Assembly: GCA_021776565.1 (NCBI GenBank)
Contig: JAJFFQ010000048.1
Coordinates: 1 to 64,000 of the forward strand
Direction of reading: 5' to 3'
From: Robiginitomaculum sp.
GTDB taxonomy: Bacteria > Pseudomonadota > Alphaproteobacteria > Caulobacterales > Maricaulaceae
Length of the DNA: 64,000 nucleotides
Below are positions 1 through 64,000 of this stretch, piece after piece (position 1 is the first letter of the stretch; the number at the start of each line of letters is the position of its first letter). The translations under genes and the position numbers were made by a program. Below the pieces are notes generated by a model. That model made no database searches and was not told the DNA's origin. It was given only the letters and a program-made list of their open reading frames with translations.

Positions 1-79
1 TGCCCTTTGCAAGGCTGGTTTTCGACAGGCGAGGCTTCCCAAAAGCACCTGTAAGGCGAGGTCTCTTTTTCGCTTAAAG

Positions 80-290
80 GCGTCAAAAGGTCTTGAAAAT
101 ACACCATATTTCCTGCGCCCTTTCTCCTGTTTAACCCAAAAAATACCTCCTCGTGAAATCAATCATCTGAATAAGTTTGGACCCTAGGGTCTGAACCCAA
201 TTCGATTAACCATTCTGCGCTGATGAATTTGCGACCTGAACAGGAGAAAGGGCGCAGGAAATATGGTGCATTTTTAACACCTTTCGACAC
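80..290. repeat. Long imperfect intergenic palindrome with perfect 30-bp arms (102-131 / 239-268) and central palindrome GACCCTAGGGTC (180-191)
   Basis: caccatatttcctgcgccctttctcctgtt at 102-131 is the exact reverse complement of 239-268. Arm similarity continues outward to about 80/290, and both centres fall at about 185. Confidence 0.85.
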
Positions 291-455
291 ACTCAGGACG
301 CAAATTCATCGCGCCCTTCAGGTTTGGCGAAAAAGGCCAATCTGCGGCGTAAATTCTCCTAGTATAGGAATAAACCTGTCCTTCGTCGAATTTACTGGCA
401 TCTTGACCTTCCTCGTCAAACAGAATTGCGTAATCCAGTTGAGTCCAGACCCTAG

Positions 456-475
456 ACTCCGGTTTTCACCGGAGT
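456..475. repeat. Intergenic hairpin ACTCCGGT-TTTC-ACCGGAGT followed by GACGG
   Basis: Perfect 8-bp arms with a 4-nt loop, just downstream of ybaB. Confidence 0.6.
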
Positions 476-512
476 GACGGTGTTTGTTTTGATTTTGCCG
501 CAGCCCACAGAG

Positions 513-842
513 TTAGGGCGTGAACCCTTCTGGCATCATGGCCGCCAACGGCCCGGCTACTTTGGCCATTTGTGCGCGTGCCATTTCATCTACCTTGCGG
601 CGTGCATCATTGATTGCCGCCACGATCAGGTCTTCCAGCACGGCAGCATTATCCGCTCCATCGCTAATCAGGTCAGGATCAATGTGAATCGCACGGGCCT
701 CGCCTTTACCATTCAGGGTAACGCGCACCATACCGCCAGCGGACTGGCCCACAACCTCTTGTTCAGCCAATCCTTTTTGCGCAGCGGCCAGTTTGGCCTG
801 CATTTCCTGCGCCTGTTGCATCAGGCCCGCAATATCAGTCAT
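513..842 (-). CDS. ybaB: YbaB/EbfC family nucleoid-associated protein
   Basis: 109 aa with typical MTDIAGLMQQAQEMQAKL...VTLNGKGE; directly downstream of dnaX. Confidence 0.95.
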   Translation of the reverse strand: MTDIAGLMQQAQEMQAKLAAAQKGLAEQEVVGQSAGGMVRVTLNGKGEARAIHIDPDLISDGADNAAVLEDLIVAAINDARRKVDEMARAQMAKVAGPLAAMMPEGFTP

Positions 843-2610
843 TGCTTGTCTCCATTTTTTTATCCGGCATCCGAATGTTCAGAATTTTCGCCCCGGGGAA
901 TGCCTCTAATATGTCCTGCATTTGTTGCGATTGCTCTATCTCGGCCCGTAATTGCGCTTCGTGAGTTTTCTTTTTTTCGGCCAATGTCGGCGCGCCCTTG
1001 GCCTTGCCATCCAGACTGATGAGCCAGGTTTGCCCGGTATTGTCGCGCAAAAACCGGGTCAGTTGCGGGGCAAGGTCGGCGGGCGCATCCGGCCCGGGTT
1101 CAAACACAATCGCGCCCGGCCTGAAACTGACCAACCGCATACAGCGTCGCACCAGAGCACCAAGCTGCATTTCCCGTTTTTCGTTCAACAGCACCACAAC
1201 ATCTTCAAGGCTGTGTAATTGCGCCATAGGTTCGCCTTTGGGCAGCGGCGCGACATCGGGCTGCACCTGTATGGCCGGAGCCGCACCCCCTGATGAACTG
1301 GCAACTGGGCGGGATTTGTTTTTTGAGGAGGGCGATACAGGGGCAGGGTCAGGGTTTTCAACTGTACCTTGCGGCGGCCCTTCACGTAAAAGCCGTGCGG
1401 CCTCTTCTGGCCCCGGCAAATTGGCCGCTGAACATATCCTGATAAGGGCCATTTCTGTGGCGCTTAACGGATCGGGTGCAAGGCGGGCTTCGTCCAGAGC
1501 TTTGAGCAACATTTGCCAGAGCCGTGCTAGCTGACCGAGGCTTTGCTCGCTGGCGATGGAGCGGACAATGGCGGCGCTGTCGCCATAGTCTTCCAGCCCA
1601 GCCGCGTCACCAACGACTTTGACCCGGGTGCACTGGTGGCAATGATCCAGAAGATCGCGCATTATAATCAGGGGATCGGCCCCGGCTTCAAACTGGCTTT
1701 GCAACTCGGTGCAGCAGCCCACCGCATCGCCTCTGGCCGCCAGTACAAACAGCTCCAGCACCCGGGTGCGATCTGCCAGACCCAGCATGGTGCGTACATC
1801 TTCGCCGGACACTTCGCTATTGCCTTCCTCCTGTACCAACGCCTGATCCAGAATAGACAGCGCATCGCGAACCGAACCTTCGGCAGCGCGAGAGATCAGC
1901 GCCAGGCCGTCCCGGGCCACTTTTGCGCCTTCTTTTTCGCAAATGCCCTGCAAGTGGGCAATCAGTTGTTCACGACCAATGCGCGCCAGGTCAAACCGTT
2001 GGCAGCGCGACAATACCGTCACCGGCACTTTGCGAATTTCAGTGGTGGCAAAAATGAACTTGGCGTGGGGCGGCGGCTCTTCCAGGGTTTTCAAAAGCGC
2101 ATTAAATGCCGACGTTGACAGCATATGCACTTCATCAATGATATAGACCTTGTAGCGCGCAGAAACCGGGGCATAGCGCACACCTTCCAGTATCTCGCGA
2201 ATATCATTGATGCCGGTGTGCGAGGCGGCATCCATTTCCATCACATCCACATGACGTGATGCAGCGATGGCGTCGCAATGCACGCCCGGCGGATCAAGGT
2301 TTATCGACGGGCCGTTCTCAGTGCCATCACGTTCATAGTTTAATGCCCGTGCCAACAGCCGTGCCGTGGTGGTTTTGCCAACCCCGCGCACGCCAGTCAG
2401 CATAAACGCATGAGCAATGCGACCCGTAGCAAAGGCATTGGTCAGGGTACGCACCATGGGGTCTTGGCCGATCAGGTCTTCAAAGCATGAAGGGCGGTAT
2501 TTACGCGCCAATACCTGATAACCCTCTGCCTGAGTTGGTAGATCAAGGCCAAGACCGGCTTGATCCGGGTCAGGGAGTTGGTCGTCAGAAGAAGAATCGT
2601 TTGTGCTCAT
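835..2610 (-). CDS. dnaX: DNA polymerase III subunit gamma/tau
   Basis: RKYRPSCFEDLIGQ, GVRGVGKTTTARLLARALN, IIDEVHMLS and SRCQRFDL motifs; overlaps ybaB. Confidence 0.97.
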   Translation of the reverse strand: MSTNDSSSDDQLPDPDQAGLGLDLPTQAEGYQVLARKYRPSCFEDLIGQDPMVRTLTNAFATGRIAHAFMLTGVRGVGKTTTARLLARALNYERDGTENGPSINLDPPGVHCDAIAASRHVDVMEMDAASHTGINDIREILEGVRYAPVSARYKVYIIDEVHMLSTSAFNALLKTLEEPPPHAKFIFATTEIRKVPVTVLSRCQRFDLARIGREQLIAHLQGICEKEGAKVARDGLALISRAAEGSVRDALSILDQALVQEEGNSEVSGEDVRTMLGLADRTRVLELFVLAARGDAVGCCTELQSQFEAGADPLIIMRDLLDHCHQCTRVKVVGDAAGLEDYGDSAAIVRSIASEQSLGQLARLWQMLLKALDEARLAPDPLSATEMALIRICSAANLPGPEEAARLLREGPPQGTVENPDPAPVSPSSKNKSRPVASSSGGAAPAIQVQPDVAPLPKGEPMAQLHSLEDVVVLLNEKREMQLGALVRRCMRLVSFRPGAIVFEPGPDAPADLAPQLTRFLRDNTGQTWLISLDGKAKGAPTLAEKKKTHEAQLRAEIEQSQQMQDILEAFPGAKILNIRMPDKKMETSND

Positions 2611-2652
2611 AAATCCACTTTAGCGCGTCAATAGCTGTTTGCGAAGTGAAGA

Positions 2653-2749
2653 GTGGAGACTGAACAACGACCCGGGTAAAACTCGTTACGGCTGCTTCCT
2701 TCCGGATCTGACCGGGTTGGCGAGGCACCTGTCCGCTGCCAGCCTCCAC
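2653..2749 (-). ncRNA. ffs: Signal recognition particle RNA (4.5S type)
   Basis: The minus strand reads GGTCAGATCCGGAAGGAAGCAGCC. Terminal helix GTGGAGGCTG...CAGTCTCCAC closes a molecule of about 97 nt upstream of dnaX. Confidence 0.92.
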
Positions 2750-2939
2750 CAGGAGGTATATCAGGCCAGAGGCACATGAAAACCAAGTGAGTGTGCGAAA
2801 AACAGTTGTAAAAGAAAACTTCAAGCAAGAAACTTTTTGTCATTATCAGCTTCGTGCTTGTTATAAGCGACGGAAAAGACAAGAGTGTGCCGTTGGGGAA
2901 TAATGGCACTGGATCAGGGCCACTGACAGGGATGAAGAG

Positions 2940-4442
2940 ATGAATCGCACACGGGTATTGGTGCTTGCGGGCGTAATTGCGTTCGCCCTATTGGCATTAT
3001 TTGTTTTTCGTGGACGCGGGGCGGCGACCAACGGCGAGTATGACGTTGAAACCGTGTCGGTCAGCCGCGGTGATGTTGCTCGCATTGTTTCGGCCTCTGG
3101 CGCGGTGCGCGCCCTGACTACTGTCGAGGTTGGCTCGCAATTGTCCGGTCAGGTGGTCGAACTATATGCGGATTTCAATTCCGAGGTTAAAGCCGGGCAA
3201 CTGGTGGCCCGCATTGATCCGCAAACCTTCCAGACCCGTGTGCAACAGGCCGAAGCGGATCTATTAAGTTCCCGCGCCAATGTCGCCGTGCAGCAAGCCG
3301 GGATCGCCCGTGCCGATGCAACATTGGCCCAGGCGCAAAAAGATTTTAAGCGGCAGGAACAGCTGCTTGCAGAAGATGCCATTTCCCAGGCGCTTTTTGA
3401 CGCCACAGAACGTCAGTTGGCCGTAGCCAGAGCCGATGTTGCCTTGGCAAAGGCGCAACACCAAAGCGCCCTGGCCAGCAAGTCACAGCGCGAAGCGGCG
3501 CTGGAGACCGCCAATGTCGATTTGAATCGCACCTATATCCGCTCTCCCATTGATGGCGTGGTGATAAATCGCTCGATAGATGTTGGCCAAACCGTTGCTG
3601 CATCATTTTCGGCGCCAGTGCTTTTCCTGATTGCGCAAGACCTTGGTGACATCCGCATTGATGCTGCCGTTGTTGAGGCCGATATTGGAGGCATAAATAC
3701 GGGCGATGCGGCGGTGTTTTCTGTAGACGCATACCCGGATGATGAGTTTACCGGCGTTGTCGAACAGGTTCGCCTGGCCGCAACAGAGCTGCAAAATGTA
3801 GTCACCTATACGGTGGTTATCGCCGCACAAAACCCACGGGCAAAACTGCTGCCCGGGATGACCGCCAATGTGGAGATAACCGCAGACAAGCGTGAAAAGG
3901 TTCTGCGCATTGCCAGCGCCACCCTGCGCTTTTCTCCCCCCAAAAACGGCCCCCCGGTTGAAAGCAATGAAGGGGCTAGACGCACTGGCCAAGGTGAGGG
4001 GCGCCCCGGCGACAGATCAGGTTCTGGTCGGCAGGGCGGCGGATTTGGGCAACAATTTGCTGCCCTTGACGTCAGCGAAGACAAGCAAAAGGCCATTGGT
4101 ACAGACATGCGCAAGGAATTTCAGGCCTTTTCGCAACTGGCACAAAATCCCGGCGCACAATTTAACCGCAATGCCTTGCGCCAGCGCCGCCGGGCCATGA
4201 CCGAGCGTGTGCTGAAACGCCACCTTACCACCGAACAATATAACGCCTGGGAAAAACAACAGGCCGCCAGTGCCAGCGTAAAAAGGGTGCAGGCATGGCA
4301 ACAAAACGAGCGCGGTGCCCTGACCCAACGCACTCTGGTTTTAGGGCTGGATGACGGTGATAATGTAGAGATATTGCGCGGTGCTACCGAGGGTGATGAG
4401 TTTGTCAGCAAAGTACGCCTGAAATCAAATGATGAAAGCTGA
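2940..4442 (+). CDS. MacA/HlyD-like efflux periplasmic adaptor with a helical insertion
   Basis: N-terminal TM, VEVGSQLSGQVVELYADFNSEVKAGQLVARID lipoyl motif, IRSPIDGVVINRSIDVGQTV; start of an ABC efflux operon. Confidence 0.92.
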   Translation: MNRTRVLVLAGVIAFALLALFVFRGRGAATNGEYDVETVSVSRGDVARIVSASGAVRALTTVEVGSQLSGQVVELYADFNSEVKAGQLVARIDPQTFQTRVQQAEADLLSSRANVAVQQAGIARADATLAQAQKDFKRQEQLLAEDAISQALFDATERQLAVARADVALAKAQHQSALASKSQREAALETANVDLNRTYIRSPIDGVVINRSIDVGQTVAASFSAPVLFLIAQDLGDIRIDAAVVEADIGGINTGDAAVFSVDAYPDDEFTGVVEQVRLAATELQNVVTYTVVIAAQNPRAKLLPGMTANVEITADKREKVLRIASATLRFSPPKNGPPVESNEGARRTGQGEGRPGDRSGSGRQGGGFGQQFAALDVSEDKQKAIGTDMRKEFQAFSQLAQNPGAQFNRNALRQRRRAMTERVLKRHLTTEQYNAWEKQQAASASVKRVQAWQQNERGALTQRTLVLGLDDGDNVEILRGATEGDEFVSKVRLKSNDES

Positions 4443-5141
4443 ATGACCTTGAACCAGTACATCATTGAGGCCCGCAATCTTACCAAAGTCTACACCATGG
4501 GCGATCAAAAGGTGCACGCATTACGCGGTGTTGACCTGAAAATTGAACCGGGTGAATTTACCGCCATAATGGGGCCATCGGGATCGGGAAAATCAACCCT
4601 GATGAACCTTATCGGCGCACTGGATCAACCGACCAGCGGCGAGTTGTTTATTGAAGGTCAGCCACTTTCGACCATGATCCCGCCCGCCCTTGCCGATCTA
4701 CGAAACCGGACGCTGGGATTTGTGTTTCAACAGTTTAACCTGTTGCCACGTGCGGATGCCTTGCAGAATGTGAAACTGCCACTGCGCTATGCACGTCATG
4801 AGATTATCGATGCCGATGCTCGCGCTCGTGAGTGCCTGCAAATGGTTGATCTGGAAGAACGTATGGATCACCGGCCCGCACAGCTTTCCGGTGGTCAGCA
4901 ACAACGGGTGGCCATTGCCCGGGCGCTGGCGGGCAAACCGCGTATTATATTGGCCGATGAACCAACAGGCGCATTGGACACCAAAACATCAGAAGATATT
5001 ATGAAATTATTGGTGGAACTGAACGCTTCGGGTATAACCATTATACTGGTCACCCATGAGGCCGAAGTGGCCGCCTTTGCCAGACGGCAAATCCATTTTC
5101 GCGATGGATTGATAGAGAGTGATGAAAGGTCAGGATTATGA
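4443..5141 (+). CDS. MacB-type ABC transporter ATP-binding protein
   Basis: GPSGSGKSTLMNLIG Walker A, LSGGQQQRVAIARAL signature, ILADEPTGALD. Confidence 0.96.
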   Translation: MTLNQYIIEARNLTKVYTMGDQKVHALRGVDLKIEPGEFTAIMGPSGSGKSTLMNLIGALDQPTSGELFIEGQPLSTMIPPALADLRNRTLGFVFQQFNLLPRADALQNVKLPLRYARHEIIDADARARECLQMVDLEERMDHRPAQLSGGQQQRVAIARALAGKPRIILADEPTGALDTKTSEDIMKLLVELNASGITIILVTHEAEVAAFARRQIHFRDGLIESDERSGL

Positions 5142-6367
5142 AATTATCAGTGGCTTTTGCCTCGGCGATCGAGGCGCTAACCGCCAACGTCTTGCGAAGT
5201 TTTTTGACCATGCTGGGCATTATCATTGGTGTGGCTTCGGTGATGATTATGATGGCCATGGGGGCCGGTGCCAAAGCCCAGATCGAAGCACAGATTTCTG
5301 CACTGGGTGCCTCAACCCTGACCGTGAGACCCGGTGCCACGCGCCGAGGCGGCGTATCCCAGGGGGCGGGCGCATCTACACCTTTTACTGAAGCGGATAT
5401 GGAGGTTATTCGCAGATTACCGTTTGTTCAGGCCATTGATGGTCAGATCAATAGTGGTGTTACGGCGGTCTCCGGGCAAACCAATTGGTCAACACAACTG
5501 ATCGGCACCAACCCAGGATATTTTGAAGTGCAAAGCCTTGATGTGATTGAGGGTCGCGTGTTTACAGAACGAGAAGCACGATCCGGTGCTGCTGTTGCCG
5601 TTTTAGGGCAGTCGGTGGTCAAGGAATTGTTTGATGGCATTAACCCTTTGGGGCAGCGGTTCCGGGTCAACAGTGTCCCGGTTACGGTCATTGGTGTTTT
5701 GGAAGGGCGCGGGCAAAGCAGTTTTGGTCAGGATCGCGACGATATTGTTATCCTGCCTCTTACAACGGCGCGCAACCGTATCATTGGTGCGCATCCGACC
5801 ACCTCCAAGCATGTCTCGCGCGTAGAGGTGATGGTCGCTAATGGTTATGACATGGCCGTTGCCCAAAGCGATCTGGAAGATTTTTTGCGCGAACGACGCA
5901 GGATCAAACCCGGTGCCAGTGACAATTTCAGGGTTTATATTATTGCTGATTTTATTCGGGCGCGTTCTGAAACCCAACAGACAATGGGCATATTGTTGGC
6001 ATTTATGGCCGGGGTTGCCTTGTTCGTTGGGGGTGTGGGTGTGATGAATATCATGCTGGTATCGGTAACCGAACGCACGCGAGAAATCGGTCTGCGCATG
6101 GCCCTGGGTGCACGCAGCACAGATATAATGGCGCAGTTTCTTACCGAAGCCCTGGTTCTTTGTGGCACCGGCGGCCTGATCGGTGTTGCGCTTGGCTTTG
6201 CCGGTGCCTGGATTGCAGCAAAGACCGGCGATTGGTCTATGTCTCTGAACGTACAAATTACGTTGATGTCGTTTGGGGCCGCCGCCGCCGTTGGTATATT
6301 TTTTGGCTACTTCCCTGCCCGGCGTGCAGCCCGGCTCAACCCTATTGATGCGTTGCGTTATGAATAA
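5138..6367 (+). CDS. MacB-type ABC transporter permease
   Basis: SFLTMLGIIIGVASVMIMMAMGAGA and C-terminal MLVSVTERTREIGLRMALGAR; overlaps the ATPase gene. Confidence 0.95.
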   Translation: MKLSVAFASAIEALTANVLRSFLTMLGIIIGVASVMIMMAMGAGAKAQIEAQISALGASTLTVRPGATRRGGVSQGAGASTPFTEADMEVIRRLPFVQAIDGQINSGVTAVSGQTNWSTQLIGTNPGYFEVQSLDVIEGRVFTEREARSGAAVAVLGQSVVKELFDGINPLGQRFRVNSVPVTVIGVLEGRGQSSFGQDRDDIVILPLTTARNRIIGAHPTTSKHVSRVEVMVANGYDMAVAQSDLEDFLRERRRIKPGASDNFRVYIIADFIRARSETQQTMGILLAFMAGVALFVGGVGVMNIMLVSVTERTREIGLRMALGARSTDIMAQFLTEALVLCGTGGLIGVALGFAGAWIAAKTGDWSMSLNVQITLMSFGAAAAVGIFFGYFPARRAARLNPIDALRYE

Positions 6368-7733
6368 AATTTCTGTCCTCTGCTCTGTTATAGCCCTTGC
6401 TCTTGGTGCCTGTGCCTATACGCCCCCGCTTGAAAGCATTGCGACGCAACAAGCAGAACAATTGCCAATACCACAAACCTGGTCACAAGAGAGCATCGCA
6501 GAAGAAATTGGCGGGCATTGGCTGGATGATTTTGCTGACCCGCTATTGTCCACCCTTGTTGCCGAAGCCCTGAACGCCAATCGGGATATACAAATTGCCG
6601 CCGATAATGTTGCCCGCGCCAAAGCGTTATTGGGGCAATCACGCGCCTCATTGTTGCCGAGCCTGAATATCAGTGCCTCAGCCAATGAAAGCGGCGCTTT
6701 GGGCGGCGGAACCTCATCACGCACTGCTCTTGGTACTGGCCTGGGGGCCAGTTGGGAAGCGGATGTATGGGGCAAGTTATCTGCCGACAAGGCGGCGTCT
6801 GCGGCTGACCTTGTTGCGGCGGATGCCCGTTTAAGTGCGGCCAGATTGTCGTTAGCCGCACAAACAGCGCGGGCGTATTTTCTTGGCATTGAAGCACAGT
6901 TACAAAGCGATCTGAGTGCCGCCACACTGAACGCACAAAAAGCAACACTAAATATCGTCCAGACCAGAAAAAATCTCGGTTTCTCCGCCCGGCAGGATCT
7001 GGTTTTGGCATTGTCGGATGTGGCCAGCGCCCGTGATAATCTTGCCGCCGCCAACAATGCCCATCGAGATGCCGTGCGGGCGCTGCAACTGCTTTTGTGG
7101 CGCTATCCAGATACCAACATTAAACTTGCAGATGTGTTGCCTGAGCATCCCCGACCAATACCGGCTGGCACACCTGTGCAGTTATTACAGCGCCGCCCGG
7201 ACATACGGGCCGCCGAGGCAGATATTCGTGCTGCCTTTGCGTTGACCGCCCGTGCCAAAGCGGATCGCTGGCCCAGCCTGAACCTTTCAGGAGATTTAAG
7301 CGCAGCCGGGCAAAACCTGGATACCCTGTTTGATGGCCCCAATATCGCACTTTCCCTGGGGGCCAGACTGGCGGCTCCCCTGTTCGATGGTGGCCTTCGC
7401 CGGGCGCGCATTGATGCCGCCAAGGCCAGCCAGCGCCAAACCCTCGCACGCTATGGTCAAAGCGTTTTGAACAGCTATGCGGAGGTTGAATCAGGGCTTG
7501 ATCGCTGGCGCACCTTGCAAGAGCGCGGCGGCTTTTTGCTGGAGGCCGAACAAGCCGCCAGTGAGACATTAAGGCTGGCACAATTGCGCTATTCTGCCGG
7601 TGAAAGTGACCTTCTGGATGTACTCACTTTGCGCCAGCGCGCCTTTGGTGCCAGTCGCGCACGGTTAGCTAATCAACGGGCGCGCCTTGATGCTCGCCTT
7701 GACCTTTATCTGGCCTTGGGCGGTAATTTCTGA
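6360..7733 (+). CDS. TolC/NodT-family outer-membrane efflux lipoprotein
   Basis: MNKISVLCSVIALALGACA lipobox; LQRRPDIRAAEADIRAAFA and SAGESDLLDVLTLRQRAF motifs. ATG at 6360 overlaps the permease stop; the ORF-track start at 6273 is too early. Confidence 0.92.
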   Translation: MNKISVLCSVIALALGACAYTPPLESIATQQAEQLPIPQTWSQESIAEEIGGHWLDDFADPLLSTLVAEALNANRDIQIAADNVARAKALLGQSRASLLPSLNISASANESGALGGGTSSRTALGTGLGASWEADVWGKLSADKAASAADLVAADARLSAARLSLAAQTARAYFLGIEAQLQSDLSAATLNAQKATLNIVQTRKNLGFSARQDLVLALSDVASARDNLAAANNAHRDAVRALQLLLWRYPDTNIKLADVLPEHPRPIPAGTPVQLLQRRPDIRAAEADIRAAFALTARAKADRWPSLNLSGDLSAAGQNLDTLFDGPNIALSLGARLAAPLFDGGLRRARIDAAKASQRQTLARYGQSVLNSYAEVESGLDRWRTLQERGGFLLEAEQAASETLRLAQLRYSAGESDLLDVLTLRQRAFGASRARLANQRARLDARLDLYLALGGNF

Positions 7734-7796
7734 ACGCCCTTGCTTCATCGCCCGGGCTGTGTCTCTATCTGCACATAAAAACTGATTTGGGGAGGG

Positions 7797-9032
7797 GTGG
7801 GCATGTTTATCACCATCATTGGTATTATTGTTCTTCTTGGTATCGCGGTGGCGTTATCGGATAATCGCAGCAAGATAAATTTGCGCGTCGTTGGCGCGGC
7901 TTTTGCCTTGCAAGTTGGTATCGCCGTCTTTGTTTTATACACCCCCTTTGGCAAGGGTGCCCTGACCGCCATGTCAAATGGCGTACAAGTGGTGATCGAC
8001 TATTCCAAGGTCGGCATAAATTTTGTTTTTGGCGGGCTGGCTACTTCTGAAAACCTTGGGTTTGTTTTTGCAGTTCAGGTACTACCGGTGATTATTTTTA
8101 TCGGCGCGCTCACCGCCGTTTTGTATCATCTGCACATTATGCAATTGGTGGTGCGGGTGTTTGGCGGCGCACTGCGTTGGGTGATCGGTACGTCTCGGGT
8201 GGAGAGCCTGTGTGCTTCGGCCAATATATTTTTGGGCCAGACCGAAGCGCCATTGGTGATCCGGCCCTATATTTCACGGCTATCAGATAACCAGCTTTTC
8301 ACCGTTATGGTTTCAGGGCTGGCCTCCGTGTCCGGGGCCATCCTCGCCGGTTATGCGCTTTTGGGGGTTAATATAGAATATCTGATCGCCGCCAGTTTTA
8401 TGGCCGCGCCAGGCGGGCTGCTGATGGCCAAGATCATCCGTCCTGATGTCGGCCCGCTAAAGGACGACGATATTGAGCTTAGCGATGACACCAACGAGAT
8501 AACCGAACGCCCGGCCAATGTCATTGATGCCGCCGCCCTTGGCGCCAGTGAAGGCCTTCGTCTGGCCGCCAATATCGGGGCCATGTTGATCGCCTTTGTG
8601 GCCTTGATTGCCCTGCTCAACGGTCTCGTGGGCGGGATTACCGGCCTGTTCGGGTTTGAGGGCGTCACCATGAATTCCATACTTGGCTGGATATTTTCGC
8701 CCTTGATGTTCCTTTTGGGTATTCCATGGGAAGAAGCCATGGCTGCCGGTGATCTTATCGGGCAAAAACTGGTGCTCAATGAATTTGTTGCCTATGCCAG
8801 CCTACAACAGGTGCAGGAAAATCTCAGCCCGCATACGGTGATGGTAGTGACCTTTGCACTGTGCGGTTTTGCCAATCTTTCTTCCCTTGGCATTTTGCTT
8901 GGCGGTATTGGCGGTCTGGCGCCGGAGCGGCGCGGCGATATTTCACGCATGGGGATAAAAGCCATTGCCGCCGGTTCGCTCTCCAACCTTATGAGCGCGG
9001 CGCTGGCCTCCATGCTGGTATCGGTGGGGTAG
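7797..9032 (+). CDS. Concentrative nucleoside transporter (NupC/CNT family)
   Basis: GQTEAPLVIRPYI, EGLRLAANIGAMLIAFVALIAL, LGWIFSPLMFLLGIPWEEA, LCGFANLSSLGILLGG. Confidence 0.93.
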   Translation: MGMFITIIGIIVLLGIAVALSDNRSKINLRVVGAAFALQVGIAVFVLYTPFGKGALTAMSNGVQVVIDYSKVGINFVFGGLATSENLGFVFAVQVLPVIIFIGALTAVLYHLHIMQLVVRVFGGALRWVIGTSRVESLCASANIFLGQTEAPLVIRPYISRLSDNQLFTVMVSGLASVSGAILAGYALLGVNIEYLIAASFMAAPGGLLMAKIIRPDVGPLKDDDIELSDDTNEITERPANVIDAAALGASEGLRLAANIGAMLIAFVALIALLNGLVGGITGLFGFEGVTMNSILGWIFSPLMFLLGIPWEEAMAAGDLIGQKLVLNEFVAYASLQQVQENLSPHTVMVVTFALCGFANLSSLGILLGGIGGLAPERRGDISRMGIKAIAAGSLSNLMSAALASMLVSVG

Positions 9033-9050
9033 GTTATGACACATAGCTCA

Positions 9051-10205
9051 TCAGAATAGCTTGAAATACATGTCAAAAATGAAAATCTTATTGCGATACC
9101 GACCGGTGATTTCCTTCAAAATCCCGTTGGCAACAAAGTCTTTGACCAAGGTTGCTGCTATATTATGCTTCACACCCAGTAATGCGGCTACAGAGTTGTT
9201 CGTTACCACTGGTGCTCCATATAAGTGATACATCAGGGTTTGTGCATTTTTGAGCTTGCGCCCCTGAAATTTCGGCATGGTTTCAGCCTCAATGATAGAG
9301 CGGATATTGGTGATCTCACGAAATACATTTATGGAGTGACGCGCTGTTTCCTGCACGCCTGTCAGAAAAAACTGTATCCATTCTGATAATTTATTATGGG
9401 TACGCACAGCCATCAACCGATCATAATACTCTTCCTTGTTTTTCATAAAAAAGTCAGAAAGGTAGAGTGACGGTTTTTGCAACAAACCAAAATAAACCAG
9501 ATAAAGGGTTATCAATAATCTACCTATCCGGCCATTGCCATCCAGAAACGGGTGTATGGTCTCTAGCTGGTAGTGGATGATGGCAATCCGTATTAAATGG
9601 GGTAAATGCACGTCTTTGTTGTGCATGAATTTTTCCAGATCACTCATCAATTCCGGGATATGTTCATGTCTTGGCGGTATGAAAGTTGCATTTGCCAAAC
9701 TCGTGCCGATCCAGTTTTGACTGGTACGAAATATCCCCGGCTGTTTATGCTCTCCCCTTACGGAAGTCAGCAGGATTTCATGTGCCTTCCTGATTAACCG
9801 GTTTGACAAGGGCAGGCCGCCCATATTTTTTAGGGATACATTAGCGGCCTTTATATAGTTATTGACTTCCAGCCAGTCATCACGGTGTTCAGGGGCAATA
9901 TCTTGCAAATCTTGCACGGCCTCTTCCAAATTAGTCTGTGTGCCTTCTATTTTGTTGGAAGATACAGCTTCTTTGGTAATGTACATCTGGATAAAGAAAT
10001 CAACATTGGGGATCAGGTGCGAATAGGCATTTAATTCTCCCAATAATCGGCTCGAATTTTCCAGAAGATCAGGTATGTGCCGGTCATGCATTTGCCATTG
10101 GGCATTGATACGAGTTGGCAAAAAAGCTTCGTATTGGTAACCGCGCTCAATACCTCCCGCATCAAATGCATTGATATCAATCACATCGAAATTCCTGTCA
10201 GACAT
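9051..10205 (-). CDS. Fic/DOC family protein with C-terminal winged-helix-like region
   Basis: Fic motif HPFLDGNGRIGRLL and inhibitory-helix-like SSNKIEGTQ. ATG start (MSDRNF) preferred over the TTG at 10250. Confidence 0.92.
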   Translation of the reverse strand: MSDRNFDVIDINAFDAGGIERGYQYEAFLPTRINAQWQMHDRHIPDLLENSSRLLGELNAYSHLIPNVDFFIQMYITKEAVSSNKIEGTQTNLEEAVQDLQDIAPEHRDDWLEVNNYIKAANVSLKNMGGLPLSNRLIRKAHEILLTSVRGEHKQPGIFRTSQNWIGTSLANATFIPPRHEHIPELMSDLEKFMHNKDVHLPHLIRIAIIHYQLETIHPFLDGNGRIGRLLITLYLVYFGLLQKPSLYLSDFFMKNKEEYYDRLMAVRTHNKLSEWIQFFLTGVQETARHSINVFREITNIRSIIEAETMPKFQGRKLKNAQTLMYHLYGAPVVTNNSVAALLGVKHNIAATLVKDFVANGILKEITGRYRNKIFIFDMYFKLF

Positions 10206-10236
10206 GAAATTCCCCATATATCTCAAAAAATCGTAT

Positions 10237-10268
10237 TTTTCGACATTCAAACGGTTATATGTCGAAAA
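10237..10268. promoter_or_regulatory. Inverted repeat TTTTCGACAT-N12-ATGTCGAAAA upstream of the Fic gene
   Basis: Perfect 10-bp arms just upstream of the preferred ATG, in AT-rich promoter-like DNA. Confidence 0.55.
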
Positions 10269-10338
10269 TTACGGGAATATATGATATATAAACCGCCTTA
10301 TGTCTAGTTTCGGGCAAATTTTATAGGTTGCCAGCTAT

Positions 10339-11331
10339 TTATTCCACCTGAAACGGGCGGGACAACAGGCCTTCAATGGCTTCATCAATGCCAACTTTGT
10401 CGGCAAGGATGGCGGTTATGGCTTCGCAGATCGGCATATCAACATCTTCACGGGTCGCCAGGGCCGTCAGGGCCGGGGCGGTGGCCGCGCCTTCGATAAT
10501 GCCGGTGCCTTTGGCGTAAACTTCATCCAGGGTTTCCCCCCGCCCCAGCGCCAGCCCACAAGACATATTGCGTGATTGTTCCGACGAGCATGTCAGCACC
10601 AGATCCCCAAGGCCGCACAGTCCGCGTAAGGTTTCCGGCATGGCCCCCAGCGCCAGCCCCAGGCGGGTCATTTCGGCAAACCCGCGCGTAATGAGCGCCG
10701 CATGGGCGCTTTTGCCCAGATCACGCCCTAAAACGATGCCGCAAGCAATAGCCAGCACGTTTTTCACCGCGCCGCCGATCTCGGCACCAATAAGATCACT
10801 GGCCAGGTATGGACGAAAACTACGCGTACCTATGGCATCCATCAAAACGCGGCCAAGAACCGGATCAGCACAGGCCAGCGTTACTGCGGTCGGCAACCCG
10901 CGAACAACATCGGCGGCAAAACTTGGCCCGGAAAGCACCGCCGGAATGGCTTGGGGGATAGTTTCCATCAACACGTCGCTCATCAATTCCAGACTGTTTT
11001 GTTCAATACCCTTGGAGCACAACAACACAGGTGTGCCTTCGCCGATATGAGGGTTTAGCGCGGTCAGGATGGTTCGGGTGAACTGCGCCGGCACCACCAT
11101 CAATATGATGTCTGCTCCTGCGGCCAGTGCCAGATCATGACTGGCGGTGATGGTATTATTCAGTTTGGCACCTGGCAGGAAAAGTCGGTTTTCATGGCGC
11201 TCGTTAATGTCCTGCACCACCCCATCCTCGCGTGCCCATAACGTAACCTTGCGTCCGGCCTGGGCGCAGGTCTGGGCCAGTGCCGTACCCCAGGCACCGC
11301 CACCAATAACGCTGATATTTTGCATGGTCAT
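10339..11331 (-). CDS. gpsA: NAD(P)H-dependent glycerol-3-phosphate dehydrogenase
   Basis: [50 protein letters not shown]. Confidence 0.97.
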
Positions 11332-12488
11332 GATTTTGGCCCTTTGCGCCCATATCCGCTCGCAGGATGCGCTTTGGCGGCCTGTTCGTCCAGCGGCCAG
11401 CGCGGCCTCGCACTAATGTTCAGGTCATCACTTTGCCCGGCAGAAAGGCGAAGGGCACCAGCATGGGCAATCATCGCGCCATTATCGGTGCAAAGACGTA
11501 AGGGCGGTGCCATAAAGGCAAATCCCCTGGCTGTCGCAGTTCTCTCTAGCTGGTCACGCAAATATGCATTGGCAGCAACACCGCCCGCAACCACCAGAGT
11601 CTTTGGCAGAGTCTTTGGCAGAGTCTTTTTTTGTTCGTGGGCTTTTGCAAACTCGTCCATGGCGTTATTTGTCCGGTCAGTCAGTACATCGGCCACGGCG
11701 ACCTGAAAAGCCGCAGACAAATCGGCACGCGCCTTGTCATCCTTTATCTGCACTGTTTCCCAACACCGGCGCACGGCGCTTTTCAACCCGGAAAAAGAAA
11801 AGTCACAGCCCGGCTTGCCCTTTAATGGTCTTGGAAGAGAAAACCGCACCGGATCGCCCTTGCGAGCCGCGCGCTCCAGTGCCGGGCCACCGGGAAAGCC
11901 CAACCCCATGATCTTGGCGCTTTTGTCAAAGGCTTCACCCAATGCATCATCAATGGTGGAGCCAAGGCGCGTATACTGGCCCAGCCCTTCAACTTTTAGC
12001 AATTGCGTATGTCCGCCAGAAACCAGCAACAACAAATAAGGAAATTCAAGCGTCTTGCCGTCTTGCCTGGCAAGCAATGGACTAAGGGCGTGGCCTTCCA
12101 GATGGTTGATAGATAAAAATGGTAAACCCTGGGCCAGTGCGATCGCTTTTGCGCACATCATGCCGACCATGACCCCGCCAACAAGTCCTGGGCCGGTGGT
12201 GGCAGCAATTCCATCCAGATCGCAAAATTCAAGACCGGCATCCTTCATTGCCCGGGCAATCAGTGTGTCCAGCACCCCCACATGGGCGCGCGCGGCAATT
12301 TCCGGCACCACGCCGCCATAAAGCGCGTGCTCGTCAATCTGGCTGTAAATCTGATCCGAGAGAATATGTGCCTGACCTTGCATATCCAGCCGCACCAGCG
12401 CCGCCGCCGTTTCATCGCAACTGGTTTCAAGGCCAAGAATGGTCAGTGGGCGATATTGCGCCGGTGTATCATTTGAGCGTATTTGCAT
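11328..12488 (-). CDS. tsaD: tRNA N6-adenosine threonylcarbamoyltransferase
   Basis: [40 protein letters not shown]. Confidence 0.97.
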
Positions 12489-12517
12489 GGAGGATCGATA
12501 ACCCCCGGAGCAGTCAG

Positions 12518-13471
12518 TTGCAACCAGTCTTGAGATTAGGATCGCGCGGTTCGCCTTTGGCCCTGGCGCAAAGCCGCCTCACCCGGTCTTTGTTGGCGGC
12601 GGTGATGGGCATAAAGGACGCAGCAGAGGCAAAATCAGCCTTTCCCATAACCCGCATCACCACCAGTGGTGACCGTATCACCGACCGGCGACTGATCGAG
12701 GCTGGTGGCAAGGGATTGTTCACCAAAGAGGTAGAACAGGCGCTTCTTGATGACGATATTGATGTCGCGGTTCATTCCATGAAAGATATGCCGGTATTGC
12801 AACCGGACGGACTGTCCGTCGTTGGGTTTTTACCTCGCGAAGACCCTCGTGAAGCCTTGATTGCAAGGGGCGCACGCACGCTGGGTGAATTGCCAAAAGG
12901 GGCGCGCATTGGCACCGCATCCTTACGCCGCCAGGCACAGGTGCAGCTTGCCCGGCCTGATTGCGTGGTAGACACATTACGTGGCAATGTCGGCACCCGG
13001 CTGGAAAAAATTGCCAAAGGTGAATTTGATGCAACATTTTTGGCATTGGCGGGTCTGAAACGCCTTGACCTTGAAGACAAGGCCAGTGGTATTATCAGCG
13101 CCGACATTATGCTACCCGCACCGGCGCAAGGGGCCATTGGTCTGCAAATTCGTGAGCAAGACCATGCAAGACAGGAAAAACTGTCGCCGATATTGTGCAC
13201 ACAAACTGCCATCTGCCTTTCTGTTGAACGTGCTTTTCTGGCGGCGCTGGATGGTTCCTGTCGCACGCCAATTGCTGCATTGGCAGAAATTGAGGCAGAT
13301 AGTTTACGATTTCGCGGCGGCGTTTATACCCCGGAGGGCACGCAAAGCTGGATCTGTGAGCAAACTATTGTTTTGGGTGCATCGCCTTTACGCGAAGCCG
13401 CACAGCTTGGAGCTACACAAGGTCATATCCTTGCGGAAAAAGCCGGAAATCGGATAAAATGGCAGGGCTAA
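12518..13471 (+). CDS. hemC: Hydroxymethylbilane synthase
   Basis: RLGSRGSPLALAQ, VDVAVHSMKDMP, GTASLRRQAQ, LRGNVGTRLEK. The track start (12248) lies inside antisense tsaD; a TTG near 12518 is the probable start, not certain. Confidence 0.93.
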   Translation: MQPVLRLGSRGSPLALAQSRLTRSLLAAVMGIKDAAEAKSAFPITRITTSGDRITDRRLIEAGGKGLFTKEVEQALLDDDIDVAVHSMKDMPVLQPDGLSVVGFLPREDPREALIARGARTLGELPKGARIGTASLRRQAQVQLARPDCVVDTLRGNVGTRLEKIAKGEFDATFLALAGLKRLDLEDKASGIISADIMLPAPAQGAIGLQIREQDHARQEKLSPILCTQTAICLSVERAFLAALDGSCRTPIAALAEIEADSLRFRGGVYTPEGTQSWICEQTIVLGASPLREAAQLGATQGHILAEKAGNRIKWQG

Positions 13472-14190
13472 ACCCCGGCATCCTTGTCACCCGCACATTG
13501 CCGGGTGCCCGAGCCAGTGCGGCGCGGTTAACCGATTTAGGCTATACGGCCTTTATTGATCCGGTTCTTGAAGTGCACTGCACCGGGCAAGGCACGCCTG
13601 ATCTTGACGGCATACAAGCTGTCATCGTCACCAGCGCCCACGGGGTAACAGCGTTTGTAAACTTGCAAAACACTCGGGTCTTACCGCTCTATTGCTTTGC
13701 CGGGGCCAGCCTTGAGGCAGCAAATCATGCTGTCTATCCTGGCCCCCTACATACGCTCACAGGAAATGCAGACGAATTAACTGCCATGGTAAGCGATAAT
13801 TTGCGCCCCCAAAACGGGGCGGTACTTTGGGTGCGCGGGTGTCATTTTGCCTATGACGTGACGACGGCGCTGGTCACTAAAGGTTTTGCGGTACGTGAAT
13901 GGGAGGCTTATGTGACCCGTCCGGTCAAGACGTTTTTACCTGAAACGATAAAGGCATGGCATGATGACAACATTACTGCGGCCCTGTTTCATTCGGCCCG
14001 TGGTGCCAAAACTTTTCTCACTCTTGCCGGTCAAGCCGACCTGTCCTTGGGGCAGATCAGCGCCTTTGCCATTAGCAAGGAAGTTGCCAAATCTCTTGTC
14101 TGCGCCGGTTTTAACGCCGTTCACAATGCACAAACCCCAAGCGATACAGCTATCATTGAAACAGTATTGACGCATCTTCCCTTGAAGTGA
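13459..14190 (+). CDS. hemD: Uroporphyrinogen-III synthase
   Basis: VTRTLPGARASAARLTDLGY and ALFHSARGAKTFL; position after hemC. Confidence 0.88.
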   Translation: MAGLNPGILVTRTLPGARASAARLTDLGYTAFIDPVLEVHCTGQGTPDLDGIQAVIVTSAHGVTAFVNLQNTRVLPLYCFAGASLEAANHAVYPGPLHTLTGNADELTAMVSDNLRPQNGAVLWVRGCHFAYDVTTALVTKGFAVREWEAYVTRPVKTFLPETIKAWHDDNITAALFHSARGAKTFLTLAGQADLSLGQISAFAISKEVAKSLVCAGFNAVHNAQTPSDTAIIETVLTHLPLK

Positions 14191-14273
14191 AAACTGAAAT
14201 TGCGACATGTTTACCCTTTGCGCATGGGCGCGTAACTCTTACATTATAGATTCTATGAACCATCGGGCATGTT

Positions 14274-15458
14274 ATGAGTGACAAGAATAAAACCGAAGAA
14301 CCGGTAGATGCCGAGTTTGAAACCCTTGATCCGGTTGAGGACAACGCAGCGTCCGGGACGGCAGAGGTCAAAGCAAAACCAGTGCGTCTGGTATTGCCTG
14401 TAGGTATTGCCGTTCTGGTCATCATCATTGCCTGGGCCAGTTGGGCTTTTGTGTTTAACAAAGCGCCTGCACCACAAAATGAGGCTGATCGCGTGGCGTT
14501 GAATGACCTTACCGCCAGAGTGGATGCCTTACAAACGGATGCAGAGGCATCACAAAAAAATATTATCGCACGCCTGAATGCTCTGGAGAGCGCACCAGAC
14601 GCAACAGGTGCAAGCCTGCAAACCATTGAGGATTTACAAGTCCGGTTAACGGCACTGGAGAAAGCACCAAGCAATACAAGCTTGCTTGAGCAAAGGCTGG
14701 ATCGGCTCGAGACCCAAATAGGCACCATGGGTTCAGGTGTGCAAAACAGCGCCCCACCCGCTCAGCAATTGATCGATATACTGGATCGTCTGGACGCCCT
14801 GGAAAGCGCCCAGCGAAGCACCGATCAGGGTGCACCATCCACGGCACAAATCGAGCGGCTGGGCACACTTGAAGATGAAATTTCCTCTTTGCAAAGTCGC
14901 CTTGACGCACTGGAAGTGAAAAATACACGCACCAACGGAACAGCCGGTCTTTCCCTTGGTATTCTGGCCCTTGATGGTGCTGCTCAGACCGGCCAGCCTT
15001 TTGAGGCTGAATGGCGCGCACTGGCAAAGCAATTGCCGCAAAACAGTGACCTGCTGGTCATTAAGCCATTGGCCGCAACAGGTGTGCCAAGCCAAAACGC
15101 GCTCGTGCGCTCTTTTGCACAAACCCTGCAGGCGATCCGCGATGCAGCAAACTCTGGTGATCTGGACAGGCCCGGCATGGTGGACAAGGCCAAAGCTGCA
15201 CTGGGGTCGATCATCAGTGTGCGGCGTATTGATGGCAATGCAAAAGGCATGGATGCCGTATTAACACGCGCTGAAGCGGCACTGGAGGATGAAGATTTAA
15301 GTACCGCAGTGCAAGCCCTCGGCGAGCTTGAGGGCGCAGCGCAAAGGGCCGCGCAAGGCTGGCTCGCCCAGGCCAGTGCCCGCATAACCTTGAGCCAGGC
15401 CATAGCACGTCTGAAAGCCATGGCAGGGGCCGATACAGTGACAGAGGTAACCCCATGA
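14274..15458 (+). CDS. Mitofilin-like membrane protein (COG4223 type) of the heme cluster
   Basis: Acidic N-terminus, single TM, coiled coil, and the alphaproteobacterial hemD-mitofilin-hemY gene order. Confidence 0.75.
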   Translation: MSDKNKTEEPVDAEFETLDPVEDNAASGTAEVKAKPVRLVLPVGIAVLVIIIAWASWAFVFNKAPAPQNEADRVALNDLTARVDALQTDAEASQKNIIARLNALESAPDATGASLQTIEDLQVRLTALEKAPSNTSLLEQRLDRLETQIGTMGSGVQNSAPPAQQLIDILDRLDALESAQRSTDQGAPSTAQIERLGTLEDEISSLQSRLDALEVKNTRTNGTAGLSLGILALDGAAQTGQPFEAEWRALAKQLPQNSDLLVIKPLAATGVPSQNALVRSFAQTLQAIRDAANSGDLDRPGMVDKAKAALGSIISVRRIDGNAKGMDAVLTRAEAALEDEDLSTAVQALGELEGAAQRAAQGWLAQASARITLSQAIARLKAMAGADTVTEVTP

Positions 15459-17173
15459 TCCGTCTTGCCTTTTATATAGCCGTCGCTCTTGTGATTGGTA
15501 TTTTTGCCTTCTGGCTGGCGGCCCATCCGGGGCAGGTGGTCGTTGAGGCCTTTGGTCTGGAGATACGCACCAGCGCGGCGGCTTCGCTTGTGCTTTTATT
15601 GCTGCTTACCTTTGCGCTTGCATTTTCCTGGCGGGGTCTGGCCTGGCTGATTGAACTGCCGACGCAGCTGCGCAAGGGGCGGGCGCAATCGCGCCGTGAC
15701 AAAGGCTATGACGCGCTGGAAATGGCTGTTATTGCGGCGGCCTCCGGTGATGCACAAGGGGCTGTAAAAAATGCCGAACGGGTAAAAATGTTGCTGGATC
15801 GCCCTGCGCTTTCTGGTTTGCTGGCTGCGCGCGCCGCCGAAGCAGCGGGCGACATTGCCGGTGCAGAACGCCAGTATCAGATATTACTGGAGGACAAGCG
15901 CACCGCATTGGCCGCCCGGCGCGGCCTTGTTCGAGCGGCACTGGAGCGGCGCGATTACAGGGCCGCCATAGGTGAATCTATGGCCGCATTTGACGCCGAA
16001 CCCGGCGCAAAATGGGCGTTTGAGGCACTTTTTGATGCGCAAATTGCCGCCCGTGACTGGGCCGGAGCCATCACATCATTATCTCGCGGTGAAAAACGCG
16101 GCCATATTGTATCTTTGGCTGCCAAACGACGTCGCGCCGTTCTTCTGGCTGCGGAAAGCTCCGGGGCCGAGGCCAGAGGCGACGAAGACGAGGCCAGACG
16201 CCTGGCAGAAAAAGCGGTTATTGCAGCGCCGGGGTTTGCCCCGGGCGCAGCCCTGGCGGCGCGCCTTCTGGTGGCTGCGGGAAAGAGCTGGCGTGCGGCA
16301 GGTTTGCTGGAAGATGCCTGGGCGGCAAAACCACACCCGGCACTGGCTCTGGCCTATCGCGATCTGAAAGAAGATGAACGGGAAAAATCACGGGCCAAGC
16401 GGTTACGCGGTTTTGCCGACCTGAACCCTGAACACCGCGAAAGCCGGATACTTAATGCTGAAATTGCCCTGGATGAAAATGATACACAGACGGCACGTAT
16501 GGCTCTGGCCCCCATACTGGAAACAGAAACACCGCCGTCCTCACGGCTGTGCACATTGATGAGCAAGATCGAGCGGGCCGCCGACAACGCACGGGAGGCC
16601 AATGTCTGGCTGAGCCGCTCCCTTTCGGCACCCAGCGAACCGGACTGGTCAGACCTTGATCCCGAAGGCCCGGCCTTTGGCTATCGTGATGAGGACTGGG
16701 CGCGGCTGGTTTATTCTTATGGTGATGCGGGCGAGCTGATCCATCCACGCCATGAACGCTTCGAGCGCATGCCTCTGGATCCTGGGCAGGCACTTTTCCT
16801 GCAAGCCCCCGAAGACATTGAAGATGCCGAAGATGACGTGAAAGCCAAAACAACAATTGTGGGTACTGGGGACGAGGCTAGCGAAACTATGACGGAAGCA
16901 CCCAACGACCCTGAAGACCAGGCTGATAAGGTGGTGGAAAAATCCGTCGCCCCCAAACGCACGCGAAGCCGAAAACCCCGGAACCCCCGCAAGAAAGCAA
17001 AATCAGAAAACCGTAACAAACCGGCAAAAGAGAGCGAGCCAAAACCTGAAGCTGTACCCAGCCCGGATCTGGATGTTGCCGGGTTTCCCCGCCAACCGGA
17101 TGACCCCGGCCCTCTGCCCGAAAACACCAGCGACGATGCGGACATGCAAGCCCGCAAACGCGAAGTGCATTAA
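15455..17173 (+). CDS. hemY: HemY-like heme biosynthesis protein with charged C-terminal tail
   Basis: Two N-terminal TMs, TPR-like repeats, MAVIAAASGDAQGAVKNAERV; follows the mitofilin-like gene. Confidence 0.88.
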   Translation: MIRLAFYIAVALVIGIFAFWLAAHPGQVVVEAFGLEIRTSAAASLVLLLLLTFALAFSWRGLAWLIELPTQLRKGRAQSRRDKGYDALEMAVIAAASGDAQGAVKNAERVKMLLDRPALSGLLAARAAEAAGDIAGAERQYQILLEDKRTALAARRGLVRAALERRDYRAAIGESMAAFDAEPGAKWAFEALFDAQIAARDWAGAITSLSRGEKRGHIVSLAAKRRRAVLLAAESSGAEARGDEDEARRLAEKAVIAAPGFAPGAALAARLLVAAGKSWRAAGLLEDAWAAKPHPALALAYRDLKEDEREKSRAKRLRGFADLNPEHRESRILNAEIALDENDTQTARMALAPILETETPPSSRLCTLMSKIERAADNAREANVWLSRSLSAPSEPDWSDLDPEGPAFGYRDEDWARLVYSYGDAGELIHPRHERFERMPLDPGQALFLQAPEDIEDAEDDVKAKTTIVGTGDEASETMTEAPNDPEDQADKVVEKSVAPKRTRSRKPRNPRKKAKSENRNKPAKESEPKPEAVPSPDLDVAGFPRQPDDPGPLPENTSDDADMQARKREVH

Positions 17174-17273
17174 CCAAATATATCGATATAAAGCTGTGCG
17201 CAGCGCCCTTGCCCATACAAGCTGCACCGGTTAGCGTGCGCGCCGATTGAAAGGCCCCCTTACGGGACTTTTG

Positions 17274-17349
17274 GCCGCATTAGCTCAGTTGGTAGAGCAC
17301 GTCATTCGTAATGACGGGGTCAGGTGTTCGAATCACCTATGCGGCACCA
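17274..17349 (+). tRNA. tRNA-Thr(CGT), CCA encoded
   Basis: GCCGCAT...ATGCGGC acceptor stem, anticodon loop TTCGTAA, T-loop GTTCGAATC, 3' ACCA. Confidence 0.96.
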
Positions 17350-17576
17350 TTTCTTTTGTCTCGCGGCGCGAAGAAGCGCCTCCGACGGGGCGGCGAACGG
17401 TCGCCGGTGCGCAGTCGCGCCCTTTGGTGCGGTTCGAGGCTGGTCTTTCGACCCGCACCATTTCTTTTGTCTCGCGGCGCGAAGAAGCGCCTCCGACGGG
17501 GCGGCGAACGGTCGCCGGTGCGCAGTCGCGCCCTTTGGTGCGGTTCGAGGCTGGTCTTTCGACCCGCACCATTTCT
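17344..17576 (+). repeat. Perfect 111-bp tandem duplication abutting the tRNA-Thr 3' end
   Basis: Units 17344-17454 and 17455-17565 look identical; an 11-nt partial third unit GCACCATTTCT follows. Confidence 0.93.
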
Positions 17577-17775
17577 CACATTATAAAACATGTGTTAAGC
17601 CCTGATGTTTCAAGGCCATATGTATTGAAAATAGATTGAGAAAATTGTGGGCTTCTCCTCCGACTTGATCAGTGGAAAACATGGGAGCAATGGGACGCTG
17701 TCCCCCATGGAATTTAAACAACAAAACTGAAACCACAAGGCGTCTTGAAAACCAGGAGCTATACGGTTGCAAACA

Positions 17776-19071
17776 TCACCCTCCCAGCGACAGGCGGTAG
17801 ATCAGCACTGCAGCTTTTGTGGTATTGCGTTTCAGGGTGCTCATATCGGCGGTTTCGTCTTTGGTGTGACCACCGGTTCCCATCAAACCAAGGCCATCCA
17901 GCGCCGCATCCACATAACCGGCGGTAAAGGATATATCCGCTGCACCGGCTTTGCGCGGGTTGACCGCCATTACCTCGCCATAACCAAAAGATTGACTAAC
18001 CGCGCTGTAAAGCCCGAGCAGTTTTTTATTGGCCTCAGTGGGGCCCATGGAGGGATAACCTTCATCAAAAGTCAAAATGGCAGAGGTATGTAAGAGATTA
18101 TCGGCGGTTATCGCCTGCATTTTTACCTGTGCCTCTTTCAGTTGTTCCGGGGACAGGGCGCGTATACCCCCCGTGACTTTCAGGGTTTGCGCCACCACAT
18201 TGCTTTTGCCAAATGCGGTGCCGGTATTGGCGCTGTCACCTTTGCCAATGCGAGTGCCACCAACGATGCGGCCCGGATTAAAGCTCAGATTGGGCATGGT
18301 GGACAGAGCTTGGCGATAACCATCCAGAATTCGTGCTGCTTCCAGCACCGCACCATAGCCAACATCATTGGTAAAAATTTGCGAACTGTGTGCGGCCTTG
18401 CCGGTGACGTTCAATGTCCAACCAACACTGCCGCGCCGGGCAATAACGGCAGTTTTGATATTGCCGTCGCCGTCTTCAAAGCCCAGTGCAATATCGGCCC
18501 AGATGGCCGCGTCAATCAGGGCCTTTTTGGATTTAGCCAAAGGCCGACCACTGCTTTCCTCATCGCCAGTCATGACAATTTTTATGCTGACATCATCCAG
18601 CACATCCGCTGCCTTCAAGGCACGTAACGCGGCGATGATAATGATGTCACCGCCCTTCATATCGGTAATGCCCGGGCCTTTAACCCGCTCATTATTCAAG
18701 GGTTCAAATGTCTGAAAATCATCGGTTTTTGCAAACACTGTGTCCAGATGACCGATGAGAAGGATTTTTGGCCCCTTTGTGCCGTGAGATGCGATCAAAT
18801 GCCCGGCCCGGCCAAAGTCTGCACCATCAATCCAGTCTGTTTTGAACCCCAACTCATCCAGTTCTTTTGCGTATAAAGCTCCAACCTGCGCCACGCCGGC
18901 GAAATTCATTGTGCCGCTATTGATATTTACGCTCTGCTCGAGGGTTAAAAGCATCCTGGAGTAATCAGTCTCTATCGCATTAATGATCGCCTGTTCGGCT
19001 TTTTCATCCGCCAAACCCGGGCCACAAAACAAGGTCGCGACGACCAGAAGTGCTGCAAATTTCTGAAACAT
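17776..19071 (-). CDS. Secreted M20 family metallopeptidase (carboxypeptidase-like)
   Basis: Signal peptide, LLIGHLDTVF, GPGITDMKGG, TGDEESSGR. Confidence 0.92.
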   Translation of the reverse strand: MFQKFAALLVVATLFCGPGLADEKAEQAIINAIETDYSRMLLTLEQSVNINSGTMNFAGVAQVGALYAKELDELGFKTDWIDGADFGRAGHLIASHGTKGPKILLIGHLDTVFAKTDDFQTFEPLNNERVKGPGITDMKGGDIIIIAALRALKAADVLDDVSIKIVMTGDEESSGRPLAKSKKALIDAAIWADIALGFEDGDGNIKTAVIARRGSVGWTLNVTGKAAHSSQIFTNDVGYGAVLEAARILDGYRQALSTMPNLSFNPGRIVGGTRIGKGDSANTGTAFGKSNVVAQTLKVTGGIRALSPEQLKEAQVKMQAITADNLLHTSAILTFDEGYPSMGPTEANKKLLGLYSAVSQSFGYGEVMAVNPRKAGAADISFTAGYVDAALDGLGLMGTGGHTKDETADMSTLKRNTTKAAVLIYRLSLGG

Positions 19072-19106
19072 ATGTCACCTTTATAGTTTGTATTGAGTTT
19101 TATGTC

Positions 19107-20612
19107 TTATACCTCATAAACACCGTTTAGCTCATAGTCTTCAAAATTTGGCCGAGCCATCATCCGTCTGAATGCAGCCGTGGAATGAGGCCACAAGGTG
19201 GGAATGGTGCCGTCTTCTGCCTTATACCAACTGGTACAATCAGACGCCCATACCATGCCTTCAAGATCATCGGCTATGGTATTATTATAACGTGCCTCGG
19301 CATTTTCACGCACATCGATCACACCTGAACCTGCATAACTCATGGCGGTCAGGATATAGCCGATCTGAGCCTCGATAATGAGAATCATGGAAGAATGTCC
19401 CAATCCGGTATTGGGGCCAAGAAGGGTAAAAAAGTTAGGAAACTCCGGATAGGAAACCCCGCGATAGGCGCTCAGGCGTTTAGAGAATTTTTCGTGCAGC
19501 TCACAGCCATCCCGCCCCGCCACCCTGATGCCGGCAAGAAAGTTTGTCGCCTCAAACCCGGTAGCCAAAACGATTATATCCGCAGGAATTTCCCGGCCTG
19601 TTTTGGTTTGCACACCGTATTTTTTAATGCAGGCAATATCATCGGTGACAAGATCAACATTGCCGTGCAGCAAGGTTTGATAATAATCGTCCGACAGCAA
19701 TATACGTTTACAGCCAAGCGGATAATCCGGTGTTAGTTGTTTGCGTAAACCCGGATCAGCAACAATAGCGTGCATGGCGTGCAAAGACTGCCGGGCAAAT
19801 AATTTTGCAATCAGGCTGTTTTTTTTGAACGCACGAAAACTGAACAGATCGCGGCTAATCTCCATAAAGGCGCGCCTGACCCGCAACAGCAATGGAAAAC
19901 GCCGCCAGCGTGCTTTTTCGGATGCCCTGTAGTCACGGTCATACCGTGGCACAATATAATTGGCCGTGCGCTGAAAGATGGTGAGCTGTGCCACTTCATC
20001 AACGATAGCCGGTGCAATTTGCACGGCGCTGGCCGCACTGCCAATCATTGCCACGCTCTTGCCTTTCAATGAAATTTTCCTGGGCCAACAGGCGGAATGA
20101 AAGGTCTTGCCCTTGAAGGTCTCAAGGCCTTTGATCTGCGGCACCATTGGCACGCTTAATGGCCCGGTGGCGCTAATGACAAACCGGGCCATGTGCCTTT
20201 CGCCAGATGCGCTATGCAACACCCAAAGCCGTGCCCTGTCGTCAAAACACACGTCGGCAATGGCCGTATTCAATCTGATATTTCCAGTAATGCCAAAACG
20301 GCGGGCGCAATTCTCCACGTAAGATTTAATCTCGCTTTGGAGTGAATAAACACGGCTCCAGTCGGGATTGGGGGAATGTGAATAGCAGTAAAGATGCGAA
20401 GGCACATCGCAGCCCGCACCAGGGTAGGTGTTGTCATGCCATGTGCCACTCAGGCCATTGGATTTCTCAAAAATGATAAAATCTTCAATGCCAGCACGCA
20501 TAAGGGCAATGCCCATGCCTATGCCAGAAAACCCGGCGCCAATAATGGCGACAGTGAGCACGTCACCCTTGTGGTTATTGTTCACGTCTGCGACTCCTGT
20601 GTTTGGTTTCAT
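19107..20612 (-). CDS. Flavin-containing (Baeyer-Villiger type) monooxygenase
   Basis: GAGFSGIGMGIALMRAG, GTWHDNTYPGAGCDVPSHLYCYSH, second nucleotide-binding GSAASAVQ. Confidence 0.93.
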   Translation of the reverse strand: MKPNTGVADVNNNHKGDVLTVAIIGAGFSGIGMGIALMRAGIEDFIIFEKSNGLSGTWHDNTYPGAGCDVPSHLYCYSHSPNPDWSRVYSLQSEIKSYVENCARRFGITGNIRLNTAIADVCFDDRARLWVLHSASGERHMARFVISATGPLSVPMVPQIKGLETFKGKTFHSACWPRKISLKGKSVAMIGSAASAVQIAPAIVDEVAQLTIFQRTANYIVPRYDRDYRASEKARWRRFPLLLRVRRAFMEISRDLFSFRAFKKNSLIAKLFARQSLHAMHAIVADPGLRKQLTPDYPLGCKRILLSDDYYQTLLHGNVDLVTDDIACIKKYGVQTKTGREIPADIIVLATGFEATNFLAGIRVAGRDGCELHEKFSKRLSAYRGVSYPEFPNFFTLLGPNTGLGHSSMILIIEAQIGYILTAMSYAGSGVIDVRENAEARYNNTIADDLEGMVWASDCTSWYKAEDGTIPTLWPHSTAAFRRMMARPNFEDYELNGVYEV

Positions 20613-20697
20613 GTAAAAGGCAGACCGTATTCATCAGTCAGGTCATAGATTTTCTCATTTTCCAGCGTTAGTGAACAGCGTCCAGGAGACTTTGACA

Positions 20698-21402
20698 ATG
20701 CACAAAAACAATACTGCATTAGTGCTTTTTTCAGGCGGGCAGGATAGCGCCCTGTGCCTTGCCTGGGCGCTAGGAAAATATGAGCATGTAGAAACCATTG
20801 GGTTTGACTATGGCCAGCGCCACAATATCGAGCTGACTGTGCGTAAAGCGTTTCTATACGAGATCAAAACAGCTCTGCCCGAACTAACCCGTAATCTTGG
20901 CGCAGATCATTGCGTTGACCTTTCCGGGTTTGGCAAACTGGCGGAAAGCTCGCTTACCCGGGAGCGTGAAATTGTTTTTAATGATACTGGCCTGCCCGAT
21001 ACCTTTGTCCCGGGTCGTAATTTGTTGTTTTTTACCGCAGCTGCCGCACTAGGCTATCGGCGTGGCTTGATGAACCTGGTGGGCGGCATGTGCGAGACAG
21101 ACTTTTCAGGCTATCCTGATTGTCGGCAAAATACACTGAACGCCATGCAAGAGGCGCTTAATCTGGGCATGGACGCACAGTTTATTATTCATACGCCTCT
21201 TATGCACACAACCAAGGCGCAAAGCTGGCACATGGCCCAAAAGCTTGGCGGCACGATTTTGGTGGATATGATTATAGAGCACACACACACTTGCTATCTG
21301 GGCTTGAGGGATAAACGCCATGACTGGGGCTATGGATGCACCACCTGCCCGGCATGTGTGCTCCGCGCGAAAGGGTTTGCACAATGGCAGGCGTCCCCAT
21401 GA
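20698..21402 (+). CDS. queC: 7-cyano-7-deazaguanine synthase
   Basis: LVLFSGGQDSALCLAWAL, PGRNLLF, C-terminal cysteine cluster CTTCPACVLR. Confidence 0.95.
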   Translation: MHKNNTALVLFSGGQDSALCLAWALGKYEHVETIGFDYGQRHNIELTVRKAFLYEIKTALPELTRNLGADHCVDLSGFGKLAESSLTREREIVFNDTGLPDTFVPGRNLLFFTAAAALGYRRGLMNLVGGMCETDFSGYPDCRQNTLNAMQEALNLGMDAQFIIHTPLMHTTKAQSWHMAQKLGGTILVDMIIEHTHTCYLGLRDKRHDWGYGCTTCPACVLRAKGFAQWQASP

Positions 21403-22028
21403 CCTATTCAGTCAAAGAAATGTTTCTGACCCTGCAAGGCGAAGGCGCACAAGCCGGGCGAGCCGCCGTGTTTTTACGCTTTACCGGTTGCAATCTCTGG
21501 TCAGGGCGCGAAGTGGATCGCCAAAAGGCGCAATGCAGGTTTTGCGATACAGAATTTGTCGGCATGGACGGACAAAATGGCGGTCAGTTCACAACACCCA
21601 TGTCCCTTGCACAGGCAGCAGCAAAGCTTTGGCCTGGCGGCGGCAAACCATATGTGGTTTGCACGGGCGGTGAGCCATTGTTGCAACTGGATACACCTTT
21701 GATTGATGCCCTGCACGATGCCGGTTTTGAAATTGCAGTAGAAACCAACGGAACGATTGTTGCGCCCGATGGCATAGATTGGCTCTGCGTCAGCCCCAAG
21801 GCCGGAGTGCCATTAAAGCAAAAAAGCGGTGATGAATTAAAATTGGTCTTCCCACAAGAGGAAAACAAACCGGAGGATTTTGAACATCTGGATTTTGCAC
21901 ACTTTGTGCTACAACCCATGGACGGGCCAGACGTGATAGAATATACGCGCAGCGCCGTAAGGCATTGTCTTTCACACCCCGGGTGGGGTCTTAGCCTGCA
22001 GACGCACAAATGGATCGGAATTTCCTGA
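21399..22028 (+). CDS. queE: 7-carboxy-7-deazaguanine synthase (radical SAM)
   Basis: YSVKEMFLTLQGEGAQAGRAAVFLRFTGCNLW...CRFCDTEF. ATG 21399 overlaps the queC stop. Confidence 0.95.
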   Translation: MTYSVKEMFLTLQGEGAQAGRAAVFLRFTGCNLWSGREVDRQKAQCRFCDTEFVGMDGQNGGQFTTPMSLAQAAAKLWPGGGKPYVVCTGGEPLLQLDTPLIDALHDAGFEIAVETNGTIVAPDGIDWLCVSPKAGVPLKQKSGDELKLVFPQEENKPEDFEHLDFAHFVLQPMDGPDVIEYTRSAVRHCLSHPGWGLSLQTHKWIGIS

Positions 22029-22042
22029 ACACCTTTGAGAGC

Positions 22043-22417
22043 ATGAAACGCCAAACAGCGAGCATTAGCCGTGCTGCATGGTTCGAGGCTGCGCATCATC
22101 TGGCTGAATGTTCGCACGATCAGGGTTATACGCACCTGCATGGCCATTCATTTCGGGTTGAACTGACGGTATCAGGTGTTCCGTCCGGGCCAAATGGATG
22201 GGTAGAAGATCTGGCCGATCTTAAAGCTGCCTTAGATGAAATACGAGGCCAACTGGATCACAAGTTCCTCAACGACATTGAGGGGTTGGAGAAACCATCA
22301 CTAGAGCGACTTTGCGCCTGGATTGCCGCCTTCGCCCTGCCGTTTTTGCCTAAACTCAGTGCTGTCAGCGTTTCCAGACCGTCACTAAATGAGACCTGCA
22401 CACTGCAACTTGGCTAA
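22043..22417 (+). CDS. queD: 6-carboxytetrahydropterin synthase
   Basis: FEAAHHLAECSHDQGYTHLHGHSFRVELTV and LDHKFLND; third gene of the que cluster. Confidence 0.94.
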   Translation: MKRQTASISRAAWFEAAHHLAECSHDQGYTHLHGHSFRVELTVSGVPSGPNGWVEDLADLKAALDEIRGQLDHKFLNDIEGLEKPSLERLCAWIAAFALPFLPKLSAVSVSRPSLNETCTLQLG

Positions 22418-22427
22418 GATACGGGAC

Positions 22428-23510
22428 TCAAGCAGGTTTCAACGTGCGCGCCTCCGCAAATGAGATTAGTCTTTGCTGGTTTTCATCCCAAAGCCCAAGC
22501 CTGATACACCCAAAACTTTGCATCAACGTCATGCGTTTTAATGCCGCAAGTTCAGGATAGTCCCGCAACACCTGTTGCAACCGATAGTATGGAATTTTGC
22601 TACATAAATGATGCACATGATGCACGCCGATATTGGCGGTAAACCAGCGCAAAATACCCGGCAGGTCATAGTGGGAACTACCATAAAGCGCGGCTTCCTG
22701 AACCGTCCATTCACCAGTTCTGGCCCAGACCGTATCTTCAAACTGGTGCTGAACATAAAACAGCCAAACGCCAATGGAGGTTGCAATAATGGCAATGGGC
22801 AGATGCACCAGAAGGAACGGGCCTAATCCGACAAAATATATTAAAACCGCAATGACCAATGCCATAACAACGTTCGTGCCCATGGCACTAATCCAGTATC
22901 GCCAACCGGCGCGCATATACCCCAACGGCAGACGTTGGCGCAGCAGAAAATTATACGCCGGGCCAAGCCCGAACAGGATCAGGGGGTGTCGATAAAGACG
23001 GTAACCAAAACGGCCAAGTCGCGAAAGCCCCTGATATTCCTTAACCGTCAAAGTATCAATATCGCCAAGGCCGCGCCGATCAAGGTTTCCCGAACCGGCA
23101 TGATGGGCGGCATGGGCACGCCGCCAGACATAATAGGGCGTCAGGGTAAACACTCCAAGTATCCGGCCTACCCAGTCATTGACTTTTTTTCTGGCAAAAA
23201 ATGCACCATGCCCGCAATCGTGCTGGATCAGAAACAAACGTACCATAAACCCGCCTGCCGGTATGCTGATGGCCAGGGTCAGCCAATAGCTGATCGACAA
23301 GGCCCAGTATGCCGCCGCCCATAACGCAATAAAAGGAACAAAGGTTATAGCCAGTTCAAGTGCACTGCGCGTTACGCTGGGTTGCCAATAGCGGGTCAAC
23401 AATGGCAACCACTCACGGGCTGATATAACAGTTTTTACGGATTGTGTTTCATGCCGCGTGGAACGCATACAAACGAGCCTTTTTCTTGTGAACCCCAAAC
23501 CCTGAGCCAT
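22428..23510 (-). CDS. Membrane fatty acid desaturase
   Basis: His boxes HDCGHG, HAAHH, HHVHHL; several TM segments. Confidence 0.92.
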   Translation of the reverse strand: MAQGLGFTRKRLVCMRSTRHETQSVKTVISAREWLPLLTRYWQPSVTRSALELAITFVPFIALWAAAYWALSISYWLTLAISIPAGGFMVRLFLIQHDCGHGAFFARKKVNDWVGRILGVFTLTPYYVWRRAHAAHHAGSGNLDRRGLGDIDTLTVKEYQGLSRLGRFGYRLYRHPLILFGLGPAYNFLLRQRLPLGYMRAGWRYWISAMGTNVVMALVIAVLIYFVGLGPFLLVHLPIAIIATSIGVWLFYVQHQFEDTVWARTGEWTVQEAALYGSSHYDLPGILRWFTANIGVHHVHHLCSKIPYYRLQQVLRDYPELAALKRMTLMQSFGCIRLGLWDENQQRLISFAEARTLKPA

Positions 23511-23594
23511 AAACTCATATAGCAGTTATGAAATATCGCAACCGGTTTGACTTGTTGATTAAGATACAGTCCCTCTGTTACATCATCTGTCGCT

Positions 23595-23671
23595 GGTCCC
23601 GTAGCTCAGATGGATAGAGCACCAGATTCCTAATCTGGGGGTCGCGCGTTCGAATCGCGCCGGGATCACCA
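23595..23671 (+). tRNA. tRNA-Arg(CCT), CCA encoded
   Basis: GGTCCCG...CGGGATC acceptor stem, anticodon loop TTCCTAA, 3' ACCA. Confidence 0.95.
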
Positions 23672-23931
23672 TTGTTTCAATGAATTAAGGTAACGTTGCT
23701 CACTTGAAATATATTTCAGTAAGCACGAGGTACGGATTAACTTTGCTTCCAAACGCTTGAAAACAAAAAAGCACCCCTACTCTCAAAGCGATCCGACTTT
23801 AGCAAAAACCTTTACCTCCCGCTCTATACCTCCCTCACCAACACACTTGCAGGCTTCTAGTTGAGGAGGTGGCTCAGTGTTGATTGTCTGTCTTCAAAAA
23901 ATTAGTAGAAAGACGAATAACCAATGTCACT

Positions 23932-23958
23932 TTATACCCCGAATTCATGGGGTGTATA
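23932..23958. promoter_or_regulatory. Palindromic operator site 1: TTATACCCCGAATTCATGGGGTGTATAA
   Basis: Core CCCCGA-ATTC-ATGGGG at 23937-23952, about 60 bp upstream of the sensor kinase ORF; matches three more sites in the locus. Confidence 0.7.
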
Positions 23959-24011
23959 AAAACGCTCAACTATGTAAATTGATAGCTTGAGCATTTTGGA
24001 TCACACATACT

Positions 24012-25918
24012 TTGATGAGTATCAATAAAAAAATTTTCTCTCGGCTTGCAATAGACTGGTCACAAACGTGGCCTGTTTTCATTGTTTTGGCCATTATGAT
24101 TGCTTCGGGGATTTGGAATTACACACACACTGAAGGCATCAAACAATATCGCCTTAAACCTGAAAACATTTCATGGGTTTACGCATTGGACACACAATCA
24201 GTACGACAGCCTTATGTTGAAGAACCCGTAAATAACCTCAATACGCCTTGGCCACAAAAAAGTGGAATGCGGCAACAATTCACTTATCGTTTTCACAGTA
24301 ATGCGGGCCTGCCGCATAATTATGCACTCTTTATCCCGCACATGAATGGAGCTATTGACCTTCACGTCAATGGTGTCCCCATTTTCATACCTTGGAAAAC
24401 AACAAAAACTGCAAATTATTTTACTGCAGATAAGGCTGGTTACCTGCCGGTAGGTAACCAGCTTTACCACCCTGGAATCAACCGCCTGGTGCTTACCTCC
24501 GGTAAGACGGCGGCGCATACAGCTTTTACAAGCTTTTATTTTGGGCCTGAAAAAAAACTGTCCCCTATTTTGGCTTATATCCAAAAAATAGATTTTCTAA
24601 GATTAGTTTCAGGTTATCTCATTGTCTTATCAGCCTGCCTTGTTCTGGCTTGGGGAATTTGGATACTAAGCATCAGATATATTTATATCGGCTTGTTTCT
24701 TGGGGTGCTCTGGGTAAAATTTTTAACAATACTCCCGATTGTATCCAGCTATTTGGGTGACTGGTGGCTGCCCGTTAATCAGGGGCTGGTTCTGTTAACA
24801 TTGTTTTTTGCCCTTCGTTTTTCGCATAAAGCAAAAATACTGGCCATGGATTATTGGCCACTCAATCTACTTTTGGGGTTGGCAGCTTTCTTTTCACTAC
24901 TGGGTGGGTATGTCCTGAGCCAGTCATTGAAAATAGCGCATATCATTCTGGGCGGGTTGTGGCCGCTGATGACCCTGACAGTTCTGGCGACTATAGCTTA
25001 TTGTGCCTGGCGATATTTTCGACGAACAAAAACCAGAGCAGCGGTAACGCGTAGTACGACGGTTCTTCTGATTTTGGGTTTTCTGGTTCTGATTGTTAGC
25101 GGTAACCCGTACATGCCGCATTTTGTAGCAGGCTTACTGGAAAGTATTTTTCTATTTTCTACTCTGTTTTGTTCAACTTTTCTTGTCATACATGTTCTGC
25201 ATCAAAGCGGCTTCAGATCGCTGAAATTGCACGTCAGAGACTGCAATTATCCCGATTGATAAATATGCAGAAATTGCAATTGGATTTCCAGTCGAAAAAA
25301 CTGGAACAGGAAGCACAGGCGCGTGCCATTTTACAGGAAAGACAACGCCTGGTTCGCGATATGCATGATGGCATTGGCGGAACGCTGGCATCCCTGATTG
25401 TTCGTGTTCGTCTGGGTAAATCTAGTAAAGAAGAAACCGAAAATGAGTTGCAGAGCGGGCTAACGGATTTACGGCTGATCGTCGACTCGCTTGACCATGT
25501 GGGTCAAGACCTGGATATGGTCATGCATATGTTCAAGGATCGTATCGAGCCTCAGATCGAAGCGTCCAATATGGAATTATTGTGGGAATATGATTCGCAG
25601 CTTAATGCCCTGGCAATGGATGCAGAAAGCACACTACATGTGTTTCGGTTTTTACAAGAAGCTGTAACCAACGCAATTCGCCATTCCGAGGCACAAACTA
25701 TCTAGATTTCGTGCCAAAAACAAAAAACAGGAGATGTCATTAAAATCTGCGTTCGGGATGATGGTATAGGAATTCCGGATACCATAGAAAAGAATACAGG
25801 TCGTGGTATGTATTCCTTGAAACTACGAGCCACACGGCTGGGCGGGAAATGCACAATAGAGCGCGCAAAAAATGCCCGCGGAACAGCGGTAACCCTGTCC
25901 TTTCCCCTTGAAGCCTAA
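24012..25918 (+). pseudogene. Membrane sensor histidine kinase (7TM plus HisKA_3/HATPase), interrupted by a frameshift and an in-frame TAG
   Basis: Frame A (24012-25259) encodes N-terminal, lectin-like and 7TM regions. Frame B (from about 25205) encodes the coiled coil and H-box RLVRDMHDGIGGTLASL, stops at TAG 25703-25705, then continues in the same frame with the ATPase region ICVRDDGIGIPD...TGRGMYSLKLRA to 25918. Confidence 0.8.
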
Positions 25919-26577
25919 GAGCGCAGCAACCCCATTTGCCGCGCTTCATAAATCGCTTCCGAGCGGGAATGAACCTGCAGTTTACGGTATATCGCCTTGA
26001 CATGATCGCCGATTGTATGGCGGGAAATACCCAGTGCTTTTGCAACTTCATCATAGGACAGGCCGCGCGAAAACATCTGCAACACTTCGGTTTCTCGCAA
26101 GGTAAGAACGACAGGTTTTTCGTCTGCACTATTCTCTGAATTCGGGTCAGCACGAACCATTTGCAGCAAGAAACGGGCAGCCTGCGGGCTGATCGGGCTT
26201 TCGCCGCCCAGTGTCATTTGCATGGCCCGGCAAATTTGCTCCGCCGGGGTATCTTTTAACAGATAGCCATTGGCTCCGGAGCGCAAGGCCGTCATGACGG
26301 TTTCCCGATCACCAAGGACGGTTAACACCAGCGCCTTGGCCGGATTGTCGCTTGCCCGCAAATGATTGAGAAAATCAAGGCCGGAGCCATCTTCAAGGTT
26401 AATATCAACCAGGAACAGGTCAGTTTTTGTTGCCGTGCATTCCTTTATGGCTTCGGCCAGAGAACCTGTGGCAAAGCCAGGTGCCATCCCGTCGCACTGG
26501 CTGATAATGGTGATGAGATACCCGCGCAGATCGCTGTCATCTTCCAGCACTGATATGATTTTTATGGTTTCAGTCAT
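25915..26577 (-). CDS. NarL/LuxR-family response regulator
   Basis: Receiver LFLVDINLEDGSG...LKDTPAEQI; HTH LTLRETEVLQMFSRGLSYDEVAKALGISRHTIGDHVKAIYRKLQV. Confidence 0.95.
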   Translation of the reverse strand: MTETIKIISVLEDDSDLRGYLITIISQCDGMAPGFATGSLAEAIKECTATKTDLFLVDINLEDGSGLDFLNHLRASDNPAKALVLTVLGDRETVMTALRSGANGYLLKDTPAEQICRAMQMTLGGESPISPQAARFLLQMVRADPNSENSADEKPVVLTLRETEVLQMFSRGLSYDEVAKALGISRHTIGDHVKAIYRKLQVHSRSEAIYEARQMGLLRS

Positions 26578-26586
26578 TCCTCGATC

Positions 26587-27768
26587 CTAGCGCGACCAGC
26601 AGGTTGCATATGGCTGATCCTTGATGTCGATCCAGTAACGGCCCTGTTTTGCCCGCAAGGCGCCAAACCCGCTTATTTTTTTACCATAACTGCCATCATG
26701 ATAGCTGGCCACACGCCAGCCCTTGCCAAACTGACGGGCACAATAGGCGTTGGCCTCGGTTATGGTTTGAAACTGGCTGCCTTTTACCGGTGGTGTGGAG
26801 GCAAGAATACCGCCGCTCCAGCTACCTGAAGTATCATCACCGCGCCTCTTTGACCGGGGAACTGGCGCATCAATATCCCAAAAACATAGAACCGGGATGT
26901 TTTTATCGCATCCGGTGTCCCCGACCCAAGCATTACATGTGTACTGGTTTTCTGCACCCGTATCACAACTGGCCACAGCAATACCTGTTATGGGTTCCGG
27001 TGATGAAGCTGCGCGAGTGAAGGTCAGCCCCAAACCAGCCTCTGGTTCCTGACAATAGGCAATCGCGGTAAAATCGACGCTTGTGTCATCTTGCACGGTT
27101 ACGTCGATAACGCCTTGTGGTGCCTCCAGATTTACATAATCAAGCAGAGTGTGCCGCTCTGCATTGTTATCATTTTGGCTAGTCTGGCCGGGCAAGGCAT
27201 ATCCGTCAAAATAGATGTTTATGAACGGGGCGCTATACAAATTTCCCTGCCTGCTCCAGTTCGGGTTGCTGCCAAGGGAGGAAATTTCAGTTAAAAAGTA
27301 ATCATGATCTTTTACCCTGGTCGGCTTTGTAAGGTTTTCTATATTCCCAATAGCCAGCGTATCGTTATTGGTAACACCAAAGGCTTTCATGCGGATCATG
27401 AACAGGCCTTTTGCAACCCGGCCTTCGGCCTGAAAATAATCATAAATCAGGTGATCGGGTTGTGAATTGTCATACTGGCTGGCCAGTAAAAAGGATTTCA
27501 GGCGCGGGGTTAACAGGCGAGGATGAGGCGTAACCGGTTCATCACCTGCCGGTGAGAAATAATCCTCAACGCCACGGACAATCACATGTTTGGTTTCCGC
27601 CGGGTGGCATTGAAAATCATTCAGTATTTGCATGCCTTGCGGCGTAAGATCGCTGGCAAGGCGCGCCGGACTGGCCACAGGAAACCCCATGCCCGACCAC
27701 AAGAACAGAGCTGTTGCCCCGACAAGAAAGCTGACGGTGATGAGCAGGATACGCAAAGACCGGGTCAA
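26587..27768 (-). CDS. Exported/membrane-anchored protein with C-terminal Cys/Trp-rich domain (paralogue 1)
   Basis: N-terminal hydrophobic segment; C-terminus GDTGCDKNIPVLCFWDIDAPVP...WSGGILASTPPVKGSQFQTITEANAYCARQFGKGWRVASYHDG...CWSR. Ends 9 bp before the response regulator start. Confidence 0.75.
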   Translation of the reverse strand: MTRSLRILLITVSFLVGATALFLWSGMGFPVASPARLASDLTPQGMQILNDFQCHPAETKHVIVRGVEDYFSPAGDEPVTPHPRLLTPRLKSFLLASQYDNSQPDHLIYDYFQAEGRVAKGLFMIRMKAFGVTNNDTLAIGNIENLTKPTRVKDHDYFLTEISSLGSNPNWSRQGNLYSAPFINIYFDGYALPGQTSQNDNNAERHTLLDYVNLEAPQGVIDVTVQDDTSVDFTAIAYCQEPEAGLGLTFTRAASSPEPITGIAVASCDTGAENQYTCNAWVGDTGCDKNIPVLCFWDIDAPVPRSKRRGDDTSGSWSGGILASTPPVKGSQFQTITEANAYCARQFGKGWRVASYHDGSYGKKISGFGALRAKQGRYWIDIKDQPYATCWSR

Positions 27769-27782
27769 TGATTTTCCTCCCC

Positions 27783-27824
27783 TTCAGTATTGGCCATTCA
27801 GTATTGGCCATTCAGTATTGGCTC
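27783..27824. repeat. 14-bp tandem repeat (TTCAGTATTGGCCA) x3
   Basis: Read directly; lies in the gap between paralogues 1 and 2. Confidence 0.9.
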
Positions 27825-27859
27825 ACCCGTTTATAGCACGCAGAATACAGCCTGTACCT

Positions 27860-28426
27860 TCAACGTTTCCAGCAGGTGCCGCCGTGTCGATCAGTTATCT
27901 CTACCCACATGCGCGTCTTCGGATCGCCGACATTGCCATAGGCGCGAAAATTCCAGCCCTTGCCCTGGTCAAACCTGGCGACTTTCCAGCCTTCGCCAAA
28001 CTCTTTGGCGCAGTAATGATCTGCATTTGTTATGGTATCAAATGTTGAGCCAGCCACATCTGGCGTACTGGCCATCACCCCGCCTGACCATTTATTCTTG
28101 TCTGTCCCAACTGGCAGGGATGCCGGGATAGGGGCGTTCAGATCAAGAAAATACAACAGGGGGCGGGCAACATCGCAAGAGCTGTCCCCCTCATAGGGGT
28201 TGCATTGGCTGCCATCCGGCCCGTTGCAGCCAACTTGCGATACACCGCTGACCGACGAAGAACCATTGAGCATAAAGGTCAGGCCGTTTTTGGGCGGATC
28301 GCCAAGTATCGGCTTTCCCTTTGTGTCTGCTGCCTGTGCATCGGGCACGGATTTGCCAGTGAAAAACAACAGCGCCAGTATGCTCATCACCAGGGCCGCC
28401 TGTATCAAAATGATCCCTGTTTTCAT
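27860..28426 (-). CDS. Exported protein with C-terminal Cys/Trp-rich domain (paralogue 2)
   Basis: Signal peptide; CNPYEGDSSCDVARPLLYFLDLNAPIP...WSGGVMASTPDVAGSTFDTITNADHYCAKEFGEGWKVARF...CWKR. Confidence 0.75.
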   Translation of the reverse strand: MKTGIILIQAALVMSILALLFFTGKSVPDAQAADTKGKPILGDPPKNGLTFMLNGSSSVSGVSQVGCNGPDGSQCNPYEGDSSCDVARPLLYFLDLNAPIPASLPVGTDKNKWSGGVMASTPDVAGSTFDTITNADHYCAKEFGEGWKVARFDQGKGWNFRAYGNVGDPKTRMWVEITDRHGGTCWKR

Positions 28427-28511
28427 TTTGTTGGCTCCATCAAGGGTGTGTCATCAGGTTATGATGTCTGGTATTGGTGTTGAATAATCTAGCAGGTTTT
28501 TGTTGCCAGAC

Positions 28512-28531
28512 ACCCCCATGACTATGGGGGT
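28512..28531. promoter_or_regulatory. Palindromic operator site 2: ACCCCCAT-GACT-ATGGGGGT
   Basis: Perfect 8-bp arms, about 85 bp upstream of paralogue 2. Confidence 0.75.
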
Positions 28532-28643
28532 TGTAACGCATCTGCCCCAATGACGTTTCACGATCATCGGGGCAGAGCAGTGTTAACCAACAGGATGTCA
28601 GGGGATACCGGCCCGGTTTGAACAGTCGGGCCGGAGCATCCCG

Positions 28644-30155
28644 TTAGTCAAAGAGTTTTTTGAACTTCTTTTTTGCTTTTTCCTTTGCCTTGTTTTTGGC
28701 TTTATTCATTTTGTTTTTCGCCTTGTCTTTGGCTTCTTTTTTCAGCTTTTTTTGAAGTTTGCGCTGAGCCTTGTTGTCGGCCTTGTCCTGTTTCACAGCG
28801 CCGTCCTGGCCCTCGCTGTGTGTCGATTCCGATGTCTCTTCAATCGACATTTGTGCCTGATCCAGACGCTGGCTGGTAATCCGCCCGTTTTTCAGGGTTT
28901 TAATCACCAGATAAGGGCTGGCAGAGGAGCGCGAGCCGTTTTTGTTGGTGCCACCCATCACTTGCACATTGACCATGTAATAGCTTTCTGAACACTCGTT
29001 TGAGAAGGCAACATTGTCATCGTTCAGACGTAATTTTGTTTGAACCAGATACCAGTTGTTTACCTGCAAACTCGCGTCCGGCATGGTGAAGAAGTTGGGC
29101 GTGCCTGATGATGGCGAGGTATTACTGCCTGCCGTCCAGGTAACAAAATGATAACTGCTTACTGGCATGCCTAGCCCCGGCGCATTTGGTGTCTGCCCTT
29201 TATCCTTCAAACGGATTGACAACGTTATAGTCGTAATACCGGGATCAAGGGCGTTCAGATAATTGATATACGCCTGCATTTGCGCATTGATCGTGGCGCC
29301 AGGGTTAAAGGTGAGCGTGTAGGGGTCTGAAATACCGCCAGAACCATTATAATACAGACTGCCCTCAAGTCTTGTATCATCCCATGGTGGGCAGCAGGTA
29401 GAGATGTTCGCTGGCCCATCTGTAAGACCACCATTAAGTAGCCACTGCAAAATATTTGGGTTGAGAGGCAGGGGGGTGAGTTCAATCGTGCCGCCGTTAA
29501 TAATTGTAAAATCATCATAGTGCGGACAATTAGTCTGAAATTTTACAAACCCATTATCGAAATTGGCATTATTGTTCATACGGACAACAAAACTGTAGGT
29601 CTGGCCAGCCTGAAGATTTGCAGTGAACGAGGATGACACCCACGGATCAGTCTTTGACCTTCCGGCGGGGAGCGGGATAGGGCTGGTCTGCCCCACCAAA
29701 GAACCGGTCAGGCCATCGCCTTCGCGAATAGATACCGATGCCGTTGCCATTTGATTGGCTCGTGTTGAAAAAGAGCCTCCAAAAACTACCTCTCCGGAAC
29801 ATTTTGGAACGAAACTCTGGTAGAAATCGTTTCGACCATTGGTGATATCCAGATAATACTGATCGATGCCGGCACCAGGGGCGCTGGCATCAGATTCCGG
29901 GCCATTATTGGCATAGCTAAGACCGCCGGGGCCATCAACCTTGACCAGATTGGGCCTGGCCCCGGTTCCAAACGTCCAGCCGGTGGGCTGGTTATTTACG
30001 TTTACATTGGTGTGGTTCCCAAAGCCGGGCTGAGGATCAGCCTCAAAATCTCCGTTTACCAGCACATTGCCTGATAATTGCGCAAGGGCCGGTGTTGCCA
30101 GTGCCATGCTGGCCATTGCCAGTGCGGTTAATGTTTTTTTGAGTTTCAGTTTCAT
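28644..30155 (-). CDS. Secreted protein with an extremely lysine-rich C-terminal tail
   Basis: Signal peptide MKLKLKKTLTALAMASMALATPALA; carbohydrate-binding-like N-terminal half (NVLVNGDFEADP...); tail KAQRKLQKKLKKEAKDKAKNKMNKAKNKAKEKAKKKFKKLFD. Confidence 0.75.
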   Translation of the reverse strand: MKLKLKKTLTALAMASMALATPALAQLSGNVLVNGDFEADPQPGFGNHTNVNVNNQPTGWTFGTGARPNLVKVDGPGGLSYANNGPESDASAPGAGIDQYYLDITNGRNDFYQSFVPKCSGEVVFGGSFSTRANQMATASVSIREGDGLTGSLVGQTSPIPLPAGRSKTDPWVSSSFTANLQAGQTYSFVVRMNNNANFDNGFVKFQTNCPHYDDFTIINGGTIELTPLPLNPNILQWLLNGGLTDGPANISTCCPPWDDTRLEGSLYYNGSGGISDPYTLTFNPGATINAQMQAYINYLNALDPGITTITLSIRLKDKGQTPNAPGLGMPVSSYHFVTWTAGSNTSPSSGTPNFFTMPDASLQVNNWYLVQTKLRLNDDNVAFSNECSESYYMVNVQVMGGTNKNGSRSSASPYLVIKTLKNGRITSQRLDQAQMSIEETSESTHSEGQDGAVKQDKADNKAQRKLQKKLKKEAKDKAKNKMNKAKNKAKEKAKKKFKKLFD

Positions 30156-30240
30156 GATTTCCTCCAGAGGTTATGGTTCATGACGGATTTACCCGTCAGT
30201 CCCTCGCCCTTCAGGAAGTCAAAATTATTTTGATCCGGCT

Positions 30241-30258
30241 ATCCCATGTTTATGGGAT
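30241..30258. promoter_or_regulatory. Palindromic operator site 3: ATCCCAT-GTTT-ATGGGAT
   Basis: Perfect 7-bp arms between divergent genes: 86 bp from the 30155 start and 91 bp from the 30349 start. Confidence 0.72.
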
Positions 30259-30348
30259 GTGCCGGGTGTTCATGAACAGGTATTTCTAAACTTCAGCACC
30301 CGGTTCATTCTTTCGGATGCAATTCTTGAAGGTGCAAGCGAGGTTGTC

Positions 30349-31431
30349 ATGGAAAATACCCCCAACAACACTTTGAACTTTTCTTCATCTGTATCGGTGC
30401 CGCATGCCATCACCTTTATAAAAATAATGTTGTTAGTGTTTGCACTGTGCCTTGGATTTGCGCTACAGCCCGCAAAAGCTGATGTCACGTGTTCCACAGG
30501 CGGGGCAACCACTGGCTCGCCAAACGCCATTGGGTTTTATGTGGATTTTGATACAAGAAAATGAACAAAGGGCGGGTATCCGGGGCAGGGCAACGGGATT
30601 CATTACAGCCTCAGCTCCGGCAACACTTCGGGGAACCCGGATGTATTCAAGGTGCGCTTTACCTCATACATGTGCGGCGACGCCAATACCAAAAGACATG
30701 GCCGGGAAGCCGATTTAACGCCGCCTTCCGGTGATAAAAAGGGCGTAAACAAGCCCTATACGCTTTGGGGTGGTGTAACCTATTTTGGCGCCATTCCTGG
30801 CCCGACAACGGGCAGCAAAACCACTAAACTCACGGTGACCTCCACCGTGATGAACAATAATAATACCAGCAATCCGGTCAAATATGAATTTACCGTAGAT
30901 GATCTTGGCAAACCATTAGGCCAGCACAAGTTCATATACGGGCCGGTGAAAATATCCGGCGGGCAGTTTGATGACCCCACTTTTCCTGCACCCGTCTGCA
31001 ATAAGGGCATGACCTGGAAAAAGTATAGTGCTGATCCCGCTCCCGGAAGTGTGGACGTTGGCTGCGGCGGCGGTGCGGGCAGGTGTAACCCCTATCAAGG
31101 CGATACATTTTGCAATCAGGAACGCCCGTTGCTTTGCTTTTATGATGGCAATTTTCAGGAACCAATGACCCTGCAACAGGGTAAGCCTGGCAGGCACAAA
31201 TGGTCTGGTGGCCTGGTGGTAACAACAAACAATGTAAAAGGATTAGATTTCAAAACCATTGGGCAGGCCAATGCGCGCTGCGTTAAAGAGTTTGGCGCAG
31301 ACTGGCGCCTGGCGGATTTCCATGACGGGCAAGGCTGGTACATGACCGCCTATGGCGACAGCAGCTCATTACAGGATCGCTTTTGGGTGAACATCAAAAA
31401 CCAGAGCAAGGGCAATTGCTGGGCGCAATAG
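30349..31431 (+). pseudogene. Exported protein with C-terminal Cys/Trp-rich domain (paralogue 3), interrupted by in-frame TGA at 30562-30564
   Basis: MENTPNN...AKADVTCSTGG...DFDTRK-TGA-TKGGYPGQGNGIHYSLSSGNTSGNPDVFKVRFTSYMCGD... continues in the same frame to CNPYQGDTFCNQERPLLCFYDG...WSGG...FGADWRLADFHDGQGW...CWAQ. Confidence 0.75.
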
Positions 31432-31471
31432 AACCTTCGCATCATGGAACTGGAGCCGCGGCTCACAAAAC

Positions 31472-31491
31472 ACCCCCATATTCATGGGATA
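31472..31491. promoter_or_regulatory. Palindromic operator site 4: ACCCCCAT-ATTC-ATGGGATA
   Basis: CCCAT-ATTC-ATGGG core, about 60 bp upstream of the 31552 ORF. Confidence 0.68.
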
Positions 31492-31551
31492 GGCATAGTC
31501 GTGCCGGCCAGTAAATTGCCCTGATCGAGGGATCATTCAGGAGACAAGACG

Positions 31552-31914
31552 ATGAAAAAACTTACATGTTTAACCATAGGAACCGCGTTCATGTTTGGCG
31601 TATTGGCCAGCCCGGCGCTGGGGGCGGATAAAAAGCAAAAGAAACAGCAGCGTGGTGCAGTCGTGTCAACGAAGAGCAAGGGCAAACCTGTCGATCATGG
31701 CAAGGATATTCTGGAAGATTGTTGTGAGGATTATAACACTTCCCGCTCCAATGCAGCTACGTTACAAGATAAGCAGTGCGCCAAAAACAATAAAAACAAA
31801 CCCTGCAATGCGAAACAACTGGCCAAATTCAACAATAAAGCCAAACCCGTCGCTACCGGTAAGGATGTTCATGCCGTAGATCATAACTCCACCAGATCCA
31901 ATAAATCAAACTAA
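31552..31914 (+). CDS. Small secreted Lys/Asn-rich protein with paired cysteines
   Basis: Signal peptide MKKLTCLTIGTAFMFGVLASPALGADKKQKKQQRG; RBS-like gaggagac upstream. Confidence 0.65.
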   Translation: MKKLTCLTIGTAFMFGVLASPALGADKKQKKQQRGAVVSTKSKGKPVDHGKDILEDCCEDYNTSRSNAATLQDKQCAKNNKNKPCNAKQLAKFNNKAKPVATGKDVHAVDHNSTRSNKSN

Positions 31915-31917
31915 CTC

Positions 31918-32215
31918 CGGCAGGGCCATACATCCAGGTGGCCTGTCCATCCGGGAACAGCATCCGGGACTTGCGCCCCAGGCCATCATAAACCGTGCTG
32001 ATCGAACCCATAGAGGTGCAGGCACCATTGGTGCAGCCATCATAAAAATGCGTGGTTGGTCGCCCGTCCTGATCGTAAAAATAAGTCTGCTTGAACTGGT
32101 TGTTCAACCCGCCCGGCGTGCTCAAGGTGCTGTTGCGGACACACATTTCAAACCCTCGCGCGTATTTAATATAGGTCATGAATATGCGCCAGTAGGTAGT
32201 GTCATTTACCGTGCT
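31918..32215 (-). pseudogene. Internal fragment of an Rhs/YD-repeat protein gene
   Basis: Minus-strand translation QTYFYDQDGRPTTHFYDG...STVYDGLGRKSRMLFPDGQATWMYGPAG is YD-repeat-like with no credible start or end. Confidence 0.7.
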
Positions 32216-32327
32216 GTATCACTTGCTATTGTGTAAGTTTTCGCCCATAAGCCCCCGCATTGAATGACCTTGCTGGACGGTGTCCCGGCAGGGCCAGTAT
32301 ATCCACGACGCCGAGGAGTAACGAAAG

Positions 32328-32597
32328 ATGTCGATTACGATCGAACGCAAGGCCGAGCTTATCAAAAAGTTCGCACAAACCAAAGGTGATACCGGTTCGC
32401 CCGAAGTACAGGTTGCAATCCTGACAGAGCGTATTTCCAACCTCACCGAACACTTCAAAACGCACAAGAAGGACAACCATTCGCGACGCGGATTGTTAAA
32501 AATGGTTTCCCAGCGCCGCCGCCTTCTTGACTATCTGAAAGGCGAGAATATTGCTCGCTATCAGGCGCTGATTAAAGAGTTGGGCCTGCGCCGCTAG
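32328..32597 (+). CDS. rpsO: 30S ribosomal protein S15
   Basis: [36 protein letters not shown]...[21 protein letters not shown]. Confidence 0.98.
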
Positions 32598-32665
32598 GGC
32601 GCAAGAATTGACCACTCATGCAAGGGCCACGCGCATGGGGCGTATGGCATTAGAGGAAAACACAT

Positions 32666-34786
32666 ATGTTTGATATTCAAAAAGAAACGATAGACTGGGA
32701 AGGGCGTGACCTGACCCTGGAAACCGGGCGCATTGCCCGTCAGGCACAAGGTTCGGTTTTGGCCACTTATGGCGAAACCAGCGTGCTGGCCGCTGTTACC
32801 TATGCCAAGGAACCAAAACCGGGAATGGATTTTTTCCCACTGACCGTAAACTATACCGAAAAATACTATGCCGCCGGACGTATTCCGGGTGGTTTTTTCA
32901 AGCGCGAAGGTCGTCCAACCGAAAAAGATACCCTGACCTCTCGTTTGATTGATCGTCCGATCCGCCCGCTGTTTGCCAAAGGCTTCAAAAACGAAGTACA
33001 GGTAATCCTTACCGTGCTTAGTCACGATCAGGAAAATGACCCGGACATTCTGGCCATGGTTGCCGCTTCGGCCGCCCTGGCGCTTTCAGGTGCGCCGTTT
33101 ATGGGGCCGATTGCCGGCGCCCGTGTTGGCTTGATTGATGGCGAATACGTGGTCAACCCGACCATTGAGGAAATGACCGAGACCGAACTGGATCTTCTGG
33201 TCGCGGGCACCAAAGACGCCGTGATGATGGTTGAATCCGAAGCCAAGGAGCTGTCCGAGGACGATATGCTTGGCGCGGTGATGGCCGGCCATGACGCCAT
33301 GCAGCCGGTTATTGAAATGATCGAGCGCCTGGCCAAAAAAGCGGCCAAGCCTGCTTTTGAGTTTAAGTCGCCGGATCATTCAAAAGAAAAAGCCGCCGCC
33401 AAGAAACTGGTTGGTGCGGCCATGACCAAAGCCTACAAGATCACCGACAAGCTGGAACGTCAGGACGCCGTTGGTGCCGCCAAGGACAAGGCACGCACTG
33501 AACTGGGGATGAGCGAAGATCGCCCCGATGGCATTTCCTCTGATATTTTGGGCGGTGTACTAAAGTCACTCGAAGCCGATGTGGTGCGTGGCAACATTAT
33601 CAAAACTGGCAAACGCATTGATGGCCGCAAACTGGATGAGGTTCGCCCGATCATTGGCGAAACGGCGGTTCTGCCGCGCACGCACGGTTCGGCGCTTTTC
33701 ACCCGGGGTGAAACCCAGGCCTTGGTTATTGCCACCCTTGGCACCGGCGATGATGAACAGTTCATCGATGCCCTGACCGGCACCACCAAAGAGCACTTCC
33801 TGCTGCATTATAACTTCCCGCCTTATTCTGTTGGTGAAGCGCGCCGCATGGGGCCTCCGGGACGACGTGAAATTGGTCATGGTAAACTGGCATGGCGTGC
33901 CATGCGGGCCGTTCTTCCGACCAAGGAAGACTTCCCCTACACCATCCGCCTGGTCTCGGAAATTACCGAGAGCAACGGCTCCAGCTCCATGGCCACCGTT
34001 TGCGGCGGCTCTTTGGCGCTCATGGATGCCGGTGTGCCCATCAGCCGCCCGGTTTCGGGTATTGCCATGGGCCTTATCAAGGAAAAAGATGGTATTGCTG
34101 TATTGTCCGATATTCTTGGTGATGAAGATCATCTGGGTGACATGGATTTCAAGGTTGCCGGTACTGACAAGGGTATCACTTCGTTGCAAATGGACATCAA
34201 AATTGCCGGGATCACCGAAGAGATCATGCAAACCGCGCTGGAACAGGCCAAGGGCGGGCGCATACACATTCTTGGTGAAATGAACAAGGCACTCTCGGCC
34301 TCACGCGACGAAGTTGGTGAATTTGCCCCGCGCATCGAAACCATCACCGTTGCCAAAGACAAGATCCGTGATGTTATCGGTTCTGGTGGCAAGGTCATTC
34401 GTGAGATTGTCGAGGAAACCGGTGCCAAGATCGACATCAATGATGATGGCGTCATCAAGGTTGCCTCCTCGGATGCCAAATCCATTGAAGCGGCACTGAA
34501 CTGGATCAAGAGCATTGCTGCAGAGCCGGAACTGGGCGTCATCTATGACGGCACCGTGGTCAAAACCATGGACTTTGGTGCTTTCGTCAATTTCTTTGGC
34601 CCCAAAGACGGTCTGGTTCATATCAGCCAATTGGCTGCCGAGCGCGTCAATAACACCACAGATGTGGTCAAGGAAGGCGACAAGGTCAAGGTCAAGGTTC
34701 TTGGCTTTGACGATCGTGGCAAGGTTCGCCTGTCGATGAAGGTCGTCAATCAGGAAACCGGTGAAGAGATCGTCCAGGAAGATTGA
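32666..34786 (+). CDS. pnp: Polyribonucleotide nucleotidyltransferase
   Basis: Two RNase PH domains, KH ([25 protein letters not shown]) and S1 domains; follows rpsO. Confidence 0.98.
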
Positions 34787-34816
34787 CCTTTTTCATCTGA
34801 ATAATTCTCAAACTAG

Positions 34817-34847
34817 AAAACCCCGGTGGAAACGCCGGGGTTTTTTG
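34817..34847 (+). terminator. Rho-independent terminator of pnp
   Basis: AAAACCCCGG-tggaaacg-CCGGGGTTTTTT. Confidence 0.9.
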
Positions 34848-34887
34848 TTTAGCGTTATCCATGCTTTTAGGTTTGACTTCCTTAACA

Positions 34888-37170
34888 TCACCCTCCCCCC
34901 TTCTTGCCGCGTTTATGTTTCCAGCTGACCCCGCGTCGGGCTTGGCGTTCTTCATCACGGGCGCGTTCTTTGGGCCTTCGATACGTGCGCCCCTTTTTGC
35001 GCATTGCACTACCCGGTTCCAGCATGTCCAGCTCGGTTTCGCGTAAACGCGCAATCTCGTCCCTAAGCCGTGCGGCCTCCTCAAATTCAAGGTCGGCAGA
35101 GGCAGACAGCATGCGTTTTTCCATGTCGGCGATTACTGCTGCAAGGTTGGCTCCAATAAAGTGCTCGCCGTCTTCAGCCAGACCCTTGGCGTAATCGCGC
35201 ACTGTGTCCGAGGCGGCGATGCGCACATGATCTCCCTCATAAACGCTATCCAGAATATCGCCAATATCGCGTTTGATACTTTGCGGGGTGATGCCATGTT
35301 CGGTGTTATATTCTTCTTGTTTTTTGCGGCGGCGTTTGGTTTCTGCCATGGCCCGTTCCATCGAGCCGGTCATGCGATCAGCGTATAAAACCACGCGGGA
35401 ATCCACATTACGGGCGGCACGACCAATGGTTTGGATCAGCGAGGTCTCCGAGCGCAAAAACCCTTCCTTGTCCGCATCCAGAATACCGACAAATGCACAT
35501 TCAGGAATATCCAGCCCCTCGCGCAGCAAGTTAATGCCGATCAGCACATCAAAGGCACCGAGCCTAAGATCGCGGATAATTTCTATACGCTCCAGCGTAT
35601 CAATATCCGAGTGCATATAGCGCACGCGAATACCTTGTTCGTGCATATACTCGGTCAGATCCTCGGCCATTTTTTTGGTCAGTGTGGTCACCAGCGAGCG
35701 ATAACCGTCGGCGGCGACCTGACGTACCTCATCAATGACATCATCAATCTGGTTGGCGCCGTCGGTGGACACCGGGCGCACCTCAACCGGCGGATCAATA
35801 AGCCCGGTGGGGCGGATCACCTGTTCGGTAAAAATGCCGCCTGTCTGGTTGATTTCCCACGGCCCCGGTGTGGCCGAAACGAACACGGATTGCGGACGCA
35901 TGGCCTCCCATTCCTCAAATTTCAGGGGCCGGTTGTCCATGCACGACGGCAAACGAAACCCATGATCGGCCAGGGTGGATTTGCGCGCATAATCGCCCTT
36001 GTACATGGCCCCCAATTGCGGCACGGAAACATGACTTTCGTCGACGAAAACGAGGGCATTATCGGGCAAGTATTCAAACATTGTGGGCGGCGGTTCGCCG
36101 CGCTTGCGCCCGGTCAGATAGCGCGAATAATTTTCGATCCCGGCGCAAACACCCGATGCCTCCAGCATTTCAAGATCGAACATACAGCGTTGTTCCAGGC
36201 GCTGTGCTTCCAATAATTTACCACTGTCATAGAGCCATTTGAGATGGACTTTCAGCTCATCCCTGATCTCGTTTATGGCCTGTTTCATGGTCGGGCGCGG
36301 CGTCACATAGTGCGAATTGGCATAAACCTTGACCGCCTCAAGCGCGCCAGATTTTTTACCCGTTAGCGGATCAAACTCGGCGATACTCTCGATCTCGTCG
36401 CCAAAAAAGTCCACGCGCCAGGCGCGATCCTCATAGTGCGCCGGAAATATTTCCACCACATCGCCGCGCACCCGAAACGAACCACGGGTAAAGGCCGCAT
36501 CGTTGCGCCGGTATTGCAAATCCACCAAACGGCGCATCAAGGTGCGTTGATCCATTTGCATCCCTGCCTCAATGATGAAAGCCATGGAGGTATAGGTTTC
36601 AACCGAGCCAATGCCGTAAATGCACGACACGCTGGCCACAATTATCACGTCATCACGTTCCAGAATGGCGCGGGTGGCGGCGTGGCGCATGCGGTCTATG
36701 GCTTCGTTAATTGACGAATCTTTTTCGATATAGGTGTCGGTGCGGGGCACATAGGCTTCGGGCTGGTAATAATCGTAATAGGAAACAAAATACTCAACCG
36801 CATTATCGGGGAAAAAGCTTTTGAACTCACCGTAAAGCTGCGCCGCCAGCGTCTTGTTATGGGCAAGGATCAGGGCCGGGCGTTTGGTTGCCTCGATCAC
36901 CTTGGCCATGGTGAAGGTTTTTCCTGACCCGGTAACTCCCAGCAAAACCTGATCGGTTTCGCCGTTGTTTATGCCTGCCACCAGATCAGCTATGGCTTGC
37001 GGCTGATCGCCCTTTGGCTCAAACGGGGATTGCAAACGAAATGCCTTGCCCCCTTCTGATTTTTCCGGGCGGTTTGGCCTATGCGGCGTCCACAGTTCAG
37101 CCTCCGGTGCCGGGCCATCCAGAATAAAGTCAGCCTGTGGCCCGTCATCCATGCCAGGGGGATTGCTCAT
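34888..37170 (-). CDS. uvrB: Excinuclease ABC subunit B
   Basis: [50 protein letters not shown] motif near the C-terminus. Confidence 0.98.
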
Positions 37171-37329
37171 GGCGGATGTATAACCTGTCTCGCTCGGCGT
37201 TTCCAGTTTGTTCCACAGATTTATTCTACCAAACGCCCATTTATCGAGACAACAAGCATGGCGTACTGTGAAATTGGCAGTACTGTTATAACCGCTGGGT
37301 ACGTCCAGTTTGTACTAAGGAGCCAAAAC

Positions 37330-38358
37330 ATGTCATTTCATAGAAGTCTTGGGCTTATACTCGGAGTATTACTGATGACGACAGGCGCGGCGATTGCGGC
37401 AAATGACGGCTCGCTACCACCGGATCAACGGGCGCAGAGTGCCTTTTCCGACGATCCCCATCGCCAGTTTGATTTCTGGATCGGTGAGTGGGATGTTCTT
37501 TTGCGAGAACGCAATGCTGATGGTGAATGGGGAAAACTGGTTTCTGCCCGGGACAGCATCTATTCCATCCTGGATGGCAAGGCGATTTTGGAGCTTTGGG
37601 ATTCTGACTCTATCAAGGGTTATAGTCTGCGTTATTACGATCCGGCGTTACAAAAATGGGTGTTGTGGTTAAACTGGCCAGGTAAAAACCGCTCAAACAA
37701 CTCGTCCCTTCAGGGTGTGTTTCGCCATGGTCGCGGCGATTTTGCCAGCCAGTATAAACTGCCCAATGGCGATCAGATGATGCAGGTGTATTCCTTTAAC
37801 GATGTGTCGCAAAACGCGTTGCGCTGGGATGATCGCTATTCAAAAGATGGCGGCAAGACATGGAATTTCAACTGGATTATGGAGTTTTCCAGACGCGCCG
37901 TTGAACCTGTCATGCTTGATCCAGGGCAAGCTGCACCAACCTTAGGCTCCGTCACGTGGTGTGCTGGTGAGCAATTTCGTGCCTATGAAAAACTGGTCGG
38001 AAGTTGGCAAGGCATGGCGCAGGTCAACGGAACCAGTGTGCCGAGCAGCTTTAGCGCACACAAGGTGCTGGGCGGGTGTTCGGTCATAGGGTTTCTGAGC
38101 ATTGGCGAGAATAAATGGTTCATGCTGGCCACCTGGCTCACCGGAACAAAGAAATGGGAGATCAGTCTGTTATCAGATGTGCGCGGCGAACCATTAACCC
38201 GGTTGTTCAGCGATGATGATTCGATGAATGTGAAGGCAGACACCGGCGCGTCATTGTCTTTGGGGTTGAGCGATGGTTTGACCTGGCAACTGACCATGCC
38301 CGGTGAAAAAGGTGGCGACCCGAACATTATCACAGCCGTGATGAAAAGCAAAAACTAG
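37330..38358 (+). CDS. Secreted hypothetical protein (DUF1579-like)
   Basis: Signal peptide MSFHRSLGLILGVLLMTTGAAIA; FDFWIGEWDVLLR pattern. ATG at 37330 preferred. Confidence 0.7.
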   Translation: MSFHRSLGLILGVLLMTTGAAIAANDGSLPPDQRAQSAFSDDPHRQFDFWIGEWDVLLRERNADGEWGKLVSARDSIYSILDGKAILELWDSDSIKGYSLRYYDPALQKWVLWLNWPGKNRSNNSSLQGVFRHGRGDFASQYKLPNGDQMMQVYSFNDVSQNALRWDDRYSKDGGKTWNFNWIMEFSRRAVEPVMLDPGQAAPTLGSVTWCAGEQFRAYEKLVGSWQGMAQVNGTSVPSSFSAHKVLGGCSVIGFLSIGENKWFMLATWLTGTKKWEISLLSDVRGEPLTRLFSDDDSMNVKADTGASLSLGLSDGLTWQLTMPGEKGGDPNIITAVMKSKN

Positions 38359-38397
38359 ACATTTGCTATAACGCGCAACACAAAATACGCTTCGGTA

Positions 38398-39339
38398 ATG
38401 AAGCGAAGCATAATTATTGATACCGACCCGGGGCAGGATGATGCTCTGGCGATCCTGTTGGCACTGGCAGCATCAGAAGTGCTTGATGTGCGCGGTATAG
38501 TGGCGGTGGCGGGCAATGTGCCCTTAACCTTGACTCAATTGAATGCACGACGATTGTGTGATCTGGCCGGGCGCAATGATGTGCCGGTTTATGGCGGATG
38601 TTCACGGCCCATGATGCGCGATCTCATTACCGCAGAAAATGTGCATGGTCGCACCGGGCTGGACGGTTACCACTGGCCAGAGATCAAAACACCCTTGCAA
38701 GACAGGCACGGGGTGGATTATTTGATCGAAACACTGCTGGCCGCTGATGAGGGCGCGATTACGCTGGCCACTTTGGGGCCATTGACCAATCTGGCTATGG
38801 CGCTGGTGAAATCGCCGGACTGTGCGCGCGGCATTGGCGAGATCGTCATGATGGGCGGTGGTTTTTTTACAGGCGGCAATACCACGCCCGCTGCCGAGTT
38901 TAACATTCTGGTCGACCCACATGCCGCCCATGTGGTCTTTACCAGTGGCCTGCCCCTGACCCTGATGCCGCTTGATGTCACCCACAAGGCACTGGCCACA
39001 CCGCCACGCATTGCCCGCATTGCCGCGCTCGGCAATGAAGCCGGCAAGGCATGTGCGAAACTATTGTCATTTTTTAACCGTCATGATGTAGAAAAGTATG
39101 GCAGCGAAGGCGCACCATTGCACGACCCGTGCGTCATTGCCTATTTGCTGAAACCAGAATTGTTTCGCGGCAAGGACGTCTATGTCGAGATCGAAACCTC
39201 ATCGTCCCTGACCCTGGGCATGACCGTTATGGACTGGTGGGGCGTCACCGGCAAAGCACCCAATTGCACGGTGATGAACCAGATCGATGCCGATGGATAT
39301 TTTGATCTTCTGAGCGATCACCTGGCTCGTCTGCCCTGA
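38398..39339 (+). CDS. Inosine/uridine-preferring nucleoside hydrolase
   Basis: IIIDTDPGQDDALAILLAL, HGRTGLDGY, EFNILVDPHAA. Confidence 0.95.
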   Translation: MKRSIIIDTDPGQDDALAILLALAASEVLDVRGIVAVAGNVPLTLTQLNARRLCDLAGRNDVPVYGGCSRPMMRDLITAENVHGRTGLDGYHWPEIKTPLQDRHGVDYLIETLLAADEGAITLATLGPLTNLAMALVKSPDCARGIGEIVMMGGGFFTGGNTTPAAEFNILVDPHAAHVVFTSGLPLTLMPLDVTHKALATPPRIARIAALGNEAGKACAKLLSFFNRHDVEKYGSEGAPLHDPCVIAYLLKPELFRGKDVYVEIETSSSLTLGMTVMDWWGVTGKAPNCTVMNQIDADGYFDLLSDHLARLP

Positions 39340-39356
39340 TTTTTACCTTGGTCAAT

Positions 39357-39389
39357 AAAAAACCCCGACCGTTTCCAGTCGGGGTTTAA
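39357..39389. terminator. Bidirectional-type terminator between convergent genes
   Basis: AAAAACCCCGAC-CGTTTCCA-GTCGGGGTTT between 38398(+) and 39434(-). Confidence 0.8.
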
Positions 39390-39433
39390 TGTCGGTAATT
39401 TGATTGTCAGAAATCTGACAATCATTCATCCGT

Positions 39434-42178
39434 TCAAGGCAGTTTTGCCGTCAGGCGGAGATAGTAGAAACCACCATTTATACCCATTGGCGATGTAAGC
39501 GGATACTTGGCACCCACAATAGCATTGGCAAATGGGTTTTTATCCGGGAAGTTGTTGAGGATATTATTGGCCCCAACAGCAATCTGGTATTGCCCATCCA
39601 TGAACTTAAGTGCCAGTTGAGCATCAAAAGTCACCTCTGCACCACCTTCAATCGGGAAGGCCAGATTACTATCCAGGTGATCTTCAAAGAAGCTCCCATA
39701 ATAGTTGGCACGCAACAGACCTGACCAATTGTCCTCTTCATGGTTCAGGGTGATATTACCCCTCCATGCCGGAAGATTGTCTTCCAGTTGACGAAGACGA
39801 CCGGCACTAACATTACCCGTGCGGATAACTTTGGTCTGGTTGTAGTTTGCTGCACCGGTAATGCTGGTTGAGCCTCTACCCATATCCAGCGGTACGTTGA
39901 CGATAAAATCAAGACCTTCGGTACGGGTATCAAAGTCATTGTTGAAGAACCCGAATGAGGTCAGGTCTTCAGAACCGGCAAAGTCACCGGCGCTTAATAC
40001 ACCCGCTGCATCAAGAGCATTCAACAATTGTGACGTGCTGTCATTGGCACCAACGGTAACTCCGTTATTGGCCGCCACAGTCCGTAGAGCTGCAACAAAA
40101 TTAAAGCTGTCCGACAGGGCAATCCGGTCTGTCACCTTGATGTTGAAATAATCAACGGTGATGCTGGCCGGGCCAATTTTGAACGCCACACCAGCACTGA
40201 AGTTATCAGAGTTTTCAGGGCCAAGCGTTGGACGATCCTGTCCTTGAGACACCAGGAAATCAGCCATGAACTGACCAGCGGTGCTGGAAAGTGGAATGGT
40301 ACCCTGATCTGCAAGAACCGCGCCGACAAAAACCGTAGACACATTGGTTACATTAGCCTGACCAGCTGTTGGTGCGTGGAAACCGGTACTGAACGTTGAA
40401 CGCACGGTGAAATTATCCGTGAGCTTGTAGAGACCACCAATTTTGAAGTTGGTAGTACCGCCAAAGGAATCAAAGTTCTCATAACGAACCGCAGCTTGCA
40501 TAATCAAGCTATCAGTAACGTCAGCTTCAGCATCCAGATAAAAGGCCGTGTTAGACTGTCTGCTGGTACCGGCGCTAGAGGCAATAAAGCCGCCAAACCC
40601 GTTGGAACTGGACGAGAAACCCTGACCGTTCGGGAATGCCAGAGATGGTGCAGAAAGTGGCCCAATTGCCGTAGACGCAGGATCACCAGCACGAATGGTA
40701 AAGCTTTCCACCCGGTACTCAAAACCCGCCGCAATATTCAGATCAGAAGCAAAGCCGGCAACCGGGATACCATAGGCCAGATCAAGGTTGATATTGTCTT
40801 CTTCCTGTGTGTATCCACCCGGGCGGAAACTTGTTGGTGTATCCGGCCCCAAAGAGGCGTTGATAGTATTCGAGATGAAGAAATTGGCGTCGTTTTTGCC
40901 GTATCTATAGCTAACATCATAGGATAGGCCGTTACCAATTTGGATGTCACCGCGCACACCAATAGCAATGCTTCGGTCGGTTAGATTGCCACCAAATTGC
41001 GGCGTAAAGCCACCCGGGAACAATTCAACAAACGAGAAACAATTGGCATCCGCTGTCACAAGTCCCAAAACGGTAGGATCAGGTAAAAGGCCACCACCAG
41101 CGGTAAGCGGGATACCAGCAGGGCATGCGTTAGCATCCAGACCGGCAAGGTTGCCTACACGAACCGAAGGAACACCATTTGGATCAGGTGCACCAGTTAT
41201 CGGATCCACCAATGGCCCGGCAAACACACCGCCTCGATTGGTCGGATTACGGAAGAAGAAACCGCCTTCGGTGCGCCGCTGTGCATAATTGCCAAAGGCA
41301 TACAGTTCACCATTTTCGCTAAACTGTACCGCAGTGTTTACGAAAACCTTGATGTCATCATCAATGCGAGGTTGACCCCATGGCTGCACAACGTCTGTCG
41401 GGAATAACTGAAATGCATTCGCGACAGCAGTATTACCCGCAGCAATCAGGGCCGCAGCATCATCACGCTGAACCGATTGATCCGTTGGATCCTGCTCGGA
41501 ATATTCTGCAGTAATGTTGAAAAACCCGGTGTCACCCAACGGCAAACCGACATTACCTGCAACAGAATATGTGTCGCCGCCATTATCATAATTGGAGCCA
41601 ACTCTAGCTTCAAATGTAGCACCTTCAGCATCGTCTTTGAGGATAAAGTGAAGCACACCGGCAATGGCGTCTGAGCCATATTGCGATGCCGCACCGTCAC
41701 GCAGGACTTCAAGACGTTTGATCGCGAGCGCAGGAATGGTCGAAACATCAGGGCCTTGGGCACCGTCAGAAATACCACCACCAAGGAAGGCAATGACCGC
41801 TGCACGGTGCAGACGTTTACCATTGACCAGCACAAGGGTTTCATCCGGTGACAGACCACGCAGGTTTGCCGGGCGGATCAATGTAGCCGCATCAGAGATC
41901 GGTTGCTGGTTAACGTTATAGGAGGGCACAGCAAGACGAAGCAGATCCGTCATGTCAGTTGCACCCTGATTTATAAATTCGTCCCCGGTAATCACATCAA
42001 CCGGTGCCGGGCTATCGGCGGCCGATCGGGCTGTTCGCCGCGTGCCTGTAACAATGATTTTTTCTTCGGTTACGGTCTCCTCCTGCGCATAGGTAGCCGT
42101 AGTGCCAATGGCACTGAGCATCAGCACAGAAGTCCCCATCATCAGTATTTTCTTGTTCATTGGTCTCCCCAATATCAA
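39434..42178 (-). CDS. TonB-dependent receptor
   Basis: Plug motif EEKIIVTGTRRTARSAADSPAPVDVITGDEF, VLVNGKRLHRAAVI, long beta-rich barrel. Confidence 0.95.
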   Translation of the reverse strand: MILGRPMNKKILMMGTSVLMLSAIGTTATYAQEETVTEEKIIVTGTRRTARSAADSPAPVDVITGDEFINQGATDMTDLLRLAVPSYNVNQQPISDAATLIRPANLRGLSPDETLVLVNGKRLHRAAVIAFLGGGISDGAQGPDVSTIPALAIKRLEVLRDGAASQYGSDAIAGVLHFILKDDAEGATFEARVGSNYDNGGDTYSVAGNVGLPLGDTGFFNITAEYSEQDPTDQSVQRDDAAALIAAGNTAVANAFQLFPTDVVQPWGQPRIDDDIKVFVNTAVQFSENGELYAFGNYAQRRTEGGFFFRNPTNRGGVFAGPLVDPITGAPDPNGVPSVRVGNLAGLDANACPAGIPLTAGGGLLPDPTVLGLVTADANCFSFVELFPGGFTPQFGGNLTDRSIAIGVRGDIQIGNGLSYDVSYRYGKNDANFFISNTINASLGPDTPTSFRPGGYTQEEDNINLDLAYGIPVAGFASDLNIAAGFEYRVESFTIRAGDPASTAIGPLSAPSLAFPNGQGFSSSSNGFGGFIASSAGTSRQSNTAFYLDAEADVTDSLIMQAAVRYENFDSFGGTTNFKIGGLYKLTDNFTVRSTFSTGFHAPTAGQANVTNVSTVFVGAVLADQGTIPLSSTAGQFMADFLVSQGQDRPTLGPENSDNFSAGVAFKIGPASITVDYFNIKVTDRIALSDSFNFVAALRTVAANNGVTVGANDSTSQLLNALDAAGVLSAGDFAGSEDLTSFGFFNNDFDTRTEGLDFIVNVPLDMGRGSTSITGAANYNQTKVIRTGNVSAGRLRQLEDNLPAWRGNITLNHEEDNWSGLLRANYYGSFFEDHLDSNLAFPIEGGAEVTFDAQLALKFMDGQYQIAVGANNILNNFPDKNPFANAIVGAKYPLTSPMGINGGFYYLRLTAKLP

Positions 42179-42506
42179 TTGGATAATTCAAATTGCCGTC
42201 AAAATTAACGATTTTGGATGTTTGAGCAAACGCACACAAATGGCAACGCATCCACGCATCACATTTCAATTAAACGCCAAAAAACCGATAAAATGTGATG
42301 TTTTTTGGAAGATTGTGCTAAATTGGTCGCACTTTATTGACCATCAAGCGAGTCTTCACCTTTTCGTGAAGCCAAATTGTTAGCCGGTCACTTGCTGGCA
42401 AGAGTGCTTGTTCCACGGCCTTGCATTGCCTATGGTGCGGCCCGACTGCGCAGGGCCTATGGCCTCGCCGATCAGCATCATTAACGCGCCTGGCTATTCA
42501 TTGAAA

Positions 42507-43481
42507 ATGTCTGACCCTACCCGAACCTATCTGGATTTTGAACGCCCGATTGCCGAGCTTGAGAGCAAGATCGAGGAACTGGAAAAGCTGGACGAAGCAC
42601 AAACTGGTGTAAGTACTGCCGAAGAAGTGGAAAAACTGCGCGCTAAAGCCGCCATACTCCTCAAAAATACCTATGCTGACCTGAACGCCTGGCAGAAGAC
42701 GCAAGTGGCGCGCCACCCGGCACGGCCACAATTCAAGCATTTTCGTGAAACCCTGATCGAGGACTTTACAGAATTACGTGGTGATCGCTGCTTTGGCGAA
42801 GACCGGGCGTTGATCGGTGGACTTGGACGATTTCGGGGGCGTCGGGTGATGGTTATTGGTCATGAAAAAGGTCATGACACAGAAACAAGGCTGGAACATA
42901 ATTTTGGCATGGCCCGGCCCGAAGGCTATCGCAAGGCTGTTCGCCTGATGGATATAGCCGATCGGTTTGCTCTGCCGGTGTTAAGCTTTATCGATACCGC
43001 AGGTGCCTATCCCGGGGTTGGCGCAGAGGAACGCGGTCAGGCCGAAGCCATTGCCCGCTCAACCCAGAAATGCCTGTCTTTGAACGTACCGATGATTGCC
43101 CTCATCACAGGAGAAGGCGGTTCTGGTGGTGCGGTAGCCATCGCCGCCGCAAACAGCGTTTTCATGATGGAGCACGCCATTTATTCGGTGATTTCACCAG
43201 AAGGCTGCGCGTCTATTCTGTGGCGCGATTCGGCGCGGGCCAAGGATGCCGCAACGGCCATGAAAATCACCGCGCAAGACCTGTTGCGCCTGCACATTAT
43301 TGATGGCATTGCCGATGAGCCTGTTGGCGGCGCTCACCGCCATCATCCTACGGCCATTACCGCAGCAGCAGACCTTATCGCAGCCGCATTAAATGAATTT
43401 GATGCCATGACTGCAAAGAAAATAAAGGCCCAGCGCAAAGCGCGCTTTTTAACCATTGGCCGGTCATTGCTGGAAAGCTGA
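42507..43481 (+). CDS. accA: Acetyl-CoA carboxylase carboxyltransferase subunit alpha
   Basis: YLDFERPIAELESKIEEL, ITGEGGSGGAVAIAAANSV, SPEGCASILWRD. Start MSDPTR at 42507. Confidence 0.97.
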   Translation: MSDPTRTYLDFERPIAELESKIEELEKLDEAQTGVSTAEEVEKLRAKAAILLKNTYADLNAWQKTQVARHPARPQFKHFRETLIEDFTELRGDRCFGEDRALIGGLGRFRGRRVMVIGHEKGHDTETRLEHNFGMARPEGYRKAVRLMDIADRFALPVLSFIDTAGAYPGVGAEERGQAEAIARSTQKCLSLNVPMIALITGEGGSGGAVAIAAANSVFMMEHAIYSVISPEGCASILWRDSARAKDAATAMKITAQDLLRLHIIDGIADEPVGGAHRHHPTAITAAADLIAAALNEFDAMTAKKIKAQRKARFLTIGRSLLES

Positions 43482-43483
43482 TC

Positions 43484-44665
43484 CTAAGACACCAGGCCGT
43501 TTTTAGGTGGAACGCCGGAACTGCCTGGAAACACACTGTTGTTCAGCGCGCTTAGGTCAACGCCCCAATGATCGCGCAAGACACCCTTGAACAGACTGCG
43601 CAAGTCATTAGCAGGAAAAACATCACGGCCTTCAAACAGATCGACCGGGGAAAGACCAGGCCAGCCGCCAACCATACGCCCGCCCTTGACCGCACCGCCC
43701 ATCAAAAACGCGGCACCGCCAACGCCGTGATCGGTGCCATTGGTACCGTTTTCTGCCAGAGTGCGGCCAAATTCTGTTGCCACAATAACGGCTGTATTAG
43801 CCCACTGGGCAGCCATTTCCTCACGCAACCCAAGAAGGGCATTGTTCAGATTGATAAGGTTGGCATTTAATACGCTGGTTTGGTCGGCATGAGTATCCCA
43901 GCCGTTAAAGGAAATCGCCGCCGCGCCGGGGCCACCTTCGGCAACCAGTATTTTCCCTGCTGCACGGGCCGATTGTTCAAAGCCAACGCCTAATTGATTG
44001 AGATCGCCGACCAAGGCACCAATATCCACAGCACCCTGCAAGGCAGCCTTCAACACCGGATCGGTATTATATAGCTCCAGGGTTTCTTCAACTGTTTCCG
44101 GATCGGCTTCAGGCAAGGTGGATGGTGCCCAGGTTGTAGTAATGGCCTCGCCCTTGAGTACAAGCGGAACAGTCTGACCTACGCCAACGGCACCGGGAGA
44201 AAGGTTTAGGGCAACCAAGGCCCGGTTCAGCCAGCCATCCAGTGTACCAAGGGGTGATTCTGTACCGTTTTCGAGCACATCCTGCCCATCAAAGTGCGAA
44301 CGTTCATTATAGGGCGCACTGGCAGCATGCATAAACAGCGCCTCACCCTTGTTGAACATGGCCGCCAGACCCGGCAGGGACGGATGCAACCCGAAACCGT
44401 CAATCAGAGGTATAGCTCCGCCAGGTTCGCCTGGTGGCAATATCGCTATATTGGGCCGCTTGGCATAATAACGGTTTTCATAATAGGGCACCACCACGTT
44501 CAGGCCATCCATGGCTCCGCGCAGAATAATAACCACCAGCTTGCGCCCTTCCGGGCCAGCGGCAAAAGCCAAATTGGCACCACTGGCGCTTATTCCAGCA
44601 ATCCCGGCCGCGCCCTTGAGCACACCACGCCGGTTCAGGCATAATTTTGAGTTTGCAGTTGTCAT
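43484..44665 (-). CDS. DUF1501 domain-containing protein
   Basis: Tat-like N-terminus LNRRGVLKGAAGIAGISA; VVIILRGAMDGLNVVVPY; paired with a DUF1800 gene. Confidence 0.9.
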   Translation of the reverse strand: MTTANSKLCLNRRGVLKGAAGIAGISASGANLAFAAGPEGRKLVVIILRGAMDGLNVVVPYYENRYYAKRPNIAILPPGEPGGAIPLIDGFGLHPSLPGLAAMFNKGEALFMHAASAPYNERSHFDGQDVLENGTESPLGTLDGWLNRALVALNLSPGAVGVGQTVPLVLKGEAITTTWAPSTLPEADPETVEETLELYNTDPVLKAALQGAVDIGALVGDLNQLGVGFEQSARAAGKILVAEGGPGAAAISFNGWDTHADQTSVLNANLINLNNALLGLREEMAAQWANTAVIVATEFGRTLAENGTNGTDHGVGGAAFLMGGAVKGGRMVGGWPGLSPVDLFEGRDVFPANDLRSLFKGVLRDHWGVDLSALNNSVFPGSSGVPPKNGLVS

Positions 44666-44667
44666 GC

Positions 44668-46203
44668 CTATCTCCTTTGCAATTCGGGCGTCATCAACAT
44701 CAATGCATACCCTTGCGCCTTGGTGAATGCCCCGGAAAGAATGTCAAAAGAACTGGTGCTTAAGTGTGATCCGAAAATATCACTGGCAAAATCAGGGGGC
44801 AGAGGTACGTTCTCAATCAATCCACCGATTAATACTGCCAGATTAAGCCGGGCAGCAATAATACTGGAACTGGCCCAGCTTGCCTCATCGTCCGGCCAGC
44901 CCGCTGGTGAATCGGCAGTAAAAGGCACCTGGCCCAACAAGTTAAAAACATTGAAAACCTGATCTGTCGTCAGGCCTTGCAAATCAAAAGCCCGAAACAT
45001 GGCAAGGATAAATTCTTCGGAATTTCTAAGCTTAAGAAATTGCCCGACCCCTGATACTGGCCACATTTCAGGGGCGCTGATCAGTGCCAGACTAACCTGC
45101 AACAAATCACCATCCGTAGCGGTAAAAACCTGCGATAGCTGGTCAATCAGGCTTTGCGGCGGTGTGTCCGAATGAAAATGAAACGCCAGCTTGCGGGCAA
45201 TATGTTTGGCGGTCGAGGGGTGGCGGACAAAGTCCTGCAAGGCATCAAGCCCCTGATTTTGACCTGTATCCAGATAATCCTTGCCCATAATTGTGCGGGT
45301 GCCTGGCTCATGAAACAGAGGATCAAAGACAAACTCGCCAATTTTATCCTCATTAATTTGCGGGTTGCCAACCGTCCAGCCGGTAATGGCCTTGGCGTAT
45401 TCAATAATGTCATTTTGACTATAGCCGCCACCAACACCCAGTGTGTGCAGTTCCAGTGTTTCCCGGGCAAGGTTTTCATTCAAACCAAGGCCAAATTGCT
45501 GACCAGCCCAGGAATTGGGGCCAAACGAAGTCCAGTTATCCAGATACATCAACATTGTCTGGTGACTTTCAACCGCCACAACCATGTCAAAAAACTTGCC
45601 CGTAACATGGGGACGAATGGCCTCGCGTTCCATGGCACCTGCCGTAGCGACCACGTTCAGGCCCTTGTTGACGTCTACGGAAAAATGGTCTGTCCAGAAA
45701 CGCACCAGTCGCTCTCGAAACGAAGCTGGCGTAACGGTCGCATGAAGCGTGCGTACCGAGATATCCTGAAAAAGGGCGTTGATGATTTCCTGTTGGATGT
45801 CCTGGGAGGTTTTGACAGCTTTGGGTTTACTCGCCGCAGTGGCGATAGATGAAATCATAGACTCATCCATCTTCGACAATTGCAACATTTGTTCAGAACG
45901 TTTGGTCTCTTTTGTTGACTCAAAGAACGTTGCGTAACGACTGACCGTGTTTTTCAACTGTTTCTTGTCAGTGGCAAGCGTGGTGGATGTACTGGTTTCC
46001 AGGCGAAAAGCCGCCACAAAATCATAAAACAGTTTTATACCGTCAACACTGCTTATTAAGCCAAACGTATCCAGCGTTGAGGATACATCGGTCAATTGCG
46101 CGTTTAACCAGGTCACCGGATCCGGTGCGATTGTATCAAGTTCACCAAAGCGCGCACCCAGTCCAAAACGGTGCGCGGCGGTCAAGGCATCAAGATCAGC
46201 CAT
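44668..46203 (-). CDS. DUF1800 domain-containing protein
   Basis: AAHRFGLGARFGEL, LVRFWTDHFSV, NENLARETLELHTLGV. Confidence 0.92.
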   Translation of the reverse strand: MADLDALTAAHRFGLGARFGELDTIAPDPVTWLNAQLTDVSSTLDTFGLISSVDGIKLFYDFVAAFRLETSTSTTLATDKKQLKNTVSRYATFFESTKETKRSEQMLQLSKMDESMISSIATAASKPKAVKTSQDIQQEIINALFQDISVRTLHATVTPASFRERLVRFWTDHFSVDVNKGLNVVATAGAMEREAIRPHVTGKFFDMVVAVESHQTMLMYLDNWTSFGPNSWAGQQFGLGLNENLARETLELHTLGVGGGYSQNDIIEYAKAITGWTVGNPQINEDKIGEFVFDPLFHEPGTRTIMGKDYLDTGQNQGLDALQDFVRHPSTAKHIARKLAFHFHSDTPPQSLIDQLSQVFTATDGDLLQVSLALISAPEMWPVSGVGQFLKLRNSEEFILAMFRAFDLQGLTTDQVFNVFNLLGQVPFTADSPAGWPDDEASWASSSIIAARLNLAVLIGGLIENVPLPPDFASDIFGSHLSTSSFDILSGAFTKAQGYALMLMTPELQRR

Positions 46204-46297
46204 AAAAACCCCTTAAGTTTTTCTGCACAGTATCATAGAACGCATGAATGGGCCATGAACCGTCGGGTTCATTGTTAATTATTTTTAAAACCCCTAT

Positions 46298-47308
46298 TTA
46301 TCTTTTGTGTCGCCAGGGGCGCACATCAGACCCACGGCTGAAAAACGTAATAGGTGACCAGGTGAACATGCGTAATAACGCCAGTGTCTTTATCCGCCGT
46401 GTCGCCTGAACTGCCCGGCGTTTTTCAAAGGCTGTCCCCAGCCCGGCAAGACTGTCCCACACGCCGGTAATGGTCGGACGAAACTGGCCTTTGAACATCG
46501 CCCGGACGATGAAGCCTATCAGTAACCCGGCATGAAAGGGGGCAAGACATAAAAACGGCACCAAAGGCATGTTTTTAACAAATGTCCATGTGCGATTGCG
46601 GGTGCCGTGATAAACGGCAAATGGCGATTGCGCACCAGCCACGCCCGAACCTTCATGGTAGACCACGGCCTCACGCACCTGCACGGCCCGTCCGCCCGAA
46701 AGGCGCAACCGAAAGGCCAGGTCGACATCTTCATGATAGCAAAAAAAGTCCTCATCAAAGCCGCCCGCTGCCTCAAACGCATCGCGCCGATAGGCGGCGG
46801 CGGCGGCGCACGGGCCAAACACCTCGCCGGTTTGCGGCAAGCGATCCAGAGGACGGTGCCAAAGCCCGCGCCAGGCAAAGCCGGTGGGCGCATATAGATC
46901 ACCAGCCCCATCCAGCAAATGGCGGTAATTGGCATCAATTTGCGTTGACCCGGCCATAACAATGGAAGGAGCAGACTTTGCTGCCGCAAGAAGCTGGCGT
47001 AGCCAGTCCGGCTCTGCATAGGCATCGGGGTTGAGCATGACAATCCATGGTGCATTTCCCCGCGCTACACCGATATTATTGCCTCTGGCAAAGCCGGTAT
47101 TTTCATCCAGCTTGATAACTTCAAAGCGTTCATCCAGGGGCGGCAAAGCCTCGATCGAGCCATCCTGGGACGCATTATCAATCAAAAAAGCCCGAAAGTT
47201 TTGCATGTCTTGCGCGGCCAGTGCCGCCACGCAATCGCGCAGCATGGTGCCAGCATTGTAATTGACGATGATAACATCAACTTCGGCAGTTTTGGATTTG
47301 GCGCTCAT
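46298..47308 (-). CDS. Family 2 glycosyltransferase
   Basis: VDVIIVNYNAGTMLRDCVAAL, NTGFARGNNIGVARG, EDVDLAFRLRLSG. Confidence 0.94.
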   Translation of the reverse strand: MSAKSKTAEVDVIIVNYNAGTMLRDCVAALAAQDMQNFRAFLIDNASQDGSIEALPPLDERFEVIKLDENTGFARGNNIGVARGNAPWIVMLNPDAYAEPDWLRQLLAAAKSAPSIVMAGSTQIDANYRHLLDGAGDLYAPTGFAWRGLWHRPLDRLPQTGEVFGPCAAAAAYRRDAFEAAGGFDEDFFCYHEDVDLAFRLRLSGGRAVQVREAVVYHEGSGVAGAQSPFAVYHGTRNRTWTFVKNMPLVPFLCLAPFHAGLLIGFIVRAMFKGQFRPTITGVWDSLAGLGTAFEKRRAVQATRRIKTLALLRMFTWSPITFFSRGSDVRPWRHKR

Positions 47309-47386
47309 GGCTGTTTAGTTGCATGAGCAAACCTATCCGACAAGCTGAACATTGTCAGCAAAGCACCAAACCTGTATAATTGCAGC

Positions 47387-47791
47387 ATGGTTTTTCGCAT
47401 TATCATAGTGATAATAAGTATTTTAGGTGCCCCGTTTTTTGCATCTGCGCATGGTGGTGGACTGAACGCCCAAGGCTGTCACAACAATCGGAAGACGGGC
47501 GGTTATCATTGCCACCGCGCACCAAGGGTATCTTCAGTTCCTGTGCAAAAATACCGTGGATCAACATTAGCCAGGCCCTCTGTAACAAAAATCAAAACCA
47601 CTCAAAACCTGTTACGCCTTATGGCGTATGACGTTGGCAAAGCAGATGGGGTATTGGGTAAACAAACAAATTTAGCCATTAGAACCTTTGAACTAGACAG
47701 GAACTTACCATCTAGAGGACGCGTCACCGATACCCTTATTGAAGAACTTTCCAATGCCTTGGCAGAAGGTTTTCAACGCCCGGCCAGCTAG
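47387..47791 (+). CDS. Secreted YHYH-like and peptidoglycan-binding-like protein
   Basis: Signal peptide; HGGGLNAQGCHNNRKTGGYHCHR; C-terminal LLRLMAYDVGKADGVLGKQTNLAIRTFEL. Confidence 0.8.
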   Translation: MVFRIIIVIISILGAPFFASAHGGGLNAQGCHNNRKTGGYHCHRAPRVSSVPVQKYRGSTLARPSVTKIKTTQNLLRLMAYDVGKADGVLGKQTNLAIRTFELDRNLPSRGRVTDTLIEELSNALAEGFQRPAS

Positions 47792-47805
47792 AGTCAGGCC
47801 TCATC

Positions 47806-47885
47806 AATATCCAGCCGACCACCGCATACACCCCGGCCACCCGGAAGATATTACGGCGGCGTAGTTCGGTGAGTAGATTGGTCAT
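47806..47885 (-). pseudogene. Truncated N-terminus of a TPR/adenylate-cyclase-type protein
   Basis: MTNLLTELRRRNIFRVAGVYAVVGWILM is a common N-terminus of long proteins; it breaks into unrelated sequence at once. Confidence 0.6.
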
Positions 47886-48066
47886 AAATGGCGTCCCGTC
47901 CCGGTGCGTCTTTGCGCGCACCATCATTTACCGCATGACATGGCTGGTCGGCAAGCCAAGAAGCGCCCAAGATGGGAATGACCAAGACTAAACAATATGA
48001 TGTCATTGCCGGGCTAGTCCCAGCAATCCAGTTTTAGTGATTTTACCCCATTTTGATCTATTCTGG

Positions 48067-48089
48067 ATTACCCGAACCAGTCGGGTAAT
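48067..48089. repeat. Intergenic hairpin ATTACCCGA-ACCAG-TCGGGTAAT followed by GACA
   Basis: Perfect 9-bp arms. Confidence 0.7.
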
Positions 48090-48104
48090 GACACGGTGAT
48101 GGTC

Positions 48105-48418
48105 GTAACCATTTCCAGGACAATTTGCCCTCGTTTTCCCTCCCCCGTTAACGGGGGAGGTGGGCGCGGATGCGCTCGGAGGGGGTGATAACAGGTCATC
48201 TTATTGATCGTTCTGGCTTTTGGATACGTCTGCCCCCTCCGCCCCTTTGGGGCACCTCCCCCGCTCCTTCGACAAGCTCAGGATGAGGGCAGGGGAGGAA
48301 AACAAAAATGATGGCTAAACCGGACAATAGTGGACTGGTTCGTGCAATGACACTGGAAGAGAAATATTTCAAAGGTTTAGAAATTCAGATTTCCCGTAAC
48401 CATTTCTAAGACAATTTG
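48105..48418. repeat. Repeat-rich segment flanked by 23-bp direct repeats (48105-48127 / 48396-48418)
   Basis: GTAACCATTTCCAGGACAATTTG versus GTAACCATTTCTAAGACAATTTG (21/23). Internal inverted CTCCCCCG/CGGGGGAG blocks and CTTCGACAAGCTCAGGATGAGG. Confidence 0.75.
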
Positions 48419-48456
48419 TGTGATCCTCTCTTTTGGGTGAAAAGAGTGGGGGAAAC

Positions 48457-49593
48457 ATGCTCGCCATAAAATTAATCTTTGCGGGGCTGGTGCTCATACT
48501 TGCCGCTTTTATTTTACGTCGTCCACCGCAAAACAAGACCGGGCGAATAAGCGCGTTTGTACGCGGTTTTGGTGCCTTTAGCCTGGGGTTAGTCATAACC
48601 GCCACCGCCATAGGGTTTGGTGCCAATAAAACCGGCATTGTGCGCGATGGGCCATACGCGCAAATTGCTGCCCATGCCTTGCAAACCATCGAAAATGATC
48701 CCGCGCCCTACATTCTTTTTGTCGGCGCCAGTTATTCGCGCAACGCCATTGATGACAAAGCCCTGACCCGGCGCTTGCGGGCCAGAGGGTATAACCAGCG
48801 CGTAATCACCTTTGCGCTTGAGGGGGCCAGCTTGCAAGAACGCGATCTGCGCCTTCGCCAGTTTTTGCGCACCGCACCAAGAGTGCCTGATACAGTGTTT
48901 TTGGAAATTTCCGAGCGATTTGACCGCAATCCGGCTTACGGCTTTGAAATTGCCAAATTTTCCGAACGGGTGATCGGCCAGTATAACCTGCGCGGCACGA
49001 TGTGGACACTACGCGGCTTTATGGGCACCGCGCCACACGAAATGGTATCCTTGGCTAAAAACGCCGTGCTTTTAGGCCTTCATGTGCCGCTGAACTGGTT
49101 TAATGTAGGGTTTTTTAACGAAGCAACGCAGTTGAACCATGCCCCGAAAATGGCCTCCTACGATCCGCAAACAGAACCACGCAGGGAAGTTAGCGCCGAT
49201 GACCGAAGCACCGGCCTTACCCTTGCTAAAACCTCCCTCCCTGAAGTGTTTGCCTGGGGTGAAACATTTCGGGCCGGGCAGCGCCGTATGCTGCGCAAGG
49301 CCGGAATACGCAACATTGCCTATTATTTCCCACCGGTGATTGATGCAAGCGAGCGCGCCTATATTCAGGCTGTTTGTCATCGTTTGACTGAAACCCTCTG
49401 CATCGCCCCGGTGGATACGGCAATGCTGGCTGCTCTGGATGCGCCTGTATGGTTTGACGAGGAACATTTGCTGGCCCCCGGTGCTGCGCTTTACGGGCAA
49501 TGGCTAGCGGGCCAAATGATGTCATCCGGGGTTTTGGGCAAACCAGGCACAAAACTGGCCCTTTTGTCTTTGGATGAGCGGTCTGTACCATGA
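48457..49593 (+). CDS. SGNH-hydrolase-like membrane-anchored protein, MBOAT partner
   Basis: N-terminal TM; LFVGASYSRNAID; FDEEHLLAPGAALYGQWLA; overlaps the MBOAT gene. Confidence 0.65.
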   Translation: MLAIKLIFAGLVLILAAFILRRPPQNKTGRISAFVRGFGAFSLGLVITATAIGFGANKTGIVRDGPYAQIAAHALQTIENDPAPYILFVGASYSRNAIDDKALTRRLRARGYNQRVITFALEGASLQERDLRLRQFLRTAPRVPDTVFLEISERFDRNPAYGFEIAKFSERVIGQYNLRGTMWTLRGFMGTAPHEMVSLAKNAVLLGLHVPLNWFNVGFFNEATQLNHAPKMASYDPQTEPRREVSADDRSTGLTLAKTSLPEVFAWGETFRAGQRRMLRKAGIRNIAYYFPPVIDASERAYIQAVCHRLTETLCIAPVDTAMLAALDAPVWFDEEHLLAPGAALYGQWLAGQMMSSGVLGKPGTKLALLSLDERSVP

Positions 49594-51014
49594 TTTTTAC
49601 CAGTCTGACATTTTTGCTCTTCTTCCTCGCCGTTTTTGGTGCCTATTGGCTAACGCGCAATAATCAGGCACGGCTCTACATCCTGTTGGCTGGCAGCGCA
49701 TTATTTTACGGCTGGTGGGACTGGCGGTTTTTGGGCCTGATCGCTCTGGTGATCCTGGTGTCCTGGGGCAGCGCATTGTGGATGTCCCGGCCAGCGGTCA
49801 GCAAAAATACACAAAATTTGGCTTTGGCTACCGGGGTCGGCGTATCGTTGATTGTGTTGGGCATTTTCAAATATACCGGGTTTTTTGCCGACAGCTTTGC
49901 CGAACTTTTGGGCAGATTGGGATTAAACGCCGATATGCCCACTTTACGCATTATACTGCCTGTCGGCATCAGCTTTTATGTATTTCAGGCTATATCCTAT
50001 ATGGCCGATGTGCGGCGCGGGGTTTTGGCGTTCGAGCCTCGCCTTGCTCGTGTGGCGCTTTACATTGCCTTTTTCCCGCAATTGGTAGCAGGGCCGATTG
50101 TGCGCGCCGCCAGTTTCTTCCCGCAAATGGATCGCACAAAACGTCTTGGCCGACGGGCGCTAATTGTTGGCCTTCGCGCGTTTGCCATCGGCTTTGTCTA
50201 CAAGGCGCTACTGGCCGATAACATCGCCCCTGTGGTCGATCAGGTTTATGGCAATATAGACGCCTATAATAATGCCGCTGTGGCCCTGGCTACCTTTGCT
50301 TTTGCGGCGCAGATTTATTTTGACTTTGCCGGATACTCGCTCATGGCCATTGGTGTGGCCCGTTTGTTTGGTTATCACATTCCGCGTAATTTCAATTTCC
50401 CCTATGCCAGCACTTCGATCACCGATTTTTGGCGGCGCTGGCATATGTCCCTTAGTTTCTGGTTGCGCGATTATCTATTTATTCCGCTGGGCGGCTCGCG
50501 AAATGGCCGCTTTGCCTATTATCGCAATCTGCTGGCCACCATGATTTTGGGCGGGTTGTGGCATGGCGCAGCCTGGACATTTGTTGCCTGGGGCTTGCTG
50601 CACGGGCTGGCGCTGGTGGTGCATAAACTTTGGGTTACACACGTAAAACCCGTGCTTGCTCCCATGATCGAACTGCCGCGCATGGCTAGCTGGCTGGCCG
50701 GGTTTATCGCCACCCAGGCTGTGGTGCTGGCGGGGTGGGCAATATTTCGCGCGGGCAGCACCTCCGATGCCCTCTCTGCACTGAGCGCACTTGGTGGGTT
50801 ACGAGACGGCGGCCCGCAAACATTAAGTCTTATGGCGTTACTGGTTATTGTTGTTCTGGCACTGGATCATGCGCTGGGGGTTCGGCGCTGGCGCCCGCAC
50901 TGGCGCGTGCTGGCACGCCCGGAAGTGTGGTGGGCCGGGGCCGGTGCAGCATTGGCGTTGGCCTTGAGCATTTATCCACTGACCGCTGCGCCCTTCGTGT
51001 ATTTTCAGTTCTGA
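49590..51014 (+). CDS. MBOAT family O-acyltransferase (AlgI-like)
   Basis: LPVGISFYVFQAISYMADVRRG, FDFAGYSLMAIGVARLFGY, FWRRWHMSLSFWLRDYLFIPLGG. Confidence 0.95.
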   Translation: MIFTSLTFLLFFLAVFGAYWLTRNNQARLYILLAGSALFYGWWDWRFLGLIALVILVSWGSALWMSRPAVSKNTQNLALATGVGVSLIVLGIFKYTGFFADSFAELLGRLGLNADMPTLRIILPVGISFYVFQAISYMADVRRGVLAFEPRLARVALYIAFFPQLVAGPIVRAASFFPQMDRTKRLGRRALIVGLRAFAIGFVYKALLADNIAPVVDQVYGNIDAYNNAAVALATFAFAAQIYFDFAGYSLMAIGVARLFGYHIPRNFNFPYASTSITDFWRRWHMSLSFWLRDYLFIPLGGSRNGRFAYYRNLLATMILGGLWHGAAWTFVAWGLLHGLALVVHKLWVTHVKPVLAPMIELPRMASWLAGFIATQAVVLAGWAIFRAGSTSDALSALSALGGLRDGGPQTLSLMALLVIVVLALDHALGVRRWRPHWRVLARPEVWWAGAGAALALALSIYPLTAAPFVYFQF

Positions 51015-51037
51015 TTGTGTGTGGGCATTTTTGAACC

Positions 51038-51964
51038 CTAGAGCATTATCTTTCCAAACTGTTTAAAACATTTCTCAGAGGCACCAAGCGCCCCTGGAAC
51101 CAATCCCGTTAACGAGATAAAGCCGTGCGGCATTGCTTTGAAGTGAAGGCTTTTCACAGCTGTTCCCGCCGCGATGAGCTTATCCGCATAGGCGCATCCT
51201 TCAGCCCTTAAGGGATCAAGGCCCGCCGTAACCATCAATGCCGGCGGCAAACCATGCAAGTCATTACAAAAAAGCGGGGAAAGACGGGGATCCGCAGGAT
51301 CGGCATCGGCGACATAAAGCTTGCGAATGGCGTTTAGTGCCTGATTACCCAGCAAATGCCCATCCGGAGATTTACGCTGTTTTGATTTGGTTTCCACCAA
51401 TTGCAACAATGGAAAAATCAACAATTGCCCGGCAAGAGCAATCCCTTCATCCCGGGCGAAATGGGTTAGCCAAGCGGCAAGTGTCCCCCCGGCACTGTCA
51501 CCGCCAACGGCCAATTGCCCTGGATCAATTCCCAGATCATTTGCGTTTCTGGCAACCCATTCAAGGGCGGTTTGTGCATCATCATGGGCCGCTGGAAACG
51601 GGTGCTCCGGTGCCAGGCGATAATCCACCGAAAGCACCCGCAAACGCGAATGTGCGGCCAGCCTCCTGCATGAGCTGTCATAACTGGCCACATCGCCAAC
51701 TATAAAACCGCCGCCATGAAAATATAAAAGCCCAGGCCCGGGAGCTACCCCCGCACCAAACGGTGTATAAAGGCAGGCCGGAATGCCTCCCGTTGCAGAG
51801 GGAATACGCACGGCCCTGGTATTGGCTATGGGCGGGGCGGGTTTTTGCCAGTTATCCTTGCCGCCAGCAATGGCGGCGCGGGCAAAGGCCACAGCGTGCG
51901 CCGGGGTGTCCGTAGAAAATCGCGTCACGGCTTTATCAAAAAGATCGCGAAAATACCTGTCCAT
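51038..51964 (-). CDS. Alpha/beta hydrolase (HSL/lipase family)
   Basis: LLYFHGGGFIVGD and VGGDSAGGTLAAWL. Confidence 0.95.
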   Translation of the reverse strand: MDRYFRDLFDKAVTRFSTDTPAHAVAFARAAIAGGKDNWQKPAPPIANTRAVRIPSATGGIPACLYTPFGAGVAPGPGLLYFHGGGFIVGDVASYDSSCRRLAAHSRLRVLSVDYRLAPEHPFPAAHDDAQTALEWVARNANDLGIDPGQLAVGGDSAGGTLAAWLTHFARDEGIALAGQLLIFPLLQLVETKSKQRKSPDGHLLGNQALNAIRKLYVADADPADPRLSPLFCNDLHGLPPALMVTAGLDPLRAEGCAYADKLIAAGTAVKSLHFKAMPHGFISLTGLVPGALGASEKCFKQFGKIML

Positions 51965-51996
51965 ATCTTTTCAGTTAGTGGCCTTGTTGTCTCTGG

Positions 51997-52209
51997 TCAA
52001 TGCAAAGAAAGACTCTGATCGCGACTAATGCGTCCATCCAGGGCATCTTCGATAACAGAGCGCAATGCCAACCACGCATTTGTGCGTGGCTCGTCCCCAA
52101 GGGCGCGCATTTCATCAACAGCCTGCCCAGCCAAAACGGCTGCTTCGTCGCCATGCTGGTCAACCATAGTGAAAGCCATAAAACGCAAATCATTTGGAGT
52201 AATGGACAT
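51997..52209 (-). CDS. Small hypothetical protein (70 aa)
   Basis: MSITPNDLRFMAFTMVDQHGDEAAVLAGQAVDEMRALGDEPRTNAWLALRSVIEDALDG; start with RBS-like sequence at 52209. Confidence 0.55.
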   Translation of the reverse strand: MSITPNDLRFMAFTMVDQHGDEAAVLAGQAVDEMRALGDEPRTNAWLALRSVIEDALDGRISRDQSLSLH

Positions 52210-52294
52210 AAAATGCTCCTTATACCTCAGAGTAAGCAAAAGCCGCGCCAGATCAAAACGTCGCAACCAAAGGGTTTGCGCACACGAAGTTTAG

Positions 52295-54106
52295 CTATAG
52301 GCGGGTTTTGCCGGTAAGGATTTGCCCATGGATCGTTTTGGTCATGAGGGTGTAGGTTTTGGCATTGCGGTCGAGCACATAAAGCGGGTCTTTTGTTTTT
52401 TGTGGATCAAAGCCTTGTTTCACAAGATCTATTTTTTTGAATTTGAATGTTCCGGTGGTTTCGGCGGCACGTTGTTCGCGCAAAAATATCGGCATAGCAT
52501 ATTGAGGTAACTGGTCTGTCAGATGCAAATAAAGCCTATGATGGTCAATATCTCCACTGCGAACATAGGCCGCCATGCCAGCCCGGCCATCATAACCTGG
52601 CACTTCAACCCCATAGACATTGCTCTGGCTGACACCGGAAAATGATGAAAACGCCGAAGCAACTTCGCCAGTTGAAACATTTTCTGCCATCCAGCGAAAT
52701 GTGTCCCCCAGCCGATCAACAAAATAATAATAACCATGACGGTCAACACGCATCAGATCGCCGGTACGAAAATACAGATCGCCTTTCTCAAACACATCAC
52801 GCAGTAATTTTTTTTCGGTTTCGCTTTTTGAGCCATAGCCATCAAAGCGATAGCGGGCATCATCTGGATCAATTGATCCCAACGCCTCACCAGGTTCATC
52901 CAATCCCACTGCCAGACAAAACCCATCTGAGCCGCGCACCGGTTTTTGTGTATCAAGGTCAATTTTTACCAGTTTTATATTAAAATTTTTGCGCGCATAC
53001 CACGGCACCCGCCCTATAGCCCCAATTTGCCCGTCAGCATTCAAAAGACCTACATTACCCTCGGTTGCGCCATAAAATTCGGCAATTTTGTAGATCTGAA
53101 AACGATCCCGGAACCGCACCCAGACATCCGGTCGCAATCCATTGCCAATCATGGCCCGGATGGTGTGCTGATGCTCGGCAAGTGTGTCTTCAGTATTAAC
53201 CAAAAACCGGCACAACTCGCCGACATACATAAATAATGTGGCCCCGGTATTTACCGCCTCATCCCAAAACTTTGATGCCGAAAACTCGCGTTGCACAATA
53301 ACCGCACCGCCGGTTAACAGTGATGTGCCAACACCGCAAATACCGCCCGTTGCATGGTATAACGGCAACACCATCAGCATCCGGTCTTTTGGGCCAGCAT
53401 TAACGGCACCTGAAAACGTGTTCATATAGCGTTGTGCACGGGCATGGGTGACCAGTGCCGCCTTGGGAAGCCCGGTGGTGCCAGAGGTGAACATTTTCAA
53501 CACCACATCCTTTGACTTCAAATGAGCACGAATACCCGGATCAGGCCTGTCGGACGAGACATGCTCCAGTGCTGCATCAAGCCCTTGCGTGCCTTTGGGT
53601 GTTGTTTCCAGACACCAGACCGGCAGAGACTTGCCCTTTTTGTCATTCACTTCGCAACATTCGCGGGCCAGTTCAGGCTCCAGAATTATGGCTTTGGCAT
53701 CAGCAACCTGGATGCAATGAGCCAGACTTTTACCAACCAGCAGCGTGTTCAAAAGCGCCCCAACAACCCCGACCTTGGAAAGGCCATACCAGATCGCCAC
53801 AAATTCAAGACGATTATTACTGAAAAACGCTATGGTGTCGCCAGGCCGGTAACCCTCACTCAGCGCCCAGTTGGCTACACGATTTGCATAGGCATCAAAC
53901 TGCGCATACGTCCAGCTTTTACCTTGTGATACAAAGGCCGTATTACCCGCAAACCTGTCAACAGCCTGCTCAATTTCATCGGTGAGTAACAAATGTGATG
54001 CCGGGTTAATATGTGCCAATTGTTTTAGCGTTGCGCGCATCGCCGTAATAAACCGGTATTCGCGCCGTATCGCGGCAAAAAGACTCATAATCACCCTCTC
54101 CTGCAT
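52295..54106 (-). CDS. Long/very-long-chain acyl-CoA synthetase (FATP type)
   Basis: MFTSGTTGLPKAALVTHAR, YRTGDLMRVDRHGYYYFVDRLGDTFRW. Confidence 0.95.
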   Translation of the reverse strand: MQERVIMSLFAAIRREYRFITAMRATLKQLAHINPASHLLLTDEIEQAVDRFAGNTAFVSQGKSWTYAQFDAYANRVANWALSEGYRPGDTIAFFSNNRLEFVAIWYGLSKVGVVGALLNTLLVGKSLAHCIQVADAKAIILEPELARECCEVNDKKGKSLPVWCLETTPKGTQGLDAALEHVSSDRPDPGIRAHLKSKDVVLKMFTSGTTGLPKAALVTHARAQRYMNTFSGAVNAGPKDRMLMVLPLYHATGGICGVGTSLLTGGAVIVQREFSASKFWDEAVNTGATLFMYVGELCRFLVNTEDTLAEHQHTIRAMIGNGLRPDVWVRFRDRFQIYKIAEFYGATEGNVGLLNADGQIGAIGRVPWYARKNFNIKLVKIDLDTQKPVRGSDGFCLAVGLDEPGEALGSIDPDDARYRFDGYGSKSETEKKLLRDVFEKGDLYFRTGDLMRVDRHGYYYFVDRLGDTFRWMAENVSTGEVASAFSSFSGVSQSNVYGVEVPGYDGRAGMAAYVRSGDIDHHRLYLHLTDQLPQYAMPIFLREQRAAETTGTFKFKKIDLVKQGFDPQKTKDPLYVLDRNAKTYTLMTKTIHGQILTGKTRL

Positions 54107-54182
54107 TGCCCGCGAGATTAGTGACTAAGGCCCATGGGTCAATCAAACTTCGTGTGAGTATGTCCTTATATTCACAAAAAAA

Positions 54183-54202
54183 CCTCCCGCAAATGCGGGA
54201 GG
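54183..54202. repeat. Terminator-like hairpin CCTCCCGC-AAAT-GCGGGAGG flanked by A runs
   Basis: Perfect 8-bp arms, inside the divergent intergenic region. Confidence 0.7.
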
Positions 54203-54355
54203 CAAAAATTTGTGTCACTGGCAAACACAATGCCGGGAGAGGCATTATATTCATCCATGTCATCGCAATCTTCATGCCAACCATAATGGTACATAGGACA
54301 TATGCACTATCAGTGAGCCGTATCGCGTACCTGCAATTTGTGGAATAGTTGTGTG

Positions 54356-56140
54356 ATGACCGCAGAAGCACAAATAACAGACCTTGCAGAAGGTGATGCT
54401 GAACGGCTACGCACCCGGGCAACACAAATGCTTGTTGGCGTTGGTATTTTTCCCGCAGTCATGCACATTGCTGTGGTCAATTTGCTGGCGGTAGTTCTGT
54501 GGCCGGCAACCAATCACATCACCACAGGTATCTGGGCGGCAGGCTTAAGTACTTGTGTCTTGTTTCAGGTTACATTGATATGGCGCAATGGTGGACGCAC
54601 GCTTGCGATAAAGGAAGCCCAAACATTACAAAAGAGATTTGATGGTGCCGCTCTATGCGTCGGTTTTTTTTGGGGCATGGCGGGTGTGGCCCTGTTTCCG
54701 GAACATGAGCCTGGCCGCGTGCTTTTTCTGGTGTTTGTGATGGGCGGAATGTCAATGGGTGCGGTCAGTACACAGCATGTCAGCCTGCGCACATGCCTAT
54801 TTTCCATCGTTCCAGGTATGGCCCCGCTGGGTGTGCGTTATATGTTTTCTGATCTGCCATTTAATATCGCATCGGGCATTTTATTACTGGTCTACGCGGC
54901 TGTACTGGTCAACATGGCGGTACGACTGCACCGCTTTGCACACCGGGCTTTTGCCTTGCAACTGGAACAGGAGCGCCTGCTTGATCGGCTGTCTACGCAA
55001 GCCATTGCCCTTAACGAAGCCCGCAGCGATGCCGAACAGGCCAACGCCGCCAAATCTCGCTTTCTTGCCCAGGCCAGTCATGATTTACGCCAACCCCTGC
55101 ACGCCATAAGCCTGTTTGTTGAATCATTACCCGAAGCCCGGGATAGTTCTGAACACGAAAACATAATGAACCGCGTGCGCCAGTCACTTGATGTACTGAC
55201 CAAACTGTTCGACTCTTTGCTGGACGTGACGATGCTGGATACTGGCGGCATAGAGGTGCGCCGATCAGTGTTCCTGCCCCGTGATGTCATTGACGAGGTC
55301 AGGCGGGATTTCAGCCTTGTTGCAGAGGCCAGCAATGTTGAAATATGCGTAGTTTACTCTGATTTGGCAGTAAAAAGTGACCCGGTTTTATTGCGTCGCA
55401 TGTTGCAAAACCTGGTTTCAAACGCGATTCGACACACCGAAGGCGGCCGCGTGCTGGTCGGGTGCCGCCGCCAGGCTGGTAAACTGTCCATTGAGGTAAC
55501 CGACACTGGCCCTGGTATTGATGCCAGGGATCAGGAGCGTATTTTTGCTGAATTTACACGGCTCGATTCAGCGCGCATGGGCCTGACAGCGCAACCAGGG
55601 TTGGGACTTGGTCTTTCTATCGTCAAACGCATTGCAGAAGAACTGGGCCTACATGTCAAAATCACTTCCAGGCTTGGTCATGGATCAACGTTCAGAATTG
55701 GCGGACTTGATATTGCTGATAGCAAAGGTCTGGATAAAGTCATTGCTTCGCCTTTGGCACAAGGCGTTGTCAATGATGCTTGCGTTTTTGTACTTGATGA
55801 TGACCCCGAAACTCTGACAGCAACGCAAATGTTGCTGGAGCGTTGGGGATGCCGTGTGCAAGTCTCTCAGGACTGGCACGACCTGATCGATGCCTCCATG
55901 GATGTTCTCATTTGTGATTTTGAGATCAGTCCTGAAAAGACCGGTCTTGATGTCATAAAAGACATGGTGGCAAGGCCATCAGGTGCGCCACCAACCATTA
56001 TGATCTCTGGCAACACATCCGCCGAACTTCGCCGCGAAACAGCGGCCAGATCCATTCCCCTTTTGCATAAACCCATCCGCCCGGCGCAACTCAGATCTGC
56101 ACTTCTAAATGCACTGGCCGCCTCAGGTAAATCCACGTGA
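54356..56140 (+). CDS. Hybrid sensor histidine kinase with C-terminal receiver
   Basis: H-box [21 protein letters not shown], ATPase [23 protein letters not shown]-like motifs, receiver [11 protein letters not shown]. Confidence 0.94.
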
Positions 56141-56737
56141 GGCGGCAAAAGAGGCGGCCGCAGAACGACTTGACAGATCAAGGCTGCGCAACAATGCCGA
56201 AACATGGATACGAACCGTATAGGGCGAAATATCCAGTTCACGGGCAATTTCCTTGTTTGATAACCCTCTGGCGATAAAGCGAAGCACATCCAGTTGTCGC
56301 GGCGTCAGGACTGACAAGTCATTGCCGCCCGTTGCCGCTTGCGCTGGGCCAGAGGCCCGCACAACCAGTGTTTCGCCATCCATCACAGATAGAAATGCCG
56401 CGCAAATATCCTCTGGCCGAGCGGTTTTCGAGACAAACGCATTGGCCCCGGCGGCCATAACACTATCGATCAGGGCGTTGTCATGGGTCATGGATACGGC
56501 AATGATCGGGGTTAACGGCAGTTTCCGCCGTAGTGCAGAAAAGTGCTTTATGGCGTCAAATCCGGGAAACAACAGATCCAGAACAACCAGATCAGGCGAG
56601 CCTTGTTTTTCAATTGCGCGCTCCATCCCTGCACGATCACCCGCTTCATTGATTGTAGAATTGGCAAACAGATTGCGCATCATAATGGCCATACCGCTAC
56701 GAAATACCGGGTGGTCATCGACAAGGAGAATTTTCAT
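56123..56737 (-). CDS. LuxR-family response regulator
   Basis: [62 protein letters not shown]. Confidence 0.95.
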
Positions 56738-56868
56738 AACTCGTCCTCCTGAAATCCAGCTGGGGCAGTCATAACCATACCCTAGTGCAAAACACGCCTA
56801 TCCATCAATTAGAACGAATGTGCTAAGACGCAATATGAACGATTCTACCACCTGAACCCGGATGCCGA

Positions 56869-57324
56869 ATGACCTCAATTTACATTGATGCCGATGCCTG
56901 CCCGGTCAAGGACGAGGTTTTGCGCGTCGCTAACCGGCACAAGGTACAAGTCTATATCGTCTCCAACGGCGGGTTGCGCCCCAATCATCATCCCCTGGTG
57001 GACAACATCATTGTACCGCATGGCCCGGACGTCGCCGATGACTGGATTGCGCAGCGGGCCAGCAAAGGCGATTGTGTTATCACCGGCGATATTCCTCTGG
57101 CCAGCCGATGTATCGCCGCCGGGGCGCAGGTTTTACAACATAATGGCGAGATATTTACCCCTGAAAATATTGGTCACATATTGGCCACCCGCGACCTCAT
57201 GACCGATTTACGTGCCGCCAACCCACTGATGCAGGGCGGTGGTAAATCCTTTACCAAAGCCGATCGTTCGCGCTTTCTTGATGCGCTGGAGCGTGAAATG
57301 CGCCTGGTTCTTAAAGCCAAATAG
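56869..57324 (+). CDS. YaiI/YqxD (DUF188) family protein
   Basis: IYIDADACPVKDEVLRVA and IVPHGPDVADDWIAQRASKGDCVITGDIPLA. Confidence 0.95.
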   Translation: MTSIYIDADACPVKDEVLRVANRHKVQVYIVSNGGLRPNHHPLVDNIIVPHGPDVADDWIAQRASKGDCVITGDIPLASRCIAAGAQVLQHNGEIFTPENIGHILATRDLMTDLRAANPLMQGGGKSFTKADRSRFLDALEREMRLVLKAK

Positions 57325-57370
57325 AACGATTATACTGGTATATGAACGGGTGGGGATAAGTATTTTTCAC

Positions 57371-57496
57371 GTGCTCATATAGCGAAGCGATAGCACCCAA
57401 TAGCACAAGAATCACGTGCTCATCTAGCGAGGTTTACCGTCGCGATAGCACACTGGATACTCGCTCATCTAGCGAGGTTTACCGTCGCGATAGCAC
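57371..57496. repeat. Three hairpin repeat units (GTGCTCATCTAGCGAGGTTTACCGTCGCGATAGCAC)
   Basis: 57371-57396 (short, loop missing), 57416-57451 and 57462-57496; last two nearly identical. Confidence 0.88.
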
Positions 57497-57654
57497 TAGT
57501 AAATAAGGGTCATTTGAGTATCATTTATGGGTCAAAAGTTGCACCATATGGGTCAGTTAAGGGACACCTGAAGGGTGCCCAAGGGTCAGGTGGTGACCCT
57601 TAAGCGACCCTTGTGTACCTGAGCGGGGATAAGCTGTTGGCTATCCGCTCCACT

Positions 57655-57724
57655 CGTCATTGCGGCGCAGGCCGCAATCTATAGTGATGCTTCAAGGTGG
57701 GTTGCGGCCTGCGCCGCAATGACG
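57655..57724. repeat. Perfect 23-bp inverted repeat CGTCATTGCGGCGCAGGCCGCAA / TTGCGGCCTGCGCCGCAATGACG
   Basis: Arms 57655-57677 and 57702-57724. Confidence 0.9.
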
Positions 57725-57918
57725 CTGTTTTGGAAATTATATTTTGTCTAAAACACCCCGAACTTGTCCAACCGGGGACGCTGATCGGGTATGATGATGG
57801 CAAGTCAGAGACAGTCACCCTTCGACAGGCTCAAGCTGAGGTGAAAGGTCTCTGTAACACCAACCAAATGGTTCGGTGCGAAGGCCAGTTTCCAGTTTCG
57901 CCATAAAGGAGAATATAA

Positions 57919-58377
57919 AATGAGAATTACCCGGATCATGCACAGCCCAAGACCAACACGGTCAGCAAGGCCACTATTTTTACGGTAAAGCCCCTGAATG
58001 GCCGCTTGACCAGCAGCTTTGGTGAGCGTCGTGATCCGTTTACCCAAAAAATCCGCTTTCACAGAGGTGTTGATATTGGCGCACGTTCCGGTGCCGCCAT
58101 TGTCTCACCCGCGCCCGGGCGGGTCTTGCGTATTGCCATGAACACAAGAGGCTATGGCAATCTTCTTGAGATCGACCATGGTAATGGTTTCATCACCCGC
58201 TATGGACAATTATTGAGCATAGATGTGATGCCAGAACAGAGCATTACCGCCGGTCAACACATCGCCAAAGTTGGCTCAACGGGCCGGTCAACTGCGCCGC
58301 ATTTACACCTTGAACTTATCAAGGATGGCGAGCAGATTGATCCAGCCAGCGTTATTGATCTGGCAGTGCCAAGTTGA
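57919..58377 (+). pseudogene. 5'-truncated M23 family peptidase (LytM domain)
   Basis: SSFGERRDPFTQKIRFHRGVDIGA...HLHLEL is a full LytM core. The frame extends upstream to a TAA (about 57916) with no ATG/GTG and no signal peptide; only a TTG at 58006. Confidence 0.65.
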
Positions 58378-60103
58378 GCGGGTCAAACACCGGCATTTGC
58401 GGTACCCATAAACTGGCCCATTGGTTATCTGTCGACATAGTGCTCCCTAGCAGTTTTTTAGCCTGTTCATGATCGTCTGAAAGCATCAATAGTACCGCCA
58501 TTAACACCGGGTTCTCACGTTGTCCCTCTGCACTTTGCAAAGCAGCCAGCACGCGGCCATAAGCCTGCATATGTTGTCCGGCCCGGACCAGTGCTCGTGC
58601 ATTTTCAGGGGCAGAAAGAGGGTAGTTCATTCGCTCTGAACGACGTATCCAGGCATCAATTGCGGCGGCGTGATCGCCTTTTGCCGTAAAAATCAAGGCC
58701 AGATAAAGCTCCACCGGCAAGCCAAAACCCTCTGCGGTTCTGGCCGCTTCAAGGGCATCATCATAACGGCGCGCCAGATACATCACCCAGGCCTTGTCCC
58801 AACTTAACGATGATGACAGGGGATCGAGTTTTTCAGCGTTCAGGATGGCCGTAACGGCCTCATCATGCGTGCCATTGGCACCCAGAACCGTGGCATAACT
58901 TAGCCAGGCCTGTGCATTGCCGGGGGTCTTTTCGACAACAGAGTTTAACAGGCCCGCGGCCCGGCGGACATCACCTTCGCCATATAATGCCAAATGTGCC
59001 TCTGCAATATCGGCTTCAACGTTTTCAGGGTCACTTTGCCGTGCTCTGGCAAGGTGTATTTTGGTCTGCGCCAAAGCAGGGATATTCAAGTTGGGTGAAA
59101 AAAGAGCAGGATTATGCGCGTACATATCAGCCAGCAAGGCATGAGGTCGTGCATAATCAGGATCGGCCTTGATCGCTTGTAACAAAATGGATTGTGCTTG
59201 CAACGCAGTATCCGCCACCCCCAAACCCCACAAGTGCCGGGCGCGCCAGTACATTTGTTCGCCCTGGGTGTGGGCGCCTGTCCCTGCATCGCTCATGGTC
59301 TCACCAAGCTCTACATAAAGTTGGTCAATCGCCTTGCGCTGCACCTCTAAAAAATACCTTGATGACACTTGTGCGGTGGCCGACCATACCATTTCATTGG
59401 TCTTTGGGTTGGTCAATTGTATTGCCAATTGCTGATCGCGTTCACTGGCAACAAGTGTTGATGTCAACACCCATGCCGCACCGCCAAATGGATATTCGGC
59501 GAACTCGACCGGCGGCACAGCACGCCATCTGATGATTTGATAGTTTTTCAGGCTGGATAAAAGGTCAAGCGTCACTGCAGCCAAGGCACTGGCCAGCGCA
59601 TCATGATCCTGATCGGTTGTGGCATTCACCGTATCAACAACGATAAATCGCATGGTTTCTGGCACAGCTTGTTTGCGTGCCATAACAAAACCCATTGCCA
59701 GGGCTATGAAAATAACCAGGCCAATTATCGCAAACAGGATACGTCTGCCCGGTGCGCTGGTGCCAGACCCGGGCGCGGCACCTTGCGATCCGCCGGGTTC
59801 AGCATGATTGCAAATCAGTCGGTAGCCGCGTTTGGGAATGGTTTCAATATATCTGGGTTTGCGGACGCTGTCTCCCAGTGCGCGGCGCAAGCTTGATATA
59901 ACCACAGCCACCGATTGATCGCTTATGGCATCACGCTGCCAAACCGTTTCGATCAGCTCTTCTTTTGATACAACGTCACTGCCCCGGCTATGCAATAGCG
60001 CCAGTACATCCATCGCCCGCGCTTCTACGCGGCGTACATCACCATTACGCATCAGCTGATTTGCCGATGGGTCAGCCGTCCAGTCGCCGATCCTGAATTT
60101 CAT
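58352..60103 (-). CDS. CadC-like transmembrane transcriptional regulator (winged helix, TM, TPR)
   Basis: RIGDWTADPSANQLMRNGDVRRVEARAMDVLALL...RRALGDSVRKPRYIETIPKRGYRL, then TM and TPR-rich C-terminus. Confidence 0.93.
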   Translation of the reverse strand: MKFRIGDWTADPSANQLMRNGDVRRVEARAMDVLALLHSRGSDVVSKEELIETVWQRDAISDQSVAVVISSLRRALGDSVRKPRYIETIPKRGYRLICNHAEPGGSQGAAPGSGTSAPGRRILFAIIGLVIFIALAMGFVMARKQAVPETMRFIVVDTVNATTDQDHDALASALAAVTLDLLSSLKNYQIIRWRAVPPVEFAEYPFGGAAWVLTSTLVASERDQQLAIQLTNPKTNEMVWSATAQVSSRYFLEVQRKAIDQLYVELGETMSDAGTGAHTQGEQMYWRARHLWGLGVADTALQAQSILLQAIKADPDYARPHALLADMYAHNPALFSPNLNIPALAQTKIHLARARQSDPENVEADIAEAHLALYGEGDVRRAAGLLNSVVEKTPGNAQAWLSYATVLGANGTHDEAVTAILNAEKLDPLSSSLSWDKAWVMYLARRYDDALEAARTAEGFGLPVELYLALIFTAKGDHAAAIDAWIRRSERMNYPLSAPENARALVRAGQHMQAYGRVLAALQSAEGQRENPVLMAVLLMLSDDHEQAKKLLGSTMSTDNQWASLWVPQMPVFDPLNLALPDQ

Positions 60104-60174
60104 ACAACCTGCCTTGTGAGACTGATGAATGTCAGCATTAGCACATTAGCGGTTTTTTTCATGAAAATATATTT

Positions 60175-60202
60175 TCTTGAAAGTTTCTTGAAACCCTCTT
60201 GA
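60175..60202. promoter_or_regulatory. Three direct repeats TCTTGA(A) with exact 11-bp period
   Basis: Units start at 60175, 60186 and 60197, in the intergenic region between a CadC-like regulator and a divergent secreted-protein gene. Confidence 0.7.
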
Positions 60203-60263
60203 AGACAGAAAACCAAAAGCACGCAATGGTTTTACATTGTTATAAGTTTATCAGGAGAAACCA

Positions 60264-60827
60264 ATGTATAAGAAAATAATACTGTCATCTTTGGCCATCG
60301 GATTGATAATATCATCATGCACGACGTTCGCCCACGCAAACGACGCCCAAAAACAGTCTCTCGAGGATTTGTCGTTTTTGTTGGGCAAGTGGAGCGTTGT
60401 CACCACATACCGTCCGGGTACTGAAAAAGCCATGAAAGATATTGGCGTGCGCGAATGTAGCTATGCTTTCTCGAAAACCTACATTAAATGTGATTTCAAA
60501 ATGACGCTGGAAGCCAATGGCATGCAGCGCGACACCACATCGCTCATCAATTATAATCCCTTTCGCGAAATGTATGAGTTAACGATGATTTTTGATCGCC
60601 CGACCTCTCGTGCCCTGGGCGATATGACCTGGGATCCAAACACCCGGATGCTGAAAACCAAAGCCTATATATATGCCGGAATTGGTCATGAACTGCGTGA
60701 CTTATGGATGGTCACACGTGTTACAGACAACAACCATATCACCGCCGAAGTACGTTCCAACCAGCCCGCGCAGGCACCAAATGAGTGGCCGGTATTTTGG
60801 CAACAGGAGCTGACAAGAATAAAATAA
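60264..60827 (+). CDS. Secreted hypothetical protein (DUF1579-like)
   Basis: Signal peptide MYKKIILSSLAIGLIISSCTTFAHA; LSFLLGKWSVVTTYRPG. Confidence 0.7.
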   Translation: MYKKIILSSLAIGLIISSCTTFAHANDAQKQSLEDLSFLLGKWSVVTTYRPGTEKAMKDIGVRECSYAFSKTYIKCDFKMTLEANGMQRDTTSLINYNPFREMYELTMIFDRPTSRALGDMTWDPNTRMLKTKAYIYAGIGHELRDLWMVTRVTDNNHITAEVRSNQPAQAPNEWPVFWQQELTRIK

Positions 60828-60969
60828 ATGATGCTTGATACCGGACAAGGCGGAAACCTTTCCGGGGGGTACGGCGCCAACTGCACAAAATACTCACCCA
60901 TGCCTTCCTTTTGCGTCATAAGCGTGTGCCAGTAAAAGTGGCACGCTTGACAAAAGGAATTTGGGCGCA

Positions 60970-62223
60970 ATGAACAAACTGTTTTCCCGCCCAGCCGGTG
61001 TAGTATTTGCCTCCACCATTGGGACGGCCATCGGTATCACCTCAACCATTGTGGCGATCCTCGGCCTTGTTCTTGTCCCCATCGCCGACGAGTTTAACCT
61101 GCCGCGATCCAGCATATCCCTGGTGTTTTTCATTCTGGCGATATGCAGCGCCCTGATTTATCCGGTTATCGGGCATCTGGCAGATAAATATGGCGCACGT
61201 ATTGTTATATTGATCGGGCATTTGTTGTTTGTCCTGGCGCTGTTTGCTGTCTCCAAGGCGCGTAACATAGGCGAATTTTATGCCGCCTTTGTATTTATCG
61301 GTTTTAGTGGCTCTGTGCTTGGCCCAATTTTGTTTACCAAGATTATTGCCGGGTGGTTTGACCGCTATCGCGGCTTCTTTCTTGGTATTATCAGCGGCGT
61401 TGGTTATGGCATGGGCAGCACGCTAATGCCCCTTTTTGCCGTCTTTGTGTTATCAAACCATGACTGGCGCACCACCTATCAGGCCATTGCTGTCCTGGTG
61501 TTTGTTGTTGGTTTGCCTGCATTATGGTTATTTTTACGCAATCCACCCGAACCCCTGCCCAAAAAGACCTATATGCGCGTCAAAGGCGTTTCGGGGGTTC
61601 CCGGCCTGACCCTGGCCGAGGCGATAAAAACCCGTGCCTTCTGGATGGTGTTGATGGCCATTGCCGTTTGCTCTGGCTGCATGCTGGCTGTCTTCACCCA
61701 CATTATCCCGATTTTGATGGATCGGGGTGTATCCGTGGTTGAAGCCACCAGTGTTTTGTCCACTTTTGCCTTGTTCACCGTCTTTGGGCAAATCGGCACC
61801 GGGTTTTTACTTGACCAATTTCGCCGCCCGAATTTGATCGCACCGTTCTTTTTTATCCCGGTTTTTGGCCTGCCCCTGTTGATGCTCTCCTCCAGCACGC
61901 CACTATTGTTGTTGTCCGGGGCGTTAATGGGTCTTGGTATGGGAACCGAGTTTGGTCTGTTGCCATTTTGCCTGTCCCGTTATTTTGGCCTGAAGGCCTA
62001 TGGGACTATATCCGGTCTTGTTTACGGCGTTATCGCGCTAACCAACGGGTTTTTCCCAGTGCTGATGGATGTCGGGTTTGATCTGACCGGTAGTTATCAA
62101 AGCGCCGTGAACCTTGTCATAGGTATCATGGTTCTGGGCACCCTGCTGATCGCCGCCCTGCCCAGCTTTGCTCGCCTTTCCAGGCGTTATATGGAGCCAG
62201 AGGCAGGGCCGGAAAACGGCTAA
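60970..62223 (+). CDS. MFS transporter
   Basis: 12 TM-like segments, GHLADKYGARIVILIG; ATG at 60970. Confidence 0.93.
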   Translation: MNKLFSRPAGVVFASTIGTAIGITSTIVAILGLVLVPIADEFNLPRSSISLVFFILAICSALIYPVIGHLADKYGARIVILIGHLLFVLALFAVSKARNIGEFYAAFVFIGFSGSVLGPILFTKIIAGWFDRYRGFFLGIISGVGYGMGSTLMPLFAVFVLSNHDWRTTYQAIAVLVFVVGLPALWLFLRNPPEPLPKKTYMRVKGVSGVPGLTLAEAIKTRAFWMVLMAIAVCSGCMLAVFTHIIPILMDRGVSVVEATSVLSTFALFTVFGQIGTGFLLDQFRRPNLIAPFFFIPVFGLPLLMLSSSTPLLLLSGALMGLGMGTEFGLLPFCLSRYFGLKAYGTISGLVYGVIALTNGFFPVLMDVGFDLTGSYQSAVNLVIGIMVLGTLLIAALPSFARLSRRYMEPEAGPENG

Positions 62224-62276
62224 TATCACGCTCCTGCCCAACCATTCCATCATTATTGCATAGCTGATATACATTT

Positions 62277-62295
62277 AAGTGAACAATGTTCACTT
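62277..62295. promoter_or_regulatory. Perfect palindrome AAGTGAAC-AAT-GTTCACTT upstream of the RND operon
   Basis: 8-bp arms; TetR-type operator architecture. Confidence 0.7.
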
Positions 62296-62382
62296 TTCAA
62301 ACGATCCATTCGTTCCTATATCAACCTCGTCAGGACGAATAAGTGTGCTAACAACCCTGCAGACGAGGAATTGCATAACCCG

Positions 62383-63510
62383 ATGATGAACGCACGTGCA
62401 TTTGTATATACAGGCTTGGCCCTCATTGCCAGCCTCTTGCTTGGTGCGGTGTTTCTTGGTGCCCAGGCCGAAGGTGAAACCCGTGACGCGCCGCCTATCG
62501 GGGTTGTCGTGCAAAAAGTGGCACTGACCAAAAGTACAAGAATAGCCACAGACTATGCCGGCAATATCAACGCCCGGCGCACCAGTGCGCTGGGGTTTGA
62601 GCGCGGTGGCCTTGTGGTGGAAATGCTAACCGACCTTGGGCAATATGTGCGCAAAGGCGACGTTCTGGCGCGGCTCGATACGCGCGCGCAACGGGCTGAT
62701 CTGGCGGCGGCACGGGCCAGTGTTCGCCAGGTCGAGGCGCAAAGGCAAATCGCGGCCTCTACCCAAAAACGTCAAAAGGCACTATTGGCCAAAGGTCATA
62801 TCTCGGCGCAACGTCTGGAAGAAATTGATGCCAATCTTGCTGCTGCCGAAGCCGCCAAGCACGTCGCCCAAGCGCAAGTACAAACACTTCAGGCGCGCCT
62901 GGCCCTGTCCAGCATCATTGCGCCTTATGACGGGATTATTGCTGAACGTTATATCGATGAAGGGGCCATTGCTGCGCCCGGGGCCATGGCCTTGTCATTG
63001 GTTGAAGATGGGGTACTGGAAGTTCGCGTGGGTTTGCCCGCCTCGCGCCTTGTCAATATAAACATCGGCGATATTTATGATTTTAACACAGCCCAAAGCG
63101 TATTTAAGGCTCGCCTTCGCGGGCTAAGTGGTCAACTTGACAGCGCCACGCAAACCATAAGCGCGGTTTTTGATGTCATAGCAGAGCAGAGCCAACTGGT
63201 TCCGGGACAAACCGCACGATTATCACTGGGTGTTCCCCTGGAACAACAAGGGTTCTGGGTGCCACTTAATGCGCTGCGTGAAGATCGCCGGGGTCTGTGG
63301 TCATTATATGCTCTGGATAGTGAGGCGGGGAATGCCGGGCGCTATATTCTCACTCCGCGTCTGGTTGAAATTCTTTATGCGGGTGCTGAACAGGTTTATG
63401 TGCGCGGCCCCATGAAAAACGGCACCCTGATCCTTGTGGGCGGCAATCAAACTGTTAGTGCCGGCATGGTGGTAACGCCAATAAAAACCGTTACCTCTGG
63501 CCAGCCATGA
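62383..63510 (+). CDS. RND efflux periplasmic adaptor
   Basis: LGFERGGLVVEMLTDLGQYVRKGDVLARLDTRAQRADL and IIAPYDGIIAERYIDEGAI. Confidence 0.92.
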   Translation: MMNARAFVYTGLALIASLLLGAVFLGAQAEGETRDAPPIGVVVQKVALTKSTRIATDYAGNINARRTSALGFERGGLVVEMLTDLGQYVRKGDVLARLDTRAQRADLAAARASVRQVEAQRQIAASTQKRQKALLAKGHISAQRLEEIDANLAAAEAAKHVAQAQVQTLQARLALSSIIAPYDGIIAERYIDEGAIAAPGAMALSLVEDGVLEVRVGLPASRLVNINIGDIYDFNTAQSVFKARLRGLSGQLDSATQTISAVFDVIAEQSQLVPGQTARLSLGVPLEQQGFWVPLNALREDRRGLWSLYALDSEAGNAGRYILTPRLVEILYAGAEQVYVRGPMKNGTLILVGGNQTVSAGMVVTPIKTVTSGQP

Positions 63511-64000
63511 GCAAGCTGTTTTACGACAATCCACGCCTTGCCATCCTCACAGTGGTTCTGGTGCTGGCCGCCGGTATTGGTGCTTTACTGACCCTGGGGC
63601 GTCAGGAAGACCCATCATTGTCAGAGCGGTTTGCTGTGCTGGTTACGGCCTTTCCCGGCGCGTCGGCAGAGCGTTCCGAAGCCTTGATTACCGAACCTCT
63701 GGAGCGTTCCTTGCAAGAACTGGTGGAGATCAGAAAACTGAACTCTACCAGCCGTAACGGCCTCTCGGTTATATCGATCGAACTAAAAGAACGCTTTCGC
63801 GGTGAAAAGGTAGAACCCGCCTGGACACTGGTGCGCGAGCAAATCAACAAGGCAAAATTATTCCTGCCGCCAGGGGCCAGTGAGCCGGATTTGCGCCGTC
63901 AGCACATAGGCGCGGACACGATTATTGTGGCGTTTTCCGTGGATGAGGAAAGCCTTGATGCCATGCCGATCCTCTCGCGTCTGGCCCGTGACCTGGAACA
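63507..64000 (+). CDS. RND efflux permease, N-terminal part (runs off window)
   Basis: MSKLFYDNPRLAILTVVLVLAAGIGALLTLGRQEDPSLSERFAVLVTAFPGASAERSEALITEPLERSLQEL; overlaps the adaptor stop. Confidence 0.92.
   Translation, partial: MSKLFYDNPRLAILTVVLVLAAGIGALLTLGRQEDPSLSERFAVLVTAFPGASAERSEALITEPLERSLQELVEIRKLNSTSRNGLSVISIELKERFRGEKVEPAWTLVREQINKAKLFLPPGASEPDLRRQHIGADTIIVAFSVDEESLDAMPILSRLARDLE

Follow-up and report, generated by a model that had tools for sequence, protein, structure and literature searches.

A Predicted Operator Set for a NarL-Type Two-Component Cassette Encoding Secreted Cysteine-Rich Proteins in Robiginitomaculum and Its Relatives

Three exact copies and one half-matching relative of the inverted repeat CCCAT-N4-ATGGG were found upstream of the genes of a two-component cassette in a 64,000-nucleotide stretch of DNA from Robiginitomaculum sp. 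(contig JAJFFQ010000048.1, positions 1 to 64,000; the window). With a probability of about 0.83, these dyads are predicted to be pathway-specific operators that are bound by the cassette's own NarL-type response regulator. From sequence comparison, the predicted operator set is real, conserved, and nearly exclusive to the cassette, and its interpretation as a regulon is probably right. The co-occurrence of the sites with the cassette, their geometry, their rarity in the genome, and the matching of their arms within lineages were computed. No description of the cassette was found in a literature search. The result is an operator prediction, testable at the bench, for a previously unnamed two-component cassette of marine bacteria of the Caulobacterales group with two to four sites per genome, and it connects an uncharacterised secreted cysteine-rich domain with a defined, predicted regulatory input.

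Genes and Dyads in the Window

The genes of the cassette are as follows.

24012-25918, plus strand: sensor histidine kinase of the HisKA_3 type, disrupted
25915-26577, minus strand: NarL-type response regulator, receiver and GerE/LuxR helix-turn-helix, intact
26587-27768, minus strand: paralogue 2 (P2), with an N-terminal hydrophobic segment, a conserved N-domain, and a C-terminal Cys-rich domain
27860-28426, minus strand: paralogue 1 (P1), with an N-terminal hydrophobic segment and a Cys-rich domain; first gene of the operon P1-P2-regulator
28644-30155, minus strand: secreted protein with a Lys-rich tail
30349-31431, plus strand: paralogue 3 (P3), with a Cys-rich domain and an in-frame TGA at 30562-30564
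31552-31914, plus strand: small secreted protein

The regulator gene converges on the kinase gene and overlaps its end. A second converging and slightly overlapping gene pair is present in the window at 54338-56737, consisting of a 600-residue frame and a 204-residue frame that starts like a response regulator. A short frame on the minus strand at 31853-32179, which resembles a fragment of an RHS/YD-repeat protein, adjoins the cassette.

The four dyads are given below, together with the distance from the end of each site to the start codon.

Site 1, 23937-23952: degenerate dyad CCCCGA-ATTC-ATGGGG, its left arm the CCCGA variant, upstream of the kinase gene (60 nt)
Site 2, 28512-28531: perfect dyad ACCCCCAT-GACT-ATGGGGGT, upstream of P1 and thus of the operon (88 nt)
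Site 3, 30241-30258: perfect dyad ATCCCAT-GTTT-ATGGGAT, between the divergent genes for the Lys-tail protein and P3 (87 nt; 93 nt to the divergent P3)
Site 4, 31475-31488: exact core CCCAT-ATTC-ATGGG, upstream of the small secreted protein (63 nt)

The original prediction described four copies of one palindrome, CCCCAT-N4-ATGGGG. The coordinates of all four were confirmed; the number was not. The exact core CCCAT-N4-ATGGG is found at 28515-28528, 30243-30256, and 31475-31488 (sites 2 to 4), and the full hexamer form is exact in site 2 only. The outer letters of the arms extend the core to TCCCAT/ATGGGA in site 3 and to CCCCAT/ATGGGA in site 4. Two mismatches in the left arm of site 1 leave a half match, CCCGA-ATTC-ATGGG, and this site also forms a longer outer dyad of its own, TTTATACCCC/GGTGTATAAA. 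The measured distances to the start codons agree with the 60-90 bp that had been proposed. A promoter scan gave no excess over shuffled sequences, and nothing in it fixed the distance from the dyads to the transcript starts.

Rarity of the Core in the Genome

The whole genome (2.9 Mb; 2907430 nucleotides in 74 contigs) was scanned by pattern search, in place of the matrix scan that had been suggested with the original prediction. The exact core was found six times, compared with once for a reversed-pattern control. Three of the six copies lie in a 7.5-kb cluster, no more than 3 kb apart, and these are the only intergenic ones; the other three are inside reading frames. If the copies were placed uniformly, the chance of finding at least three of six in the cluster would be about 3.5e-7 by our own arithmetic, 20 x (7560/2907430)^3. 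When one mismatch was allowed, 120 matches were obtained versus 61 for the control. The one-mismatch motif is therefore common, information is limited to exact or near-exact sites, and a weaker match has no evidential value on its own.

The sites are restricted to cassette promoters in the window genome (G000) and in two Hyphomonas-group genomes (G204 and G142). Genome G338 has two more intergenic sites outside the cassette promoters, and the motif is thus near-exclusive rather than exclusive. In contig C38 of G338 (L121:1650-1690), an exact ACCCCCAT-AATC-ATGGGGTGT dyad is located between a ZapA-like and a 5-formyltetrahydrofolate cyclo-ligase-like gene, a gap that is the usual neighborhood of 6S RNA. 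The second intergenic site of this genome is at L119:1823.

Related Cassettes and Their Dyads

Related loci were found by starting from the Cys-rich paralogues. The same gene set is present in a genome of the same genus (G017), in several other genera of the family, in Hyphomonas beringensis and a relative, and in a Caulobacter MAG. The cassette is sparse, with 14 of the 398 genomes of the order carrying it (E <= 1e-20); across the class it was found in 3 of 385 genomes, the window genome counted in, and hardly any cassettes lay beyond the order. The complete loci have a constant order in which the kinase gene runs one way and the regulator-P2-P1 operon converges on it, often with an overlap of a few bases. 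A secreted relative of the Lys-tail protein is encoded divergently from the kinase in several cassettes. A relative of the small secreted protein was sought in the other cassette loci, and none was found.

The sites were expected to be conserved in relatives with the same gene set, and a dyad of the 5-4-5 form was indeed found at the paired cassette promoters of at least six other genomes. In G017 and G338, both the kinase gene and P1 are preceded by an exact core, and G818/Hellea has one before P1. A core with one mismatch stands before the kinase gene and before P1 of G024; in G409, such cores precede P1 and the gene for the secreted protein. Both cassette promoters of G204 and G142 carry CACAT-N4-ATGTG, and the longer word CCACAT-NATC-ATGTGG, with at most one mismatch, occurs in exactly two places in each of these genomes of about 3.8 Mb, both of them cassette promoters. 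The arms vary by lineage and match within a genome, as CCCAT/ATGGG, TCCAT/ATGGG, CACAT/ATGTG, and the asymmetric CCCAT/ATGTG that is found at both G024 promoters.

Some of the sites in relatives were picked up through their resemblance to the first pattern. In a test that presupposes no sequence, a lineage-specific 5-N4-5 inverted word common to the kinase and operon promoters was found in G017, G338, G024, G204, and G142, and one common to the secreted-protein and operon promoters in G409. Some 5-N4-5 word was shared by 8 of 13 promoter pairs, compared with a mean of 1.4 and a maximum of 5 in mononucleotide shuffles, where the count of eight takes in words of the window and of Caulobacter that are not the dyad. 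Shifted copies of these words are also caught at neighboring spacers, which therefore score much as the 4-nt spacer does; the test supports a shared dyad and does not alone fix the spacer. Among all pentamer dyads with spacers of 0-14, CCCAT-N4-ATGGG ranked first in 29 promoter regions from outside the window. The dyad is weak or altered, or is present at one promoter only, in the more distant cassettes of G031, G278, G185, the Caulobacter MAG, and G805. The weaker dyads CCCGA-GAAA-TCGGG (G278), CCCTT-GAAT-AAGGG (G802), and CCCGC-AAAT-GTGGG (G185) are suggestive of a relationship to the core.

Regulator, Kinase, and Proposed Mechanism

In the proposed mechanism, the sensor kinase would phosphorylate the NarL-type response regulator of the cassette, and a dimer of the regulator would bind the inverted pentamers, 4 bp apart, at the promoter of the kinase gene, at that of the P1-P2-regulator operon, and at those of the secreted-protein genes that accompany them. 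The regulator would control its own expression, as the original prediction also held, together with the expression of a group of Cys-rich proteins that are secreted or anchored in the membrane. Since the kinase and regulator genes are transcribed head-on from separate promoters, each promoter would have its own site, and the two halves of the system would be kept co-regulated. We infer the binding by the regulator, its dimeric mode, activation rather than repression, and the signal. The earlier description of a self-contained regulon is upheld by the recurrence of the same gene set, the geometry of the dyads, and the small number of other intergenic sites, and it is weakened by the half match at site 1 and the broken kinase.

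The regulator consists of a receiver domain (Response_reg, 3.9e-16) followed by a GerE/LuxR helix-turn-helix (GerE, 1.3e-15), the arrangement of the NarL/FixJ type. The residues D13, D58, and K108, which correspond to the acidic pocket, the phosphoacceptor aspartate, and the lysine, are invariant in four cassette regulators. The resemblance to NarX-NarL and NarQ-NarP is that NarL is the best NCBIfam and PDB sequence match of the regulator and that the kinase is of the HisKA_3 type. However, the score against the NCBIfam NarL equivalog was 115.5 bits, well short of the curated cut-off of 250. In addition, no nitrate sensor domain was detected here, and the spacer is 4 bp, whereas a NarL site is a pair of heptamers with a 2-bp spacer.

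The HisKA_3 and HATPase domains were found in 11 of 11 cassette kinases of the relatives at E values up to 5, several of the single matches being weak; the best matches were 1.8e-5 for HisKA_3 and 3e-16 for HATPase_c. The window kinase has the same parts in a broken frame. A structure model of the kinase, poor enough (pLDDT 54, low confidence) to serve for rough topology only, suggests an outer beta-sandwich, then approximately seven helices, and then the kinase core, as in the 7TMR-DISM sensors. Unlike those sensors, the 11 cassette kinases gave no match to Pfam 7TMR-DISM_7TM or 7TMR-DISMED2 at E values up to 5.

The ComP-ComA system of Bacillus subtilis offers a close parallel in spacing, in that ComA is a NarL-type regulator that recognizes an inverted repeat of two short elements for which a 4-nt spacer is optimal (PMC4797271). 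It differs in its arms (TTGCGG versus CCCAT here) and in its phylum, and in the cassette described here the targets are local secreted-protein genes and the kinase and regulator genes are convergent.

Alternative Explanations

An unlinked transcription factor could instead control the cassette and use the dyads as its operators. The connection between the sites and the linked regulator is itself predicted, which leaves room for this explanation, but we consider it quite unlikely. A factor with a wider role should have more intergenic sites, yet nearly all of the exact cores examined outside the cassettes are inside frames, and the two cassette promoters are the only places of the motif in G204 and G142. 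Moreover, the linked regulator is the sole transcription factor that is conserved in the cassette.

It is very unlikely that the dyads act instead as RNA hairpins in 5'-leaders, where they would serve as attenuators, stability elements, or sites for an RNA-binding protein. The sites are 18-100 nt from the starts, and short hairpins with loops of 4 to 8 nt are predicted for sites 1-3. However, the asymmetric arms are kept at both G024 sites at the cost of a base pair, and these two sites folded no better than shuffled sequences. In G017 and in the G204/G142 pair, two divergent genes share one dyad, and the right- and left-arm variants resemble half-sites rather than compensated stems. Chance or a recent duplication of promoter DNA is barely credible as the source of the similar palindromes: the G017 sites at L033:3007 and 5367 are in duplicated upstream sequence, but the flanks differ among the window sites and among the kinase and P1 sites of other genomes, the clustering is improbable, and the dyads are conserved across genera.

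Disrupted Frames in the Window Strain

Operators for the cassette's own regulator remain the preferred reading of the dyads; whether they belong to a working circuit in this strain is doubtful. The kinase of the relative Robiginitomaculum OFTM333 is intact; compared with it, the window kinase is frameshifted near 25215-25259 and interrupted by an in-frame TAG at 25703-25705, and the window genome appears to lack a functional cognate kinase. No such lesion affects the regulator, P1, or P2, whose frames are intact. A rough check of the long frames of the window revealed no further obviously split gene, which favors true decay of the kinase and P3 genes over an assembly fault. The two lesions in the kinase and the stop codon in P3 suggest that the circuit may be decaying: it may be partly decayed in this strain, or another phosphodonor may drive it. 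The original claim of a two-component regulon in the window stands for the operator set and is in doubt for the circuit. The P1 gene of another genus (G031, L036:10073-10629) is also split over two frames, and decay of the Cys-rich paralogues may be recurrent.

Variation of the Regulator and Its Predicted Operators

The recognition helix of the regulator occurs as the variants HHTVxDYVK, INTVRDHTK, LNTVREYTK, and HTVNDHVK, which differ between groups with different arms. The odds are about even that this undescribed regulator and its private operators changed together across lineages and form a natural series for the study of coevolution. Because the changes in the arms and in the recognition helix follow the phylogeny, they are no proof of coevolution by themselves. 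A direct test of joint change in a NarL-type regulator and its operators is made possible by the matching of arm changes across lineages. The series, if true, is attached to a family of secreted Cys-rich proteins whose fold is not matched in the PDB.

Cysteine-Rich Paralogues and Secreted Proteins

The three paralogues have in common a C-terminal domain of approximately 140 residues, in which several Cys and Trp residues are invariant. From their N-terminal hydrophobic segments, they are predicted to be secreted or membrane-anchored. The domain matched no Pfam or NCBIfam model and gave no convincing sequence or fold match in the PDB. The model of P1 is usable (pLDDT 79) but matched no fold in the PDB (best E value 0.05, TM score about 0.2), and no function was therefore assigned from the fold. 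The window protein and the corresponding protein of G017 carry the Lys-rich tail, which is absent from Hyphomonas-group relatives that are 50% identical. Elsewhere in the window genome (contig C24, L037:9197-11419), a protein of approximately 740 residues terminates in a fourth copy of the domain, and it has a counterpart in G017 (L034:7853-10108); no exact dyad was found within the 19 kb searched. Distant matches to the Cys-rich domain are located on a Streptomyces plasmid and on a Deinococcus plasmid.
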